From positions 1,831,501 to 1,895,500 of the forward strand of contig NZ_CP076723.1 in the NCBI RefSeq assembly GCF_018986915.1: DNA of 64,000 bases, written 5' to 3'. This DNA comes from Geomonas oryzisoli. Its GTDB lineage: Bacteria > Desulfobacterota > Desulfuromonadia > Geobacterales > Geobacteraceae. A program made the position numbers and the translations under genes. The notes under the pieces are model-generated. The model was given only the letters and a program-made list of their open reading frames with translations. It was not told the DNA's origin and searched no databases. This document shows positions 1 to 64,000 of this stretch, in pieces (the first letter of the stretch is position 1; each line of letters opens with the position of its first letter).

Positions 1-2
1 CG

Positions 3-128
3 CTGATCACTTCCCTGGTTCACCTGGTGTTGAAGCTCGACAACAAACTGCTCTTTGCCGCTGGCAGGTTGGGTATAAAGATACCCGGCCTCACAGGATG
101 GGTGCTGTGCGAAAAACAAGGATCGTAA
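3..128 (+). CDS. C-terminal end of an upstream gene (partial)
   Basis: An open frame enters from the left edge and stops with TAA at 126-128, giving 41 residues ending in WVLCEKQGS. It overlaps the next gene (ATG at 98) by 31 bases, which suggests translational coupling. The fragment has no diagnostic motif. The hydrophobic stretch and the late Trp-Val-Leu-Cys-Glu-Lys could belong to the last strand of a class I methyltransferase, but this is a guess. The reading frame itself is supported only by its being open and by the coupled arrangement. Confidence 0.45.
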   Translation: MITSLVHLVLKLDNKLLFAAGRLGIKIPGLTGWVLCEKQGS

Positions 129-913
129 TCCCCTGTTACAACGAGTCGCAGCGCCTCCTGCCGCAGGCTTTCCTATCAGCCCTGCATAACGATCCCTCTT
201 TGTCTTTCCTCTTTGTCAACGACGGCAGCACTGACAGTACGCTGCAGGTACTGAACTCCATCAGGGATAAATATCCGGCGCAGGTCGACGTACTCGATCT
301 GGAGACCAACTGCGGCAAGGCCGAGGCGGTGAGGCGCGGGGTCCTGGAGGCCAGCGAGGGGCCGTTTCAATACGTGGGGTATTGGGATGCCGACCTGGCA
401 ACGCCGCTGGACGCGATCGACGAGTTCTGCGCGGTGCTGGATAAACGCCAGGTCGATGCGGTGCTGGGATCGCGGGTCCGCCTGCTGGGGAGAAGGATCA
501 AGCGCAGGCCGGTGAGACACTACCTGGGCAGGATATTCGCCACCTGCGCTTCCGTACTGCTCGGCATGAACATCTATGACACCCAGTGCGGCGCGAAGAT
601 CTTCCGCAACTCGACGGCGTTGCACATGGTCTTCGCCTCGCCGTTCAAGGTGAGCTGGATTTTCGACGTGGAGATGCTGGCCAGGTTCCCACTGGTGCTG
701 GATGCATCCTGTGCCGAAGTAAGCGCCAACTGGGTGGAGTTCCCGCTGCACGAATGGCAGGACGTCAAGGGGTCGAAGCTGCGCGGCACGGATTACTTCA
801 AGGCTCTCGCGGAGTTCGGCACGCTGTTTTTCTTCCTCAAAACCCCGGTCCGCAAGGCCTACCGACGCTACCTGCAGGGGGGAGGCAGCCGCCCGGCAGA
901 CTCCCGCACCTGA
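98..913 (+). CDS. Glycosyltransferase family 2 (dolichyl-phosphate glucosyltransferase-like)
   Basis: Predicted to transfer a sugar from a nucleotide-sugar donor to a lipid or glycan acceptor at the inner face of the membrane. The 271 residues open with the GT2/GT-A signature IVIPCYNES (about 9-17), followed by FVNDGSTD (39-46) and the metal-binding DAD at 97-99 in YWDADLATP. The later QCGAKIF segment and the basic, aromatic C terminus (FFFLKTPVRKAYRRY) resemble the bacterial branch of the dolichyl-phosphate beta-glucosyltransferase group. No multi-span membrane tail is present. The ATG at 98 overlaps the preceding gene. The acceptor cannot be read from the sequence. Confidence 0.85.
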   Translation: MGAVRKTRIVIPCYNESQRLLPQAFLSALHNDPSLSFLFVNDGSTDSTLQVLNSIRDKYPAQVDVLDLETNCGKAEAVRRGVLEASEGPFQYVGYWDADLATPLDAIDEFCAVLDKRQVDAVLGSRVRLLGRRIKRRPVRHYLGRIFATCASVLLGMNIYDTQCGAKIFRNSTALHMVFASPFKVSWIFDVEMLARFPLVLDASCAEVSANWVEFPLHEWQDVKGSKLRGTDYFKALAEFGTLFFFLKTPVRKAYRRYLQGGGSRPADSRT

Positions 914-943
914 CCGACACTCCCTGCTTCGCGTATACCTTGC

Positions 944-971
944 TTGCCAACGGCACAGCCTTGGGTAACAT
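944..971 (+). promoter_or_regulatory. Possible sigma-70 promoter of ferritin
   Basis: TTGCCA (944-949) and TAACAT (966-971) are separated by 16 bases, about 65 bases upstream of the ferritin start. The hexamers fit sigma-70 moderately. No Fur-like palindrome was recognised beside it. Confidence 0.35.
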
Positions 972-1038
972 AGTACGTGCATGACAAAGAGCGAATAGAA
1001 AAGACCACGTGCTATTTGATTACAAGGAGGAACACCTG

Positions 1039-1557
1039 ATGCTGACCGACAAGCTGTGCACCGCTCTCAACAAACAACTCAACAACGAACTTTACTCTGC
1101 CTATCTCTACCTTTCCATGTCTTCCTATGCCTCTTCCATCGGCCTCAAAGGCAGCGCCAACTGGTTCATGGTTCAGTACCAGGAGGAGATGGTTCATGCC
1201 ATGAAGTTTTACAACTATATCAACAGCCGCGGCGAGCACGTGAAGCTGCAGGCGATCGACGCTCCCCCCGCCGAATTCAAGAACCTTTTGGACATGTTCG
1301 AGCAGACCCTGAAGCACGAATTGACCATCACCGCCTCGATCAACGAGCTCACCGACTTGGCCCTCTCCGAAAAGGACCACGCCACCAACATCTTCCTGCA
1401 GTGGTTCGTAACGGAGCAGATCGAGGAGGAGGAGAACGACCGGGACATCATCGGCAAGCTGAAGCTGATCGGGGACAACGGGCAGGGGCTTTTGATGCTG
1501 GACAACGAGCTGGCGACCAGGGTCTTCGTGCCGCCGCCGACGACTGCGGCACCGTAG
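1039..1557 (+). CDS. ftnA: Non-haem bacterial ferritin
   Basis: Cytoplasmic iron-storage protein that oxidises Fe(II) and mineralises Fe(III) inside a 24-subunit shell. The ATG at 1039 is chosen because AAGGAGG lies 9 bases upstream; a longer frame from 1009 has no such site. In this numbering the ferroxidase ligands fall where they do in E. coli FtnA: E17, Y24, E50, H53, E94 and Q127, with the third-site glutamates E126, E129 and E130. The 172 residues are close to the usual length, with a Pro/Thr/Ala-rich tail. The gene stands alone and is followed by repeat DNA and a bidirectional terminator. No haem-ligating bacterioferritin Met is apparent. Confidence 0.95.
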   Translation: MLTDKLCTALNKQLNNELYSAYLYLSMSSYASSIGLKGSANWFMVQYQEEMVHAMKFYNYINSRGEHVKLQAIDAPPAEFKNLLDMFEQTLKHELTITASINELTDLALSEKDHATNIFLQWFVTEQIEEEENDRDIIGKLKLIGDNGQGLLMLDNELATRVFVPPPTTAAP

Positions 1558-1558
1558 G

Positions 1559-1593
1559 AAATCCCCCCCGTCCCCCTTTGACAAGGGGGGGGC
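1559..1593. repeat. C/G-rich palindromic repeat (family A), copy 1
   Basis: An inverted pair of C-run and G-run arms around CCCCCTTTGACAAGGGGG, starting 2 bases after the ferritin stop codon. Related copies lie at 6965-6990, 40343-40377 and 59686-59775. It is followed at once by a family B palindrome, the same A-then-B order seen at 6965-7060. Confidence 0.7.
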
Positions 1594-1598
1594 ATGAG

Positions 1599-1640
1599 GG
1601 GGACTGGCTCCGCAGGTGCCTGTCCTCTTAGTGCTTGGGT
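1599..1640. repeat. Family B palindromic repeat, solo copy with TTAGTGCTTG flank
   Basis: Contains the arms GGGGACTGGCTCCG and CAGGTGCCTGTCC followed by the TTAGTGCTTG flank. This matches the left half of the composite element at 7014-7162. The right half is missing or too decayed to recognise; GGCGCGTTCGG near 1660 may be a remnant. Confidence 0.7.
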
Positions 1641-1720
1641 TTCGCAAGGGGGGACGTGAGGCGCGTTCGGTGGGGCGTGGACCACATGGTCGCAGCTTCC
1701 ACACACTTTTCGAAACAATT

Positions 1721-1752
1721 AAAAAGGGCCCGTTGCTACGGGCCCTTTTTTT
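1721..1752. terminator. Bidirectional rho-independent terminator
   Basis: AAAAAGGGCCCGT and its inverted copy ACGGGCCCTTTTTTT form a perfect stem with a very short loop and U-tracts on both strands. It lies between the convergent ferritin and PPIC-isomerase genes and can serve both. Confidence 0.9.
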
Positions 1753-1774
1753 ATCGCGATGAAAGTTTATAGAA

Positions 1775-3100
1775 CTAGTTCTTCTCGATCTTGGCGGTCT
1801 TCTTCAGCTGCTCTACCAGGGTGGTGACTTCCTGCTGCACTTTCTGACGCTTCAGGAAGTCGGCAATCTTGTCCTTCACGTTCTCGAACTTCTCGGCACC
1901 CGCTTCCTGCTTGTCGGTCACTTTGATGATGTGATAACCGAACTCGGACTCGACTACGCCGCTTACTTCGCCCTTCTTGAGACCAAAGGCTGCTTTCTCG
2001 AAGGCGGGGACCATCTCGCCACGACCGAAAGCCCCGAGGTCGCCACCCTGGCTGGCAGAGGGACAGGATGACTCGGCTTTGGCTACAGCCGCAAAGTCCT
2101 CACCCGCCTTCACCCGCTTGAGCAGCGCCTCCGCCTTCTCCTTGGCGCGCTTGCGCTCTTCAGGGGTCGTATTCACGTCGGCACTTACCAGGATGTGACT
2201 GGCTCGAACCGCTTCGGGCTGCTTGAAGTACTGGTCCTTGTTGTCTTCGTAGAACTTCTTCGCTTCGGCATCGGTGGCTGCCGCCTTGGCGGTGAACTTC
2301 TGCTCGATGAAGTTGTTGATGACGATGTCCTTGCGGGTGAAATCCTGCATGTCCTGCATGGTCATGTCGACGCTCTTCAGCGCGTCGATGAATTCCTCGT
2401 CGGATTTGAACTTCGCCCGGTTCAGGGCCACTTTGTCGTTCACCTGCTGATCCAGGTCGGGTACGTCAATCTTGACGGCCTCCTGGTACAGGAGCTCCAC
2501 GGAGGTGAGCTGGTCCAGGACTGCGGCCTCGGCTTCCTTCTGAGCCTCGGGCGCCAGAGGCTGGGTCACCTTGCTTTGCGCCAGCATGACCTTGAGAGCG
2601 CGATCCATGTCCAGCTTGGTGATGACGGAGCCGTTGACGCGCAGCACGGCGATGTTGGCGGGATGCTGGGACTGCTGGGACAGCTCCTTTTGCTGCTGTT
2701 CTTTGGCCAGATCAGCGACTTCCTTGAGCGCATCCTTTGTCGGTTCCTTGGCCGCCTCGTTGACCGGTTCCTTGACCGCGTCTTTGGCAGGGGCCTTGGC
2801 TGCCTCTTTATTTGCCGCCGGAGCAGAAGCCTCGGCAGGTGCCTTTGCCGCAGGTTTTGCAGCGGCCTTTACGGCAGGGGCCGGTGCCTTGGCCGCGGTC
2901 TTGGCCTTGGCAGCGTGCTTGGCTCCCTTCTTGGCGTGCTTCTTCGCGGCAGCTTTCTTCGCAGGCTTGACCGCGGTTTTCGCTGCCGGTTCGGCAGCAT
3001 CGTTTCCGGCGGCTTCCTCGGCAAGAGCGCCGACGGGTAGCGTCAGGGCCAAAAGAAGGGCGGCAACGGCAGGCATGGTCGATTTCTTGAAGGAAAACAT
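1775..3100 (-). CDS. Exported PPIC-type peptidyl-prolyl isomerase with Lys/Ala/Pro-rich N-terminal region
   Basis: Parvulin-family foldase predicted to act outside the cytoplasmic membrane. The start is ATG at 3100, six bases after AAAGGAG on the minus strand; upstream ATGs abut or precede that site. The 441 residues begin with a signal peptide cleaved near GALA-EE. A low-complexity stretch of about 100 residues follows, built from AK, KPA and KAA units and resembling histone H1 tails. After that come a SurA-like N-terminal helical segment (about 150-290) and a PPIC domain (about 295-395) with [24 protein letters not shown] and [10 protein letters not shown]. The positive tail is unusual for an exported foldase and could bind cell wall, LPS or nucleic acid. 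Transcribed from its own promoter toward the terminator shared with ferritin. Confidence 0.85.
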
Positions 3101-3132
3101 GCACATCTCCTTTGAGAATAATTTATCAACGG

Positions 3133-3161
3133 ATAGTAGCATCTATGTGGGGTCAATTCAA
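3133..3161 (-). promoter_or_regulatory. Sigma-70 promoter for the PPIC isomerase
   Basis: Reading the minus strand, TTGAAT and TACTAT are separated by 17 bases, about 35 bases upstream of the start codon. Spacing and -10 match are good. Confidence 0.55.
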
Positions 3162-3292
3162 ATCAGAAAACCGTATAGAAGGAAAAGCGTCATTATTTGT
3201 TGTTGGGGGTTTTATTGCGCTGCGGAATGTGATAAGTATGACTGCACATTTTTCTCCGGTTATAACTTCCAGAACCAAAAGGAGCATACGAC

Positions 3293-3529
3293 ATGTCGAA
3301 GAAAACCGAACAGGCCGCTCTGTTGGCCTTCCTGGCCGGAGCCGCGGTAGCTGCGGGTGCCGCTCTCCTCTTTACCCCGAAAACCGGCCGCGAGGTTCGC
3401 GAAAAGCTGGGCGAAGCGAAAGACGAGGCGTTGGACAAGCTGAAAGGGTGCGTGAAGAACGCGAAGCTGCGCTCCAGGAAGAACGGCTCCGATCAGATGA
3501 ACTACGACGGCGGAGACTGCTGGATATAA
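3293..3529 (+). CDS. YtxH-family small membrane protein
   Basis: A 78-residue protein with one N-terminal hydrophobic segment (about 8-27, rich in Ala and Gly), directly followed by the YtxH signature LLFTPKTGREVREKL and a charged amphipathic tail. YtxH-type proteins are small stress-associated membrane proteins without a known catalytic role. The start has AAAGGAG upstream. A longer paralogue lies at 8437-8793. The two share the pattern hydrophobic segment, then (F/Y)(T/A)P-x-(T/S)G-x(2-3)-R, then a Lys/Glu-rich helix. Confidence 0.8.
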   Translation: MSKKTEQAALLAFLAGAAVAAGAALLFTPKTGREVREKLGEAKDEALDKLKGCVKNAKLRSRKNGSDQMNYDGGDCWI

Positions 3530-3537
3530 AGTAAAGA

Positions 3538-3574
3538 GGCCGGATCCCTTACGGGGTCCGGCCTTCGTTTTTTA
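3538..3574 (+). terminator. Rho-independent terminator
   Basis: GGCCGGATCCC and GGGGTCCGGCC pair around a short loop and are followed by TTCGTTTTTT. The U-tract runs into the stop codon of the convergent ptsP gene. Confidence 0.85.
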
Positions 3575-5914
3575 CAGCCCCAGTTCCCGCTGGGTCGCTT
3601 CCAGGTATTCCCTGATCGATCGGGCGCTCTCCATGGCGAGCACCCGGTCGCCGATCTCACGCGCCTTTTGCAAAGTGATGCGACGCACCGCCTCTTTTAC
3701 CCGGGGGATATTGGGCGCCGACAGGCTGAAGCTGCGCAGGCCAAGTCCCATGAGCAGTATCGCGTTGATCGGTTCTCCCGCCATCTCGCCGCACAGCGAG
3801 GCCGGCTTGCCCGCGCCCGCGGCGGCATCCGCCACCTTTTTTATGGAATGCAGTACCGCCGGATGGTACGGGTCGTACCATTTCTTCACCCTCGGGTTGT
3901 TTCGGTCGCAGGCCAGGGTGTACTGGATCAGGTCGTTGGTCCCGATGCTCAAATAATCCACTTCCTTGACCAGCATGTCCGCCACCATCACCGCCGCGGG
4001 CAGCTCCACCATCACCCCCAGCCCGATCTCCCGGTCGAAGCTTCGTCCCTCGCGGGTCAGCTCGTCCTTCACCTGCGCCAGGATCGTCTTGATGCGGCGC
4101 ACCTCGTCCACCCCCGAGATCATCGGGAACATGAGGTTGCACTTCCCGGACGCCGAGGCGATCAGGATGGCGGCAAGCTGTTCCCTGAGGATGTCCTCCC
4201 GGTCCAGCGAGATGCGCATGGAGCGCCAGCCCAGGAAGGGGTTGTCCTCTTTGGGATGGGGGAAGTAGGAGAGTCCCTTGTCGCCGCCGATGTCGAGGGT
4301 ACGGATGTTGACCGGCAGCCCCGGGAACCCCTCCAGCATCTTGCGGTAGACCGCGGCCTGCACCTGGCGGGAAGGGAGGGAGGAGCGGGTCATGAAGGGG
4401 AACTCGGTGCGGTACAGGCCGACCCCCTCGGCCCCGTGCAGGTGCGCCACCTTGAGGTCGCTCAAGAGGCCGACGTTGGCCAGAAGCGAGACGGTGCAGC
4501 CGTCCGGGGTGCAGGCGGGAAGGTCGCGGATCTCTTCGAGGGCGCGCTGCTTCTGGTCGAAGTCCCCCTGCAGGCGCACGTACTCCTGCTTCACGCTCTG
4601 GTCGGGATTGACGTAGACGCAGCCGGAGTTGCCGTCGACCACCACCTCGCTGCGCACGCCGACCCGCTGTAACAGCCCTTCCACGCCGAAGACGGCGGGG
4701 ATACCCAGGGCGCGCGCCATGATGGCGGAGTGGGCGTTCAGGTTCCCCTTTTCGGTGGCGATGCCGATCACCTTGCCGTGGTCCATGATGGCGAGGTCGG
4801 AGGGGAGCAGTTCGCGCGCCACGATGATGCGCTCGTCGCGCAGACGCTCGCGGTGCGTGCTGTGACCGTTCAGGGCGTCGCAGATGCGGCGGCCGATGTC
4901 CTCCATGTCCGCGCTGCGTTCGCGCAGGTAAGGGTCCTCCATCCTGGCGAAGGCGGAGACGTAGGCCTCGACCACCTGGTTCACCGCCCGGTGGGCGCCG
5001 AGTCCGTCCTCGATGAGGGCGGTGATTTTGGCGATGAAGCCGCGGTCCTCGAGGATCATGAGGTGGCTGTGAAATATTGAGGCGTCGGCCTCGGAGAGGA
5101 TCTCCCCCATCCGCTTTTCCATGTAGATGGTGTGGATGCGGGCCTTCTCCAGGGCCTGGTGGAACATGTTCAGCTCTTCCGAACGGGGGCGGGCGCGCTC
5201 CAGGATCGCCTCCTCGCTCGGGCCGCGGTGGTGCAGGATGGAGACCTTGCCCAGGGCGAAGCCGGGGGAGATGCCGATGCCGACCAGGGCAGCCGAAGAG
5301 GGGCCCTTGCGCGAGGAACGGCCCCCCTCCTTGAGGACGCCGTTCTTCTTGAGGCGGTCCACCTCGGCGGCGAAGAAGGCACGCTCCTCCTCCTTCTTGC
5401 GGATGGAGTCGAGCAGTTTGGCGTTGGAGACGATGCTGGAGATCTGCCAGGCTATGGTTGAGACGGCGCTGATCTCCTGGGGGGTGAAGGTGCGGGCTTC
5501 GCGGTTCTGGATGACCAGGACCCCCATCGGGATGTCGCGCTCGAAGAAGGGGACGCCCAGGAAGGAGAGAACCTTCTCTTCCTTGGTCTTGCGGAAGTAC
5601 TTGTAGCGGGGGTGCCTTGGGGCGTTGTCGGTGGCGACCACGCCGCGCTGCTCCACGACCAGACCGGTCAGGCCCTCCGAGATCTTCATGGTGATGCCGA
5701 CCGAGAGCCTGGAAAGGCCGCGGGTGGCGTGCAGGCGCAGGGTCTCGCCGTCCTCCTCCAGCAGGTAAATGGAGCAGACGTCGGAGGACATCCTCTTAGC
5801 CACCAGGTTTACGATGTTGTCCAGAGTCTCCTGCAGATCGTGAGACTGGAGAATCAGCGCGCTGATATCCTCCAGTGTCCTCAGTCCCAGTTGCTCACCA
5901 GCCTCCTCTGGCAT
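3572..5914 (-). CDS. ptsP: GAF-domain phosphoenolpyruvate-protein phosphotransferase (enzyme I-Ntr)
   Basis: Autophosphorylates from phosphoenolpyruvate and passes the phosphate to an NPr-type carrier, the first step of the nitrogen-related PTS that regulates metabolism. The ATG at 5914 follows GGGGAAGG; the open frame extends upstream but lacks family similarity there. The 780 residues comprise a GAF sensor (about 20-165), the EI N-terminal helical and swivelling domain with phospho-acceptor His395 in NLNAHSAIMARALGIPAV, and the PEP-binding barrel with GLYRTEFPFM, LDIGGDKG and the catalytic Cys in SLCGEMAGEP. Length and order fit PtsP rather than the sugar-PTS enzyme I, which has no GAF. No NPr or EIIA gene lies alongside. 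Confidence 0.95.
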   Translation of the reverse strand: MPEEAGEQLGLRTLEDISALILQSHDLQETLDNIVNLVAKRMSSDVCSIYLLEEDGETLRLHATRGLSRLSVGITMKISEGLTGLVVEQRGVVATDNAPRHPRYKYFRKTKEEKVLSFLGVPFFERDIPMGVLVIQNREARTFTPQEISAVSTIAWQISSIVSNAKLLDSIRKKEEERAFFAAEVDRLKKNGVLKEGGRSSRKGPSSAALVGIGISPGFALGKVSILHHRGPSEEAILERARPRSEELNMFHQALEKARIHTIYMEKRMGEILSEADASIFHSHLMILEDRGFIAKITALIEDGLGAHRAVNQVVEAYVSAFARMEDPYLRERSADMEDIGRRICDALNGHSTHRERLRDERIIVARELLPSDLAIMDHGKVIGIATEKGNLNAHSAIMARALGIPAVFGVEGLLQRVGVRSEVVVDGNSGCVYVNPDQSVKQEYVRLQGDFDQKQRALEEIRDLPACTPDGCTVSLLANVGLLSDLKVAHLHGAEGVGLYRTEFPFMTRSSLPSRQVQAAVYRKMLEGFPGLPVNIRTLDIGGDKGLSYFPHPKEDNPFLGWRSMRISLDREDILREQLAAILIASASGKCNLMFPMISGVDEVRRIKTILAQVKDELTREGRSFDREIGLGVMVELPAAVMVADMLVKEVDYLSIGTNDLIQYTLACDRNNPRVKKWYDPYHPAVLHSIKKVADAAAGAGKPASLCGEMAGEPINAILLMGLGLRSFSLSAPNIPRVKEAVRRITLQKAREIGDRVLAMESARSIREYLEATQRELGL

Positions 5915-6001
5915 TGCCTTCCCCTTTGCGTGTGATTGCTGCAGTATAAATGAGAAAAATGATATGTGAAAGGTTTTAATGCATTTTGAGTCGCTCTTAA
6001 G

Positions 6002-6030
6002 TTGGCAAAGGGATCGCTTCCTGTTATAGT
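6002..6030 (+). promoter_or_regulatory. Sigma-70 promoter for the TPR protein
   Basis: TTGGCA (6002-6007), a 17-base spacer and TATAGT (6025-6030), 40 bases upstream of the start codon. A close match to consensus, and nearly the same hexamers as the promoter at 8365-8392. Confidence 0.7.
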
Positions 6031-6069
6031 GTGCGCCAATGAAATCCGATTGGAGTCGTGGAGGTGGCA

Positions 6070-6861
6070 ATGGCAACAACTTTTGACGAAAAGCTGGCAA
6101 GCGGCATAGCGCAGATGGAGTCCGGCGAATACGCCCAGGCTGTCGAGGCTTTCAAGGGTTGCATCGCGCTGGAGCCCCAGAATGCGGAGGGATACTTCTA
6201 CCTCGGCGAGGCACACTCCGAGGCGGGGCAGGCCGATGACGCCATCGCGGCGCTCAAAAAGGGGCTGGAACTGGCACCGGGCGACCTGGACGGTCTGACC
6301 GCCCTGGGCGACGTCTACTTCGAATCGGGCAAGCACAAGGACGCCCTGGGGTGCTACCGCAAGGTGACCGAACTGCAGCCCAAGGATTGCGACGGCTACG
6401 TCAGCATGGGGCTCGTCTATAACGCCATGGAGCGCGCCGACGATGCGCTCAAGGCCTTCGAGAGGGCGCTGGAGCTCGACCCCGGCAACGTCTTTGCGCT
6501 GAACGCCATGGGGGATCTCTACTACGGTCTGGGCGACAACGAGAAGGCCATCGCCGCCTACCACCGCGGCATCGAGATCGATCCGACCGACGCCACCGCC
6601 CGCTTCAACCTGGGCGAGCTTTACTACGATATGGACGACCTGGAGGCGGCCGAGCGCGAGACCCTGGAGGCGATCCGTCTCGACCCCGATTTCACCATGA
6701 GCTACCTGACCCTGGGGAACATCTGCATCGACCAGGACCGCACCGCGGAGGCCATCAAGCACTTCGAGAATTACCTGAAGCGGGAGCACTCGCCCCAGGC
6801 CAGGGAGATGATCGCGGAGGTGAAGGCGGTGATCGAGGGGCTCAGGGAGGAGATGAAGTAG
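6070..6861 (+). CDS. Tetratricopeptide-repeat protein
   Basis: A 263-residue soluble protein built almost entirely of about seven 34-residue TPR units. Recurrent signatures include AEGYFYLGEAHSEAG, AIAALKKGLELAPGD and AIAAYHRGIEIDPTDA. It has no signal peptide, membrane segment or catalytic domain, so it probably acts as a scaffold for protein partners. The ATG at 6070 is preferred because GGAGG (6060-6064) lies 5 bases upstream; the in-frame GTG at 6058 overlaps that site. Divergent from ptsP, with its own strong promoter and terminator, so probably monocistronic. Confidence 0.85.
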   Translation: MATTFDEKLASGIAQMESGEYAQAVEAFKGCIALEPQNAEGYFYLGEAHSEAGQADDAIAALKKGLELAPGDLDGLTALGDVYFESGKHKDALGCYRKVTELQPKDCDGYVSMGLVYNAMERADDALKAFERALELDPGNVFALNAMGDLYYGLGDNEKAIAAYHRGIEIDPTDATARFNLGELYYDMDDLEAAERETLEAIRLDPDFTMSYLTLGNICIDQDRTAEAIKHFENYLKREHSPQAREMIAEVKAVIEGLREEMK

Positions 6862-6924
6862 AGGCAGGGGCTGGGAGCTAGACTGGGGACCAGGGACTGG
6901 CTGAAGAACATAACTGATAAAGGG

Positions 6925-6957
6925 AAGGGGAGCCGAAGGGGGCTCCCCTTTTTTTTG
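6925..6957 (+). terminator. Rho-independent terminator after the TPR gene
   Basis: AAGGGGAGCC and GGCTCCCCTT flank a short loop and are followed by an unbroken run of T residues. Confidence 0.9.
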
Positions 6958-6964
6958 TATAAAG

Positions 6965-6990
6965 GCAAATCCCCCTTTGACAAGGGGGGG
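6965..6990. repeat. Family A palindromic repeat, copy 2
   Basis: Carries the same CCCCCTTTGACAAGGGGG core as the copy after ferritin and is likewise followed by ACGTGAG-type sequence and then a family B palindrome. Confidence 0.7.
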
Positions 6991-7013
6991 ACGTGAGAGG
7001 GAGGAGGGGAGGA

Positions 7014-7162
7014 GGGGACTGGCTCCGTCAGGTGCCTGTCCCCTTAGTGCTTGTGTAGCGCTTGGGATGCTGCAGTGCTTGGGATGCTGTAGCGCTTGGG
7101 ATGCTGGCTGAGCTGAAAGACGCGTTCCGCGAAAGGGACAGGCACCTTGCGGAGCCTGTCCC
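7014..7162. repeat. Composite palindromic element (MITE/BIME-like), 149 bp
   Basis: Bounded by two inverted copies of an imperfect palindrome. The left copy has arms GGGACTGGCTCCG and CAGGTGCCTGTCCC; the right copy is its reverse. Between them lie a TTAGTGCTTGTG flank, three 17-bp tandem units (7054-7104), and a second flank GGCTGAGCTGAAAGACGCG followed by TTCCGC. The element at 45357-45460 aligns end to end with this one when reversed, apart from the tandem block. Confidence 0.8.
7054..7104. repeat. Three tandem copies of a 17-bp unit
   Basis: Units 7054-7070, 7071-7087 and 7088-7104. The first and third are identical, TGTAGCGCTTGGGATGC. The middle one differs at two positions, TGCAGTGCTTGGGATGC. 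It sits inside the composite repeat and accounts for nearly all of the length difference from the copy at 45357. Confidence 0.9.
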
Positions 7163-7168
7163 TTCTGC

Positions 7169-8272
7169 TTATTTCTTGATCTTCTTGAGCATGGCCTCGA
7201 TGACGTGATGGGCGTCGTTGACGGCGGTGTAGATCAGGTTGGGATGACGCTCTTCCTGGATCGCTCCCTGGTTGATGCGCATGTAGGAGGGGGAGATGGC
7301 GCCGCCGATCACGTAGACCCCCTTCCTGGTCGATTCGAAGTCCGCGGTCAGCAAGAGCAGGCGATCCCCTTCTTTGGCCACCTGGCAGACACCTTCGGCG
7401 CAGGCGATGGTCTGGACGCCGATCTTGTCGTAGATGGAGGTCGGGCCCTGGCTGCCAATGCAGGCGATGACGTTCTTCATGGGGAAGCTCATGGCGTGGT
7501 AGCGCTCGATGCCGCCCTCCATCTTGTCCTCGCTGACCCGGATCACCAGACGGTCCACACCTTCATCATCGACTTCGCCGATCCTCGGGGTCGCGCCGGG
7601 AAGAAGCCTGATGTTGCCGCCCAAAAGGATTTCCTCGCCCAGCCGCTGCGCGGTTTCCTTGTTCACGTCGAAGGTCTCGGCGACATGCGCCCAGTACACC
7701 GGCTCCTTGTCGTTGGCGTTCCTCTTCTCCTTCAGGATGGAGATGATGACGTCGGCGGCCGAGTTGCCGCCGCCGATCACCAGGGTGCGCACGCCGATGT
7801 ATTTCTTCGGGTCGTCGAGCCCCTTGGCGACCATCTTGGCGTCGCCGTACACGGAGAGCTCCTTGGGGATGGAGCTGCCAAAGGCAAGAAGCACCTTCTT
7901 CGCCTGGAAGGTCCCCCTGGAGGTGTGCACCTTCAGGTAGTCGCGCCCCTCTTCGAGGTTCTCGAACTGGGTGTCGGTCAGTACGTTGAGCCCCTCGTGC
8001 TGGACGAAGTGCTGCACGTACTGGATGTATTTCTCAACGGTGACCGGTTTGTCAGGCGGACGCAGTTCCTCGACCAGGAAGGGCTCGGGGTTCTCCTTGG
8101 GTTTGGAGGGATAGACGTTCTTCCCTTCGGGATAGGTGTTGGCGATGCCCTGGAAAATGGACTTGCCGGATTCGATCAAGATATGGCTCAGGCCGTTTTT
8201 GTGACACAAGTAGGCGGCGGCCACACCACCTGGGCCTCCGCCGACGATTAGTACATCGTATTTCTGATCCAT
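7169..8272 (-). CDS. FAD/NAD(P)-dependent oxidoreductase (thioredoxin-reductase/YpdA-like)
   Basis: A flavoprotein of 367 residues with two Rossmann folds. The N-terminal FAD site is DVLIVGGGPGGVAAAYLC and the NAD(P) site is VRTLVIGGGNSAADVIIS near the middle. The C-terminal segment GVYVIGGAISPS corresponds to the second FAD contact. No redox-active CxxC pair is evident, so it is not an ordinary thioredoxin reductase. The YpdA-like or ferredoxin-NADP reductase-like branch fits better, with substrate unknown. ATG at 8272 follows GAGGAG on the minus strand. Convergent with the TPR gene and ends 6 bases before the composite repeat. Confidence 0.8.
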   Translation of the reverse strand: MDQKYDVLIVGGGPGGVAAAYLCHKNGLSHILIESGKSIFQGIANTYPEGKNVYPSKPKENPEPFLVEELRPPDKPVTVEKYIQYVQHFVQHEGLNVLTDTQFENLEEGRDYLKVHTSRGTFQAKKVLLAFGSSIPKELSVYGDAKMVAKGLDDPKKYIGVRTLVIGGGNSAADVIISILKEKRNANDKEPVYWAHVAETFDVNKETAQRLGEEILLGGNIRLLPGATPRIGEVDDEGVDRLVIRVSEDKMEGGIERYHAMSFPMKNVIACIGSQGPTSIYDKIGVQTIACAEGVCQVAKEGDRLLLLTADFESTRKGVYVIGGAISPSYMRINQGAIQEERHPNLIYTAVNDAHHVIEAMLKKIKK

Positions 8273-8364
8273 GGTGCTCCTCGCGGGTCTTTCACTGGAT
8301 GTTCTATAACGGTACAACTATACACGTTTAGCCGGGGGCTTCCTAGCAATAATGAGAAGCGGGC

Positions 8365-8392
8365 TTGGCAAAGAGTCGGCATCGGGTAGTAT
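8365..8392 (+). promoter_or_regulatory. Sigma-70 promoter for the second YtxH gene
   Basis: TTGGCA (8365-8370), 16-base spacer and TAGTAT (8387-8392), 44 bases before the start codon. Confidence 0.55.
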
Positions 8393-8436
8393 AGGGAGGG
8401 CAGAGCTAAAAAAACGCTGGCGAAGGAGGAGGGGCT

Positions 8437-8793
8437 ATGGCCGAAAGAGACAACAAGGTGATGGTTGGGGCACTGCTGCTCCTGGCCGGAGGGATCATCG
8501 GGGCAGGGGTGGCACTTATGTATGCGCCGCAAAGCGGCGAGAAAACCCGCAAGGAGATCGGACGCTACGCCAAGAAGGCGCGCCGCAAGGGCGAGGAGGC
8601 ACTTGAGGCGGTGGAGGACTTCACCGAGCAGGTAGGCGAGATGGCCGAGGCGGTCGGTGAGCGCGCCAACGAGATCCTTGATCGCGGCAAGGACATGGCC
8701 TACAGCGCCAAGAAGGGGCTCCTCAAGGCCCTCGAGGACGGCGAGGCCAGGCTGATGAAGGAGAGGTCGAGGCTGGCCAAGCTGATAGGTTAG
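8437..8793 (+). CDS. YtxH-family membrane protein
   Basis: A 118-residue protein with a hydrophobic N-terminal segment (about 8-29) and the YtxH signature LMYAPQSGEKTRKEIGRYAKK. A long, strongly charged amphipathic helix follows, with repeated Glu/Ala/Lys and the segments AEAVGERANEIL and AYSAKKGLLKAL, reminiscent of late-embryogenesis-abundant or phasin-like helices. AAGGAGGAGG precedes the start. It is an extended paralogue of the protein at 3293-3529. No enzymatic residues are visible; a stress or envelope role is inferred from the family only. Confidence 0.8.
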   Translation: MAERDNKVMVGALLLLAGGIIGAGVALMYAPQSGEKTRKEIGRYAKKARRKGEEALEAVEDFTEQVGEMAEAVGERANEILDRGKDMAYSAKKGLLKALEDGEARLMKERSRLAKLIG

Positions 8794-8835
8794 GGCGTCC
8801 CGCTAGGGGAGGGGGATGAAGACTGTTGAACGAAA

Positions 8836-8868
8836 AAAAGGCCCCGCATCGATGATGCGGGGCCTTTT
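8836..8868. terminator. Bidirectional rho-independent terminator
   Basis: AAAAGGCCCCGCATC and GATGCGGGGCCTTTT form a perfect stem with A- and T-runs at both ends, between the convergent YtxH and purC genes. Confidence 0.9.
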
Positions 8869-8888
8869 ACGTTTGAAGTGCGGGGATG

Positions 8889-9779
8889 CTAGATCCCCTT
8901 GCCGGTCAGCTTCACCAGCGCTTCCATGTACTTCTCGCCGGTCTTCTTGACGATTTCCTCGGGAAGCGGCGGTGCCGGGGCGGTCTTGCCCCAGTCCAGG
9001 GTCTCCAGGTAGTCCCTCAGGAACTGCTTGTCGAAGGAAGGCTGCGGGCCGCCCGGTTTGTAGCTCTCCTTGGGCCAGAAACGGCTGGAGTCCGGGGTCA
9101 TGCACTCGTCGATGATGATCAGCTCGCCTTCGTAAATGCCGTACTCGAACTTGGTGTCGGCGATGATGATCCCTTTCTGGTCGGCCAGGTCGCGCGCCTT
9201 CTCGTAGATCTTCAGCGTTACCTCGCGTACCTTCTCGGAGATCTCCTTGCCGCAGATCTCGCACATCTGCTCGAAGGAGATGTTCTCGTCGTGGGTGCCG
9301 AGCTCGGCCTTGGTGGAGGGGGTGAAGATCGGCTGCGGCAGGCGGTCGCTCTCCTTGAGCCCTTCGGGGAGCTTGATGCCGCAGATGGCGCCGGTCTGCT
9401 GGTAGTCCTTCCAGCCGGAGCCGGAGATGTAGCCGCGCACGATGCACTCGGCCGCCAGCGGCTGGGCCTTCTTCACCCACATGGAGCGGCCTGCCAGGAC
9501 GTCGGCGTAGGGCTGGCACTCAGCGGGGAAATCGGCCACATCGGTGGAGATGATGTGGTTCTTGATGATGTCTTCCATTTGGCGAAACCAGTAGGCGGAG
9601 ATCTGGGTCAGGACGTAACCCTTGTTGGGAATTCCTTCGTTCATGATGACGTCGAACGCGGAGATCCTGTCGGTGGTGACGATGAGCAGCGTTTCACCGA
9701 GGTCGTAGATGTCGCGCACCTTCCCGCGTGCGGCAAGTTTGAGGCCGGGGAAGTCAGTGTTGAGTACCGGTGTTGTCAT
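8889..9779 (-). CDS. purC: Phosphoribosylaminoimidazole-succinocarboxamide synthase
   Basis: Step of de novo purine synthesis: condenses CAIR with aspartate, using ATP, to give SAICAR in the cytoplasm. The 296 residues carry the family hallmarks [10 protein letters not shown] near the N terminus, [35 protein letters not shown], and the ATP-site [10 protein letters not shown] with [15 protein letters not shown]. The length fits the roughly 295-residue SAICAR synthases rather than the 240-residue E. coli type. AAGGAG precedes the ATG. Downstream of the PpiD-like gene by 107 bases with no terminator between, so possibly co-transcribed. No purine riboswitch was seen. Confidence 0.97.
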
Positions 9780-9886
9780 TGGTGCATTCTCCTTTTATTC
9801 GCGCTGAGCGTGAAAAGTGAAAGGTGAAGAGTGCACCCGCACCCTCCACCTCGCACTGTAAGCTGTTTTTCTTCCCTGCTGCCCGA

Positions 9887-11467
9887 TTAGTCCTGGAGCA
9901 CCAGCGGGTTGATGTCGATCTTCGCCTTGTCGCGCAGCCCCTTGATCCACTTGTCCAGGGCCTCCTGCTGCTTCTTGGGCAGCAGGGCCGCCTTGATGGT
10001 GCCGGAGTTCTTGGCGAGGTCGGTAAGCGGCGCCTCGGTGCGGGACTTGAGCGCCACCGCGTACCAGCGGTCGCCCACCTTGACGGGCTGCTTGGCGGCC
10101 TGGTTGGGAGCGTTCAGGGTGAAGGCCGCTTCCATCAACTCGGGGGAGGTACCGATGGTCGGGACCGCGCCGGTCGGAGCGTAGCCGAAGCTGCCGGTTT
10201 CCTTGGCGGCGACGCCGCCTTTGCCAAGCTGCTGCAGCGCTTCCTCGGCCTTCTTCTTGGCCAGGTCGGCGGCCTTGACCTCGACGGCCTTGGCTTCCAC
10301 GGCACCCCTGATCTGGGCCAGCGGCGGCACAGCGGCCGGCTTCTTGTCCAGCACCTTGACCAGGTAGATCCCCTTGGAGGTCTCGACCGGACCGCCGAGT
10401 TCGCCCTGCTTGAGGGCGAAGGCGCGGGCGAGGACTTCGGTTTCGCCGGCAAGGGCGGCGGCCGGCGCCTTGGCGGTGAACAGCGGGGTCTTCTCGACCT
10501 TGCCACCGAGGGCTGCCGCGGCCCCGTCCAGGTCGCCGTTGGCTTTGAACTTGTTGACCGCCTCGGCGGCCTTCTCGTAGGCTTCCTTGGCCGCCTTCTG
10601 TTTCTGGGCGTCGGCGGTGGCCTTGTCTTTCACTTCGGCGAACGGCAGTATACCACCTTTGCCCTGGTAGCGGTCGATGTTCTTCTGGTAGAAGGTCTGC
10701 ACCTCATCCGGGGTGACGCTCACCTTGGCGGCGATCTGGGCGGGGTTCACCACGGTGTAGGCGATGGAGGCCTGCTCCGGGGTCTTGAACTCGTTCTGGT
10801 GGTCCTGCAGGTAGGAGGTGAGCTCCTGGTCGGTCAGCTTGATGCTCCCCTTGACATCGGCGGGGGAGAAGGAAACGTAGGCGAGGTTCACCTTGTCGTT
10901 TTGCTTCTTGAAGGCTTCTTTCACCTCGGCATCGGTCACCGTGGCGGATTCTTTGATCTTGTTGCGGGTCTTCTGCAGCACCATCTCCTGTTCCTGGGAC
11001 TCCTCGAAGTCCTTGGGGGTGATGCGGTTCGCTTTGAGGGTCTGCTGGTAGATGCCGAAGTCGAAGGCGCCGTTTTTCTGGAAGGCGGGGATCTTCGCGA
11101 TCTCTGCAGCCACCTGGTCCTTGTTCACCTTGACGCCCATCTTCTTCGCCTCGTCCAGGACGAGGACGTTGTCGATCAGGGTGTCGATGGTGAGCTTCTT
11201 GATCCCCATCTGCTTTTCCAGTTCGGGGGTGAGGCTGCGGCCGTAGATCTGCTCGTAGAGACCGCGGGTGCGGTAGTAGCTCTTCTGGAACTCGTCCAGG
11301 GATATCTTGGTGCCGTTCACCGTTGCCGCATAGCTCTTGCCACCGCGCCCGTCACTGCCGCCTTTACCCCAGACCAGGAAAATGGTCCCTATGAAAGAAA
11401 GAACGATGACGACGAATACAACCTTGATGACAATGGATTGCTTGTACTTCCTCATTACGCCTAGCAT
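9887..11467 (-). CDS. Membrane-anchored PpiD-like peptidyl-prolyl isomerase
   Basis: Periplasmic foldase/chaperone held in the inner membrane. The 526 residues start with a short cytoplasmic tail and one transmembrane helix (about 12-33, VIKVVFVVIVLSFIGTIFLVW). A SurA-like helical N domain with LTIDTLIDNVLVLDEAKKMG and SLDEFQKSYYRTRGLYEQ follows. A degenerate parvulin domain comes next (about 240-370), containing KGIYLVKVLDKKPA, and then a second helical lobe. The catalytic parvulin core is poorly conserved, as in many PpiD proteins where chaperoning dominates. The start at 11467 has AAAGGAG 10 bases upstream; the alternative ATG 12 bases later has none. Divergent from mreB. Confidence 0.85.
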   Translation of the reverse strand: MLGVMRKYKQSIVIKVVFVVIVLSFIGTIFLVWGKGGSDGRGGKSYAATVNGTKISLDEFQKSYYRTRGLYEQIYGRSLTPELEKQMGIKKLTIDTLIDNVLVLDEAKKMGVKVNKDQVAAEIAKIPAFQKNGAFDFGIYQQTLKANRITPKDFEESQEQEMVLQKTRNKIKESATVTDAEVKEAFKKQNDKVNLAYVSFSPADVKGSIKLTDQELTSYLQDHQNEFKTPEQASIAYTVVNPAQIAAKVSVTPDEVQTFYQKNIDRYQGKGGILPFAEVKDKATADAQKQKAAKEAYEKAAEAVNKFKANGDLDGAAAALGGKVEKTPLFTAKAPAAALAGETEVLARAFALKQGELGGPVETSKGIYLVKVLDKKPAAVPPLAQIRGAVEAKAVEVKAADLAKKKAEEALQQLGKGGVAAKETGSFGYAPTGAVPTIGTSPELMEAAFTLNAPNQAAKQPVKVGDRWYAVALKSRTEAPLTDLAKNSGTIKAALLPKKQQEALDKWIKGLRDKAKIDINPLVLQD

Positions 11468-11490
11468 TCCGGTTCGGCTCCTTTGCGCAC

Positions 11491-11518
11491 ATAATAATAG
11501 AGTCTAATTCACAATCAA
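11491..11518 (-). promoter_or_regulatory. Sigma-70 promoter for the PpiD-like gene
   Basis: On the minus strand TTGATT and TATTAT are spaced by 16 bases. It overlaps the plus-strand promoter predicted for mreB (11508-11535), so the two divergent promoters may exclude one another. Confidence 0.5.
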
Positions 11519-11535
11519 GAGTGGCGAATGATAAT
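11508..11535 (+). promoter_or_regulatory. Candidate sigma-70 promoter for mreB
   Basis: TTCACA (11508-11513), 16-base spacer and GATAAT (11530-11535). It would give an untranslated leader of roughly 170 bases before mreB. Confidence 0.45.
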
Positions 11536-11562
11536 ATACTTTAATCGCAAAAGCAACGGTAG

Positions 11563-12753
<1,191 letters not shown>

Positions 12754-12795
12754 TTTCCCGTTCTTCCATTTGCCGTTTCTACCCGAGGGATCTCC

Positions 12796-13809
12796 ATGAC
12801 CGACGCTATCATAGACGTCATCATACCCGTTTGGAACCGGCCCGAAGAGACTCGAAACTGTCTGGTCAACCTGATCAACCACACCCCGAACGCCCGGTTT
12901 ATCATCGTCGATTGCGGCTCCGAGCGCGACACCGAGAGGATGTTGCAGGAGTTCGCGGACGGGCTGGACGAGCGCGCCCTTTTGATGCGCGACGACAGCA
13001 ATATCGGGTTTGTCCGTGCCGCCAACCGCGGTTTCGAGAGCTCGACGGCCCCTTTCCTGGCCCTGGTGCGCAGCACCAGCATAGTAACCGCCCGCTGGCT
13101 CGACCCGCTGCTGCAGTTCGCCCAGGAGCACCCGCAGGCCGGCATCCTGCTACCCTGTCTCGATCCCGGTGAACCCTTTGAGGGACCCTGCGAGGTCGAG
13201 AGCGCTTCCTTCGCCGCCATGGTGCTTCGCCGCGAGCTGTACCAGGAGACCGGCGGCTTCGACGAATCCCTGGACGGGGGCGCCTGGTGCCTCAAGGATT
13301 TCACCAGGCGCGCCTGCGCCAAGGGGTACGTCACCTGCCAGGTGCCCGGCCCCGCGGTCAGCCACCAGGAAGAGGTGCCGCTGGGGTCGGAGCTGAGGCG
13401 CCGTGAGACCCTGCAGAGGAGCCTGACCACGTTCCGCGAGCGCTGGGGCGAGGGGGGGAGTTACCTGCTGCACGTTCCCAAGGGGGTCGAGCTGGACCTG
13501 CTGCGCCAGAAACTCGACTGGCTGCTCCAGGGGGCGCGCCACGGAGACTGCTACACGGTGCTGCTGCCCCATGCGCTGAACCAGGCCGCCCAGCTGTCGG
13601 GACTCACCTGCCTGCACGAGAACGTGAAACTGGTGCCGCTGCCCCGGCTGGCCTGGGACGGCATGAAGCGCCGCATGTACGAAAAGCTGATCGCCCAGCG
13701 CCCCGGCACCATGCCGGTCACCGCGGTGGACGGGCTGCCGTTTCCCTGGAGCGAGCGCTACCTCTCGTTCTCGGAGCTCACCGAGCGGATCAAGGCCCGG
13801 GTCCACTAG
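12796..13809 (+). CDS. Glycosyltransferase family 2 with unassigned C-terminal domain
   Basis: A 337-residue protein. The first 200 residues form a GT-A domain with VIIPVWNRPEETRNCL, FIIVDCGSERDT, and DDSNIGFVRAANRGFES, followed by GGFDESLDGGAWCLKDF, the usual acceptor-side segment. The variant LALVRSTS stands where many GT2 enzymes carry a DxD motif, so metal binding may differ. The last 130 residues (YLLHVPKGVELDLL onward) are not recognised. It lies 42 bases after mreB and just before gmhA, so a role in assembling the heptose-containing LPS core or another envelope glycan is inferred. GAGG lies upstream of the ATG. Confidence 0.8.
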   Translation: MTDAIIDVIIPVWNRPEETRNCLVNLINHTPNARFIIVDCGSERDTERMLQEFADGLDERALLMRDDSNIGFVRAANRGFESSTAPFLALVRSTSIVTARWLDPLLQFAQEHPQAGILLPCLDPGEPFEGPCEVESASFAAMVLRRELYQETGGFDESLDGGAWCLKDFTRRACAKGYVTCQVPGPAVSHQEEVPLGSELRRRETLQRSLTTFRERWGEGGSYLLHVPKGVELDLLRQKLDWLLQGARHGDCYTVLLPHALNQAAQLSGLTCLHENVKLVPLPRLAWDGMKRRMYEKLIAQRPGTMPVTAVDGLPFPWSERYLSFSELTERIKARVH

Positions 13810-13842
13810 CACCCCTGCGGGGAGCCGCAGCACGGAGGGTTG

Positions 13843-14412
13843 ATGAAAGAAGAGATCAAGGCCCAGCTTCAGGCCCACGCCCACGTCATAGCGGCGCTCG
13901 AAAGGGACCTCTGTCCGTCCCTGGAGAGCGCCGTTTCGCTTTTGGCCGCGGCGCTGCGCGACGGCAAGAAACTCCTCGTGTTCGGCAACGGGGGCTCCGC
14001 CGCCGACGCCCAGCACTTCGCGGCCGAGATCGTGGGGCGTTTCAAGCTGGAGCGGCGCGCGCTTCCGGCCATCGCCCTCAGTACCGACACCTCCATCCTC
14101 ACCGCCGTGGGCAACGACTACGGCTTCGAACGCATCTTCTCCCGGCAGGTCGAGGCGCACGCCGTCGAGGGGGACGTGCTGGTGGGCATTTCCACCAGCG
14201 GCAACTCCCCCAACGTGCAGCTGGCCCTGGAGGCGGGGCAAAAGCTCGGGTGCCGCAGCATCGCCCTTTTGGGCCGGGACGGAGGGTGCATCAAGGGTGT
14301 GGCCGAGCTCTCCCTGGTGGTGCCCAGCAACGACACGCCGAGGATCCAGGAGGGGCATATCACCATGATCCACATCCTGTGCGACCTCGTGGAGCGGGAA
14401 CTTTTTTCATGA
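13843..14412 (+). CDS. gmhA: D-sedoheptulose-7-phosphate isomerase
   Basis: First committed step of ADP-heptose synthesis: converts sedoheptulose 7-phosphate to D-glycero-D-manno-heptose 7-phosphate. The 189-residue SIS-domain protein has [18 protein letters not shown] (about 45-62) with the phosphate-binding Ser52 and metal-binding His58 and Glu62. Further family motifs are [25 protein letters not shown] and the C-terminal [19 protein letters not shown] at 13843 is chosen over the adjacent TTG because GGAGGG lies just upstream. The neighbouring gmhB supports the pathway assignment. Confidence 0.95.
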
Positions 14413-14454
14413 CGGCACGGCTGGGTTAGGTCAGCAAGAAAGGCCAGGGTATCC

Positions 14455-15039
14455 ATGGGCAAGCAGCGTGCGGTTTTCCTCGACCGCGACGGAACCATCA
14501 ATCACGAGGTGCAGTACCTGAGCAGGGCGGAGGACTTCCGTCTCATCCCCGGGGTTCCCTACGCCCTGCAGCGGCTCAAGGACGCCGGTTTTCTCCTGGT
14601 GGTGGTCACCAACCAGTCCGGGATCGGTCGCGGCCTGTACGACGAGGCGGCGCTGCAGGCGGTACACGACCGCATGCACGAGGAGCTGGGGTATTTCGGC
14701 ATCACCATCGACGCCTGCTACTTCTGCCCGCACCATCCCGAGCACGGCGTCGGCGACTACCGGGTGGAGTGCAGCTGCCGCAAACCGCTGCCGGGCATGC
14801 TGGAGCAGGCGGCCCTCGACTTCGACATCGACCTGTCCCGCTCGTACATGATCGGGGACAAGCTGGGCGACATCGAGGCGGGGATCAACGCCGGCTGCAA
14901 GTCGCTCATGGTGCTCACCGGCTACGGTGCTACCGAATCGGCGCGGCTCCCCAAAGGGGTGCGGGCCTACCTTGACCTCCAGGCCGCGGTCGAGGCGATC
15001 CTGGTCGCCGAAGGGAAGAGGAAACGCAAGAAGGGGTGA
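14455..15039 (+). CDS. gmhB: D-glycero-beta-D-manno-heptose-1,7-bisphosphate 7-phosphatase
   Basis: HAD-superfamily phosphatase that removes the C7 phosphate in ADP-heptose synthesis. The 194 residues carry HAD motif I VFLDRDGTIN with Asp10 and Asp12, motif II VVVTNQSGIGRG, and motif IV YMIGDKLGDIEAG. The zinc-binding loop typical of GmhB and HisB-N is present as CYFCPHHPEHG with the later CSCRKPLPGM. It follows gmhA by 42 bases and ends before a strong terminator. The HldE-type kinase/adenylyltransferase needed to finish the pathway is not in this window. The C-terminal GKRKRKKG tail is basic. Confidence 0.95.
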   Translation: MGKQRAVFLDRDGTINHEVQYLSRAEDFRLIPGVPYALQRLKDAGFLLVVVTNQSGIGRGLYDEAALQAVHDRMHEELGYFGITIDACYFCPHHPEHGVGDYRVECSCRKPLPGMLEQAALDFDIDLSRSYMIGDKLGDIEAGINAGCKSLMVLTGYGATESARLPKGVRAYLDLQAAVEAILVAEGKRKRKKG

Positions 15040-15075
15040 ACCGGCAGCGCAGCATGACGACCGCCTCCTTTCAGC

Positions 15076-15119
15076 GGCCGCTACCGACCGGTCCCCGCAC
15101 CGGCAGGAGCGGCCTTTTT
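15076..15119 (+). terminator. Rho-independent terminator closing the mreB-gmhB run
   Basis: Outer arms GGCCGCT and AGCGGCC and inner arms CCGGT and ACCGG form a two-part stem, followed by TTTTT (15115-15119). The ribosome-binding site of the next gene begins only 3 bases after the T-run. Confidence 0.75.
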
Positions 15120-15132
15120 CACAGGAGTGGGC

Positions 15133-17361
15133 ATGAAGCCGTACCACCAGATCTTTCCGAATGCGGCCGGGGGCACCATGACCCTGGAGCTGCTGGCGCA
15201 AAGTGGTCGGATCCCGAAGGGGAGCTACGCCTTCGTCGAGTGCTACTGCACCAGTCCCGGGTGCGACTGCCGCCGGGTCACCCTGTTGGTGCTGGACCAT
15301 AAACAGCGGCAAAAAGCGATGATCAGCCTGGGCTTCGACGGCGACGGTCCCTTCTCGGGTCCCTACCTGGACGGTTCCAGCTACCAGGTTCCCTACGCCC
15401 CTGAGCTCCTCGATTTCTGCGTGCATACCCTCAACTCCCGGCCGGACTGGGTGGAGCGGATGTACCGGCGCTACCGTGAAGTGCGGGAACTGATCGACGG
15501 CATCCCCTACCGCGGCAGGCCGTTCCCGCTCCCCGGCGACCTTTTCTACCGTGCCATGCCGGCGCCGGACCTGGAGAGAATGCTCACCGAGTCGGTCCGG
15601 CACGGCTTCACCCCCAGCTGCCCCCAGCCCCCCTGCGCCGGACAGGGGGAGCCGTCGGGGACCATGCGCCTGGTCGATCTGTACGCCCGATCCGGGGTGA
15701 GCGCGCCGGTATCGATCCTGCTCACCCTGCAGGATGAGCTGCACCGCCACCTCCTGGCGGACCCGCTCGCGGTGGAGGAGCTGGCGGCCCTCCTGGCGGC
15801 CCTTGGACGCTGCGCCACTGTTGATCATGACCGGATCTCGGCGGCCCTGAGGATGCTCGCTCTTACCCTTGAGTTCTACCAGGTGGAGACGGCGGGAGGG
15901 CGCCCGGGGGCGAGGCAGCAGCTGCAGCGGCTGCAAAGCGCGCTCGCGCTGCGGGTCTACCGGGAGAGGAGCAGCATGGAGCTGCGCCTCTCGGTGACCG
16001 ACATCCTGGTGCGCAGCCGCTTGAACCTGATCCCCGAGTTGCAGGCCATCTGCCGCGAGGGGGAGGGTGAGGCGGAGGGACGACTCGATCTGACCGCGGC
16101 CTCGAGTGAGGAGTTCGTTCCCGGCATACTCAGGCATTTCGCCTCGGCGGGGCTGACCTGTCCCTTTGCCGGCGCGCAGGAGATGCTGGAACTGTTCGCG
16201 GTGAACGACCCGGAGCTGAGGCCGGGGCTGACCTGGGAACTGCTCACCGCCGATGCGCCGTTTCTGCGCGAGATCGCCGCACTGCTCATCTTCAACGCCG
16301 AGCCGGAGCTCTCCCGCGAGGTGGCCCGCATGCTGGTCTCGGTGGCGGGGGCGACGCTCACGCCCACTACGCTGCGGCGCCTGATCATGGCCCGCAACTG
16401 GTTTCCGGAACCGACCCGAAGCATCGTGGACCAGACCATCAGCAACGCGCGCCGCGCCCGGGTGCCGTGCGCCCACCTGGAGCCCCCGGACGAGGAGGCG
16501 GTGTACGCCAGCTGCCTGGACGGCTCGGGCATGCAGGTGTTCCACGTCATCGTCGCGGACCAGGCCGCCTATGCCGGCTGCACGCTGATGCTGCAGGAGG
16601 GGGGCGGCATCGTCGACTGCACCGTGGTGCGCCTGGAGACCCGCAGGGACAGGGAGGATTTCGTCAGCACCGCCCGCAGCCAGCGCTGCTGCCTCCAGTC
16701 GACCGGCGAATACCTGGACCGCCGCGTGGGGATGGCGATCGCGGCCGGGAGCGAAGCGGGCCGCGTGCCGGGACACTGGCTGGTGCGGGCTGCGGAGCTC
16801 TTGGGGCGCGACCACTGGAAAGGATGCCTCCTGGACCCTCGGGAGACGCTGCGGCAACTGGGGGAAGAGGTTGTAGGGGACGGGGGAAAAGGGGACAGGC
16901 ACCTGCGGAGCCAGTCCCCACTGCGGAGCCAGTCCCCAGAGGCCGACGACGGTCCCAGCGCGGAACTGCTCGCCCTGGAGGAGTCGGGACAGTGGCACCG
17001 CTACCGCGCGCTGTTCGGCAACTGGCGGGTGGAGGGAAGCGCCGTCGATCGCGTCATCGAGTCGGCGCGCGCTGGGAGAAGCACGGTCAAGACAGCCACT
17101 GTGCTGGAGCGGCTGTGCGACCAGGTCCTGGAGCAGCAGCGCCCCGTTCTCCTGGAACGGCTGGTGCTGCAGACGCTCTGGCTGAAGGCGGCGGCAGGGG
17201 AGGCGCCCATCCGCTGGCAGCAGATGTATCACGTGGCGCAGGCAGTCGCCGACCAGACCATAGCACTAAAAGAGATTCCGTTGGCAGTATCGATAGCACG
17301 GCAGAGTTACACGGCATACCGCAAACGTAACGAAAACAGCAGGCAGGGGAGTGGCAGTTAG
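15133..17361 (+). CDS. Conserved-looking 742-residue protein of unknown function
   Basis: Not recognised. ATG at 15133 follows AGGAG by 5 bases. The N terminus has a cysteine cluster VECYCTSPGCDCRRV (about residues 36-50) that could bind zinc or another metal, then PFSGPYLDGSSYQVPYAPELL. The middle (about 200-480) is mostly helical and leucine-rich, suggesting helical repeats, and a second Cys/His-poor domain follows. Residues about 587-602 are encoded by an inserted family B palindrome plus an 18-bp tandem duplication (16891-16938), giving two LRSQSP units. The frame is kept, so the insertion probably falls in a surface linker. No signal peptide or membrane helix. Separated from gmhB by a terminator and followed 3 bases later by the permease gene. 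Confidence 0.75.
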   Translation: MKPYHQIFPNAAGGTMTLELLAQSGRIPKGSYAFVECYCTSPGCDCRRVTLLVLDHKQRQKAMISLGFDGDGPFSGPYLDGSSYQVPYAPELLDFCVHTLNSRPDWVERMYRRYREVRELIDGIPYRGRPFPLPGDLFYRAMPAPDLERMLTESVRHGFTPSCPQPPCAGQGEPSGTMRLVDLYARSGVSAPVSILLTLQDELHRHLLADPLAVEELAALLAALGRCATVDHDRISAALRMLALTLEFYQVETAGGRPGARQQLQRLQSALALRVYRERSSMELRLSVTDILVRSRLNLIPELQAICREGEGEAEGRLDLTAASSEEFVPGILRHFASAGLTCPFAGAQEMLELFAVNDPELRPGLTWELLTADAPFLREIAALLIFNAEPELSREVARMLVSVAGATLTPTTLRRLIMARNWFPEPTRSIVDQTISNARRARVPCAHLEPPDEEAVYASCLDGSGMQVFHVIVADQAAYAGCTLMLQEGGGIVDCTVVRLETRRDREDFVSTARSQRCCLQSTGEYLDRRVGMAIAAGSEAGRVPGHWLVRAAELLGRDHWKGCLLDPRETLRQLGEEVVGDGGKGDRHLRSQSPLRSQSPEADDGPSAELLALEESGQWHRYRALFGNWRVEGSAVDRVIESARAGRSTVKTATVLERLCDQVLEQQRPVLLERLVLQTLWLKAAAGEAPIRWQQMYHVAQAVADQTIALKEIPLAVSIARQSYTAYRKRNENSRQGSGS
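16891..16938. repeat. Family B repeat inside a reading frame, with 18-bp tandem duplication
   Basis: GGGGACAGGCACC and GCGGAGCCAGTCCCC form the palindrome at 16891-16919. The unit CTGCGGAGCCAGTCCCCA is present at 16903-16920 and again, identically, at 16921-16938. The total keeps the surrounding frame open. Confidence 0.85.
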
Positions 17362-17364
17362 ATT

Positions 17365-18123
17365 ATGGAAGTTTCACCGGTTCTTTTTCCCGTCCTGTTC
17401 CTGACCGGCGCAGTCGCCGGTTGTATTGACGCCATCGCAGGTGGTGGCGGGCTTATCACCATCCCGGTGCTGCTCGGCCTCGGGTTGCCGCCGCAGGCGG
17501 CGCTGGGCACCAACAAGCTGCAGGCCAGTTTCGGCTCCTGCAGCGCCATGGCGCACTTCGTCAAGGCGGGCACGGTCAACCTGCGCGATGCGCTTCCCGG
17601 CGTCATCTGGACCACCATCGGCGCCATTCTCGGCTCCTATACGGTGCAGCAGATCGATCCGGGCTTTTTGAAGAAGTGCATCCCGTTTCTGCTGCTCTCC
17701 ATCCTCTGCTACACCATCTTCACGCCGAAGCTCGGCGCCGAGGAGGTGCACCCGCGCCTGCCGCGCCGGCTCTTCTACGCTCTGGCGGGGCTCGCGCTCG
17801 GCTTCTACGACGGCTTCCTGGGACCGGGGACCGGCTCCTTCTGGGTCATCGCCATCATGCTGGGGCTCGGCTTCGATATGCGCAAGGGGACCGGGTACAC
17901 CAAGCTCTTCAACTTCGTGAGCAATATCGTGTCGCTGGTGGTGTTCGTGGCGGGCGGCCACGTGCTCATCTGGGCGGGGCTGCTGATGGGGGCGGGGCAG
18001 GCGGCCGGCGCACGGGTCGGGGCCAGGCTGGTCATCCACAAGGGGACCCGGTTCGTGAGGCCGGTGTTCATCTGCTCGGTGCTGGCGGTGACGGCGAAGC
18101 TGTTTTGGGATAGTTACCGGTAA
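17365..18123 (+). CDS. TSUP-family (TauE/SafE) permease
   Basis: An integral inner-membrane protein of 252 residues with about eight hydrophobic helices in two repeat halves. The family signature is GCIDAIAGGGGLITIPVLLGLGLPPQAALGTNK-type sequence near the N terminus (about 18-50). The second half has the matching GFYDGFLGPGTGSFW segment (about 150-165). TSUP proteins export sulfite, sulfoacetate or related anions; the substrate is not determined here. It starts 3 bases after the stop of the 742-residue gene, suggesting co-transcription. No sulfur-metabolism gene is adjacent. Confidence 0.9.
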   Translation: MEVSPVLFPVLFLTGAVAGCIDAIAGGGGLITIPVLLGLGLPPQAALGTNKLQASFGSCSAMAHFVKAGTVNLRDALPGVIWTTIGAILGSYTVQQIDPGFLKKCIPFLLLSILCYTIFTPKLGAEEVHPRLPRRLFYALAGLALGFYDGFLGPGTGSFWVIAIMLGLGFDMRKGTGYTKLFNFVSNIVSLVVFVAGGHVLIWAGLLMGAGQAAGARVGARLVIHKGTRFVRPVFICSVLAVTAKLFWDSYR

Positions 18124-18137
18124 AACCGGTGGACGGC

Positions 18138-18169
18138 GGCAACCTGCGCTATATCTCGCGCAGGTTGCC
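18138..18169. terminator. Hairpin spanning convergent stop codons
   Basis: GGCAACCTGCG and CGCAGGTTGCC are perfect inverted arms. The hairpin includes the stop codon of the minus-strand gene ending at 18149. It lacks a U-tract, so it may act as a weak terminator or a 3'-end stabiliser for both transcripts. Confidence 0.5.
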
Positions 18170-18817
18170 GGCCTCGGTTTCGGCTCCCAGGTCGCGGGCA
18201 TTCAAGTCCTGCTCCAGATGACCTAGCAACTCGCTTACCTGCTGCACATAGACCTGCGGCACACCCTCCAAAAGCCGCAGGGCGTTGTCCAACCTCTTGG
18301 CGGCGGAAACGGCGGCCTTCAACGGCACCAAGGGGTTCGGCTCTTCACGCAACGCGGCTATTTCCTTGAACTTCTTCAAGACGGTCGGATGACTCTTGTC
18401 ATCCTCGACGACACGCTTTCTCAAATCGCCATACTCTTCGGCGGAAAATCCCTTCTCTTCCTTGGCCTGACGCAACAGGTCTATGGACCTGAAGTCGGGC
18501 AGGGGACGCAACTCCTCACGCCGGTCCAACAACTGCGGCTCTTCTTTCTCCATGAAACGGTAGGCCATGGTCAGCTTCTCGGCGGTACCACGCTTGATGC
18601 GGATCTCCTGCACGCAGTACTCTTCAAAGGTCCCGTAACCCCACTCGCGAAAACGACCCCTCTTGCTGACGTCCAACAGCTTCTCGCCCAATTCGACCCA
18701 CGACGACTTGAAACGCTTCGCCTTGTCCAACACCTCGTACCGGTCGCTCCCCGGCTCCAGATGCTGCATGATGGCTTCGATGTGACGCTCGCTGCTCGAC
18801 TTCGGTGTTTCCTGCAT
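18149..18817 (-). CDS. Hypothetical soluble protein
   Basis: Not recognised. The 222 residues are highly charged and largely helical, without signal peptide or membrane segment. A central block, SWVELGEKLLDVSKRGRFREWGY and the following FEEYCVQEIRIKRGTAEKL, looks like a small DNA- or protein-binding helical domain. This block is reminiscent of proteins that couple a short HTH-like segment to a coiled C-terminal half. The remainder, VLKKFKEIAAL to VQQVSELLGHLEQDL, favours coiled coil. ATG at 18817 follows AGGAGGAAGCG on the minus strand. Divergent from slyX and convergent with the permease. Confidence 0.65.
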   Translation of the reverse strand: MQETPKSSSERHIEAIMQHLEPGSDRYEVLDKAKRFKSSWVELGEKLLDVSKRGRFREWGYGTFEEYCVQEIRIKRGTAEKLTMAYRFMEKEEPQLLDRREELRPLPDFRSIDLLRQAKEEKGFSAEEYGDLRKRVVEDDKSHPTVLKKFKEIAALREEPNPLVPLKAAVSAAKRLDNALRLLEGVPQVYVQQVSELLGHLEQDLNARDLGAETEAGNLREI

Positions 18818-18901
18818 CGCTTCCTCCTGTGCCCGGCACTTCACGCGCTCAAAGCGAGAGCGAAATTATCAGAATCCGTCCTGTTTTTGAAGTTTTTTAT
18901 C

Positions 18902-18930
18902 TTGGCTATCGGTTTGAATCGGGTTAAACT
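18902..18930 (+). promoter_or_regulatory. Sigma-70 promoter for the slyX-hypD run
   Basis: TTGGCT (18902-18907), 17-base spacer and TAAACT (18925-18930), 39 bases upstream of slyX. Likely drives the genes up to 23650. Confidence 0.55.
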
Positions 18931-18968
18931 TTTGCCTGCTTCACAACCGGCACCATAAGGAGCTCACT

Positions 18969-19172
18969 ATGGAACAGCGTCTGACTGACATGGAGATGCT
19001 GATCATGCACCAGGGTCACATCATCGACCAGTTGAACGAGGTGGTCACCGGGCAGCAGGCCCTCATCGATCAGCTCACCAAGGAATTGAAGATCATCAAG
19101 GAACACCTGCGCGGCCTGAGCGCTTCCGAAAACAGGCTCCCCTCCGAGGAAGAACCTCCGCCACATTACTAA
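18969..19172 (+). CDS. slyX: SlyX-family coiled-coil protein
   Basis: A 67-residue protein with the SlyX pattern: an N-terminal acidic start EQRLTDMEM, a continuous heptad-repeat coiled coil HIIDQLNEVVTGQQ to QLTKELKIIKEHLRG, and the terminal PPPHY that is nearly invariant in the family. The function of SlyX is unknown; it is named from E. coli. AAGGAG precedes the start. It is the first gene of a plus-strand run leading to the glycyl-radical enzyme, with no obvious functional link. Confidence 0.9.
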   Translation: MEQRLTDMEMLIMHQGHIIDQLNEVVTGQQALIDQLTKELKIIKEHLRGLSASENRLPSEEEPPPHY

Positions 19173-19187
19173 CCGAACAGGAATCAC

Positions 19188-20138
19188 ATGAAGAAAGTTG
19201 CCCTCGGCTGCACCGGTCTCCGCATCAATCCTCTCGTTTTCGGCACCCTTCCGCTTGGTCCCCTGCAGGCATCCCTCTCTCCCGAGGAGGGGGGGCGCCT
19301 GATCCGCTACGCCCTGGAACGCGGTGTCAACCTCTTGGACACGGCGGAACTCTACCAGACCTACCCGCACATCCGCTCCGCTTTGGCGGGCTTCACCGGC
19401 GAGGTTCTCATCGCCTCCAAGACCCACGCCAATACGGCTCAGGCCGCGCGCGGCCACGTGGAGCGGGCTTTGACCGAGCTCGGCCGTGAGCGACTGGACA
19501 TCGTGCACCTGCACGGTGCCCGGGTGGCCGACCCCTTCGTGGAGCGCCCGGAGGTGATCGAGACCCTGCTCAGGATGAAGGAGGAGGGGAAGATCGCCCA
19601 CGTGGGGCTTTCGTCGCACTTCGTGAGCGCCATGAGAAAATCGGTGGCGCACCCGGAGATCGAGGTGGTGCACCCGCTCATCAACCGGACCGGCATGGGG
19701 ATCATCGACGGCACCCACGAGGAGATGTCCGCCGCCATCGCGGCCTGCGCCGCGGCGGGGAAGGGGGTGTACGCCATGAAGGCGCTGGCGGGGGGAAACC
19801 TCATATCGACGGCACGCGAGAGCCTGCGCTTCGTGCTGGGGCTCGCCGGGGTGCACGGCATCGCCCTGGGCATGCTCTCCGAGGCGGAGATCGACGGCAA
19901 CCTGGCGCTCTTCCAGGAAGGGCGCGCGGACGACACGCTCTGGACCACGCTGGAGGGGAGAAGGCGCAAGCTCACCATCATGGAGGCCTTCTGCAAGGGG
20001 TGCGGCGCCTGCGTGCCGGCCTGCACCAACAACGCACTGGCCATGGTGGACGGCAAGGCTAAGGTGGACGACGAGGCCTGCATCCTGTGCGGCTACTGCG
20101 GGGCGGCTTGCCCGGAGTTTATGATCAGGGTGGTGTAG
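19188..20138 (+). CDS. Aldo/keto reductase with C-terminal ferredoxin-type 2[4Fe-4S] domain
   Basis: A 316-residue fusion. Residues 1-260 form an aldo/keto reductase barrel. Its tetrad is recognisable as Asp51 and Tyr56 in LLDTAELYQTYP, Lys78 in LIASKTH and a His in DIVHLHG (about 107-109). The last 55 residues carry two ferredoxin-type cysteine groups, FCKGCGACVPACTNNAL and CILCGYCGAACP. This fusion is common in anaerobes, where electrons may pass between the cluster domain and a bound nicotinamide or partner. It lies 15 bases after slyX and 29 bases before the activase. A link to hydroxyproline or another carbonyl substrate is inference only. Confidence 0.85.
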   Translation: MKKVALGCTGLRINPLVFGTLPLGPLQASLSPEEGGRLIRYALERGVNLLDTAELYQTYPHIRSALAGFTGEVLIASKTHANTAQAARGHVERALTELGRERLDIVHLHGARVADPFVERPEVIETLLRMKEEGKIAHVGLSSHFVSAMRKSVAHPEIEVVHPLINRTGMGIIDGTHEEMSAAIAACAAAGKGVYAMKALAGGNLISTARESLRFVLGLAGVHGIALGMLSEAEIDGNLALFQEGRADDTLWTTLEGRRRKLTIMEAFCKGCGACVPACTNNALAMVDGKAKVDDEACILCGYCGAACPEFMIRVV

Positions 20139-20167
20139 GGGACGGGGCTGGGGGGGCAGGGATCGCC

Positions 20168-21058
20168 ATGACTGAGGGCATCATCTTTAATGTGCAACGC
20201 TACTCGCTGCACGACGGACCGGGCATCCGGACTACGGTCTTCCTGAAGGGATGCCCGGCACGCTGCTGGTGGTGCCATAACCCGGAAAGCCAAAACCCTT
20301 CTCCACAGACGGCCTGGTCCCAAAACCGCTGCATCTCCTGCGACGCCTGCCTCCTGGCCTGCCACGAAGGACTTAAACCACGCGAGGCCTGCCGGGCCTG
20401 CGGCGACTGCGCAGAGGCCTGCCCTACCGGCGCTCGCGAACTGCTCGGTACACCGACTTCGGTCGAGGAGGTGCTGCACCTCATCCTCAAGGACCGCATG
20501 TTCTTCGAGGACTCCGGCGGCGGGGTCACCTTCTCCGGGGGCGAACCGCTGTGCCAGCCCGCTTTCCTCAAGGAACTCCTGCTCGCCTGCCGCGCCCGGG
20601 GCATCCATACCGCCGTCGATACCGCGGCGCTCTGCCCGCCGGAAACCCTGCTCGACCTCGCGCCGCTGACGGACCTCTTCCTGTTCGACCTGAAGTGCGC
20701 GGACGATGCGCTGCACCAAAAGGGAACCGGCGTGGGCAACGCCCGCATCCTGGACAACCTGACACGGCTGGGACGGATGCACCGGAACATCTGGCTCAGG
20801 ATCCCGGTCATCCCTGGCTTCAACGACACGGAGGCGGAGATGACGGCGCTCGCGGATCTCGCCGCCCGCGCCGCCGGGGTGCGCCAGGTCTGGCTGCTCC
20901 CCTACCACGGCACCTGGGCCGCCAAGCCGGCACGGCTGGGCACGGAGCCCGCCGCCGAGGCTCTGGCCGCTCAGACGCCGGCGCCGCAAACGATGGAACA
21001 TTTCGCCCGGCTCTTCGCAGCCCGGGGATTGGATACGCAGATAGGAGGGGGAGCATAG
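20168..21058 (+). CDS. Glycyl-radical enzyme activating enzyme (radical SAM), HypD activase-like
   Basis: Uses S-adenosylmethionine and a [4Fe-4S] cluster to abstract hydrogen from the glycyl residue of its partner enzyme. The 296 residues start at ATG 20168. The radical-SAM triad is Cys29, Cys33 and Cys36 in GCPARCWWC. An inserted ferredoxin-like domain carries Cys55/58/61/65 and Cys75/78/81/85, which identifies the class with two auxiliary clusters (as in choline-lyase, glycerol-dehydratase and HypD activases). The later SGGEPLCQPAF is the SAM-binding GGE motif. The stop codon TAG directly abuts the ATG of the glycyl-radical enzyme, so the pair is certainly an operon. Confidence 0.93.
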   Translation: MTEGIIFNVQRYSLHDGPGIRTTVFLKGCPARCWWCHNPESQNPSPQTAWSQNRCISCDACLLACHEGLKPREACRACGDCAEACPTGARELLGTPTSVEEVLHLILKDRMFFEDSGGGVTFSGGEPLCQPAFLKELLLACRARGIHTAVDTAALCPPETLLDLAPLTDLFLFDLKCADDALHQKGTGVGNARILDNLTRLGRMHRNIWLRIPVIPGFNDTEAEMTALADLAARAAGVRQVWLLPYHGTWAAKPARLGTEPAAEALAAQTPAPQTMEHFARLFAARGLDTQIGGGA

Positions 21059-23419
21059 ATGACCGGAAGAATACAACGACTGCGCCAGGAAAGCCTTGCC
21101 GCCGAACCCGCCATTTCCGCCGAGCGGGCGCTGCTGCTCACCGAGTTTTACCGCGAAAACGAGGGACGCTGGTCCGTCCCGGTCATGCGCGCCAAGTCCT
21201 TCCATTACCTGTGCGAGAAGAAAACGATCTACATCGGCGAGGGGGAGCTGGTGGTGGGGGAGAGGGGACCGGCGCCGAAGCTTGTCTCGACCTACCCGGA
21301 GCTCACCTGCCACTCCGTCGAGGACCTGCGCATCCTCAACTCGCGCGAACTGACTTCCTACCGGGTCGACGACGCCTGCCTCAAGGCGTACCGGGATACG
21401 GTGATCCCGTACTGGGGCACGCGCAGCCTGCGTGACAAGATCTTCGCGGCCCTCCCCGAGGAGTGGCACGAGGCCTATAACTACGGCATCTTCACGGAGT
21501 TCATGGAGCAGCGCGCCCCCGGGCACACGGTGCTGGACGACAAGATCTACAAAAAGGGGCTCCTCGACTTCAAAAAGGAGATCGCGCAGGCCATCGCGGC
21601 GCTCGATTTCGCGACCGACGCCGACGCCTGGTCCCGCCGCGAGCAGCTGACCGCGATGGACATCTCCTGCGACGCCGTCATCCTCTTCGCGGAGCGCCAC
21701 GCCAAACTCGCCGAGAGCATGGCCGCTGCCTGCACCGACCCCGCGCGCAAGCAGGAACTCCTTAAGATCGCGGCCAACTGCCGCTGGGTTCCGGCGCACG
21801 CTCCCTCCGACTTCTGGGAGGCGCTGCAGTCGTACTGGTTCTGCCACCTGGCGGTGATCACGGAGCTGAACGGTTGGGACGCGTTCAGTCCCGGGCACCT
21901 GGACCAGCACCTGTTCCCCTTCTACCAGGCCGAGCTGTCCAAGGGGTCGCTGACCCGGGAGGTCGCCCGCGAGCTGCTGGAGTGTTTCTTCGTCAAGTTC
22001 AACAACCACCCTTCGCCTCCCAAGGTCGGGGTGACCGCGGCGGAGAGCGGCACCTACACCGACTTCGCCAACATCAACCTGGGCGGGCTCCTCCCGGACG
22101 GCTCCGACGGCTCCAATGATGTCTCGCACCTGCTTTTGGACGTGATCGACGAGATGCATCTCCTGCAGCCGTCCAGTAACGTGCAGTTGTCGCGCAAGTC
22201 GCCGGACGCGTTTTTGAAGCACACCCTCAAGGTGGTGCGCAGCGGCTACGGCTTCCCGTCCATCTTCAACGCGGACGCGGTGGTCGAGGAACAGCTGCGC
22301 CAGGGGAAAACCCTGGTGGACGCCCGCGCCGGCGGTTGCAGCGGCTGCGTCGAGGTGGGGGCCTTCGGCAAGGAGGCCTACATCCTGACGGGCTATTTCA
22401 ACCTGGTGAAGATGCTGGAGCTCGCCCTGCACGACGGCGTCGATCCCTTGACCGGGGTGCAACTCGGACCGAAGACCGGGACCGCTGCGAGTTGCGGCAG
22501 CTTCGACGAGCTGTTCGAGGCATTCCGCGCCCAGCTCGCCCACTTCCTGGACATCAAGATCCGCGGCAACCGGCTCATCGAGATGATCTACGCCTCCCAG
22601 ATGCCGGCGCCCTTCCTGTCGGTGCTGACCGATGACTGCATCAGCAGGGGCGTCGACTACAACGGGGGGGGCGCCCGCTACAACAACAGCTTCATCCAGG
22701 GGGTGGGGATCGGGAGCATCACCGACGCGCTCTCGGCCATCAAGGAGCACGTCTTCGAGCGCAGCACCCTGTCACTAAGCGAGCTGGTGGCAAAGCTCGA
22801 TACCGATTTTGCCGGCGACGAGCCGCTCAGGCAGCGCCTGTGGAACAAGACCCGCAAGTACGGCAACGACGACGATTACGCCGACGACCTGATGCGGCTG
22901 GTCTTCGACGCCTTCTTCAACGAGGTGGACGACCGTCCCAACACCAAGAACGGCGTGTACAGAATCGAGATGCTTCCCACAACCTGCCACGTCTACTTCG
23001 GCTCCGTCACCGGCGCGACCCCCGACGGGCGCAGGCGCGGCACACCGCTCTCCGAGGGGATCTCCCCGGTGCAGGGTGCGGACCGCGGCGGCCCGACCGC
23101 GGTGATCCGCTCGGCCGGCAAGATGGACCACATCAGAAGCGGCGGCACGCTGTTGAACCTCAAGTTCTCCCCGACGCTCCTCTCCGATGCAGGCGGCCTG
23201 GACGGCGTGGCGAGCCTGGTGCGGAGCTACTTCCGGATGGACGGGCATCACGTCCAGTTCAACGTGGTGAACGTGGAAACCCTGAAACGGGCGCAGGCGA
23301 ACCCCGCCGAGCACCGCGACCTGATCGTGCGCGTCGCCGGGTACAGCGATTACTTCTGCGACCTTTCGACCGAACTGCAAGACGAGATCATCACCCGGAC
23401 CGAGCACACCTCGTTCTAG
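21059..23419 (+). CDS. hypD: Glycyl-radical enzyme, probable trans-4-hydroxy-L-proline dehydratase
   Basis: Radical enzyme predicted to dehydrate trans-4-hydroxy-L-proline to 1-pyrroline-5-carboxylate under anoxic conditions. The 786 residues have the thiyl Cys430 and base Glu432 in GCSGCVEVGAFGKEAY and the glycyl radical Gly761 in VRVAGYSDYF. Residues I recall for Clostridioides difficile HypD (F152, H160, D278, S334, F340, C434, E436, Y450, G765) all have the same residue here at a constant offset of four: F148, H156, D274, S330, F336, C430, E432, Y446, G761. That argues against glycerol, diol or choline lyases. The reference numbering is from memory. Preceded directly by its activase; AGGAGG lies before the ATG. 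No proC is adjacent. Confidence 0.85.
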   Translation: MTGRIQRLRQESLAAEPAISAERALLLTEFYRENEGRWSVPVMRAKSFHYLCEKKTIYIGEGELVVGERGPAPKLVSTYPELTCHSVEDLRILNSRELTSYRVDDACLKAYRDTVIPYWGTRSLRDKIFAALPEEWHEAYNYGIFTEFMEQRAPGHTVLDDKIYKKGLLDFKKEIAQAIAALDFATDADAWSRREQLTAMDISCDAVILFAERHAKLAESMAAACTDPARKQELLKIAANCRWVPAHAPSDFWEALQSYWFCHLAVITELNGWDAFSPGHLDQHLFPFYQAELSKGSLTREVARELLECFFVKFNNHPSPPKVGVTAAESGTYTDFANINLGGLLPDGSDGSNDVSHLLLDVIDEMHLLQPSSNVQLSRKSPDAFLKHTLKVVRSGYGFPSIFNADAVVEEQLRQGKTLVDARAGGCSGCVEVGAFGKEAYILTGYFNLVKMLELALHDGVDPLTGVQLGPKTGTAASCGSFDELFEAFRAQLAHFLDIKIRGNRLIEMIYASQMPAPFLSVLTDDCISRGVDYNGGGARYNNSFIQGVGIGSITDALSAIKEHVFERSTLSLSELVAKLDTDFAGDEPLRQRLWNKTRKYGNDDDYADDLMRLVFDAFFNEVDDRPNTKNGVYRIEMLPTTCHVYFGSVTGATPDGRRRGTPLSEGISPVQGADRGGPTAVIRSAGKMDHIRSGGTLLNLKFSPTLLSDAGGLDGVASLVRSYFRMDGHHVQFNVVNVETLKRAQANPAEHRDLIVRVAGYSDYFCDLSTELQDEIITRTEHTSF

Positions 23420-23434
23420 GGAAGGGGAGGGAGC

Positions 23435-23650
23435 ATGGCCGTGGCCCCGGGACGGTACCGCCACTACAAAGGGAATTACTACGAAGTTATCGGCACGGCC
23501 AGGCACAGCGAGACCGAGGAGCCCATGGTCGTGTACCGCCCCCTCTACGGCGAGGGGGGGCTCTGGGTGCGTCCCGAGGCGATGTTCCTGGAGACCGTGC
23601 TCGTGGACGGCAAGCCGGTACCGCGCTTCAGCCCCTGCCCGGAAGATTGA
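23435..23650 (+). CDS. DUF1653-type small protein
   Basis: A 71-residue soluble protein with the DUF1653 pattern: GRYRHYKGNYYEVIGTARHS, then EEPMVVYRPLYGEGGLWVRP, then FLETV and a PRF near the end. The fold is a small all-beta barrel of unknown function found across bacteria. GGGAGGGAG lies before the ATG, 15 bases after the glycyl-radical enzyme stop, so it is probably the last gene of this operon. There is no visible link to the radical chemistry. Confidence 0.85.
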   Translation: MAVAPGRYRHYKGNYYEVIGTARHSETEEPMVVYRPLYGEGGLWVRPEAMFLETVLVDGKPVPRFSPCPED

Positions 23651-23999
23651 CCAGGCCGGCCCCGTGTCGGGGCCGACCACATCCGCCTTACCCTTCTCTT
23701 TTTCCCCGTGATACCGCCTTCGGGATGGATCCTCACGGAGCCCCCCTCCCAGCCTCCCCCCTCCAGGGGGAGGGGCTTTTGAACTCACAACGGCCTTGCC
23801 CACTGACACAGATCCAGTCCTCACAGAATGTTTACGAAAGTTGTTCTTTTGTATCGTTTTATAAAGTTGATTCTCATTGACTTGTGATAGTGAAAGGGTG
23901 TAATTGAAGTTTGCCTATTCTAAGCCTCAAGTTCCCTGTGCCAATGCCGACCTAGTCAATGTGACATTTGAGCTTTAGCACTCTTCCTGGAGGATCTGC
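23651..23999. other. Gene-free interval with hairpins
   Basis: The first part holds a strong GGCCCCG/CGGGGCC hairpin (23658-23674) that may end the hypD transcript. At 23742-23777 there is a second C/G-rich palindrome of the CCCCCTCCAGGGGGAGGGG kind. The AT-richer second half contains TTGACT (23877-23882) followed 18 bases later by TAATTG, a weak promoter candidate for the cheR operon. No coding frame is evident. Confidence 0.5.
23658..23674 (+). terminator. GC-rich hairpin after the hypD operon
   Basis: Perfect arms GGCCCCG and CGGGGCC with a TGT loop, 8 bases after the stop codon. A T-rich run appears only about 15 bases later, so termination efficiency is uncertain. Confidence 0.4.
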
Positions 24000-24836
24000 T
24001 TGGGTGAGCCGGCAGTCGAGATACTGAGTTTTCTCACCGATCATTTCGGGGAAGATTTCCAGTCCTATTCCCAATCCCTTGCGGAAAAGCGCATCGCCGA
24101 GCGGATGAAGCAGCTTCGCTTTACCGCACTGGCTGAGTATCGCGAGTTTCTTAAGGCCGATCCCGACGAACCCGCCTATCTTTCCCGCATGCTGCGCATC
24201 AGGTTCAGCAGCTTCTTCCGGGACCCGCTCCAGTTCGAACTCTTGAAATCGCAGGTCATCTCCAGCCTGCTCCCGGTCTCCACGCAGGGGGGCTTTTTGC
24301 GCGCCTGGTCCGCCGCATGTGCCGGCGGCGAGGAGGCCTGCTCGCTCGCCATCATCATCGACGAGACATTGCAACTGCTCGACGTGTATCCCAAGGTGCA
24401 GATCTTCGCCACCGACGTGGCCGAGGACGCGCTCGAGGAGGGGCGGGCCGGATATTACGGGGCGGGAAGCCTGGGCGGCGTGACCTTGCAGCAGCTTAAG
24501 GCCTACTTCACCCCCGACGGCAGCGGCTACCGGATTTTGCCCAGAATCCAGTCCATGATCAGCTACGGCCGTCATGACCTGCTCGATCCCCATACCTACG
24601 CGCCCCCCGAATCCCTGTTCGGCGGCTTCGATCTCATTTCCTGCCGCAACTTCCTCATGTACCTCGACCCGCAGGCCTACCTGAGGGTATTCGACAACCT
24701 GTTCCGCGCCCTGAACCCGGGAGGCGTGCTGTTTCTGGGCAAGGCCGAATCCGTCCCCGAGCGCTACCACAAGCACCTGGTGCGGATCTTCGAATGCGGC
24801 AACCTGTACCGCAAACAGCTCACCGGGAGGACCTGA
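24000..24836 (+). CDS. CheR-type protein methyltransferase
   Basis: SAM-dependent methyltransferase of the chemoreceptor-glutamate class. The 278 residues contain the N-terminal helical domain (about 1-75), the FFRDP motif in RIRFSSFFRDPLQF, SAM-binding AWSAACAGGEEACSLA, ATDVAEDALEEGRAGYYG, and the catalytic segment FDLISCRNFLMYLDP. The start is TTG at 24000, set by GGAGG six bases upstream; no ATG or GTG is in frame nearby. Its TGA overlaps the ATG of the next gene (TGATG). No chemoreceptor or CheB is present, so the substrate may be non-chemotactic, perhaps the adjacent kinase. Confidence 0.9.
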   Translation: MGEPAVEILSFLTDHFGEDFQSYSQSLAEKRIAERMKQLRFTALAEYREFLKADPDEPAYLSRMLRIRFSSFFRDPLQFELLKSQVISSLLPVSTQGGFLRAWSAACAGGEEACSLAIIIDETLQLLDVYPKVQIFATDVAEDALEEGRAGYYGAGSLGGVTLQQLKAYFTPDGSGYRILPRIQSMISYGRHDLLDPHTYAPPESLFGGFDLISCRNFLMYLDPQAYLRVFDNLFRALNPGGVLFLGKAESVPERYHKHLVRIFECGNLYRKQLTGRT

Positions 24837-25981
24837 TGCGTGCCGTGACGAGATGTCTGTCGATCGCCCTGCTGATCTCGTTGTTGATGCCGCTTTGGCT
24901 GTGCGGCTGTTCCCGCAAGGACGACGACCGCGGCGCTGCCGGGAAAGGGGCGGCGGCCGACAGGTACGCCGGGTACCGCTTCGGCGGAGACGAGGTGATC
25001 GACCTGGGCTCGCAGCCGCTCACCCTGCCGGAGGGGGCGGTGGCGGAACTGGTTTCCCGCGATGCCGTCCTCGCCTCCCGGCTGGCCGACGGCGGAGTCT
25101 CGGTGCGGGTGCATCCCTTCTTCAAGGGGAGGGATCTGGCCGAGTTCCTCAGTTCGGGGAAGCTCCAGGGGGGCATCTTCGCGGACATGCCCGCACTGAC
25201 TGCAGCCGCCACCGGCGACTTCGTCTGCGTCGGACTCCTGAAGCAGGGCTTCGCCACCATCATCTCCAGAAAACCCATGCTGGTGCGCGAACTGAAAGGG
25301 AGGCGGGTGGCGACGGGGCTTGGATCGGCCGCCCATTTCACCCTGCTGAGCGCGCTGCAAAACGAGGGGCTGAGCGAGGGGGACATCACGCTGGTGCCGA
25401 TGGAGGTAAGCGACATGCCCAACGCGCTGGCGCAGGGGAAGATAGATGCCTTCAGCGCCTGGGAGCCGACGCCGACCCTTGCTTTCGCCGCCCACCCCGA
25501 GTACCACATGGTGCACAAGGGGGTGAGCTACGGCTTTCTCTGCCTGCGGCGCGACTTCGTCCGCAGCCACCCGGACCAGGCCCGGGAAGTTGCCGCCGCC
25601 GTGGCCAGAGCGTGCGCCTGGATGCGCGGCCCCCACGGGCTCGAGCAGGCGGTCGGCTGGACCGCCGCATCGGCTGCGCGCCTGCAGGGGGCGCCCTTCC
25701 TGGTGCCGCGGCCCGCGATGGGGACCATCGTCCGCAACGACCTGCTCAACGTACCCGGTGCACCGCGCATCACGGCGACGCTGCTGAGCGAAGACGGGCT
25801 GCTTTACAAGAAGTTCACCTTCCTGAAGCGCACCGGAAAGATCCCTGAAAGCACACCGTGGGCCAAGATGCGCGACTCTTTTGATACTGAAATGATGCGG
25901 CAGGTCATGGCCGAGGGCGACCGGTTCGCCCTGCAACGATTCGACTACCGCAACCCTGACTCTTCGGATGGTGCTCAATGA
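24836..25981 (+). CDS. Substrate-binding lipoprotein (NMT1/SsuA/NrtA-like)
   Basis: A 381-residue periplasmic binding protein of the nitrate/sulfonate/taurine type (fold of ABC-transporter receptors). The signal peptide ends in the lipobox LCGC (22-25), with Cys25 as the lipidated residue. Later segments GRRVATGLGSAAHFTLLSAL, MPNALAQGKIDAFSAWEPTPTLA and ISRKPMLVREL are typical of the family's two-lobe ligand site. No permease or ATPase gene follows. Instead it overlaps the cheR gene by one base and the hybrid kinase by four (ATGA), so it probably acts as the ligand-sensing partner of the kinase. The ligand is unknown. Confidence 0.85.
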   Translation: MRAVTRCLSIALLISLLMPLWLCGCSRKDDDRGAAGKGAAADRYAGYRFGGDEVIDLGSQPLTLPEGAVAELVSRDAVLASRLADGGVSVRVHPFFKGRDLAEFLSSGKLQGGIFADMPALTAAATGDFVCVGLLKQGFATIISRKPMLVRELKGRRVATGLGSAAHFTLLSALQNEGLSEGDITLVPMEVSDMPNALAQGKIDAFSAWEPTPTLAFAAHPEYHMVHKGVSYGFLCLRRDFVRSHPDQAREVAAAVARACAWMRGPHGLEQAVGWTAASAARLQGAPFLVPRPAMGTIVRNDLLNVPGAPRITATLLSEDGLLYKKFTFLKRTGKIPESTPWAKMRDSFDTEMMRQVMAEGDRFALQRFDYRNPDSSDGAQ

Positions 25982-28900
25982 AAAGACTGCTCTTGCCGAC
26001 GCTGAAAGGGCGTCTGGCTTTCTGGTTCACCGCGATCTGTCTCGTCCCGCTGGCGGTGTTCACCACGGCGATCTATTCGCAGCGGGTGCAGCTGGCACGG
26101 TCGCTGATGCTGGACAAGCTCTCTGCAGTCACGGCGCTGCGCCAGGACCAGATCAACTCGATGCTCGACAACCTTTTAAGCGACGCTTCCACGTTGGGAT
26201 CGGGAAAATCGGTGCTGGTCGCGGCGCAGGCGCTGATGGCCGACCCCGCCGCCTGGTCCGGCGCCGCCGCAACGGACAGTCTTAAGCTGCTGCGCGGCTA
26301 CCAGGACGAGTACGAGCCGGTCGCCGACGTCTCCGTCGTTGCGGAGAACGGCACCATCCTGCTCAGCACCGATCAGGCCAGGAGGGGGCACCGGGTCGCC
26401 CGACCCGAGATGATCGTCACCGCCCTCAACGACGCGGTGCCGGTGATCGGCGAGGCGTACCTGCTGGGTAGCGAGGTGAACGCGAGCCTCGACATCGCCG
26501 CGCCGATCAAGAAGGGGGGGGGCGAGGGGGGCAGGTCTGCCGTTGTGGTGCGCTACAACCTGCGCAAGCTCCTCAGCGTCACGCTGGAAAACAGCACCGG
26601 CATGGGCAAGACCGGAGAGGTCGTGCTGGTCGACCGCAACGTGCGGCCCCTGATCGAGCTGCGCGGCATCCCCAATGCCGTGCTCAAGGTGAAACTGACC
26701 GGCAAGCCCGCGCTGCTGGCGGCAGGGGGGCAAAGCGGCATCGCCCAGACCATAGACTATCGCGGCGTCGACGTCCTCTCCGCCTATTCCCACATCCCGC
26801 GCACCGGCTGGGGGCTGGTCTGCAAGCAGGACTCTTCCGAGGTCCTGGCGCCGATCCGGCGGGCTCTCTACCTCACCTACGGCCTGGCCGCCGTCATCTC
26901 GCTGCTGGTCTGGGGCTTCGCCCTGAAGCTCGCCGGCGGGATCTCCGCACCGCTGGTCAAGCTCTCCGAAACCGCGAACGAACTGGGGGAGGGTCACTAC
27001 GAGGCGCGCGTCGAGGCGGAGGGGACTCTCGAGCAGATCTCGCTGGCCGGTTCCTTCAACGCCATGGCCGATACCCTGCAGATGAAGATGGCGGCGCAGC
27101 AAGGGTTCGCGCGGTTGTCCGAGCACCTGGTCGATGCGGTGAGCCTGGACGATTTCTTCAAGAAGCTCCTCCCCGCCTTCGTCGACGTTACCGGCGCCAG
27201 GATGGCGACCGCTTTCGTGCAGGACGGCGCGGGCGACGACTTCGTTCCGGCACACGCCATCGGGGCAGACTGCGCCAGGATGCGCCGCTGCAGCCGGTCG
27301 CAGCTCGAGGGGGAACTAGGCATACTGCTCACCTCGCGCAGGATCGCGCGCTTCTCCCCCGGCCCCGGCGGGGAGTCCCTGCGCTTTGTCACCCCCTTCG
27401 GCGAGATCGTCCCGGCGGAACTGGTGACGGTGCCGGTAGAGGCCGACGGGGAGCTGCGGGCCTTCGTCTCGCTCGCCTCGGAACACCCGTTTCCGCTTTG
27501 GGTGCACGACACGCTGGAGATGGTCCGGGTGCCGCTTGGCTCAGCCTTCTCCCGGGTGGTGGCGGCCGAGGACGTGCGCCGGCTCGCCTCAGAGCTTGCC
27601 ATCAAGAACGCAGAGCTGGTGCAGCAGTCCGAGGAACTGGTGCAGCAGTCCACCGAGCTTGCCCAGCAGTCGGACGAGCTCGCCCGCCGCAACCGGGTCC
27701 TGGACCAGCAAAAACAGCTCCTCGAGGAGGCGACCCGCCTTAAGAGCGAGTTTCTTTCCAACATGAGCCACGAGCTGCGCACGCCCCTCAACTCGGTGCT
27801 GGCGCTGTCGCGGGTGCTGGCGGTGCAGGGCGCGCAGCGGCTCAGCGAGGAGGAACGCGGCTACCTGGGCATCATCGAGAAAAACGGCAAGCATCTGCTC
27901 TCGCTGATCAACGACATCCTGGATCTCGCCAAGATCGAGTCGGGTCGCCTCGACCTCTTCATGGAGTCGGTGGAGCCGGCCAAGGTGGCCGCCGAGGTGG
28001 TCGACAGCCTGGCGGTGCTCGCACGCGAGAAGGGGGTAGCCCTCTCGCTGGTCGTGCCCGAGCCGCTCCCCCCGATGCGGATCGACGTCAAGAAGCTGCG
28101 CCAGATGCTGCAGAACCTGGTGGGGAACGCGGTCAAGTTCACTTCCGAGGGATCGGTCACCGTGCGCCTGACCGTGCAGGCGCAGGAAATCGTCTTCGAG
28201 GTGGCGGATACCGGGATCGGCATCGCCCCGCGTTACCTGGAGAGCATCTTCCACGAGTTCCGCCAGGCCGACGGTTCCACCTCGCGCTCCTACGAGGGGA
28301 CCGGGCTCGGGCTCGCCATTGTCAAGAAGAGCGCCCTTTTGCTGGGAGGGGACGTCGGCGTCACCAGCGAGGTCGGGAAGGGCTCCGTCTTCACCCTGCG
28401 TCTGCCGCTCGACTGTGCCGGCGGCGAAGCGGTCCGGGAACCCGCCCCGGAGGCGGTACCGGTGCAGGCGTGGCAGGCGCCGCAGCCCCAGGTGAGATCC
28501 GTACTGGTGGTGGACGACGACCAGGAGGCTGTGTCCCTGATCACCGCTCACCTGGCCCAAGCCGGTTTCGACACGTTAAGCGCCCTGAACGGGCCGGATG
28601 CGCTGCGGCTTGCCCGCGCCCACCGCCCCTTCGCCATCACCCTCGACATCATGATGCCCGAGATGGATGGGTGGGAGGTCATGAGGGCGCTCAAGGAACA
28701 TCCCGAAACCGCCGATATACCGGTTATGATCATCTCCCTCTCCGAGGACCGCGCCACCGGCGTCGCCCTGGGAGCGGTCGGTGTGATCAGCAAGCCGGTC
28801 GGCAAGGAACAGCTCATGGACGCCTTCGCGCGCCTCACCGGCGCCGGGTGCCGCCTGGTGCTGGTGGTCGACGACGCCGAGTACGACCGCTTCTTCCTCG

Positions 28901-30069
28901 CCTCCCTGTTCAAGGAGCAGGGGCTCGACGTGCTGCTGGCCGAGAGCGGCCCCGAGGCGCTCGAGCTGGCCGTCACCGATCACCCCGACCTGATCACGCT
29001 GGACCTCCTGATGCCGGGGATGGACGGCGCCGCGGTGCTGGACCGGTTGCGGTCGAACTCGTCCACGGCGGACATCCCGGTGGTGGTGATCACCTCCAAG
29101 GAGCTCTCCCACAGCGAGCTGGAGCGGCTCTCCAGCGGTGTGAGTGCCGTCATCTCCAAGAACGGGCTTGAGCGGCGTGCGGTCCTGGACGAGCTGGTCA
29201 GGAGCCTCAACCGCCTCGGGTGGCGGCTGCCGCAGCGCGACCCCGGCCAGGGGGCCCGGATCCTGATCATCGAGGACAGCGAGGCCGCCACCGTGCAGCT
29301 CCGCTTCGCCCTCGAGTCGGCCGGGTTCCGCGTGGATGCCGTGTCGGGGGGGCGTTACGCGCTCACCTACCTCAAGTCCCACGTACCCGACGGCATCGTC
29401 CTCGATCTGATGATGCCGGAGGTGGACGGTTTCCAGGTGCTGGAGGCGGTCCGTGCCAGCAGCCTCACCGCCGCCGTGCCGGTGATGGTGATGACCGCCA
29501 AGACGCTCTCCCCGGGTGAATTCGAGCGGCTCAGGGGACTGCAGGTGCGCCAGCTGGTGCAGAAAGGGGACGTCGAGCTCCAGGAACTGCTGCAGCGGGT
29601 CTACGAGATGCTGGGGTGCGACAATCTGTTCCGGACGGGGAGCGGCTCCGCCCCTCCCGCGCGGCCGGACGCACCGAAGTGGGAAGGAAACGGCTCCGTG
29701 CTGGTGGTGGAGGACAACCCGGACAACCTGGTCACCCTGAAGGCCGCACTGGGAGGGAAGTACCCCATCGTGGAGGCGTGCGACGGAGCCGCCGGGCTCG
29801 ATGCCGCCCGGAGCGCGCCGCCGTCACTGATCCTGCTGGATATGCACCTGCCGGTGCTGGACGGCTTCACGGTCCTGAAGCGGCTCAAGGAAGACCCGGC
29901 CACGGCCTCCGTCCCGGTGGTGGCGCTCACGGCGAGCGCCATGGCCGGGGATCGCGAGAAGGTGCTGGCGGCGGGGTGCGCCGGATACCTTTCCAAGCCT
30001 TACCAGCCCGAGGAGCTGCAGGAGCTGGTCGCGAGTTTCCTTGCCCCGCAGGGGGCGGACCCGGTGTAG
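25978..30069 (+). CDS. Hybrid sensor histidine kinase with four receiver domains
   Basis: A 1363-residue membrane sensor. TM1 lies at about 13-32, followed by a periplasmic Cache-like region, TM2 at about 298-318, and HAMP to about 372. A GAF-like segment (380-530) and a heptad coiled coil built of LVQQSEE/LVQQSTE/LAQQSDE units come next. The HisKA domain has phospho-acceptor His598 in SNMSHELRTPLNS, then HATPase with DTGIGI and GTGLGLAIV. Four REC domains start at about 840, 959, 1094 and 1239. All keep the phospho-acceptor Asp in (L/I)xLD, but REC2 and REC3 lack the usual Lys-Pro near their ends (SKNG and QKGD). The start overlaps the binding-protein stop by four bases. Confidence 0.92.
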   Translation: MKRLLLPTLKGRLAFWFTAICLVPLAVFTTAIYSQRVQLARSLMLDKLSAVTALRQDQINSMLDNLLSDASTLGSGKSVLVAAQALMADPAAWSGAAATDSLKLLRGYQDEYEPVADVSVVAENGTILLSTDQARRGHRVARPEMIVTALNDAVPVIGEAYLLGSEVNASLDIAAPIKKGGGEGGRSAVVVRYNLRKLLSVTLENSTGMGKTGEVVLVDRNVRPLIELRGIPNAVLKVKLTGKPALLAAGGQSGIAQTIDYRGVDVLSAYSHIPRTGWGLVCKQDSSEVLAPIRRALYLTYGLAAVISLLVWGFALKLAGGISAPLVKLSETANELGEGHYEARVEAEGTLEQISLAGSFNAMADTLQMKMAAQQGFARLSEHLVDAVSLDDFFKKLLPAFVDVTGARMATAFVQDGAGDDFVPAHAIGADCARMRRCSRSQLEGELGILLTSRRIARFSPGPGGESLRFVTPFGEIVPAELVTVPVEADGELRAFVSLASEHPFPLWVHDTLEMVRVPLGSAFSRVVAAEDVRRLASELAIKNAELVQQSEELVQQSTELAQQSDELARRNRVLDQQKQLLEEATRLKSEFLSNMSHELRTPLNSVLALSRVLAVQGAQRLSEEERGYLGIIEKNGKHLLSLINDILDLAKIESGRLDLFMESVEPAKVAAEVVDSLAVLAREKGVALSLVVPEPLPPMRIDVKKLRQMLQNLVGNAVKFTSEGSVTVRLTVQAQEIVFEVADTGIGIAPRYLESIFHEFRQADGSTSRSYEGTGLGLAIVKKSALLLGGDVGVTSEVGKGSVFTLRLPLDCAGGEAVREPAPEAVPVQAWQAPQPQVRSVLVVDDDQEAVSLITAHLAQAGFDTLSALNGPDALRLARAHRPFAITLDIMMPEMDGWEVMRALKEHPETADIPVMIISLSEDRATGVALGAVGVISKPVGKEQLMDAFARLTGAGCRLVLVVDDAEYDRFFLASLFKEQGLDVLLAESGPEALELAVTDHPDLITLDLLMPGMDGAAVLDRLRSNSSTADIPVVVITSKELSHSELERLSSGVSAVISKNGLERRAVLDELVRSLNRLGWRLPQRDPGQGARILIIEDSEAATVQLRFALESAGFRVDAVSGGRYALTYLKSHVPDGIVLDLMMPEVDGFQVLEAVRASSLTAAVPVMVMTAKTLSPGEFERLRGLQVRQLVQKGDVELQELLQRVYEMLGCDNLFRTGSGSAPPARPDAPKWEGNGSVLVVEDNPDNLVTLKAALGGKYPIVEACDGAAGLDAARSAPPSLILLDMHLPVLDGFTVLKRLKEDPATASVPVVALTASAMAGDREKVLAAGCAGYLSKPYQPEELQELVASFLAPQGADPV

Positions 30070-30105
30070 CAGGCGGTGTCAGTATCCCGAAAGGACCCAG
30101 TGATC

Positions 30106-32094
30106 ATGAAGCTTCTTGCCATCGACGACAACCAGGACAACCTACTCACCCTGAGCGCGCTGCTGAAGACCTTTTTACCGGAGGCACAGCTGATCACGTC
30201 CCAGTCGGCGCAGGACGGGATTCGGCGGGCCGCCATGGAGGCGCCGGACGCCATCCTGCTCGACATCCAGATGCCGGGCATGGACGGCTTCGAGGCCACC
30301 CGGCGCCTGAAGGCTGCCGCTTCTACGCAGCACATCCCGGTCATCCTGGTTACCGCCCACCGAAGCGACTCCACCTGTCGCGTCATGGGGCTTGAGTGCG
30401 GCGCGGACGCCTTCCTCTCCAAGCCCTTCGACGAGGCGGAGCTGGTGGCCCAGATCAAGGCGATGGTCAGGATCAAGCGCTCGGAGGACGCCCTGCGCCA
30501 TGAGCGTGACTCCCTGGAAGCGCTGGTGCAAAGAAGGACCTCGCAGCTGTTGCAGGCGAACGTCGAGCTGCAGCAGAACCTGGAGCGGCTGGCGCAGAAC
30601 GAGGCCCGCTATTCGCGCGCCGTGCGCGGCACCAGCGACGGCCTGTGGGACTGGGACCTGGTCAGTAACGACTACTACTATTCACCCCGCTGGAAGGAGC
30701 TGCTGGGCTTTGCCGACGACGAGCTTGAGAACCGGCCTGAGACCTTCTTCGACCGGCTCCACCCCGACGAGCGTGCCGAGGTGCAGGAGTCGCTCTGCGC
30801 GCACTTCCTGGGGCACACCCCCTTCGATCAGGAGATCAGGTTGAGGACGCGGGGGGGAGAGTATCTGCGGGTACGCTGCCGCGGCCAGGCGGAATGGGAC
30901 GGAGCGGGGGAACCGGTCCGGATGTCGGGCGCGATCACGGACATGACCGAGCGGCAGCTCATGGAGGAGCAACTGCGCCAGGCCCAGAAGATGGAAGCCA
31001 TCGGCCAGCTGGCCGGCGGGGTCGCTCACGATTTCAACAACGTCCTCACCGTCATCGCCGGCTACGCCAACATCCTCAAGATGGACCTCGGCACGGAGAG
31101 CCCTCAGCACGAGTTGGCGGACCAGATCTCGGCGGCCGCCGAGCGCGCGGCGCAGCTCACCCGCGGACTGCTCGCCTTCAGCCGCAAGCAGGCGATGAAC
31201 CAGCAGCGCTGCGACCTGGGGGAGATCGTGCACCGCGTCGAACAGTTCCTGGGGCGGGTCATCGGCGAGGACATCCAGCTGAAGACCGAGACCCTTCCCG
31301 AACCGCTGCCGGTGCAGGTCGATCTGGCCCAGATGGAACAGGTACTGATCAACCTGGCGGCCAACGCCCGCGACGCCATGCCGGGGGGCGGCGTCTTCAC
31401 CATCGCCACCGGGGTACGGGACGGCGAAGGTCACGGCTACGGCGACCCGGCCGGGCGCTGCGCGGTCATCATCGTGGCCGACAGCGGGGAGGGGATGGAC
31501 GACGAAACCAGCCGCAGGATCTTCGAGCCTTTCTTCACCACCAAGGAAGTGGGGAAGGGGACCGGTCTGGGGATGGCCATCGTCTACGGCATCGTCCAGC
31601 AGCACAAGGGGAACATCAGGGTCAGCAGCAAGCCGGGGGAGGGGACCGTGTTCACCATCGAGCTACCGCTGGCCGAAGGGAGCGCGGCGCTGGAATCGGT
31701 GCTCAATCCGCAGTCGCTGCCGCAGACCGGGACCGAGACCATACTGGTCGCCGAGGACGATCCCAACGTGCGCAGCCTGGTGGATATGGTGCTCACCCGG
31801 CACGGTTACCAGGTGATCCTGGCGGAAGACGGCGAGGAGGTCGTGCACCGCTTCGCCGCCCAGCAGGATGGGATAGAGCTGGTCCTGATGGACATCATCA
31901 TGCCCCGCAAAAACGGCATCGAGGCGTACGCCGAGATCAAGAAGATCCGGCCCAAGACGAAGGTCATCTTCACCTCGGGGTACACCGCGGATTTCATACA
32001 GAGCCGGGGGATGCAGGAGGGGGTCGAACTGATCATGAAGCCGGTGCAGCCGGTGGAGCTGCTGCGCAAGGTGAGGGAGGTGCTGGAGCGTTAA
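30106..32094 (+). CDS. REC-PAS-histidine kinase-REC signalling protein
   Basis: A 662-residue cytoplasmic protein. It starts with a receiver domain ([10 protein letters not shown], then [12 protein letters not shown]), a short coiled coil and a PAS domain (about 165-285, [17 protein letters not shown]). The kinase core follows, with His308 in [17 protein letters not shown] and ATP-site motifs [10 protein letters not shown] and [13 protein letters not shown]. It ends with a second receiver carrying [13 protein letters not shown]. The HDFNN-type H-box matches the NtrB-like/hybrid class. ATG at 30106 has AAAGGA ten bases upstream; an in-frame GTG at 30100 is an alternative. It lies 36 bases after the quadruple-REC kinase and probably takes phosphate from, or competes with, it. 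Confidence 0.9.
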
Positions 32095-32232
32095 ATGCCC
32101 CACCGCTTGATTACGAAATCTTACATTAAAACAAATTATTCTTATCGATTTCCTCCTTTTTTGTGTGGGAATATGCAGCCGACTTGATCCCGCATATCAC
32201 GCATAAATTGATGTCTTTATATGGTTTTCCCT

Positions 32233-32262
32233 AAAACCGCCTCCCGGTCGAGGCGGTTTTTT
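32233..32262 (+). terminator. Rho-independent terminator of the sensory operon
   Basis: AAAACCGCCTC and GAGGCGGTTTTTT form an 11-bp stem with a six-base loop and terminal T-run. Confidence 0.9.
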
Positions 32263-32457
32263 CGTTTCAAGTATTCCAATACTACGATTTTTGAGTGGAA
32301 CGGATGATGCTCTGATTGGGGTTAACTGCCCACCGATTGGGTGAAGCTCCCGTATCGGTGTTGGATGTGTTGACGGTTAAGTCGTTGTTCCAATTGACTT
32401 AAATTGTTAAACATCCCGGCGGTCTATTTTGAATTTGAGTTTTTATCCTGTTTTCAA

Positions 32458-32498
32458 GCTGAGTGGTTTACCCCAACGGGTGGGATAAATCCCTCAGC
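32458..32498 (+). promoter_or_regulatory. Structured leader immediately before the cytochrome ribosome-binding site
   Basis: Outer arms GCTGAG and CTCAGC enclose GGTTTA/TAAATCC and ACCC/GGGT, allowing a long, almost continuous stem. It ends 10 bases before AAGGAGG. It could stabilise the messenger or regulate initiation; no known family is recognised. Confidence 0.4.
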
Positions 32499-32524
32499 GT
32501 CACTCAAAAGGAGGTAGAACGAAA

Positions 32525-34342
32525 ATGAGAAAATTGATTGCTGCACTAACTTGCGTCGCATTGGTTCTGGCGATGGCTGTCCCGGTGGCTTTTGCCGCGA
32601 AGCCGGCTGACACGACGCCGCCTGTCACCACCGCTTCACCCTTGGGGGGGACCTACAGCGGTTCCGTCGCTGTCACGCTGACTCGCAACGAGGCCGGCAC
32701 CACCTATTACACGACCAACGGCACAACGCCGACCACCGCTTCACCGATCTACAGCGCACCGCTGAACTTCACCGCGACCACGACATTGAAGTACTTCTCA
32801 AAAGACACCGCCGGAAACAGTGAGACGGTGAAGACCCAGGTCTACACGATCACCGCCGCTGGCACCACCCACTCGAGCCTGACCTGGACCGGCTATGCCA
32901 TGTGCTCCTCCTGTCACTCCAGTCAGGCTCAGGCCATGTACCAGAGCGTGCACTACCAGTGGAAGGGGTCCGCAGCCGAGATGACCACCGGCCCGGCCAC
33001 CCAAGGCAAGATGGATGCCGTTGACGGTTCCTCCGCGTTGAATGCCTACTGCATCAACATTCAGGGCAACTGGGGCCCCTGCGGCGCCTGCCACGCGGGT
33101 ACCGGCGCCAAGCCGGTGGCGACCGGCAACCCGAGTGCCGCCCAGCTTGCCTCCATCGACTGCCTCATGTGCCACGCCGATGCCACCAACGCTCCCTACA
33201 GCCGCGTGCGTAACGCCACCACCGGCCTCTTCGAGCCGGCAGCCGGCCTCGACATGAACCTCGTTGTCCAGAAAGCCGGCAAGCCGACCCGCAAGAACTG
33301 CCTAGGGTGCCACGCCAAGGCGGGCGGCGGCGATGCGGTGAAGCGCGGCGACATCGCCCTCGCTTCCGGAACCACTTCCGATGTGCTGTACGACACCCAC
33401 ATGGCTATGGGCAACGGCGGGAACATCCAGTGCCAGGGCTGCCATACCTACACCAGCCACCGTGTTGCCGGTCGCGGTACCGATCTGCGCCCCGAGGACA
33501 GCACCGTGGAACTGTCCTGCGCCACCAGCCTGTGCCACTCCACCAAAACCAGCCTCACCACCGGCCACAGCACCTATGACACCAGCCACCATGTCGGTCG
33601 CGTGGCCTGCCAGGCCTGCCACCTCCCGAAATATGCCAAAAACGCCAACGACACCGCAAGCACCGAGGCCACCGAGACGCATCGCAACTGGCAGGTCGGC
33701 GAGTGGAACGCCACTTTGAACCGCTACGAGCCGATGCCGACCAAGGCCAACGACCTGCTGCCGAAGTATGCCTTCTGGAACGGCAACAGCTGGGGTAACA
33801 ACGCTTTCGACGCCGCGGTTCTCGATGCCGCTACCGGCGCCTACAAGATTTCCCGTCCGGTCGGCGCCATCAACGACCCGGTCGGCACCAAGCTGTTCCC
33901 GTTCAAGTACAAGACTTCCAGCCAGGCGCTTGCCAACGGCAAGCTGGTTACCCTTTCCACCGCCACCTTCTTCGCTACCGGCAACTACGATCAGGCCGTG
34001 AAGGACGGTTTGGTCTACATGGGTCTGCCCAGCACCACTCCTTACACGACGGTAACCACCGACGAACTGCAGCTGCTGAACCACCAGATTCCGCCTGCGA
34101 CCGGCAACGTGCTTGCCTGCGCCGATTGCCATGGCACGACCACCCGGGTCAACCTCCCGGCCCTCGGGTATGCTCTCAAGGCTGCCGAGTCCGTGGTCTG
34201 CGTACAGTGCCATGCCCAGAGAAGCAACAAGGGATGGTCCTCCATCCATAGCGGTCACGTTGGTTCCAGGATGATCGACTGCTCCATGTGCCACAACTTC
34301 TCCCGCGCCACCGAGCGCAACCTGAAAATAGGCATCATGTAA
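32525..34342 (+). CDS. Secreted multiheme c-type cytochrome (ten haem motifs) with CHB_HEX_C-like N-terminal domain
   Basis: Exported electron carrier, probably periplasmic or extracellular. The 605 residues begin with a signal peptide ending VAFA-AK. An Ig-like beta domain (about 30-110) follows, with YYTTNGTTPTTASPIYSAP and the closing LKYFSKDTAGN, the pattern of chitobiase/hexosaminidase C-terminal repeats. The cytochrome part then has nine CxxCH motifs (CSSCH, CGACH, CLMCH, CLGCH, CQGCH, CQACH, CADCH, CVQCH, CSMCH) and one CX4CH (CATSLCH), ten potential haems. A 130-residue haem-free stretch separates motifs seven and eight. Two additional features, AAGGAGG and a hairpin, precede the ATG. 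Partner and substrate are unknown. Confidence 0.93.
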   Translation: MRKLIAALTCVALVLAMAVPVAFAAKPADTTPPVTTASPLGGTYSGSVAVTLTRNEAGTTYYTTNGTTPTTASPIYSAPLNFTATTTLKYFSKDTAGNSETVKTQVYTITAAGTTHSSLTWTGYAMCSSCHSSQAQAMYQSVHYQWKGSAAEMTTGPATQGKMDAVDGSSALNAYCINIQGNWGPCGACHAGTGAKPVATGNPSAAQLASIDCLMCHADATNAPYSRVRNATTGLFEPAAGLDMNLVVQKAGKPTRKNCLGCHAKAGGGDAVKRGDIALASGTTSDVLYDTHMAMGNGGNIQCQGCHTYTSHRVAGRGTDLRPEDSTVELSCATSLCHSTKTSLTTGHSTYDTSHHVGRVACQACHLPKYAKNANDTASTEATETHRNWQVGEWNATLNRYEPMPTKANDLLPKYAFWNGNSWGNNAFDAAVLDAATGAYKISRPVGAINDPVGTKLFPFKYKTSSQALANGKLVTLSTATFFATGNYDQAVKDGLVYMGLPSTTPYTTVTTDELQLLNHQIPPATGNVLACADCHGTTTRVNLPALGYALKAAESVVCVQCHAQRSNKGWSSIHSGHVGSRMIDCSMCHNFSRATERNLKIGIM

Positions 34343-34362
34343 TAACGTTTACACCGTTGTCC

Positions 34363-34385
34363 GGGGCGGCCGAAAAGGCCGCCCC
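34363..34385 (+). terminator. Intercistronic hairpin after the cytochrome gene
   Basis: GGGGCGGCC and GGCCGCCCC form a perfect 9-bp stem with a GAAAA loop and no U-tract. It may partly terminate or stabilise the upstream cytochrome message relative to the next gene. Confidence 0.5.
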
Positions 34386-34411
34386 TAGTTCATACGTTCT
34401 TGGGGGGATAC

Positions 34412-34936
34412 ATGCTCGTCAACGTCGTCCGTTTCCTTTTCAGCTTGTTGCTAACAAGCCTCGTACTTGCCCAGCCTCGCCCATCGCTGGCCATACAGAG
34501 CATCGCCAATGTCGTCGAGATTGCAGATGTGGGCAAGAGCCATGAGTTGGCCAGTACGTTGGAAACAATGGGTTACCGCTGTGTCGTCCCCGAAAAGAAC
34601 ATGTGGGTTGTGGATCAGCAGAGTAACTGCGCCGTCTGGATCGGGAAGAACGTGCCGCTTGAGATGTTGCGCACGGTGCTCCCCGAAGCGATGCGCTTCA
34701 ACCCGCACCTGAAGTTCTTCTACGTGGTGGGAGACCGGGGGGAGAAGCCCCCGCAGGTGGTGGACAACACCGTCCATGTGGGAGGGAACATCGAGGCTGC
34801 CCTGGTGAAGAAGCTGAACATCATCGACCAGCAGGAGATGCTGGCGCAACTGGAGAAGGCCCACTCGCTCGAGGACCTGCACCGCTACCTGCACGACAGG
34901 AACAAACCCAAGCCCGAGCAGAAGCCCGCCTCCTGA
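34412..34936 (+). CDS. Small secreted protein of unknown function
   Basis: Not recognised. The 174 residues carry an N-terminal signal sequence (MLVNVVRFLFSLLLTSLVLAQ, cleavage likely near PSLA-IQ), followed by a compact alpha/beta region with NCAVWIGKNVPLEML and HLKFFYVVGDRGEKPP. A polar helical tail ending in KPKPEQKPAS completes it. Two cysteines in the mature part could form a disulfide. ATG at 34412 follows a G-rich Shine-Dalgarno. It lies 69 bases after the multiheme cytochrome on the same strand, so an accessory role in the same envelope process is plausible but not shown. Confidence 0.7.
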   Translation: MLVNVVRFLFSLLLTSLVLAQPRPSLAIQSIANVVEIADVGKSHELASTLETMGYRCVVPEKNMWVVDQQSNCAVWIGKNVPLEMLRTVLPEAMRFNPHLKFFYVVGDRGEKPPQVVDNTVHVGGNIEAALVKKLNIIDQQEMLAQLEKAHSLEDLHRYLHDRNKPKPEQKPAS

Positions 34937-34962
34937 GGCGGCACGCTCCCACCGACGAAAAA

Positions 34963-34998
34963 CGGCCGCATCCCTTGCAGGAGCGGCCGCTTCGTTTC
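34963..34998 (+). terminator. Probable terminator after the secreted protein
   Basis: CGGCCGC-A-TCC and GGA-GCGGCCG pair around CTTGCA and are followed by CTTCGTTTCCC. The U-tract is interrupted, so confidence is moderate. Confidence 0.55.
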
Positions 34999-35015
34999 CC
35001 GATGAACCGTTACCG

Positions 35016-35618
35016 TTACGCGAAATCCCTGGCGTTGACGACCACGCCGCTGCGCGTTCCGTGAATGCTGGACCAGTAGGCCTGGGCCACCTGCTGGGCG
35101 GGCATGCCGCCGGAAGAATCCATCCCCAGTGCCTCCAGGGTTTCCTTGACCCAGGGGGGGCTCACCACGTTGATCCTGAGGCCGCGGGGCAATTCGAGTG
35201 CCGCGGCCCGCACGAAACCTTCCAACCCCGCGTTGATCATGCTGATCGAGGTGCTTCCCGGTATGGGCTGGTGGCTCAAGACGCCGCTGGTGAGGGTGAA
35301 GGAACCGTTGTCGTTGATGTAGTTCATCCCCACCCGGACCAGGTTCACCTGTCCCATCAGTTTTCCGGAGAGGCCGGTCTGGAAATCCTCGTCGGAGAGT
35401 TCCGCCAGGGGACCGAAATGTGCCACCCCGGCGGCGCAGGCCAGGGCGTCGAAGGATCCCACCTCCCGGAACATGTTCTCTATCGAATCCTTGCTGGACA
35501 TATCGACCCGGTGATCGCCGCTTTTGGAGGCGACCTTGACCACTTCGTGCTCGGTCGCCAGAAGCTTCGCTACCGCCTTGCCGATGGTGCCCGTCGCTCC
35601 CACAACTATGATCCTCAT
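35016..35618 (-). CDS. Short SDR-family protein lacking the catalytic Tyr-Lys pair
   Basis: A 200-residue Rossmann-fold protein with the nucleotide-binding IIVVGATGTIGKAVAKLL (GxxGxxG, about 3-20), VDMSSKDSIENMF, a CAAGVAHFGPL motif in place of NNAG, and Ser111 in TLTSGVLS. Where classical short-chain dehydrogenases have YxxxK, this protein has GSTSISMINA (121-130), so the catalytic Tyr and Lys are absent. It may bind NAD(P)H without ordinary dehydrogenase activity or use other residues. ATG at 35618 follows GAGG. It lies 58 bases downstream of the protease-barrel gene on the same strand. Confidence 0.75.
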   Translation of the reverse strand: MRIIVVGATGTIGKAVAKLLATEHEVVKVASKSGDHRVDMSSKDSIENMFREVGSFDALACAAGVAHFGPLAELSDEDFQTGLSGKLMGQVNLVRVGMNYINDNGSFTLTSGVLSHQPIPGSTSISMINAGLEGFVRAAALELPRGLRINVVSPPWVKETLEALGMDSSGGMPAQQVAQAYWSSIHGTRSGVVVNARDFA

Positions 35619-35676
35619 AAGCCTGTCCTCCCGTATTGGCGCTGTGGCGTCCCCGGGCTCGACGGGCGAAGCCCCT

Positions 35677-38607
35677 CTAGAGGCCGAGGTACAGCGTGAA
35701 GTATATCTGATCTTCTCCGCCTTTGTTGAAGCCATGGGCGAAACCGAGCGCCGGGGTGACCTTGGCCCAGTACCCCAGCGTGACGTCGGCGCGCAGTTCC
35801 ACCCCGGCGCCAACCCGGGTCTCGTCGGCGTGGAAGGATCTCCGGTCGTCCCAGACCTGGCCGGCATCGGCAAAGAGCGCACAGTGCAGTTTCTCTGCGA
35901 AGGCCGGGACGGTGCCGATACCGTGCAGCGGGTACATGATGGGCGCCCGGTACTCGACGGTGCCGGTGGCGACGTATTTGCCGGTCATCGAGCGCACGGG
36001 GTAGCCGCGCAGGGGGTACTTGTTGAGGTCGGACGGCGGACCGCCCAACTGGAAGGCCTGCTGGCCGAACTGCAGGTCGCCGTCGGCGAAGGCGCCGGCC
36101 AGGCGCAGGTAGACGACCTGGTGCCGGGGCGATCGGATCGGAAGGCGCAGGTACTCCTGGTAGGTGGCGCTGTACTCGGAGAGGTTGATGTCGCTGCCGA
36201 GGTCACGCGAGTAGTAACGGTAGAGAAGCGAGATGCGCCTTCCTTCTTCGGAGCTGACCGAGTAGGGGTACTTGAGCACGTTGTCGAAGTCGACGCCGGC
36301 GTAGAGGTTGTCCCGGCGCCCCTGGAACACGGGGACCCCGAACAGGGTGCCGTTGGGCTGGAGGGGGGTGAGCGCCTGCTGGTCCACGAGCTCGTAGCCG
36401 GCGAGCAGACGGTAGTGGGACTCCAGTTTGTTGATCGGGACGGAGGCCTCCACCGACACGCCGCGGTTCAGCTCCCAGTAATCGTTGCCGTTTTGGTAGA
36501 GGTCGGCGTACAGAAACGGCTCGGCGTGCGCCCGCAGGGTCAGGGTCGGGTAGAACGAGTCGTTGCTGTACAGGAGGGTGTAGTAGCCTCTCTTGCGCTC
36601 TGAGCTGTAGGCGGCGCTCAGGGCGTAGCTGTGGTAGCCGAGCACGTCGGCACCTGCGGTGAAGGCGCCCACGACGGTGCCGTCGGGGCCGTCGGCGTAG
36701 AGGCGGGGGAGCCAGAAGCGCGGGAGCAGGGTTTTCGCGGGCTGATAGGCAGCGGCGGTCGGGGCCGGGGCGGCCAATGCCGCCGCAGACGCGCCGGCAG
36801 GCTTAGACGCCGCTGCCGGAAGGGCGCGGCTAAGGGGAAGGGCGGGGCCCCGCTGCTCGCTCCACTGGGCCCGGTCGATCCGCATCTGCGCTATCTTGAA
36901 GCCGCGCGAGGTGTACTTGGCAAGGAGCAGACGACTCCCGTCCGGCGACGGTTCGGGCTGCAGCGCGCCGGAAAGCAGGTGGCTTACTTGATAGCTTTTC
37001 CGTTCGCGCAGGTCGTAGGCGAAGACGTTGAACACACCGGTCTCGTCGGAGATGTAGTAGACGACGGAGCCGTCGGGCGACCAGGCGGGGTAGGCGATGC
37101 TGTTGCCGGCGCTGAGGAGGGCGCGGTCGGTCCTGCCGGCGACGTCGTAGATCCGGAGAGTGCTGGTCCCGGCGTTGTCGGTGAGGACGTAGCAGATGGC
37201 GCGGCCGTCGGGGGAGAAACGCGGGGCGGAGACGCGCTCTTCGGAGAAGGCGGTGACCGCGGCCGGGACGAGTTTTCCCTGCGGAGCATCGGCCGCCATC
37301 ACTGCCAGGTTCTGGCTACCGCGGCTGCTGGCCACCCCGGCGAAGAGCTTCCCGTCCGGCGAGAGCTGGACCTCGGCCAGGCGCTCCCCTTCGGTGAGCC
37401 GGACGCTGCTTTTCTGGTCCAGGTCGTAGACGTAGAGGTCCTGGTAGATGTTGAAGCCGCGGTTCACCTCGGCCTGGGTGAAGTAGATCTTCCTGCCGTC
37501 CGGCGACCAACTCAGGGTGCCGTCGGACAACTGGCGTCTGAAGCTCGCCACCTCCTGCCCGGAGGCGTCGGTGACGATCACGGTGGTGTGGTCGTGCGGG
37601 TCGCGCCGGGTGAAGGCGATGCGGCCGCCGTCCGGGGAGAAGCGCGGCGCCGCCAGGTTCTCGCCTTCGTCGTAGACGGTGGTCAGCGGGGTGAAAGACT
37701 GCCGGGACAGGGTGCCGATGCGCCGGGACTGCTCATCCTTGAGGGACGCGATCATGTCCTGGTAGACCTCGCGGTAGGTCTTTCCTTCGAAGTTGGTCTT
37801 TGCCGGCCTGCTGATGGTGTAGGGGACGCGCCCGGCGTGGCCCAGGGCGAGTTTCCCGGCGACGTCGGAGCCATAGGTGTCGGCGATGTAGCGCTGCAGC
37901 CGGTAGCCGTAGATGTAAGGGAGGTGCCCCGAGGGCCAGTCGGGTACGTCGCCGTTGATCTGGTCCACCGTGGGGAGGTTGTCCTCGGCGACGGCGGTCC
38001 GGAAGATCATGTCGTAGTAGCTCCCCTTGCCGCGCCCCTGGCCGGTGTATTTGGTCTCCGCCCAGGTCGCCATCCCTTCGTGCCACCAGCGCGGCAGGAA
38101 GGTGTTGGGAGGGGCGGTGGCCAGGAAAAGGACTACGGAGAGCGGGTCCATCCAGGGAAGGGGTTTGCCGAAGATGGCGCGGGTCACCTTGGAGTAGCCG
38201 CGCGCCGGGTCGGCGGAGACGATATGCGCGTACTCGTGGGTGAACAGCACCCTGAGCCAGTCGTCGTATTCGCCGAGCGTCGAGGAGAGGGTGGGGGGGA
38301 CCACCTGGAGATAGATCGTGTTGTAAGGGATGGTGATGGCCAGGCCGTTGGTGAAGTCGCTGTCGTCGATCAGCACCACCTGGGTCTTCTCGGCCGGCTG
38401 CCACTGGAACTCACGGGTCAGCTTCGCGTGGATGTCTTCCGCCATCCCGGCGGCCTTGCGCGCCACCTCTTCCAGCCCCTGGTGGTAGTGGATGGCGAAG
38501 TGTTCGGTTTCAACGGTGGCGTACCGGAACGAGGTGTCGATTTTTGCGGCATGGGCAACGGAAACGAGGCATAACAGCGCAACGACAACTAGGCATAACG
38601 ATTTCAT
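35677..38607 (-). CDS. Fusion of HExxH metalloprotease, TolB-like beta-propeller and outer-membrane barrel
   Basis: A 976-residue exported protein. The signal peptide ends at VAHA-AK. The N-terminal peptidase_MA-like domain has the zinc motif HEYAH (124-128) in LFTHEYAHIVSAD and a likely third ligand near WWHEGMATWAE (about 174-184). A propeller of PD40/TolB blades follows (about 320-590; recurrent FSPDG(G/R), WSPDG, LSPDGK). After a Pro/Ala linker, the last 330 residues resemble a D15/BamA-type surface-antigen barrel with alternating aromatic strands, ending in YFTLYLGL. ATG at 38607 follows AAAGGA. Likely an outer-membrane protein with a periplasmic protease head; its substrate is unknown. 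Confidence 0.85.
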   Translation of the reverse strand: MKSLCLVVVALLCLVSVAHAAKIDTSFRYATVETEHFAIHYHQGLEEVARKAAGMAEDIHAKLTREFQWQPAEKTQVVLIDDSDFTNGLAITIPYNTIYLQVVPPTLSSTLGEYDDWLRVLFTHEYAHIVSADPARGYSKVTRAIFGKPLPWMDPLSVVLFLATAPPNTFLPRWWHEGMATWAETKYTGQGRGKGSYYDMIFRTAVAEDNLPTVDQINGDVPDWPSGHLPYIYGYRLQRYIADTYGSDVAGKLALGHAGRVPYTISRPAKTNFEGKTYREVYQDMIASLKDEQSRRIGTLSRQSFTPLTTVYDEGENLAAPRFSPDGGRIAFTRRDPHDHTTVIVTDASGQEVASFRRQLSDGTLSWSPDGRKIYFTQAEVNRGFNIYQDLYVYDLDQKSSVRLTEGERLAEVQLSPDGKLFAGVASSRGSQNLAVMAADAPQGKLVPAAVTAFSEERVSAPRFSPDGRAICYVLTDNAGTSTLRIYDVAGRTDRALLSAGNSIAYPAWSPDGSVVYYISDETGVFNVFAYDLRERKSYQVSHLLSGALQPEPSPDGSRLLLAKYTSRGFKIAQMRIDRAQWSEQRGPALPLSRALPAAASKPAGASAAALAAPAPTAAAYQPAKTLLPRFWLPRLYADGPDGTVVGAFTAGADVLGYHSYALSAAYSSERKRGYYTLLYSNDSFYPTLTLRAHAEPFLYADLYQNGNDYWELNRGVSVEASVPINKLESHYRLLAGYELVDQQALTPLQPNGTLFGVPVFQGRRDNLYAGVDFDNVLKYPYSVSSEEGRRISLLYRYYSRDLGSDINLSEYSATYQEYLRLPIRSPRHQVVYLRLAGAFADGDLQFGQQAFQLGGPPSDLNKYPLRGYPVRSMTGKYVATGTVEYRAPIMYPLHGIGTVPAFAEKLHCALFADAGQVWDDRRSFHADETRVGAGVELRADVTLGYWAKVTPALGFAHGFNKGGEDQIYFTLYLGL

Positions 38608-38655
38608 GCAATTCCTTTGCAAAAACGGTTGAAGTTATGGCAACGGGTAGGGGCG

Positions 38656-40317
38656 CTATTCAAGCCCGACCAGATCCCTCCCCTTGGGATATTCGATCAC
38701 CAGGTCGTAGGAGACCTTCTTCTTCTCAGCCGGGGCAAGTTCGACCTTCCACAGCAGCGTGCCGTCTTCCTTGATCTCGGACGGGGTGGGCGAGGCGTCT
38801 TCGATGCCGACCTTGATCTCGGCGTTGCCGGGGAGCGGCTGCTGGTCCTTGAGCGAGACGGTGACGGCGCGCTGCCTGTAGTTCGCGAGTTCCATGGTCA
38901 CGTGATAGGTGACGCTGCTGCCGCCCAGAAGCCCCCCTTTCTTCTTTACCCGCGCCGCATCGCGCTTCACCTTCACCTGATCGTCGCTGCCGAAGTAAAG
39001 GTCGAACTCTTCGCCGGAAGCGACCGTCTTCAGGCGGCTTTTGCCGACGAAGGTCGCGTCGTTGAAGATGCTGGCCTCTCCGGCGAGCAGCGGGAAGGGG
39101 GTCCGGTTGGTCACCGTCGACTTCAGGTAGACCCTCGGGGAGAGTTTGGGGACGGCGACGTATTCCGCCACGACGGGAACCGTCTCCGCGGCGATCACGC
39201 TTGCCGAGCGGGTGCCGTCGGCGGGAACGTCCAACGGCTGCGCCACCTGGAACTGGACCGAGGTTTGACCCTGGGCCACTTCCGACGGGATGAAGCCTGC
39301 GGGTTCCAAGCGGTCCTCGGCGGGGGCGCCCCCAAAGGTACTCTCTTGCATGGGCGCAGGGACCGGTGCCGCCGCCCCCATTACCGTTTTGCGGCTCAGG
39401 TATGGCATGGGGCGCGGAGGCTCGTAAAACGAGACGCGCCAGGGGGTGAGCTCGGGTGCGCCGCCGCCGGAAGCCGGGTTGGCGGTGGAGAGGGTGAGCC
39501 TCACCTGCGGCCAGTTCTCGCCGGTCTTCTGCCAGACCTGGGCCCGGTAGGTGAGCTGGGCATCCTTGCCGTCCGGCGCGAGTCTGACGTCGTAGGCGGG
39601 CATCCAGCTTGCCTGGGCGACCAGGTAGCTGAGGTCGAGGTCGAACTTCATGTCGCGCTCCGCCTCGATCGCCACCTGGACCGAGCGCACCTCTTTCATG
39701 GGCTCGGAGCGGTACTGATCCAGTTCCTTCTTCAGCGCGGCGATCTGCTCCAGGAGCGGCTTCTTGGCGGCCTCGGCGTCGTAGAGTTCTTCCTCTATCT
39801 TGCCGGTGTTGTCGCCCACGAAGCGCACCGCCTCGGAGAGTTCGGTGGCGGTAGGTTTGCCGAGGCTCAGTTCCTTGGAGATCCGATCGCCCCAGCCGAC
39901 GCGGATGGAGTCGACGAAGGCACGTTGGGCGGCCAAGGCCTTGCGTCGGGCCTCGATCGCTTCCACCTTCCGGTTGAGCCGGGCAATCTCGTCCTCGAGC
40001 TCGCGCACCCGCTGATCTTTGCTGCGGTCGAGGAAGACGTTCTTCACCGTGAGCCCGGCGATGCGGGCGCGCCCGGTTCCCTTTCCCTCGGCTCTGAGCG
40101 ATTCCTCGGCCATGAGCTGAGGCAGATTCTCCAGCGTGACCAGGTTGGTTCCTGCCTTGAGCGCGACACTTGCCTGGCGCGTCACCTGGGCGGTGTCGGA
40201 AAAGACGGTCACCGCAGTGATCCGGGAGGGCGCAGTGCCGGTGGTGCTCTCCGCCGCGAGGGCAAACGACGAGCTAAGGAGCAGCAACAGTGAGAGGGGG
40301 AGCATCCTCATTTTCAT
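38656..40317 (-). CDS. MuiA-like protein (DUF4139/DUF4140)
   Basis: A 553-residue exported protein. It has a signal peptide (ends SFALA-AE), an N-terminal DUF4140-type domain with ITAVTVFSDTAQVTR, and a long coiled coil (about 100-215). The DUF4139 beta domain includes WMPAYDVRLAPDG, LTLSTANPASGG and the C-terminal YDLVIEYPKGRDL. The name comes from a mucoidy-inhibitor annotation; biochemical function is unknown, and it probably assembles in the periplasm or at the outer membrane. CGAGG precedes the ATG. It lies 48 bases upstream of the protease-barrel gene and 65 bases downstream of the DisA-like gene, with a family A repeat in the latter gap. Confidence 0.8.
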   Translation of the reverse strand: MKMRMLPLSLLLLLSSSFALAAESTTGTAPSRITAVTVFSDTAQVTRQASVALKAGTNLVTLENLPQLMAEESLRAEGKGTGRARIAGLTVKNVFLDRSKDQRVRELEDEIARLNRKVEAIEARRKALAAQRAFVDSIRVGWGDRISKELSLGKPTATELSEAVRFVGDNTGKIEEELYDAEAAKKPLLEQIAALKKELDQYRSEPMKEVRSVQVAIEAERDMKFDLDLSYLVAQASWMPAYDVRLAPDGKDAQLTYRAQVWQKTGENWPQVRLTLSTANPASGGGAPELTPWRVSFYEPPRPMPYLSRKTVMGAAAPVPAPMQESTFGGAPAEDRLEPAGFIPSEVAQGQTSVQFQVAQPLDVPADGTRSASVIAAETVPVVAEYVAVPKLSPRVYLKSTVTNRTPFPLLAGEASIFNDATFVGKSRLKTVASGEEFDLYFGSDDQVKVKRDAARVKKKGGLLGGSSVTYHVTMELANYRQRAVTVSLKDQQPLPGNAEIKVGIEDASPTPSEIKEDGTLLWKVELAPAEKKKVSYDLVIEYPKGRDLVGLE

Positions 40318-40342
40318 AGGAACCTCGGGTGTTTGGGTTTGA

Positions 40343-40377
40343 AGTCCCCCTTTGCGAAGGGGGATTTAGGGGGATTT
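40343..40377. repeat. Family A palindromic repeat, copy 3
   Basis: AGTCCCCCTTTGCGAAGGGG followed by GATTTAGGGGGATTT, nearly identical to the left arm at 59686-59722. It fills most of the 65-base gap between two minus-strand genes. Confidence 0.75.
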
Positions 40378-40382
40378 CCGCG

Positions 40383-41702
40383 TCATTTTTTCCTGGATGC
40401 GTAACTGTAGTACTTCAGCTTGATGTTCTCCCACATGACCAGGCGCTCTCCCAGCATGGTCATCACCCGCACCTCGCCGTCCTGGGAAATCACGAAGCCG
40501 AGACTCCCCGGGTTCTGGCAGCAATAGCGCATCATGGACCGGTGCCGGGTTCCGAAATGGTTGTAGCTGACCGGGCGCAGCTTCGCTTCGCTCCCCATGC
40601 GGTCGGTGGCGATGAAGACCCGGTCCGGCTCCTGCCAGTTCTTGATCTCCACCCCGTAGCCGCGCACCACCAGGTTGGGGTCCATGACCACCAGCCCGTC
40701 CACCCGCGTCAACAGGGCGATGAACCAGATGACCCCGTCGATCTCGTTCTTGTTGGCCCGCAGTTCCTTCTCCAGGCGCCGCAGCTGCTGGAACTGGTCG
40801 GCGGAGAGTTCCTTGGGCCTCGATTCGCCGTGCCCGAGCAGGTGCCGTTCCAGGTAGTCCGACTTGATCTTGGTGACCGCGTTTGACTGCAGCGAGGTCG
40901 GGAGCCGGTCGTAGTTGATGCCGTACTTCACGTTCAGGTCGTCCGGGGTGATCTGCGGCGTGATCAGTATGGCGCCGCCGTTCTTGATCTTCTGGATCCT
41001 GAGCAGGATCCGGCACAAAACGGAGATCCACTGCTGGGCATGGAGCTCGTCTCCGGCCCCGGGCGCCTGGTAGATGTCGTCGGGTATGTGACTGCGCACC
41101 CCGTCGAGGAAACGGTCGATGCCGGGCGCCAGCAGGTCGCGCACCGGTCCCTCGCGGAACAGGTCGAGCGAGTGGCGGATCACCTCGTTCACCCTCAGTT
41201 CCGCCACCTTCTCGTAGCGCATGTACACGACGATGATGCCGATCCCCTCGACGCTGGCCTGGAACACGCCGGGGCGCTCGACCTCGACCTCGGCGCTGCG
41301 GTTCAGGAACTTGTGGAACCGGTTTTGCTGGTCCACCAGCCCCCAGATGTAGAGCTGGTCCAGTTGGTCGGGCCAGATCACGAACGAGGAGGTGCGCAGA
41401 TCGGTGGACTTGGCGATCTTGACCACGTTGGAGACGGTGAAGGGGATCGGGTCGGCGAAGGGAATGTAGCTCCAGCGGTCCCGCGCCGGGTTGCGCGGGG
41501 GCTTCGGGTCGGGCTGGCTCGGATCGAGAAAGACCATGTGGAACAGCACCGGCTCCGATTCCTCGGTGCGGAGGCTGGAGTAGTACATGGTCTCCATGAG
41601 CTCGGTGATGACCTGGTCGTCCGGCACGGCGGCCTTGCGCTTGCGCAGCTCGGTGCAGACGAATTCGGCCAGGTGGCGCGGGGTCTTGTTCTTGATCGGC
41701 AT
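40383..41702 (-). CDS. DisA-type nucleotide-cyclase-like protein
   Basis: A 439-residue soluble protein. The C-terminal half (about 225-415) matches the diadenylate-cyclase fold: GGAILITPQ, VDGLVVMDPNLVVRGYGVEI with DGL (335-337) for the catalytic DGA, and HFGTRHRSMMRYC (382-394) with the ATP-contacting RHR. FVISQDGEVRVMTML closes the fold. The first 200 residues form a separate domain of unknown type. Whether it makes c-di-AMP, another dinucleotide, or only senses nucleotides is uncertain because DGA is altered to DGL. ATG at 41702 is used because the frame further upstream runs through the VOC gene; the ribosome-binding site is weak. Confidence 0.75.
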   Translation of the reverse strand: MPIKNKTPRHLAEFVCTELRKRKAAVPDDQVITELMETMYYSSLRTEESEPVLFHMVFLDPSQPDPKPPRNPARDRWSYIPFADPIPFTVSNVVKIAKSTDLRTSSFVIWPDQLDQLYIWGLVDQQNRFHKFLNRSAEVEVERPGVFQASVEGIGIIVVYMRYEKVAELRVNEVIRHSLDLFREGPVRDLLAPGIDRFLDGVRSHIPDDIYQAPGAGDELHAQQWISVLCRILLRIQKIKNGGAILITPQITPDDLNVKYGINYDRLPTSLQSNAVTKIKSDYLERHLLGHGESRPKELSADQFQQLRRLEKELRANKNEIDGVIWFIALLTRVDGLVVMDPNLVVRGYGVEIKNWQEPDRVFIATDRMGSEAKLRPVSYNHFGTRHRSMMRYCCQNPGSLGFVISQDGEVRVMTMLGERLVMWENIKLKYYSYASRKK

Positions 41703-41731
41703 GGCCGGCGGCAGCCCTCGTGGTTGGTTTA

Positions 41732-42169
41732 TTACTGCTTCGGGTACTGGGCGAGCTCCAGCAGGATCCCTTCCGGCCCGTGGAAGTAGATCAGTTTCTT
41801 CCCGGTTTTGCGCCAGACCTGCACCTCGCCGATGAACTGCACGCCGTGGCCGCGCAGCCGCGCCACTTCGGCCTCTATGTCGGTGACCGCGAAGGCGAGG
41901 TGGCGCAGGCCGATGCGGTTGGCGATGCCGATGCCCGGGTCGGGGTCCCCGCCGGCGTCGAACTGCAGCAGTTCGATGGATAGGTCCGAGCCGGGGTGGT
42001 GCAGGGCGGTGAAACGTCCACCGGCGCAGCGCACGCCGGTCAGCGTCTCGAGAAAGTCGGTGTCGAGGCTGGAACTGATGCCGGGGGTGAAGCCCAAGAG
42101 GGTGAAAAAGGCCACAGCCTGCTCCAGGTCGCGTACCACGATGTTGAGATGATCGATGCGAGCAATCAT
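41732..42169 (-). CDS. VOC-family (glyoxalase-fold) metalloprotein
   Basis: A 145-residue protein with two beta-alpha-beta-beta-beta modules. The metal ligands of the family are in place: His7 in ARIDHLNIVV, Glu66 in LSIELLQF, His90 in GLRHLAFAV and Glu138 in GILLELAQ. This H-E-H-E pattern fits glyoxalase I and methylmalonyl-CoA epimerase-type enzymes; the length is close to either. No substrate-specific motif was recognised. It is 29 bases upstream of the DisA-like gene on the same strand and probably heads that transcript. Confidence 0.85.
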   Translation of the reverse strand: MIARIDHLNIVVRDLEQAVAFFTLLGFTPGISSSLDTDFLETLTGVRCAGGRFTALHHPGSDLSIELLQFDAGGDPDPGIGIANRIGLRHLAFAVTDIEAEVARLRGHGVQFIGEVQVWRKTGKKLIYFHGPEGILLELAQYPKQ

Positions 42170-42565
42170 GAGAACCTTGTCGACTGCCGCGGGACCGGCA
42201 GCGGAAATGGAATGTTAATGAGGATAGCAACCTTTCGGCGTTGCGCAACGGCGAGACTGACGCTTTCCCGCGTGTTGCGGCTCACTTAGAGCTCACTTTC
42301 TATAGCGCGTCCGTGACGCCAAGTCAATGAGAATGGATTCAGCTCTTCAGCGCCCGCCCAATCACACCGATGGGGAGTGGTACAGCAGTGCGCCGCGCGT
42401 TGCTGTGGATGCGTAAGTAGCCGTCTTTATAGCGGCTTTAAATACTCTAGTATGCTGATGGGTAATAGGATGATTTTTGTTGACTGTTTTGGTTTATTTA
42501 CGTATGGTGGCTAAAATCGCACAGCGCCGTGATGTATTTATGATTGCCGGAGGGGCTGCATACCC
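42170..42565. other. Divergent intergenic region
   Basis: A 396-base gap between the minus-strand VOC gene and the plus-strand gene at 42566. It contains one good sigma-70 promoter (42480-42508) reading right. No open frame with coding character, repeat or riboswitch was recognised in the rest. Confidence 0.6.
42480..42508 (+). promoter_or_regulatory. Sigma-70 promoter for the 42566-45341 operon
   Basis: TTGACT (42480-42485), 17-base spacer and TATGGT (42503-42508), about 58 bases before the start codon. Confidence 0.55.
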
Positions 42566-43369
42566 ATGAGGATAGACCAGAAGAGAATGCGGGAGCTTGT
42601 CGCTCGGACCTCCCCATATTCCCCCGACGAGCTGCGGCGGGAAGAAAACGTCTTCTACGTGGGGGGGAATCTCCCGGAACGGCAGACCATAGAGACGCTG
42701 TACGACAGTCACTACCAGAGTAACGCGGCGCTGTTTCACCTCACCTTCGGGGAGGAGGAGCGTTTTGCCGATGCGGAAAACCTCGCTCGGTTGATCAAGA
42801 AAAACTTCAACGCTTACCTCGTGGGGAGGGTGGATTACTGCGCCTCCCGGAACATGGTGGAGCGCGCCTATGCCGCCGGCGTCGACATCCTCGACATCCC
42901 GCTGCACACCTACGACCAGGTCCGCTCGACACAACGCGGCTCGTCGCTGGAGGAGCGCCTGCGCTCCCTCGACTACGCCCGCGCGGTCTTTCCGCGCTGG
43001 TCGGTGCTCTCCTCCCTGGGCGTCGGGTGCGAACCGGCCGGGAGTATCGTTGCCGGCATCGACGCCCTGCTGGAACGGGACATCGTACCGCTGGTGCAGC
43101 TTTCCGAGGAAGCGGCGGCAGTCCCGGCCGAGCAGCTGACCAAGGTGTTCCAACACCTGCAGCGGGGCTGGCAGCAGAAGAAGGTGCTGCTCAAGCCGCT
43201 CCTGCCGCTGGTCTACCTGATCTCCCCCTTCACCCCGGCCTCACCCAAAGGGATCCTGCGCGGCTTCATCGACAGCATCGAGGACCGCAGGCTATTGGCA
43301 GGTTCCGATCTGAGACGCTTGCTGCGCGTAAAAGAAGTGGCAGAATCTTACGAATCTTCCGGTCTCTAA
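42566..43369 (+). CDS. Unrecognised 267-residue protein linked to a DASS transporter
   Basis: I do not recognise a family. The protein is soluble and looks alpha/beta. Segments such as AYLVGRVDYCASRNMVERAY, GVDILDIPLHTYDQ and WSVLSSLGVGCEPAGS alternate as in a TIM barrel, somewhat like the C-terminal half of radical-SAM proteins, but no CxxxCxxC is present. Three cysteines are scattered. A helical tail ends with RRLLRVKEVAESYES. The ATG follows GGAGG and it is the first gene of a probable operon with a sodium/dicarboxylate-type transporter and an Rrf2 regulator. Confidence 0.65.
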   Translation: MRIDQKRMRELVARTSPYSPDELRREENVFYVGGNLPERQTIETLYDSHYQSNAALFHLTFGEEERFADAENLARLIKKNFNAYLVGRVDYCASRNMVERAYAAGVDILDIPLHTYDQVRSTQRGSSLEERLRSLDYARAVFPRWSVLSSLGVGCEPAGSIVAGIDALLERDIVPLVQLSEEAAAVPAEQLTKVFQHLQRGWQQKKVLLKPLLPLVYLISPFTPASPKGILRGFIDSIEDRRLLAGSDLRRLLRVKEVAESYESSGL

Positions 43370-43384
43370 TTAGGAGTGACGTTT

Positions 43385-44869
43385 TTGAAGTCCAACAAAG
43401 AGGGCGCGCGGCAGCAGATGGAACATAAGGAACTCCTGGACAAACCGCTCAAGATCGACAACCGTCCGTTGTGGCTCATCGTGCTCGACCGCACCGTCCG
43501 GTACCAGGTGATGGCAGCCGTCGCGCTGGTCATCGCGTTCCTGATCCGCCTCACTCCCCCGGAAGGGCTTACCGTCGAAGGGTACCGTTCGCTGGTGCTC
43601 TTCGGCGCCACCGTGTTCTTCTGGATCTCCGGTCTCCTCCCCATCGCGGTCACCGCGCTGCTCTCCATGGTGATGCTGCCGCTACTGGGCATCATGGACG
43701 CCAAGAAGACCTACTCCATGTTCGGCAACGAGTCCGTGTTCTTCATCCTGGGCGCCTTCATCCTGGCTGCCGCCCTTACCGGTACCGGCATCTCCGCCCG
43801 TCTCGCCCGCGCCATGCTGGCGCGCTTCGGCAGGACACCCGCGAGGCTCGCCCTGACCGTCTTCCTGTTGTCCGCCTTTCTCTCCTTCATCATGAGTGAG
43901 CACGCCGTCGCGGCCATGCTTTTCCCGGTGGTTACCGAACTGGCGACGGCCCTGCAACTGGAGAAAGGGAAGAGCAGCTTCGGGCGCCTGCTGTTCATGT
44001 CCATGGCCTGGGGGTGCATCATCGGCGGCATCGCCACCTTCCTCGGCGGTGCCCGTGCGCCGCTTGCCGCGGGGCTGCTCAAGGAGGCGACCGGGCTTCA
44101 TTTCTCCTTCATCGAGTGGTCCACCGCGGCCTGCATGATCGTGTTGCCGCTGCTCGTGCTGGGCTTTGCCATCCTGCTCAAGTTCTTTCCGCCGGACCTG
44201 GACGATGTTGAAGTAGGGCTCAAATTTCTCAACGGCAAACGCCTGGAAATGGGGAAGATCAGCTATGACGAGGTCCTTACCACCCTGGTCATGATCGTCA
44301 CCGTCGCCTGCTGGATGTTCCTGGGTGAGAAGACCGGCCTGGCCGCCATCGCCATCCTTGGGGCAGCCGCCCTGTTCACCTTCAAGGTGATCTCCTGGCA
44401 GATGATCGAGGAATACGTCAACTGGGGCATCATCCTGATGTACGGCGGCACCATCGCGCTTGCCACGGCGCTGGAGAAAACCGGCGCGGCGGTGTGGGTG
44501 GTGAAGAAAGGGATGGGCGATCAGGCGCACGCGCCGCTGGCGGTGATCGCGGTGATCTCGCTGGTGGCCATCCTGGTCACCGAGTGCATCAGCCACGCCG
44601 CGGTGGTTGCGATCCTGATGCCGGTCGGGATGGGTTTGTGCCAGACCACGGGCATGGACCCCAAGGTGATGACGCTCTCCATCGCGCTCCCGGCGGGCCT
44701 GGCCTACTGCCTTCCCATGGGTACCCCGGCCACCGCCATCGCCTACGCCTCCGGTTACCTCAAAAGCCGCGACATCATCGTGGCCGGTGCCGTGGTTATG
44801 GCGATCTCCTGGCTGCTGTTCATGGGCAGCGTCGTGTTCATCTGGCCCGTCCTCGGGCTGAAGATATAA
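43385..44869 (+). CDS. DASS-family anion:sodium symporter (SLC13-like)
   Basis: Inner-membrane carrier for dicarboxylates, sulfate or related anions driven by sodium. About 494 residues with 11-13 hydrophobic helices. Family features are the LLPIAVTALLSMVMLPLLGI segment, FILGAFILAAALTGTGIS, the SNT-like site MSEHAVAAML, and a second half-repeat LVTECISHAAVVAILMPV followed by LPMGTPATAIAYASGYL. The TTG at 43385 is chosen because AGGAG lies 8 bases upstream; the GTG at 43376 overlaps that site, and an ATG at 43418 is a further option. The SN-motif residues are altered (SEHA and CISHA), so the transported anion is uncertain. Confidence 0.85.
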   Translation: MKSNKEGARQQMEHKELLDKPLKIDNRPLWLIVLDRTVRYQVMAAVALVIAFLIRLTPPEGLTVEGYRSLVLFGATVFFWISGLLPIAVTALLSMVMLPLLGIMDAKKTYSMFGNESVFFILGAFILAAALTGTGISARLARAMLARFGRTPARLALTVFLLSAFLSFIMSEHAVAAMLFPVVTELATALQLEKGKSSFGRLLFMSMAWGCIIGGIATFLGGARAPLAAGLLKEATGLHFSFIEWSTAACMIVLPLLVLGFAILLKFFPPDLDDVEVGLKFLNGKRLEMGKISYDEVLTTLVMIVTVACWMFLGEKTGLAAIAILGAAALFTFKVISWQMIEEYVNWGIILMYGGTIALATALEKTGAAVWVVKKGMGDQAHAPLAVIAVISLVAILVTECISHAAVVAILMPVGMGLCQTTGMDPKVMTLSIALPAGLAYCLPMGTPATAIAYASGYLKSRDIIVAGAVVMAISWLLFMGSVVFIWPVLGLKI

Positions 44870-44879
44870 AGAGGAAAGC

Positions 44880-45341
44880 ATGATATCGAAGAAGACCAAG
44901 TACGGCCTGAAGGCCTTGATTTACCTGGCGCAAAAGTACGACCAGGGGCCGATCCTCATCGCGGACCTGGCCCGGGACGAGAGGATCCCCAAGAAGTTCC
45001 TGGAGAACATCCTGCTCAACCTGAAAAACAGCGGCATCCTGCAGAGCCGCAAGGGAAGGGGCGGGGGGTACTACCTGGGGAGGCCGCCGCACAAGGTCAC
45101 CTTCGGGCAGGCGATCAGGATCATGGAAGGGCCGCTGGCACCGGTTCCCTGCGTGAGCGAGATGGCCTACGCCAAGTGCACTGAGTGCGGCAACGAGGCG
45201 ACCTGCGGCATCAGGCTGGTCATGAAGGACGTGCGCGACGAGATGGCGCGCATCCTGGACGGCACCACTCTCGCGGACGTCCTGAAGAAGATGGACGAAG
45301 CGGAGGCGCGCCAGGAGGACGTGCTGGATTTCTGCATCTGA
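44880..45341 (+). CDS. Rrf2-family transcriptional regulator with cysteine cluster
   Basis: A 153-residue winged-helix DNA-binding protein. The HTH covers about residues 8-65 (KYGLKALIYLAQKY, IADLARDERIPKKFLENILLNL, GILQSRKGRGGGYYLGR). Four cysteines, Cys91, Cys100, Cys103 and Cys109 in CVSEMAYAKCTECGNEATCG, could hold an iron-sulfur cluster, with spacing unlike IscR (C-x8-C-x2-C-x5-C). It lies 10 bases after the transporter, so it probably reports redox or sulfur status to this operon. GAGGAAAGC precedes the ATG. Confidence 0.9.
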   Translation: MISKKTKYGLKALIYLAQKYDQGPILIADLARDERIPKKFLENILLNLKNSGILQSRKGRGGGYYLGRPPHKVTFGQAIRIMEGPLAPVPCVSEMAYAKCTECGNEATCGIRLVMKDVRDEMARILDGTTLADVLKKMDEAEARQEDVLDFCI

Positions 45342-45356
45342 GAGTGTGCGGCAGAA

Positions 45357-45460
45357 GGGACTGGCTCCGTCAGGTGCCTGTCCCTCTAGCGGAACGCTCC
45401 TTTCTGCTCAACCTTGTTTCACAAGCACAAGGGGACAGGCACCTGGCGGAGCCAGTCCCC
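45357..45460. repeat. Composite palindromic element (MITE/BIME-like), 104 bp
   Basis: Two inverted family B palindromes (45357-45385 and 45431-45460) flank CTAGCGGAACGCTCC and CACAAGCACAA. Reversed, it aligns end to end with 7014-7162: palindrome, TTGTGCTTGTG flank, GGTTGAGCAGAAAGGAGCG, TTCCGC, palindrome. It lacks the 17-bp tandem block. Confidence 0.8.
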
Positions 45461-45481
45461 TGACCTGCGAAAGGCGGCGCT

Positions 45482-46411
45482 ATGAAATACGACGTGGTGG
45501 GGCTCGGCGTCTGCACGATGGATCTGCTCATGGTGGTGGATGAACTGCCGGGAAGCGAACTGGTGCAGCGGGCACATGCCTCGGCCCTGGCTGGCGGTGG
45601 CCCGGTGGCCACGGCGCTGGTCGCCCTGGCGCGCCTGGGTGCCCGCACGGCCATGCTGGACCGTGTCGGCGGCGATTTGATCGGCCGCATGATTCTGGCG
45701 GAACTGGAAGCGGAAGGGGTTGATACGTCGGCCATGGTGGTCGATGCCGCCAGCACCTCGTCACAGGCGACCATCCTGGTCAGAAAGCGCGACGGCGCCC
45801 GCGCCATCACCTTCGCGCCCGGGACCTCCGGCGAACTTTCTCCCGACCTGCTGGACGAAACGGTGATCGCCTCCGCGCAGATCCTGCACCTGAACGGTCG
45901 GCACTGGCAGGCCTGCCTGAAGGCAGCCCAGGTGGCACGGCAAGCCGGTGTCCTGGTTTCTTTCGACGGCGGCTCACACCGGTTCCGGCCGGAGCACTTG
46001 GAACTCTTGCCGCTGGTGGACATCTGCATCGTCGCCGAGGAGTACGCGGCGAGCTGCACCGGCGCGTCGTCACCGGAATTGGGGGCGCAGGCGCTCCTGC
46101 AGTACGGCGCCCGGGTGGTCGGGGTTACCAGCGGAACGCGCGGGAGTCTGCTGCTGACCCGGGACGGCGCATCTTTCCAGCAACCGTCCTACCCCGTGGA
46201 GCCGGTTATCGACACCACCGGCGCGGGGGACGCCTACCACGGCGGCTTTCTCTTCGGCCTCGCGCGGGGGCTTTCACTGGAAGACTCTGCCCGCTACGCC
46301 GCGGCGCTGGGCGCCTTGAACACGAGAGCGTTGGGCGGCCGTGCCGCCTTGCCACCCCCATCCGAAGTGCAAGCCTTGCTCTCTGGCGCCCCTCTCACGA
46401 CCACCCCCTGA
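45482..46411 (+). CDS. PfkB-family carbohydrate or nucleoside kinase
   Basis: ATP-dependent sugar or nucleoside kinase of 309 residues. N-terminal substrate site: GLGVCTMDLLMVVDELPG and the glycine-rich ALAGGGPVATALVALARLG. C-terminal PfkB signature 2: DTTGAGDAYHGGFLFGLA (244 onward), with catalytic base Asp250 and the anion-hole GAG. Length and motifs fit ribokinase/adenosine kinase-like enzymes; substrate is not determined. The start follows the composite repeat by about 20 bases, so the repeat lies in the leader of this gene. Its TGA abuts the stop codon of the convergent kinase (TGATCA at 46409-46414). Confidence 0.88.
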   Translation: MKYDVVGLGVCTMDLLMVVDELPGSELVQRAHASALAGGGPVATALVALARLGARTAMLDRVGGDLIGRMILAELEAEGVDTSAMVVDAASTSSQATILVRKRDGARAITFAPGTSGELSPDLLDETVIASAQILHLNGRHWQACLKAAQVARQAGVLVSFDGGSHRFRPEHLELLPLVDICIVAEEYAASCTGASSPELGAQALLQYGARVVGVTSGTRGSLLLTRDGASFQQPSYPVEPVIDTTGAGDAYHGGFLFGLARGLSLEDSARYAAALGALNTRALGGRAALPPPSEVQALLSGAPLTTTP

Positions 46412-49400
46412 TCACTCCACGCCCCCACCTGGTCCCCGTCTTGTCTCACCACTTCCGTCTTCCGGGACGGTCGCGCCTTTAGGCGCAGTTCCGTCATGGC
46501 ATGAGGCCGGTGCCAGCACCTGCAGCATCAGCTCGTACTGGTAGTGCGATGCCATTTCCCTGAGGATGGCAGCAGTCTTCATGTCACGAGCCTCGATCTC
46601 GTCAATGTGCTCCAGCATGGCGTCCAAGTCACCGGCGGTAACGGCACTGCGCAAGGCCTCGATCAGCTCCGGCGGCAGGGCCGCGATGGCGCCGGGGTCC
46701 ATGTCGTCGATCGCCGGCCCGGGAGAGGTGATCCCGCCAGGGCTTTCGTCGTAGAGATAATTGATCCCCAGTGCAGAGCCAATGATACGGAACAGTTCGG
46801 CCTCCCGGAACGGCTTGCTGAGGAACCCGTCCATTCCCGATGCCATCACCTTTTCCCGCTCGTCTTCCAAGGCGCTTGCCGTAACCGCGATGATCGGGGT
46901 CACCTTTCCTTCCGGCAGCGCCCTGATGCGGGCGGTGGCCTGGTAACCATCGAGAACCGGCATCCACATGTCCATCAGCACCAGATCAGGGGGCGAGGCT
47001 GCGAAGGCCGCCACGGCCTCCTCGCCGTTGCAGGCCTCGCTGGTCTCGAATCCAACCTCCCCGAGCATGTCCGCCAGCATATCCCGGTTCTCCTTGCGAT
47101 CGTCCACGATGAGGATCCGGTTGCGTCCCACTCCGTTTTGCAGCCCGATGACCCCGCGGTCGGGCTGCCGGGCTAGCGCCGCCTCGCTTCCCGGCTTCAG
47201 GGCTACCTCGAAAACGAAACGGCTCCCCTTGTTGACCTCGCTCTCGACGGTGATGGTTCCCCCCATCATGAGCACATGCTGGTTGGAGATGGCCAGCCCA
47301 AGCCCCGTGCCGCCTCCGGAGCGGATGCCGCTGCTGGTCTGTTGGAAGAACTGGAACAATTTTTCTATTTCCTCGGCGGCAATACCGACGCCGGTGTCGC
47401 TTACCACGGAGTGAAGCCGCAGCAGTCCATCCTCGTCCTGGCTGGCATGGACCTCCAGGGAGACGGAGCCGTGCCGCGTGAATTTCACAGCGTTGCCAAG
47501 CAGGTTGACGTAAACCTGCCGCAGTTTCCCCTCGTCGCCATTTACGTAGCGCGGCACCTCTGCACCGATGCTGACGGTCAACTTAAGCATTTTTGACTGC
47601 GTCTTCATCCTGAACATGAGCTCCAGGTCCCCGAGCAGCGCTCTCAGGTCGAAGTCCGCCTCCTTGAGCACCACGCGCCCGACTTCGATCTTGGAGATCT
47701 CCAGGATGTCGTTGATGAGTTCCAGGAGGTATTCACCGCTGCGGTTTATGGTCTCGATCTTCTCCCGCTGCTGCTGCGAAAGCGACCGGTCGTGCCCGAG
47801 GATCTGGGAAAACCCGAGTATGGCGTTGAGGGGAGTGCGGATTTCGTGGGACATGTTGGCGAGGAAAAGACTTTTCGCCCTGTTGGCCGTTTCCGCCAGG
47901 TGCTTGGCGAAGCGCAGTTCGTCCGCCAGCTTCTTGTCCGTTATGTCGGTAATGATCTCGATGGCACCGATGACTTTTTCTTTGGTGTCAAAAAAAGGAT
48001 GTGCCCATCCCAACATGTAGCGTGGCTGTCCGTTCAGGTTGATATAAATCTCATCGCTAAGGAGATACCCCTCCTGGGCGCTGCTTTGGTATCTCTCGCT
48101 GAGCACCTTGCCCTTTTGCCCATCGGGGAGCAGGGCGATGTCTATGAGCAGCGGGCGCCGTTCCTCATAGAAGGGGAGGGCATACTCGTAGTTTCCTTTG
48201 CCCAGCATCTGCGATGCCTGCACTCCCGTCATCTTCTCGATGGCGCGGTTCCAGGCGACCACCCGCCCGTTGGTGTCGATGGCGAAGGTTGCCAGGGGGA
48301 GAAAATCGATGATGTCGGCAAGCTGTTTCTCCGTCTTCTTCAGCTCGGTTTCCGCCCTCTTTGCTTTGCGGATGCTCACCAGCAACAGCACAATCGTCAC
48401 CATGAGGGCGATGATGAACAAGCCGGTGAAAATGAACTCCTTTTTGTGCTCCGTGTAAAACGAGTAGGGACGGTTGATCACGACGCTGCCGCGGGGGAGC
48501 CGCGCCAGTGGAATGTTGAAGCGCCTGAGCTGCCGGTAATCGAACAGGTAGCGGTTGGGGCTCTCCATCAGCACCGGGATGGTGGCGGGGAGTTCTCCGG
48601 CCAGGATGCGACGTGCCATGGCTCCGGCGGCCTCGCCTTGCGCTTTTCCGCTGGTCAGCTTCCCGCCCACGATGCCGTAGCCCAGGTTGAAGTCCCACAG
48701 CCCGTACACCGGCACCTTGCTTCGCTGCGACAAAAGCGCGGTGCTTTCGGAATACTCGAAAAAGGTTCCTTCGCTGTCCTTTTGGAACAGGGTAAGAAGG
48801 ACCAGTGAGTCGTCAGAGAGCGCGGCCACCGTGGCCAACAGTGTCGGCATGCTGAGGCCGTCCAGCAGGTGCAGCTCGACCCTTTCCCTGTAGAGCGGCT
48901 CCAACTGCAGGAACCTGTCGCCGACGGTCCTGCCGGTGGTGGTCCGGTCGGTGACAACGTAGATATGCTTTACGTTCGGGTGCAGGGAGAGCATCAAGTC
49001 GATGTTGGCGGGAATGTCGGCGTCCTCGTTCACCCCTGTGAACTGGGGCGTCCCCTGCAATCGTTTCAGGTCCAGCCAGTTGACGCCGCAAAATACCACA
49101 GGCACCTGTCCGAAGATCTCGTCGCGGTGATTTCGCAGCAAGTCAAAGGCGTCGTCGTCGGTCGCCACGATGGCATCGAAGCGGATGGACGAGAATTTTT
49201 CGCGGTATGTCTTGCACAGCAGTTCCAGGTACTGTGGCCGATTGGACCACTTGGAGCCCATGTAGTCGATGTAGATGCCAAGGTCGCGTTGCTTACCGCC
49301 CAAAGCCTCAACGACCCCTTGCGTCTCGTCGTCGGTCCACTTGAAGCCGTGATGGTAGGAGTTGAGGATCAGGAGGTTCTTTTTGTGGCTGGCACTGGCG

Positions 49401-49501
49401 GAGACGGGGCAAAACAGGCCAAGCGCCGAGAACCAGACGAGTAGTGCCAGGCAGCGCCGGAGCCAAGAAAAGGATGCTGTTCCCTTTGTCCCTTCGGGCA
49501 T
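46412..49501 (-). CDS. Hybrid histidine kinase with ABC-substrate-binding-like sensor
   Basis: A 1029-residue membrane sensor. After a signal/anchor segment (about 14-34), the periplasmic part (to about 345) resembles the ABC_sub_bind family, with LILNSYHHGFKWTDDETQG, VPVVFCGVNW and HIYVVTDRTTTGR. TM2 lies at about 362-383. A PAS domain (about 400-510), HisKA with His552 in ANMSHEIRTPLNAILGF, an HATPase core with GTGLGLAISNQ, and a receiver (about 795-915, LVLMDMWMPVLDG) follow. A 100-residue Pro/Gly-rich tail may be a degenerate HPt-like segment. It lies 14 bases after the REC-kinase gene at 49516-50673, forming an operon. Confidence 0.9.
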   Translation of the reverse strand: MPEGTKGTASFSWLRRCLALLVWFSALGLFCPVSASASHKKNLLILNSYHHGFKWTDDETQGVVEALGGKQRDLGIYIDYMGSKWSNRPQYLELLCKTYREKFSSIRFDAIVATDDDAFDLLRNHRDEIFGQVPVVFCGVNWLDLKRLQGTPQFTGVNEDADIPANIDLMLSLHPNVKHIYVVTDRTTTGRTVGDRFLQLEPLYRERVELHLLDGLSMPTLLATVAALSDDSLVLLTLFQKDSEGTFFEYSESTALLSQRSKVPVYGLWDFNLGYGIVGGKLTSGKAQGEAAGAMARRILAGELPATIPVLMESPNRYLFDYRQLRRFNIPLARLPRGSVVINRPYSFYTEHKKEFIFTGLFIIALMVTIVLLLVSIRKAKRAETELKKTEKQLADIIDFLPLATFAIDTNGRVVAWNRAIEKMTGVQASQMLGKGNYEYALPFYEERRPLLIDIALLPDGQKGKVLSERYQSSAQEGYLLSDEIYINLNGQPRYMLGWAHPFFDTKEKVIGAIEIITDITDKKLADELRFAKHLAETANRAKSLFLANMSHEIRTPLNAILGFSQILGHDRSLSQQQREKIETINRSGEYLLELINDILEISKIEVGRVVLKEADFDLRALLGDLELMFRMKTQSKMLKLTVSIGAEVPRYVNGDEGKLRQVYVNLLGNAVKFTRHGSVSLEVHASQDEDGLLRLHSVVSDTGVGIAAEEIEKLFQFFQQTSSGIRSGGGTGLGLAISNQHVLMMGGTITVESEVNKGSRFVFEVALKPGSEAALARQPDRGVIGLQNGVGRNRILIVDDRKENRDMLADMLGEVGFETSEACNGEEAVAAFAASPPDLVLMDMWMPVLDGYQATARIRALPEGKVTPIIAVTASALEDEREKVMASGMDGFLSKPFREAELFRIIGSALGINYLYDESPGGITSPGPAIDDMDPGAIAALPPELIEALRSAVTAGDLDAMLEHIDEIEARDMKTAAILREMASHYQYELMLQVLAPASCHDGTAPKGATVPEDGSGETRRGPGGGVE

Positions 49502-49515
49502 GGCTTCTTCCTTGT

Positions 49516-50673
49516 TTAGGGGTGCTCCCGGTTTATGGGAAGTTCCAGGTGGAAGGTACTTCCGACGCCGGCTTCGCTCTCGACCCAGATCCTGCCGTGG
49601 TGCGCTTCGGCGGCTAGTTTGCAGAAGGTGAGGCCAAGGCCCGTAGAACAGAGGTTGCGCTTGTATTTGGTGCAGTTGACCTGTCCGAACTTCTGGAAAA
49701 TCTTTTCACGGAATTCGCACGGGATGCCGGGGCCGTTGTCTGTAACGGAATATCGCACCAGGGCTTCGGTCCCTTGCAGGGCTATGGCGATGACACCGTC
49801 CGAGTCGGTAAACTTGAGGGCATTGTGAAGCAGGTTGAATATGATGCGCAGCAGTATGTCGCGGTCAGCGAACACGAGCAGTTCCTGGTTGGCAGGCGGG
49901 ATGCTCACGCTGCGGTTTTGGACGACGGGGCGCAGCTTTTCAAGGGCCGCCCTGCTCAGTTCCAGCAGACCGCACTCCGACAGGTTGAGCTGCATCTGAT
50001 TTTCTTCCAGCTTGCTGACGTCGAGCAGATTGTTGCACATGTCCGACAGTTCCCTGGCGCACACCGCCGCCGAATTAAGCAAACGATTAGAGCGGTCATC
50101 CAGTTTTTCAGCCAGGTCCTTCTGCAGCATCAACAAGGAGGCGCCGACCCCGGTCAGCAAGTTGCGCATGTCGTGCACGATCATGTGGGTGAGCTGGTCC
50201 CGCATTTTCTCCAGCTCTTGCAGGCGGTCGTAGTTTTGTTCGATGAGGCGGTTTTGCTCCTGCAGCGAATCCTGGTACTGCCGCAGGGCGAGGTGGGCGC
50301 GCACCCGCGCCAGCACCTCTTCAGCCTCGAAGGGCTTGGCGATGTAGTCCACGCCGCCGGCGCGGAACCCTGCTATCTTGTCGACGGTCTCATCCAGTGC
50401 GCTGATGAAGATCACCGGGATGTGGCTGAGGAGGGGCATTTCCTTGAGCCGCCGACAGAGCTCGTAGCCGTCCATCTCGGGCATCATTATGTCGAGCAGG
50501 ATCAGGTCCGGGGGCTCCTTCTCGGCCGCGCCCAGTGCCAGCCTGCCGCTTGGAACAGGTCTTACCTTGAAGCCGTTGGATTTGAGGATTTCGGAGAGTA
50601 CCTGAAGGTTGGCCGGCTGGTCGTCGACGATCAGGATATCGGACGTTCGGGAGGAAATGGGGATAGATTCCAT
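49516..50673 (-). CDS. Receiver-linked histidine kinase
   Basis: A 385-residue cytoplasmic protein. The N-terminal receiver (about 10-130) has ILIVDDQPANLQVL, the phospho-acceptor Asp in LILLDIMMPEMDGYELC and YIAKPF. A coiled coil leads to the HisKA-type His167 in THMIVHDMRNLLTG, an HDMRN box common in response-regulator/kinase hybrids. The HATPase domain follows, with DNGPGIP and STGLGLTFCKLA. ATG at 50673 follows AGGAGTCGCAG. It heads a two-gene operon with the membrane hybrid kinase and probably exchanges phosphate with it. Confidence 0.88.
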   Translation of the reverse strand: MESIPISSRTSDILIVDDQPANLQVLSEILKSNGFKVRPVPSGRLALGAAEKEPPDLILLDIMMPEMDGYELCRRLKEMPLLSHIPVIFISALDETVDKIAGFRAGGVDYIAKPFEAEEVLARVRAHLALRQYQDSLQEQNRLIEQNYDRLQELEKMRDQLTHMIVHDMRNLLTGVGASLLMLQKDLAEKLDDRSNRLLNSAAVCARELSDMCNNLLDVSKLEENQMQLNLSECGLLELSRAALEKLRPVVQNRSVSIPPANQELLVFADRDILLRIIFNLLHNALKFTDSDGVIAIALQGTEALVRYSVTDNGPGIPCEFREKIFQKFGQVNCTKYKRNLCSTGLGLTFCKLAAEAHHGRIWVESEAGVGSTFHLELPINREHP

Positions 50674-50881
50674 CTGCGACTCCTGTAGTATTTCGCGAAC
50701 GCTGGGCCAGAAAGAGTATATGAGAGGACGAGGCAGACTTCCATCTGGCATAGATGAAATGCCTCTGTCAGTGGATGCCGTATTAGCATGGGAATACTCC
50801 CAATTTTAGACAGAAAACTGGGAACATACAACTCAAAGGAAGTCGTGGCGCTACCAATGTGGGACCTGCCCGTATGCAGTG

Positions 50882-51751
50882 TCAGAGGGATGGCCGGCGC
50901 TGCCCCGCCCAGATACTCCACAGAACCAGCACCCCACCTACGATCTGCAGGGGCGTGAGGCTCTGCCCCAGCACCAGGAAACCAAGCGCCGTGGCCATGA
51001 CCGGGCTCAACAAGCCGAGCAGCGAGACCGCGGACGGCTGCAGCCGCCGAATCCCCCAGAAAAAGATCATGTAGGTGATGCCGGTACCGAAGATGCCGAG
51101 GTATGCGTAACCGATCACGTTCCTGACGGTGAGCCCCGCGAGCGGTGCCTCGAAGAGAAGCGTGAACGGGAGCAGAAAGATGCCGCCAAAGACCAACTGC
51201 CATCCGGTAAAGGCGGCGATGGGGAGGGGCGTTGCCGCCCAGCGTTTGGTGAGGACCGTGCCCAGGGCCATGCAGCCGGCACCCGCAAAGGCGGCCGCGA
51301 GGCCGATGGCGTCCAGACGGGCGGCCGGGGTGAGTACCAAAAGGGCCACGCCGAAGAGACCGGTGCCGGCGGCGATCCAGGCCAGGCGCGTGGGGGTGTT
51401 TCCCAGCAGCGGCCGGGAGAGCACGATGACCGCCAACGGTTGGGTCGCGATCACGGTAGCGGCAACCCCGCCGGGAAGCCGGTAGGCGGCGATGAAGAGC
51501 AGCGCCTGGAACACGCCGATGTTCAAAAGGCCTAAAAACAGCAGCCGTCCCCACCACTCCCCGCCGGGCGCGCGGCGCTGCAGGGCGACCATGACCAGGC
51601 CGATGGGGAGCACGCGCAGGAGTGCCGCGGTGAGCGGGTGGTTCGGGGGGAGCATCTGGGTGGTCACGATGTAGGTGCTGCCCCAGATGCAGGGGGCGAT
51701 GGCCGTGACGAGGGAGGTGCGCAAAAGGTGCGGCTTCTGTTCGGTGGTCAT
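50882..51751 (-). CDS. EamA/DMT-family transporter
   Basis: A 289-residue inner-membrane protein with ten hydrophobic helices in two EamA repeats. First-repeat motif: IAPCIWGSTYIVTTQML; a second repeat starts around AAAFAGAGCMALGTVLTKRW, with GWQLVFGG and GYAYLGIFGTGITYM. Family members export amino acids or other metabolites; the substrate is not known. The ATG at 51751 is preferred; an in-frame TTG at 51775 would place the start nearer the upstream MFS gene, only 8 bases from its stop. The pair is likely co-transcribed. Confidence 0.88.
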   Translation of the reverse strand: MTTEQKPHLLRTSLVTAIAPCIWGSTYIVTTQMLPPNHPLTAALLRVLPIGLVMVALQRRAPGGEWWGRLLFLGLLNIGVFQALLFIAAYRLPGGVAATVIATQPLAVIVLSRPLLGNTPTRLAWIAAGTGLFGVALLVLTPAARLDAIGLAAAFAGAGCMALGTVLTKRWAATPLPIAAFTGWQLVFGGIFLLPFTLLFEAPLAGLTVRNVIGYAYLGIFGTGITYMIFFWGIRRLQPSAVSLLGLLSPVMATALGFLVLGQSLTPLQIVGGVLVLWSIWAGQRRPSL

Positions 51752-51783
51752 GGTCTGTTCGCCCTGGCGTGTCAACGGTGTGC

Positions 51784-53031
51784 TCAGATGAACTCCTCGA
51801 AGTAGTCGAGGTCCTTGTGGAAGGTCTCCCGCAGCCGCGACAGGGAGAAGAGGGCGATCGCCAGGGTGAGGACGCCCACCACGATGGCGCCGGTTTCGAT
51901 GCCGAGGCTCTTGCGGGCGACCTGGAACAGCATGGTGATGGGAATGGTCATGCCGCGCACGAAGTTGGGAACGGAGGTGGCCACGGTGGCGCGCAGGTTG
52001 GTGCCGAACTGCTCGGCGGCGACGGTGACGAAGATGGCCCAGTAGCCGATGCCGAAGCCGAGCAGGCAGCAGATGCCGTAAAAGGCGCCGGCGCTCACCC
52101 CGGCCGCGGAAAAGTAGACGACTACCGCTGCCACGGTGATCAGCAGGAACAGGAGCACCACCTTCTTGCGGCTCTGCATCACCTGGCTCAAAACGCCGCT
52201 GGCGAGGTCTCCGCCGACCAGCCCGAGATAGCAGTACATCACGGCGTTGCCCGCGCTCACGGCGCCCTGCACGTTCAACACCTTGGCGAACTCCGGCGAG
52301 AAGGTGATCAACACCCCGACCACGAACCAGGAGGGAAGCCCGATCAGGATCGAATGCAGGAAGCGCCCGAAACGGTCCCGGGAGGTGAACAGCGCCAGGA
52401 AGTTCCCCTTGGACATCTCCCTCGACTCCATCCCCTTGAACATCCCCGATTCGGCGACGCTCAGCCTCAGCACCAGGAGCATCAGCCCCAGGATGCCCCC
52501 CATGACGAAGGCGGTGCGCCAGTCGAACTGCCTGGCGACGAAATTGGCCAGGATGGCGCCGGACACGCCGACCGTGGCGACGATCATGGTGCCGTAGCCC
52601 CGGATGGAGCGGTGCAGCACCTCGGAGACCAGCGTGATCCCGGCGCCCAGCTCACCCGCCAGCCCGATGCCGGCCAGGAACCGGAGCAGGGCGTAGCTCT
52701 CGATGGAATGCACCATGCCGTTGGCGAGGTTGGCCAGGGAGTAGATGAAGATGGAGCCGAACATGATCTTCAGGCGCCCCTTGCGGTCCCCGAGGATCCC
52801 CCAGAGGATGCCGCCCAGCAGCATGCCCGCCATCTGCATGTTGAGCAGGAATACCCCCTGGTCGATCAGTTCCCGGCCGGTGAGTCCGATCCCCTTCAGG
52901 CTCGGCACCCTGACGATGCTGAAAAGCACCAGGTCGTATATGTCGACGAAGTAGCCCAGGGCGGCCACGATCACCGGGAGGCCCAGTACCTGCCGCAGCA
53001 GGGCCTGTTGGTTGTCGCTGGTTGATGTCAT
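51784..53031 (-). CDS. Major facilitator superfamily transporter (metabolite:H+ symporter-like)
   Basis: A 415-residue protein with 12 hydrophobic helices. Features of the sugar/metabolite symporter branch: YFVDIYDLVLFSIVR in helix 1, the loop 2-3 motif GGILWGILGDRKGR, and RFLAGIGLAGELGAGITLVSE in helices 4-5. The RSIRGYGTMIV segment recalls aromatic-acid or dicarboxylate MHS transporters. Substrate not determined. GGAGACGAGC precedes the ATG. It lies 31 bases downstream of a lipoprotein gene and just upstream of the DMT gene. Confidence 0.88.
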   Translation of the reverse strand: MTSTSDNQQALLRQVLGLPVIVAALGYFVDIYDLVLFSIVRVPSLKGIGLTGRELIDQGVFLLNMQMAGMLLGGILWGILGDRKGRLKIMFGSIFIYSLANLANGMVHSIESYALLRFLAGIGLAGELGAGITLVSEVLHRSIRGYGTMIVATVGVSGAILANFVARQFDWRTAFVMGGILGLMLLVLRLSVAESGMFKGMESREMSKGNFLALFTSRDRFGRFLHSILIGLPSWFVVGVLITFSPEFAKVLNVQGAVSAGNAVMYCYLGLVGGDLASGVLSQVMQSRKKVVLLFLLITVAAVVVYFSAAGVSAGAFYGICCLLGFGIGYWAIFVTVAAEQFGTNLRATVATSVPNFVRGMTIPITMLFQVARKSLGIETGAIVVGVLTLAIALFSLSRLRETFHKDLDYFEEFI

Positions 53032-53062
53032 GCTCGTCTCCGATGATTCCGGTGGGAAGGCG

Positions 53063-53470
53063 CTACCGGCAAGGTGTTTCGGCTCCGTAGGGGAGGGTGA
53101 AGAGCGGTTTCAGCCCCAAGGCCGATGCCGCCCGGGCCTGGTCCAGGGGGATCTCCAAGACGGCGAGGCGGCCATCGGGAGCGCCGCAGACCGACGGATA
53201 GATCGCGCCGTCCACGCCGCAACTGGTCTGGTACACCGTGATGCCAGCCGCCCGGACGTCCCGCTCGATCTGTGCCACGGTCTTGCCTCCCCCGGTGCAC
53301 TGGACCGAGTCCAGCGACTGGTAGAACTTGACGCCGGGGTCGGGGGGGCTTTTGAGGGGGCACATGCAGCCGGAGAGGAGGAAGCAGGAGGCCAGGAAGG
53401 CAGCGGTGCGGCAGAAAAGGCGGTAGTCGTATTTGCTCGGTTGAATGAGGTAGCGGTCCAGGTTCGACAT
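53063..53470 (-). CDS. Predicted lipoprotein of unknown function
   Basis: A 135-residue protein with a long N-terminal region (YDYRLFCRTAAFLASCFLLSGC) and a lipobox LSGC ending at Cys35. The mature part has four further cysteines (CTGGGK, TSCGVDG, SVCGAPDG, TPCR), perhaps two disulfides. The motif IYPSVCGAPDGRLAVLEIP is not recognised. Predicted attachment is to the inner or outer membrane. It follows a promoter with a perfect palindromic operator and may be co-transcribed with the downstream MFS and DMT genes. Confidence 0.7.
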   Translation of the reverse strand: MSNLDRYLIQPSKYDYRLFCRTAAFLASCFLLSGCMCPLKSPPDPGVKFYQSLDSVQCTGGGKTVAQIERDVRAAGITVYQTSCGVDGAIYPSVCGAPDGRLAVLEIPLDQARAASALGLKPLFTLPYGAETPCR

Positions 53471-53507
53471 AGGCTCGTTTCCGTTTATCTGCAGGTATGG
53501 TCGGGTT

Positions 53508-53526
53508 TATTAGAATGTATCTAATA
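53508..53526. promoter_or_regulatory. Perfect operator-like palindrome
   Basis: TATTAGA (53508-53514) and TCTAATA (53520-53526) are perfect inverted arms around ATGTA. The right arm forms the -10 element TATTAG of the minus-strand promoter, so a bound repressor would block initiation. Confidence 0.55.
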
Positions 53527-53550
53527 CACCGGGCGCAGCTGCAAAGTCAA
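53521..53550 (-). promoter_or_regulatory. Sigma-70 promoter of the lipoprotein-MFS-DMT genes
   Basis: On the minus strand TTGACT and TATTAG are separated by 18 bases, about 50 bases upstream of the lipoprotein start. Confidence 0.55.
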
Positions 53551-53654
53551 TCGGAATAAGAGCTTAGTCCTGTTCGGCTACTCGTTGGCCGACCGGATGA
53601 TCCGGCAGTGCCGTGGGGGGAACGACGGGTGGAAGCTGTGGAGAAGGTGCCGGC

Positions 53655-55340
53655 TCAAGCCTGTGATGCTCCGCCGTCGTGGCCCTTGGTGGCGGCACAG
53701 CTTCCCTCGATGCGGTCGCGACCCTTCTCCTTTGCCTCGTACAGGGCCTCGTCGGCCATCGACAGAAGTTGCTGTAGGGTGTCGCCGTCCACGGGGAAGA
53801 CGGCTACCCCGGCCGAGATGGAGATGCGCCCGAGGTGCTGTTTCCCCACGATCACGTGCAGCCCCTTTACCGCGTCCCTGATCCGGTTGCCGATCTCGAA
53901 GGCCATGTCGCAGTCGGCATCGGGCAGGATGATGGTGAACTCCTCGCCCCCGAAACGGCAGGCGATGTCGCTGTCGCGCACGTTCTTCTGCAGGACTTGA
54001 CCGATCTCCTTCAGGACGTGGTCGCCCGCCTCGTGGCCGAAGGCGTCGTTGAACTTCTTGAAGTGATCGACGTCGAGCATGATGACGCTGAGCGGCTGGT
54101 TGGTTCTCGTTGCCCGGCTGATCTCCCTAAGCAGCGACTCCTCCATGTGGCGCCGGTTCAAAAGCCCCGTCAGCGGATCCCGGATCGAGAGTTCCCTCAG
54201 CTGTTCCCGCAACTGCAGGCTCCTGATGCCAAGCGCGACCTGCTCGGCGAACGCGGTGGCCCTCGCTTTCCTCCTGGCCAGCTCGTCTTGCTCGATATCC
54301 CGGGGAACGTGGAGGTAGAGCGACCCGAGGGTCTCGTGATGCGCGGCCAAAGGGATGCAGAGGTGCGTCCCTGTGCGGCCCTCGACGTGCTGGCACTGCA
54401 CATCCGATTTGGCGACACTGGCGTGCGCCTGGCCGAGCCGCATGGCCCAGCACTGGTCCGGGGTGAACGGGGCGAGGTTCACGGCACCCCAGGTTGCGCT
54501 GTCGGTCATCAGCGTTCTGGATGCGTTGATCAGGTCGATGGCGCCGGCATCGTCGGGAAACAGCTTTTCTCCGTAGCAGGAGAGGATGCCGCGCGCCTCA
54601 TCGAGGGTCGCGCAGGACTGCAGCAGCTGCGTCATGTTGCTCAGGTCGGAGATGTCTTTGTTGGCAGCCTGCAGGTCCCCTGTGGCGATGAGGTGGCTGC
54701 GCGATTCGTGGCGCGCGATGTAGTAGCTGAGGCTCAGCAGGATGATGGCGATGGAGATGCCGGACAGCACCACGATGGTCAGGACCAGCAGGGTCGTGTG
54801 CTCCTTGCTGCGCCTCTCGCCCAGCAGCTGCTTCTCATGGTCTTTGATCTCGTCGATCCGTACCCGGACCGCGGTCATCAGGGTGGTCCCCTCCTCGGTC
54901 AGCTGCGCCTGTTGGGGCGCTCGGTACCCCCTCCTGTCGTATTCGGTTATGGAGAGCCTGAAGATGGCGAGCTTTCGGTTGATGAGCTCCGACACTCTGG
55001 CTAGCCGCTGCTGCTGGCTCGGGTTGTCGGTGGTGAGCTGCAGTACTTCGCGGAGGTTCTCTTCCGTTTTCTGAGCGAACAGCTCGCAGCGGGCCTTCTG
55101 CTGCGTATTGCCGGTCAGGATGTAGGCGCGTCTGCTGCTCTCGGCCTGGAGCAGGCCGTTGCTGAGCTCGTCGACCGCCATGATCACATCGTAGGTGTGC
55201 TGGGTCCAGTCGTTGGTCTGGGCCAGTTCGGTCCTGATGTGGTAGGACAGAAAGAGCATCACTGTCAGCAGCAGTAGCGCCGCCGAGAAAGTGAGGTCGA
55301 TGGTCCTGATCCTGTTGTGTGCGCGGTTGAAGTAAGCCAA
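53655..55340 (-). CDS. Diguanylate cyclase with CHASE3 and GAF sensor domains
   Basis: Makes cyclic di-GMP from two GTP. The 561 residues have TM1 (about 16-33), a CHASE3 periplasmic helix bundle (about 40-178), TM2 (about 184-208), a GAF domain (about 238-375) and a GGDEF domain (about 380-545). Active site: GGEEF (464-468), metal-binding MLDVDHFKKF, and the inhibitory RxxD as RDSD (455-458), five residues before. Asp440 in NDAFGHEAGD is the guanine-selecting residue, which is Ser in the cGAMP-making Hypr enzymes of Geobacter, so this looks like a canonical c-di-GMP enzyme. The start is TTG, with AAAAGG seven bases upstream. Confidence 0.93.
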   Translation of the reverse strand: MAYFNRAHNRIRTIDLTFSAALLLLTVMLFLSYHIRTELAQTNDWTQHTYDVIMAVDELSNGLLQAESSRRAYILTGNTQQKARCELFAQKTEENLREVLQLTTDNPSQQQRLARVSELINRKLAIFRLSITEYDRRGYRAPQQAQLTEEGTTLMTAVRVRIDEIKDHEKQLLGERRSKEHTTLLVLTIVVLSGISIAIILLSLSYYIARHESRSHLIATGDLQAANKDISDLSNMTQLLQSCATLDEARGILSCYGEKLFPDDAGAIDLINASRTLMTDSATWGAVNLAPFTPDQCWAMRLGQAHASVAKSDVQCQHVEGRTGTHLCIPLAAHHETLGSLYLHVPRDIEQDELARRKARATAFAEQVALGIRSLQLREQLRELSIRDPLTGLLNRRHMEESLLREISRATRTNQPLSVIMLDVDHFKKFNDAFGHEAGDHVLKEIGQVLQKNVRDSDIACRFGGEEFTIILPDADCDMAFEIGNRIRDAVKGLHVIVGKQHLGRISISAGVAVFPVDGDTLQQLLSMADEALYEAKEKGRDRIEGSCAATKGHDGGASQA

Positions 55341-55463
55341 CGTGTCGCCTTTTGTCTGTTCCGACGGTGTAATCCGGGACTCGTCGTCCTCTGAATGGAC
55401 GAACCCAAACTACTGTATCGGTGCGGCCCACTGTTAACTTTAGGCCGACGCCGGCGTCACCGG

Positions 55464-58400
55464 CTAGTATCCCGTGCGCAAAAGAGCAAGGAGCTCTTCT
55501 ACCGTGACCTTTCCCGATAGATCGCTCTCTTCGAGCAGACTGTCGGCGAGCCCGCGCTTTTGCTGGTGCAGCCCGACGATCTTTTCTTCGATGGTCCCCT
55601 TGGCGACCAGCCGGTAGATGGTAACCGGACGCTGCTGACCGATGCGGTGGGCCCGGTCCGAGGCCTGATCCTCGACCGCCGGATTCCACCAGGGGTCCAT
55701 GTGGATGACGTAATCGGCGGCGGTGAGGTTGAGCCCGACCCCGCCGGCCTTGAGGCTGATGAGGAAGAGGTCGCCCGCGCCGGACTGGAAGGCGTCGACG
55801 CGTTCCTTGCGCTGCGGGGCCGGAGTGCTGCCGTCCAGGTACTGGTAGGGGATGCCGGCGCGATCCAGGTAGTCCCGGATGATCTCCAGGTGTCCCACGA
55901 ACTGGCTGAAGACCAGCGCCTTGTGGCGGTTCTCGCGCAGTTCGTCGACGATCTCGGCGAAGGCCGCCAGCTTGGCGCTCGGTATGGCGCTGTCCGGCAG
56001 CACCAGGCGCGGGTTGCAGCAGGCGCGGCGCAGCCGCATGATCTCCGCCAGGATCTTCAGATGCAGTTCGCCCTTACCCTCCACCTTGTCGACGCCGGCC
56101 AGGTTGTCCAGGGCGCTCTTCCTGATCGCCTCGTACAGCGCGGCCTCTTCCATCCCCAGTTCCACCGGTATGGTGATCTCCGTCCTGGGGGGGAGCTCCT
56201 CGAGCACCTGGTTCTTGGTGCGGCGCAGGATGAAGGGCTGGATCAGTCGTTTCAGCCGCTGGCGAGCCTTCTTGTCCTCGCTCTTCTCGATGGGGGCGGC
56301 GTACCTCACGTTGAACTGCTTCAGCGAACCGAGCAGGCCGGGGTTGATGAAGCGGAACACGTTCCAGAGCTCGCCCAGGTGGTTCTCGATCGGGGTGCCC
56401 GTGGCTACCATCTTGAATTGCCCCTGCAGCATCATGGCGGCCTGGCTTCTCTTGGTGGCCATGTTCTTGATGGCCTGCGCCTCGTCGAGAACGATCGCCT
56501 GCCAGGACACCGCCTCCAAAAGCTCCGCGTCCTGCTGCAGCAGACCGTAGCTGCAGATGACCAGGTCGAGCGGCTTGAGCCCCTGCAGCAGTTCGGATCG
56601 TTTCGGGCCGCCGTAGACGATGCGGTTGAGGGTCGGTGCGAAGCGGGCCGTCTCGCTCTCCCAGTTCAGGCAGACCGAGGTGGGGGCCACCACCAGGGAG
56701 GGACCCTGCGGCGCCATGCTGAGGATCTGGGCCAGCGCCTGGACCGTCTTGCCCAGCCCCATGTCGTCGGCGAGGCAGGCCCCCACGCCCCAGTAGGAGA
56801 GCCGGTTCAGCCAGTTGAACCCCTCCACCTGGTAGCCGCGCAGCTCGGCCTGCAGCGTGCCCGGCAGTTGCGGCCGATATGCTTCGGCCTCGTGCAGCCG
56901 TTTCATCTGCGCCTGCCAGTAGCGGTCGCCCTGGAACTCGGCGGCTTCTGCTGCGAAATCCTCGAAGAGGGAAGAGGCGAGGGGATGGAAGCGGAAAGCG
57001 GCGCCGTGGGGATCGGCACAGGCGGCGAGATCGTCGAGGTAGCGCCGCAGCTGGGAGGAGAGGGCGAGGAATTCACCGTCCCCCAGTTCCACGAAGCGAC
57101 CCTGCGCGCCGCGGGCGAGATCCACCAGCTGGCGCAGATCGAGTGCCAGCGCCTCGTTGACCTTCACCTCCCCCTCGAGCTCGAAATAGTCCTTCGCCTG
57201 CTTCACGGAAAGCTTGCAATGTCCGGGGCCAACCGTCTGTTTTATCTTGAACCCGGCTCCCTGGGGCCAGGAAACCCGGACCGACTCACCCTGCGCCTGC
57301 AACTGCACCAGCAGTTCCAGCGCGCTTTCCGTTGCGGCGACCAGCCACTCCCCCTCGATCTCCTCGATCTCCGCCAGAACGGTGAGCTGGGTCAGGGCCG
57401 CGGCGGCCCGCTCCTGTTCCAGCTTGAGGTCCCGCCTGGTCTGCAGCCGTTTTCCCTCGATCTCGGCGAGCACCGTCTCGCCGCCGGCACCGGGACGGAA
57501 ATAGGGGCCGGCGTCCCGGAAGGGGCGCACCAGGAGCTGCAGACGGAGCCCGGCCTGGTAAGGGAGCAGGTGGAAATGCGGCGTCGGGTCACCCGGAATC
57601 TGTTCGGCGGTATCGACGCCGATGTCGGAGTGTACGGTGAGGACGGCAGCGAGCGAGTTGATGGCGGCCAGCGCCTGGTCCTTGGCCCGGGCGGGAAGCT
57701 TCAGCCCCGCCCCGATGATGGCGGAGATCTTGGTGTACTCGTTTCTCGCCTGGTAGACCTTGATCCGGGTCGGTGTCTCCTTCTGGAGGTAGAGCTTCTG
57801 ACCCTGCTGGAAGGGTGGGAAGAACTGCAGCTGCAGGAATTCACCCTCGGTGGTGAGCTGGATTTCCGGTTCACCGTGCACCAGTTCCAGGCGAACCGAG
57901 GCGGCCGCGTCGAGGTAGACCTGCGGGTGGCCGATCATGAGCGGCACCGCCTGGTCCTGGTCCAGGACGTAGCTCTCCCGGTTGTAGTAGCCGGCGCCGC
58001 GATCCTTCTTGATGCAGGCGCAGACGAGGCGGTCCTGGGAGCTGAGAAAGTCGAGGCTGTCGGCGTCTTCGGCCAGCCTTTTGAGCGCGACGTTTCGGCC
58101 TCCGCTCCACTTGCCGGTCGGTGTCTGCTTCTGTTCCCTGGGGGTTATCTGGAAGAAGCCGCGCATCTCCTCGAAATGCCAGATGAGGCGCGACTGGGGC
58201 CCCTCCGCCCCGGCCGCCTCGTCGCTGTTCAGGCGCAGCAGTGCCGAGATGGCGCTTTGCCACGACTCGACCGGGGCGAGGGCGCGGTACAAGGGGATCG
58301 GCGCCTTACCCGGGGCGGGTTCCGCCACATCAGCCGCACCCGCTGCCTCGATCTCGCGGGCAATCCAGCGGTGCCCGGAATCCTTCAACCGCTGCACCAA

Positions 58401-59588
58401 GGTTCCCTGCTTGCGCACCTCGGCGGCGCGCAGGTCGCTGGCGCACCAGTACAGCGCCATCATGCGGAACAAGGCGTGCACCGGACTTTGGGCGGGGCGC
58501 TGCAGGGACGCCTCCAGGAGCTCCTTGCTGCTGCGTCCTCCCTGCCGTTCCGCGATCACCCCCTGCAGAACCTGGTACGCCTCCTGGTCCGGCCATTCCC
58601 TTTTGGAGGTAATGAAGTCACACAGTTGCGCCGCTTCATCGAGGTGTTTCGAGTCCTGCGTGGCGAGCAGGGCCAGGATGAAAAAGGGGCCGCTGCCGTC
58701 GTCGAGGTAGGCCTTTCTCTTGCCGGTCTCCTTGCGCAGGGCGGCCAGGGCGGCACGGAACAACTCCACGGAGCGGTCGTACCGGCCGCGCTGCAGCGCG
58801 CAGCAGGCGAGCACCGATATCTGGGCCGAACTGCAGCGTTCCGCAGCGGCGGCTTCGGCCTCGTCCGCGCGGTCCCGCGATAACAGCTCCAGGCAGTAGA
58901 TGTCGAGCAGGAAGGGGGGGGAGTCGGGACGGGCGGTCAGTTCGGCGAGCACGCGAAAGGGCGCATCCGCCGCGGTGAGCGATTCCCGTGCGAAGGTGAG
59001 GTGCGCCGCCAGTGCCGCTCCCTGCAAAACCATGGGGAGGGATCGGAACCACGCCTCGTCGAAGGGGTGGAAACAGACCGCGTTCAGGGGGTGACAACGC
59101 TGGGCTTCATAGGGGAACTGGCGCAGGTAACGTTCCGCGGCTTCCAGGGCCGCGCCGGCGTCCTTGCGGTAGACGCCGATGCGCACGTCGCGCAGGGCGT
59201 GGGCCGACAGCCGGTAGAAATTGCTTCCCCAGTTGGACACCATGGGGATCTCGGCGAGGATGGTGCGGACCATCTCCTCGAACCTGCCGTTCTCGATCGC
59301 CAGCAGCGTGGCCGCGTGCGCCACCTCGGGCGAACAGGAGATCCCTTCGCCGGTGTGGCGGACCAGGTCCCGGTTCTTCAATTCTTCCAGCAGTTCGGCG
59401 AGGACCAGGCCGGTGTAGCTCCGTCCCGGAGGTGCGGTGAGCCCGGCTTTCTTGACGATATTGAGGAGGACGTGCTTTGAGAGCGGTGCGTGAATGACGG
59501 ACAGAAGCTGGACGAGCGCCGACTGTTCCGGCGTGCAGCGGGCCAGGAGGTCATGCGGCTGCATCTGTGGTGTTGTGGGCCGAGTCAC
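55464..59588 (-). CDS. Large SNF2-family DEAD/DEAH helicase
   Basis: A 1374-residue ATP-dependent DNA translocase. The first 900 residues are not recognised: an all-helical, TPR-like region (about 110-400) followed by beta-rich segments, RLIWHFEEMRGFF and YESYVL-like. The ATPase lies in the last 450 residues. These carry Walker A in ACLADDMGLGKTVQALAQIL (about 940), DEAQ in IVLDEAQAIKN (about 1030), TGTPIENHLGELW, and lobe 2 with VFSQFVGHLEII and DRAHRIGQQRPV (about 1305). SNF2 proteins of this type typically have a SWIM domain near the N terminus; none is seen here. GTG at 59588 follows GAGG by seven bases. A family A repeat pair follows upstream. Confidence 0.9.
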   Translation of the reverse strand: MTRPTTPQMQPHDLLARCTPEQSALVQLLSVIHAPLSKHVLLNIVKKAGLTAPPGRSYTGLVLAELLEELKNRDLVRHTGEGISCSPEVAHAATLLAIENGRFEEMVRTILAEIPMVSNWGSNFYRLSAHALRDVRIGVYRKDAGAALEAAERYLRQFPYEAQRCHPLNAVCFHPFDEAWFRSLPMVLQGAALAAHLTFARESLTAADAPFRVLAELTARPDSPPFLLDIYCLELLSRDRADEAEAAAAERCSSAQISVLACCALQRGRYDRSVELFRAALAALRKETGKRKAYLDDGSGPFFILALLATQDSKHLDEAAQLCDFITSKREWPDQEAYQVLQGVIAERQGGRSSKELLEASLQRPAQSPVHALFRMMALYWCASDLRAAEVRKQGTLVQRLKDSGHRWIAREIEAAGAADVAEPAPGKAPIPLYRALAPVESWQSAISALLRLNSDEAAGAEGPQSRLIWHFEEMRGFFQITPREQKQTPTGKWSGGRNVALKRLAEDADSLDFLSSQDRLVCACIKKDRGAGYYNRESYVLDQDQAVPLMIGHPQVYLDAAASVRLELVHGEPEIQLTTEGEFLQLQFFPPFQQGQKLYLQKETPTRIKVYQARNEYTKISAIIGAGLKLPARAKDQALAAINSLAAVLTVHSDIGVDTAEQIPGDPTPHFHLLPYQAGLRLQLLVRPFRDAGPYFRPGAGGETVLAEIEGKRLQTRRDLKLEQERAAAALTQLTVLAEIEEIEGEWLVAATESALELLVQLQAQGESVRVSWPQGAGFKIKQTVGPGHCKLSVKQAKDYFELEGEVKVNEALALDLRQLVDLARGAQGRFVELGDGEFLALSSQLRRYLDDLAACADPHGAAFRFHPLASSLFEDFAAEAAEFQGDRYWQAQMKRLHEAEAYRPQLPGTLQAELRGYQVEGFNWLNRLSYWGVGACLADDMGLGKTVQALAQILSMAPQGPSLVVAPTSVCLNWESETARFAPTLNRIVYGGPKRSELLQGLKPLDLVICSYGLLQQDAELLEAVSWQAIVLDEAQAIKNMATKRSQAAMMLQGQFKMVATGTPIENHLGELWNVFRFINPGLLGSLKQFNVRYAAPIEKSEDKKARQRLKRLIQPFILRRTKNQVLEELPPRTEITIPVELGMEEAALYEAIRKSALDNLAGVDKVEGKGELHLKILAEIMRLRRACCNPRLVLPDSAIPSAKLAAFAEIVDELRENRHKALVFSQFVGHLEIIRDYLDRAGIPYQYLDGSTPAPQRKERVDAFQSGAGDLFLISLKAGGVGLNLTAADYVIHMDPWWNPAVEDQASDRAHRIGQQRPVTIYRLVAKGTIEEKIVGLHQQKRGLADSLLEESDLSGKVTVEELLALLRTGY

Positions 59589-59685
59589 CTGTTGACCTCA
59601 TAACTGGGGGGAGCGGGTGAGGGCGGTGCCGCGTTGGGCGCCGCCCGTTTTGTTACCCGATAAGTGACAAGCGTCCGCTGGTAAA

Positions 59686-59775
59686 AGTCCCCCTTTGCGA
59701 AGGGGGATTTAGGGGAATTTGCTTTCGGTTCGGGAGAGGCAAATCCCCCCCGCCCCCCTTCGCAAAGGGGGGAGT
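59686..59775. repeat. Inverted pair of family A repeats
   Basis: Left arm 59686-59722 (AGTCCCCCTTTGCGAAGGGG onward to AATTTGC) and right arm 59739-59775 (GCAAATCCCCCCC onward to GGGGGAGT) are inverted copies with a 16-base spacer. Both lie in the intergenic gap between the SNF2 helicase start and aguB. Confidence 0.8.
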
Positions 59776-59807
59776 GGCAGCGGAAGATTGTCGCCAATCA
59801 GGTTGTC

Positions 59808-60689
59808 TTAATCCCGGTAGCGCTTGACCAGGTCGCCGTAGGCGTCGATGCGGCGGTCGCGCAAAAAGGGCCAGATGCGGCGCACGTCCTCGCTGCGGCG
59901 CATGTCCAGATCGACCACGAGCAGTTCTTCCTCCTCGCCGGCACGGACCAGGAATTCCCCCTGGGGCCCGGCGGCGAAGCTGGAGCCCCAGAACTTGATC
60001 CCGGCGCCGGCGCCGCTCGGGTCCGCCTCGAAGCCGACCCGGTTCACGCTGACCACCGGGATGCCGTTGGCGACGGCATGGGCGCGCTGCACGGTGACCC
60101 AGGCATCGAGCTGGCGCTGCTGCTCGGCGGTCTCGTCGCGCGGGTCCCAGCCGATGGCGGTCGGGTAGATGAGGAGGTCGGCGCCGGCAAGCGCCATCAG
60201 GCGCGCCGCTTCCGGGTACCACTGGTCCCAGCAGACCAGCACGCCCAGTTTGCCGACCGATGTCTGGATCGGCTCGAAGCCGAGATCGCCGGGGGTGAAG
60301 TAGAACTTCTCGTAGAAGGCGGGGTCGTCCGGGATGTGCATTTTCCGGTACTTGCCGGCGATCGAGCCGTCCTTTTCCAGGACCACCGCGGTGTTGTGGT
60401 ACAGCCCGGGTGCGCGGCGCTCGAATAGGGAGGTCACGATCACCACGCCGAGCTCGCGGGCCAGGGCGCCGAAATGCTCGGTGGAGGGGCCGGGGATGGT
60501 TTCGGCGAGGTCGAAGCAGGCGGTATCCTCGGTCTGGCAGAAGTAGCTGCCGGTGTGCAGCTCCTGGAGGAGCACGAGCTGTGCTCCCTGGGCGGCGGCC
60601 TCGCGGATTTTTGCCGTGGTGGCGGCCACCATCTCGTCGCGCCCCGTGGTGAGGGCCTGCTGTACCAGGGCTACTTTCAGTTTGTTCAT
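59808..60689 (-). CDS. aguB: N-carbamoylputrescine amidase
   Basis: Hydrolyses N-carbamoylputrescine to putrescine, CO2 and ammonia in the cytoplasm. The 293-residue nitrilase-superfamily protein has the catalytic triad Glu43 (LLQELHTGSYF), Lys116 (GKYRKMHIPDD) and Cys153 (VLVCWDQWYPEAAR). The motif FYEKFYFTPGDLGF and the C-terminal GIKFWGSSFAAGPQGE are typical of the AguB branch. The gene follows aguA by 69 bases on the same strand, which confirms the pathway. No terminator separates it from the family A repeats downstream. Confidence 0.95.
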   Translation of the reverse strand: MNKLKVALVQQALTTGRDEMVAATTAKIREAAAQGAQLVLLQELHTGSYFCQTEDTACFDLAETIPGPSTEHFGALARELGVVIVTSLFERRAPGLYHNTAVVLEKDGSIAGKYRKMHIPDDPAFYEKFYFTPGDLGFEPIQTSVGKLGVLVCWDQWYPEAARLMALAGADLLIYPTAIGWDPRDETAEQQRQLDAWVTVQRAHAVANGIPVVSVNRVGFEADPSGAGAGIKFWGSSFAAGPQGEFLVRAGEEEELLVVDLDMRRSEDVRRIWPFLRDRRIDAYGDLVKRYRD

Positions 60690-60758
60690 GTTCTTCTCCG
60701 TCGTGTTGGTACGGTGGTGCTGCCGAAGGGGCGAATAATCATTCGCCCAGCCTTTATC

Positions 60759-61787
60759 CTACCTGAGCGTCCCCTTGGGCATCTGCATGGTGACGCAATG
60801 CAGCGACCCGTGCTGCAGGATAAGCGGCAGACAGTCGATCCCGATCACCTCGTATCCCGGGAACGCCTCGCCGACGGCCACCAGCGCGGCGGCATCCTTG
60901 CTGTCGTTATAGGTCGGCACCAGCACGGCGCCGTTGATCACCAGGAAGTTCGCGTAGGTAGCCGGCAGCCTCTGCCCCTCTTCGTCATACACCGCGGCGG
61001 GCCAGGGGAGGGGGATGGCGCGGTACGGACGGCCGCCGCGGGTGCGGAAGGCGAGGATCTCCTCTTCCATGGCCTTGAGCGCCGGGTAGTGCTCGTCTTC
61101 CGGATCGTCGCAGCGCACGTAGGCGATGGTGTCGTCCGGGCAGATGCGGGCCAGGGTATCGACGTGGGAATCGGTATCGTCGCCGGCCAGGTAGCCGTTG
61201 GATAACCACAGGAACCGGTCGCTGCCGAACAGGCCGTGCAGTTCCTCCTCGAGCTCCTCGCGGGTCAGGTGCGGATTGCGGTTGTCGTTCATCAGGCATT
61301 CTTCGGTGGTGAGTATGGTCCCCTTGCCGTCGCTCTCGATGCTCCCCCCTTCGAGGATCAAGCCAACCGTGTCCAGCGGGGCATTCCAGACACCCAGTGC
61401 CTGCAGTCGCTTGTTGATGCGGTTGTCGAGGTCGGAAGGGAACTTGAGGCCCCAGCCGTTGAAGCCGAAGTTCAAGAGCCGCGGCGCGCCGTCCTCCAGC
61501 ACCGTGATGGGACCGAAGTCCCTGGCCCAGGTGTCGTTGGTCTCGACGGGGAGAAGGCGTACCTGATCGAGGTCCGCTCCAGCTGCCTGAAGTTCCTCGC
61601 GGACCTGGTCGGGATCGTCGGCGGCGACGACCACCTTTTCGAACTGGCTTATGGCGCTCACGATCGCGGCAAAGACGGGGCGGACCTGGTCCAGGTAAGG
61701 GAACCAGTCGCTCTGCTCGTGCGGCCATGCCATCAGCACGCCGTCCTGGAGTTCCCACTCTGCCGGTAATCTTCTGTTCTGGTTCAC
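60759..61787 (-). CDS. aguA: Agmatine deiminase
   Basis: Converts agmatine to N-carbamoylputrescine and ammonia. The 342 residues belong to the guanidino-group-modifying family: RRLPAEWELQDGVLMAWPHE near the N terminus, TNDTWARDFGPI (substrate Asp), GFNGWGLKFPSD, LEGGSIESDGKG, DDTDSHVDTLARI with the catalytic His, and active-site Cys331 in GSLHCVTMQMPKG. Start is GTG at 61787, chosen because AGGAG lies five bases upstream. Together with aguB it makes putrescine from agmatine without ornithine; speA is not in the window. Confidence 0.95.
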   Translation of the reverse strand: MNQNRRLPAEWELQDGVLMAWPHEQSDWFPYLDQVRPVFAAIVSAISQFEKVVVAADDPDQVREELQAAGADLDQVRLLPVETNDTWARDFGPITVLEDGAPRLLNFGFNGWGLKFPSDLDNRINKRLQALGVWNAPLDTVGLILEGGSIESDGKGTILTTEECLMNDNRNPHLTREELEEELHGLFGSDRFLWLSNGYLAGDDTDSHVDTLARICPDDTIAYVRCDDPEDEHYPALKAMEEEILAFRTRGGRPYRAIPLPWPAAVYDEEGQRLPATYANFLVINGAVLVPTYNDSKDAAALVAVGEAFPGYEVIGIDCLPLILQHGSLHCVTMQMPKGTLR

Positions 61788-61841
61788 GTGATCTCCTGCT
61801 TCGACCGCCCTGCGGCCTGGATATTGGCGAACGAAAAAAGT

Positions 61842-61870
61842 AACATAGCGCGCGAAGCCAATCAAGTTAA
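61842..61870 (-). promoter_or_regulatory. Candidate promoter of aguA-aguB
   Basis: On the minus strand TTAACT and TATGTT are separated by 17 bases, about 55 bases before the GTG start of aguA. Confidence 0.4.
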
Positions 61871-61892
61871 ATGCTTTGAAAGAAAAGGGGGA

Positions 61893-61920
61893 TTGCTTCC
61901 ACCGCCGGTTCCTGTATGAT
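61893..61920 (+). promoter_or_regulatory. Sigma-70 promoter of nudC
   Basis: TTGCTT (61893-61898), 16-base spacer and TATGAT (61915-61920), 43 bases before the start codon. Confidence 0.55.
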
Positions 61921-61962
61921 GCACGCCAGCGCCGCATCCAGCTATGCAACAGGAGTCGAAGC

Positions 61963-62814
61963 ATGTCATATCCCGAGACCGTCAACCTCCCGTTCAACGG
62001 CGAGATCATCAGGACCAGGTTCACTCAGTTGAAGCCGGACTCCGTCAGCGCAGACGGTCCGGGTTACTGGGTTTTGCTGCAGGGAGACACGCTCTGGCTG
62101 CGCGAGGGCGACCTGCACCGCGGCGAGCTTCCGGAGCCGCTGGCCGACGCCGGGAAGGCGCTACGCTTCGGCGAGTGGGACGGCGCCCCGGTGCGCCTTC
62201 TCAGCCTCTCCAAGAGTGACGAGGTGCCGCAGGGGCTGCAGGCCGTGCCCTGGACCGAGCTCCCGGACCAGATCGCCACCCTGTACGGCGTCGCCCGCCA
62301 GATCCTCTACTGGGAGAAGTTGAGCCGTCACTGCTCGCGCTGCGGCAGCGGCGAGATGACCCGCATCGCGCCCACCTGGGGCAAGCGCTGCGGCGGCTGC
62401 GGACACGAGCACTACCCGCACATCCACCCCTGCGTCATCGTCCTGATCAGGAGGGGGGAGGAATTCCTGCTGGCCCGTAAACCCGAGTGGGCCGCCGGGC
62501 GCTACAGCCTGGTGGCCGGTTTCGTCGACTTCGGAGAGTCGCTGGAGGAGTGCGTGGCGCGCGAGGTGTTCGAGGAGACCGGGCTCACGGTACAGAACGT
62601 CCGCTACGTGGGGAGCCAGAACTGGCCGTTCCCGAGTCAGCTCATGGCCGGCTTCGTGGCCGATTATCGATCCGGCGAGATCGCGGTCGAGGAGGACGAG
62701 CTCGAAGACGCCCAGTGGTTCACGAAGGAACGCATGCCTCCCGCGCTTCCGCCCAAGCGCAGCATCGCCCGCTGGATCATCGACAACTTCGCGCTAAAAG
62801 ATACCGTCTCCTGA
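61963..62814 (+). CDS. nudC: NAD(+) diphosphatase / NADH pyrophosphatase
   Basis: Nudix hydrolase that cleaves NADH (and NAD-capped RNA in E. coli) to NMNH and AMP. The 283 residues start at ATG 61963 with AGGAG seven bases upstream. Features: the N-terminal domain, a zinc ribbon with CSRCGSG and CGGCGHEHYP, the Nudix box GFVDFGESLEECVAREVFEE followed by TGL, and the NudC signature SQNWPFPSQLM (usual form SQPWPFPxS; the Pro is Asn here). Divergent from aguA. Followed by a hairpin and a T-run. Confidence 0.95.
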   Translation: MSYPETVNLPFNGEIIRTRFTQLKPDSVSADGPGYWVLLQGDTLWLREGDLHRGELPEPLADAGKALRFGEWDGAPVRLLSLSKSDEVPQGLQAVPWTELPDQIATLYGVARQILYWEKLSRHCSRCGSGEMTRIAPTWGKRCGGCGHEHYPHIHPCVIVLIRRGEEFLLARKPEWAAGRYSLVAGFVDFGESLEECVAREVFEETGLTVQNVRYVGSQNWPFPSQLMAGFVADYRSGEIAVEEDELEDAQWFTKERMPPALPPKRSIARWIIDNFALKDTVS

Positions 62815-63116
62815 AAAAAATAATTAAAGTCCCGGGAGGTGTGGCCGATAGTATAAGCAACACCCCGGAACACACTCCTGGGTCTCCTTTTTAGGGGGGC
62901 GGATTCGAGACCGTCCCCCATTTTTTTGTCCTCGTTGCTCCCTTGCCGCGTACCTCCCTTTTGCTCCCGCGCCCCTCGGTGTCCCCGCTTCTTCCCCATT
63001 CTACGGTCCGCTTCCGGGTTTTAATCGTTTCCTGTGCATGGTGCTGTTGTGTTTGGTGTCTGTTTCTGCTAACTTGAACGGTCCGTTATTCGCGCACCCT
63101 TCCGGGAGAAGACGAC
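62815..63116. other. Gene-free interval after nudC
   Basis: A 302-base gap. It holds a possible terminator (62829-62893) and then a T/C-rich stretch with no recognised promoter, repeat or open frame until the TTG start at 63117. Confidence 0.5.
62829..62893 (+). terminator. Possible long imperfect terminator
   Basis: CCCGGGAGGTGT and ACACTCCTGGG can pair with one bulge and one G-U across a long loop, followed by TCTCCTTTTTAG. The loop is unusually large. Confidence 0.4.
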
Positions 63117-64000
63117 TTGATCGACATCATGGGCACCCCCCTGCTGAGGCACCTCTTCCAGATGCCTGCCGCGGGCATATACGCACTGGCGGACAAGGTG
63201 CACCTCTTCAACGGCTTCGAGCTGTGCAAGAGGAAACCGGTCCGCGGGTTGAGCTGGCACAAGGACGGCAGCGTCCTCGAGGTCGAGCTCCGTGATGCCG
63301 AGGTGTCCTGCCGCGTCACCCTTTCGCTGCTCCAGGGAGATTTTTCCAGCGCCTGCGACTGCGGCACCTGGAGTCCCCACGGCCGCTGTCCGCACCTGGT
63401 CGCCGCCCTGGCTACGGTCAAGAAGGCCCTGGCTCCCGCATCGTTCCCCATGCTGCAACTCCCGGCCGATTACCTGCAGGGGATCCGCGCCACCCTCGCG
63501 GCTGCGCCGGCACAGCCCGTTGCCGGGGAAGAGGGCGCGCCGATAACGGAGAGCGGGTACGCCCTGGTGCTGGACCGGGAACAGGGGGCGCTGCGCATGC
63601 GCCTCATGCTGGACCAGGTCCCGGTGGCGCTCTATGATGCGGCGCTCCCCGCGTCGATCCGGGAGTTCCTGCGGCTATTGAACTCTTCGGCGCTGCGCGG
63701 CCGTGCCGTCGAGGAGTTCCTGTCCCGGTTCCGGGGGCGGTTTCCCATCCTCTACCTTGCCGGTGACGAACCGGCGCCGCTTTGCTTCGACCCGTCGCTG
63801 CAGCGCTCCGTCATCTTGCACCTCGACCTGCGGGACGAGGAGATCCACGCCAAGCTCTCCCTCGAAGACGGAGTATCCCTCGACGACGAGCAGTCCTTCA
63901 TTCACCAGGGGTACTACTACGACCTGGGGCGCGGCATCATCCAGAAGGTCGACGATACCGCCACCCGCCTCTTCACGGAGTTGGGCCAGCGGCTGGCCCA
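63117..64000 (+). CDS. SWIM zinc-finger protein, N-terminal part (runs off the window; probable SNF2 helicase)
   Basis: An uninterrupted frame of 294 codons reaching the end of the window. The SWIM motif is explicit: Cys80-x-Cys82-x8-Cys91-x-His93 in ACDCGTWSPHGRCPHLVAAL. Upstream sequence, TPLLRHLFQMPAAGIYALADK, and the following beta-rich part (YALVLDREQGALRMRLML, ILYLAGDEPAPLCF) match the N-terminal region of bacterial SWIM/SNF2 helicases. Start is TTG at 63117 (GGGAG eight bases upstream) or the in-frame ATG at 63129. The ATPase part would lie beyond the window. It would be the second SNF2-type gene within 10 kb. Confidence 0.8.
   Translation, partial: MIDIMGTPLLRHLFQMPAAGIYALADKVHLFNGFELCKRKPVRGLSWHKDGSVLEVELRDAEVSCRVTLSLLQGDFSSACDCGTWSPHGRCPHLVAALATVKKALAPASFPMLQLPADYLQGIRATLAAAPAQPVAGEEGAPITESGYALVLDREQGALRMRLMLDQVPVALYDAALPASIREFLRLLNSSALRGRAVEEFLSRFRGRFPILYLAGDEPAPLCFDPSLQRSVILHLDLRDEEIHAKLSLEDGVSLDDEQSFIHQGYYYDLGRGIIQKVDDTATRLFTELGQRLA

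Follow-up and report, generated by a model that had tools for sequence, protein, structure and literature searches.

Inverted hairpin doublets in Geomonas oryzisoli: a probable REPIN family and its RAYT in related species

Results and Discussion

The window, the whole stretch of 64,000 nucleotides analysed here (G000:C1:1831501-1895500), belongs to the single contig of 4,846,465 bases that makes up the genome G000 of Geomonas oryzisoli. It carries two composite repeats, each lying beside protein-coding genes, together with solo hairpins (Table 1). Both composites are inward-facing doublets of one 27-28-nt hairpin with arms GGGACTGGCTCC/GGTGCCTGTCCC, and the inner flanks differ between the two hairpin units of each composite, defining a Y type and a Z type. 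As a preliminary description of this DNA had claimed, the two composites align end to end when one of them is reversed. The two T/T mismatches that it assigned to the terminal palindromes are present in three of the four hairpins, the exception being the Z unit of composite 1. The spacer of this composite holds three GTGCTTGGGATGCT-like units (read by eye); next to the composite, at 6927-6956, stands another hairpin that resembles a terminator and is accompanied by a T run (by eye). Other interspersed repeats, with AAATCCCCCCTGTCCCCCCTTTGCAAAGGGGGGGACG-like and CCCTCTCCCAGAGGGAGAGGG-like units, occur at about 1560-1597 and at 6966-6996.

Table 1 Composite repeats, solo hairpins and neighbouring genes in window coordinates
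Feature	Position	Strand	Remarks
Solo Y-type hairpin	1600..1626	+	one mismatch in the arms; then CTTAGTGCTTGGG
TPR-type gene, upstream of composite 1	6058..6861	+	matches below cut-offs
Y-type REP hairpin, composite 1 left end	7015..7042	+	inner flank CTTAGTGCTTG; outer flank GAGGAG at 7009-7014
Spacer, composite 1	7043..7134	.	92 nt; short internal tandem repeat; Z inner flank on right
Z-type REP hairpin, composite 1 right end	7135..7162	-	single T/T mismatch; outer flank GCAGAA, as TTCTGC at 7163-7168
Oxidoreductase-like gene, convergent, adjoins composite 1	7169..8317	-	matches below cut-offs
Solo hairpin 16892-16918 with repeated half	16892..16938	-	in frame within ORF 15127-17361 (+); encodes GDRHLRSQSP
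Rrf2-family regulator gene, upstream of composite 2	44880..45341	+	TIGR00738 above cut-off
Z-type REP hairpin, composite 2 left end	45357..45384	+	outer flank GCAGAA at 45351-45356
Spacer, composite 2	45385..45431	.	47 nt, the usual length in G000
Y-type REP hairpin, composite 2 right end	45432..45459	-	
Sugar-kinase-like gene, downstream of composite 2	45482..46411	+	NCBIfam matches all below cut-offs

Sequences resembling the arms are frequent in the window. With up to two mismatches, GGTGCCTGTCCC occurs 23 times versus 11.4 (sd 2.95) in shuffles, none of 100 shuffles reaching 23, and GGGACTGGCTCC occurs 24 times versus 13.5, a count reached by one shuffle in 100. A search of the window against Rfam gave 0 matches at gathering score. 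The solo halves described earlier exist as copies at 1600-1626 and 16892-16918, the second of which turned out to be an in-frame intragenic copy common to four of the five congeners compared. The ORF around it encodes a product of 744 aa with no Pfam match; related in-frame copies are present in G002, G004 (two copies), G010 and G017, and there is none in G006.

The hairpin belongs to a large repeat family. Genome-wide, G000 contains 253 exact GGTGCCTGTCCC arms versus 0 for the reversed-letter control, and inward doublets at 52 places, their exact arms lying 31-61 nt apart (50 among those listed). Single hairpins occur as well as doublets. We catalogued 153 hairpin units in 257,472 bases of fetched G000 DNA, where pairs less than 120 nt apart are inward in 55 of 58 cases (two same-way, one outward), a figure biased by the fact that many stretches were fetched for matching the inward pattern. 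In the first 525 kb, where sites were taken by an exact arm on either strand, all ten close pairs among 36 units are inward. The Y/Z classifier called 39 pairs Y-Z and left 46 of the 153 units unclassified, so the inverted pairing of the two flanks recurs elsewhere in the genome. Pair spacing peaks at 45-51 nt. Copies of GGTGCCTGTCCCC number 181 in G000 and at most five in every other genome of a set of 297 from the phylum, which includes G000 and two other members of the family.

Across the G000 units, the arms are conserved and the spacer is variable. T/T stands at the first place in 117 and at the second place in 150 of the catalogued units. The Y consensus (52 units) reads CTTAGTGCTTGGG inward and a weak GAGGAG outward, the Z consensus (55 units) TCTAGCGGAACGCTCC inward and GCAGAA outward; inspected by eye, these flank consensuses show no GTAG (GT[AG]G) at either hairpin foot. 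A GCAGAA/TTCTGC stem enclosing the Z unit was rejected as a covarying helix, since the exact pair is found in five of 55 units and many others are unpaired. Placement is strongly intergenic: by our own codon-usage scorer, coding frames hold 2 of 152 units versus 1267 of 2000 random window positions, the other 150 examined units being intergenic.

Folded as single-stranded DNA, each composite adopts one long hairpin, at -42.6 kcal/mol (z -5.67) for composite 1 and -44.4 kcal/mol (z -9.27) for composite 2. The whole doublet is more stable than its two ends folded apart in all 49 Z-bearing doublets, with a median gain of 15.1 kcal/mol. The T/T mismatches, which weaken the lone hairpin, disappear once the two units pair with each other.

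Enterobacterial BIMEs are ordered alternating pairs of non-identical Y and Z REP units with mismatched stems. The window family displays the same pairing and mismatched stems, and its REP sequence is unrelated. An ordered pair of non-identical inverted units, likened to a BIME or a MITE in the preliminary description, is a fitting account of the composites, for which REPIN is the precise modern name; the checks proposed there mostly bore it out.

Comparison with relatives points at mobility. Exact arms range from 2 to 383 per genome across 19 Geomonas genomes; among 59 other genomes searched outside the genus, G024 has 67, G023 has 23, G035 has 9 and the others have at most five. Relatives do lack the elements at the same sites. 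With both flanks located, the composite 2 site is occupied in one of 11 congeners (G002) and the composite 1 site in one of 15 (G004); the composite 2 comparison leaves G012 without a usable gap and six congeners without one flank. At the composite 1 site, a Z unit adjoins the downstream gene in G002, where the upstream side is a different one, and G012 and G008 have one flank only and no arm there. Several of the "empty" orthologous sites carry other repeats and hence are not clean ancestral sites; among six orthologous stretches, none gave a clean filled/empty pair for target-site duplication or target preference. Interspersed repeats of other kinds, with AAATCCCCCCTGTCCCCCCTTTGCAAAGGGGGGGACG-like and CCCTCTCCCAGAGGGAGAGGG-like units, are found in the regions orthologous to 6862-7168 and 45342-45481 (L240-L243, L270-L274).

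The existence of a repeat family, the inward doublets, their fold into a long hairpin, the intergenic placement and the presence or absence at orthologous sites together indicate that the composites are very probably REPINs, that is, non-autonomous mobile inverted REP doublets copied by a hairpin-recognising Y1 RAYT. An unlikely alternative is that the hairpins serve the host, as terminator, mRNA stabiliser or nucleoid binding site, and are retained for that reason instead of as mobile elements. Strong intergenic hairpins whose arms are conserved while the spacer varies would suit such a function, and REPs with such roles elsewhere are described in PMC8049555. A role shared at fixed genes, however, is a poor fit to the presence and absence at orthologous sites and to the spread of arm numbers among congeners, and composite 1 already lies beside a separate terminator-like hairpin. 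Host function and mobility are compatible readings and need not exclude each other.

The REPIN reading calls for a transposase, and relatives do have a RAYT that lies between two copies of the palindrome. G004, G012 and G010 carry a short Y1 gene (197, 197 and 234 aa) that stands between two window-type hairpins pointing the same way; RAYT matches tie G004 to Geomonas paludis Red736 and G012 to Geomonas azotofigens Red51. The gene beside these RAYTs looks like comM/yifB. The congener RAYT narrowly passes the NCBIfam cut-off for REP-associated tyrosine transposases (84.2 and 80.7 bits versus 80) and matches PF01797 as well as the E. coli TnpA-REP structure 4ER8 (E 9.5e-6). HFH and YIEGNP can be read in its translation, and no Pfam HTH domain was found in the window-type RAYT. 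A Geomesophilobacter RAYT (L159) at 73% identity is flanked on each side by variant hairpins, and G036, from another genus, has all of its five exact arms gathered within 2.1 kb at a RAYT. An association of the window-type hairpin with RAYTs of other phyla was rejected, as an arm within one mismatch is found at 5 of 80 loci versus 6 of 80 with the reversed-letter control. Among the 80 RAYT loci examined, only L157-L159, all three from Geobacteraceae, show the two arms together as a unit.

The earlier remark that the window lacks a RAYT or other transposase is confirmed for Y1 transposases by a PF01797 search and falls short of the full extent, the cognate RAYT being missing from the whole genome. 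The four PF01797 matches of G000 are all clustered at 4.328-4.331 Mb, two of them full-length (334 and 341 aa) and two short. They were rejected as cognate RAYT: the surrounding 10 kb contains no hairpin, identity reaches about 36% at best, and they fall in another group of the (midpoint-rooted) RAYT tree. The 334-aa gene (L035 2500-4150, G000 ~4.327 Mb) lies between exact inverted repeats of 34 nt, GCAGGGGGACGCCCATGAAATTATGCGTTTCTCT, forming a TIRYT-like element.

Could the doublets still be mobile in G000, driven in trans by the 334- and 341-aa transposases? The presence of two full-length Y1 genes and the good preservation of the arms without a cognate RAYT speak for this possibility, which we nevertheless regard as improbable. 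Both proteins share about 36% identity with the cognate RAYT and belong to another tree group, no hairpin lies near their genes, and the 334-aa gene has inverted repeats of its own with another sequence. Moreover, no two of the 49 G000 doublets compared are more than 93.4% alike. A MITE with TIRs, mobilised by a DDE transposase and without relation to RAYTs, would have inverted ends, short length and high copy number too, but is very unlikely given that Y1 genes of three congeners and G036 are flanked by the window-type hairpin and that single hairpins and direct tandem arrays occur as well.

Under the REPIN reading, the RAYT would recognise the hairpin in single-stranded DNA, nick it and copy the doublet as a single-stranded hairpin, by analogy with what has been proposed for REPINs elsewhere. 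The transposase that probably copied the elements would now be gone from G000 and still present in some relatives. We count several points against this reading, namely that G000 has no cognate RAYT although decay of its arms is not clearly more advanced than in RAYT-bearing relatives, that its doublets are only slightly less alike than those of G004, that the GTAG head is absent, and that the hairpin forms direct tandems in G024. In this genome, from another genus of the family, the hairpin recurs in direct tandem at intervals of ~63 and ~51 nt (L357, L358), not in inward doublets. The same genome contains a short MITE-like element (L361 200-450) made of GGGGACAGGCACCATTTAATGTGC and an inverted partner a few tens of nt apart, a plain-TIR form of the motif.

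The locus that houses the RAYT offers a view of its probable fate. Directly after the ComM-like gene, a REP hairpin stands without a RAYT in G000, G002, G006 and G017, and together with a RAYT in G004, G012 and G010. G000 and G006 also retain CCTTGGCAGATTAG-like sequence resembling the upstream flank of the RAYT. Searching with tblastn, we found no RAYT remnant after the ComM-like gene in the RAYT-less genomes. Where congeners have the RAYT, G000 has a tandem array of a GGCTGAGCCTCCGGCGCTGGGAGTAAATTGAAAA-like unit (L129 2430-2960, ~85.1-85.7 kb). Judged from these sequences, the RAYT was likely lost from the ComM-like locus of G000. That the three RAYT-bearing species each gained the gene independently is the less likely alternative.

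Preservation of the arms does not date this event. Of the arms within one mismatch, after subtraction of the control, the fraction that is exact amounts to 0.79 in G000, 0.82 in G004, 0.79 in G012, 0.63 in G010 and 0.74 in the RAYT-less G002. With no clear difference between RAYT-less and RAYT-bearing genomes, arm decay was rejected as a clock for RAYT loss. Nearest-neighbour identity, for doublets chosen by similarity to the window element, is 0.867 in G000 (n=19 subset), 0.859 in G002 (n=20) and 0.900 in G004 (n=19), the doublets being less alike than in G004 with a one-sided p of 0.052 for G000 and p of 0.008 for G002. Arms so little decayed in a genome without the RAYT indicate that either the loss is recent or something else maintains them. 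As the RAYT was most likely lost in G000, the hairpin family is probably no longer multiplying there.

A wider set of RAYT relatives hints at the source of the hairpin. We took the best 80 of 585 confirmed relatives, from many phyla, of which 75 had enough flank. An inverted repeat around the gene exceeds the shuffled control in 50 of these 75 and strictly matches GGGGWSAS in 19 of the 50, commonly as GGGGACAGGCTACTTTT. The remaining 25 have none, and they include the window-type RAYTs L157-L159, which lack plain TIRs above control and have same-orientation hairpins whose arm GGGGACAG fits GGGGWSAS. The window arm GGGGACAGGCACC has its first ten bases in common with the TIR GGGGACAGGCTACTTTT.

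Geomonas also has a RAYT lineage with 52-58% identity to the cognate RAYT; its members are bounded by plain TIRs in G003 and G006 and by hairpinned TIRs in G014. Copies of the motif number 63 in G005, 26 in G006, 7 in G003 and 108 in G014, where 80 of the 100 arms listed form 40 tight hairpins; 31 hairpins were read in 20 fetched stretches. These stretches (L407-L426) reveal a second dispersed hairpin family, cognate to the G014 RAYT, in which GGGGACAGGCTACTTTT has its inverted partner 25 nt further along. In the RAYT tree, G014, G003, G006 and a TIR-flanked TA06 gene group together (97/91), indicating that the G014 hairpin is likely the derived state. The five window-type RAYTs fall outside the clade of the other 29 (support 96/100); as the root is the midpoint, the tree does not give the direction from TIR to hairpin for the window type.

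Geomonas RAYTs thus end in plain TIRs in two species, in hairpinned and dispersed TIRs in one and in the window-type hairpin in three. The hairpin probably arose from the TIRs of a TIR-flanked Y1 element. A more extended scenario, in which REPs are fused TIR ends of insertion sequences, formed at least twice in Geomonas, with the window type then giving rise to a REPIN doublet that outlived its transposase, is tentative, and we rate its chances slightly below even. The transition from insertion-sequence ends to REPs may have been caught here in one genus.

REPINs with RAYTs are known from Pseudomonas fluorescens SBW25 and others (PMC3116915). The window family resembles them in having two inverted REPs with a spacer, one long hairpin, intergenic placement and single REPs too, and in a RAYT flanked by the same REP, here in relatives. 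It differs in lacking the GTAG head, in arms of the GGGGWSAS kind, in distinct conserved Y/Z flanks and in the missing cognate RAYT of G000. PMC3733652 describes TIRYT/TIRtrons, Y1 transposase homologues with GGGGWSAS ends, some of whose TIRs are self-complementary and dispersed. TIR-flanked RAYT relatives are likewise present here and the window arms fit GGGGWSAS, whereas the T/T-mismatched hairpin amplified as inward doublets, the same-orientation hairpins on both sides of the window-type RAYT and its want of a Pfam HTH domain set the two apart. REP families orphaned by RAYT loss, with many REPs remaining afterwards, figure in PMC3686654 and PMC8049555; the window family likewise has many REPs without a RAYT and differs in that its arms show no clear decay.

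Conclusions

REPINs, RAYT loss and intragenic REPs have already been described (PMC3116915, PMC3686654, PMC8049555, PMC3733652, PMC6006769, PMC2817692). We found no publication on this Geomonas/Geobacter repeat family in the open-licence literature. What is new here is a REPIN family without a GTAG head, with GGGGWSAS-type arms and with no RAYT in this genome. It extends REPIN biology to Geobacteraceae and to GTAG-less REPs, and cautions that a high number of REPs is no proof of a resident RAYT. The family touches on the open questions of the way in which transposons give rise to REPs and of how long REPs survive in the absence of the transposase. A single genus shows apparent stages, from plain TIR through hairpinned TIR, hairpin REP and REPIN doublet to doublets without a RAYT, and also offers genomes that differ widely in arm number and a locus at which the RAYT is present or gone.
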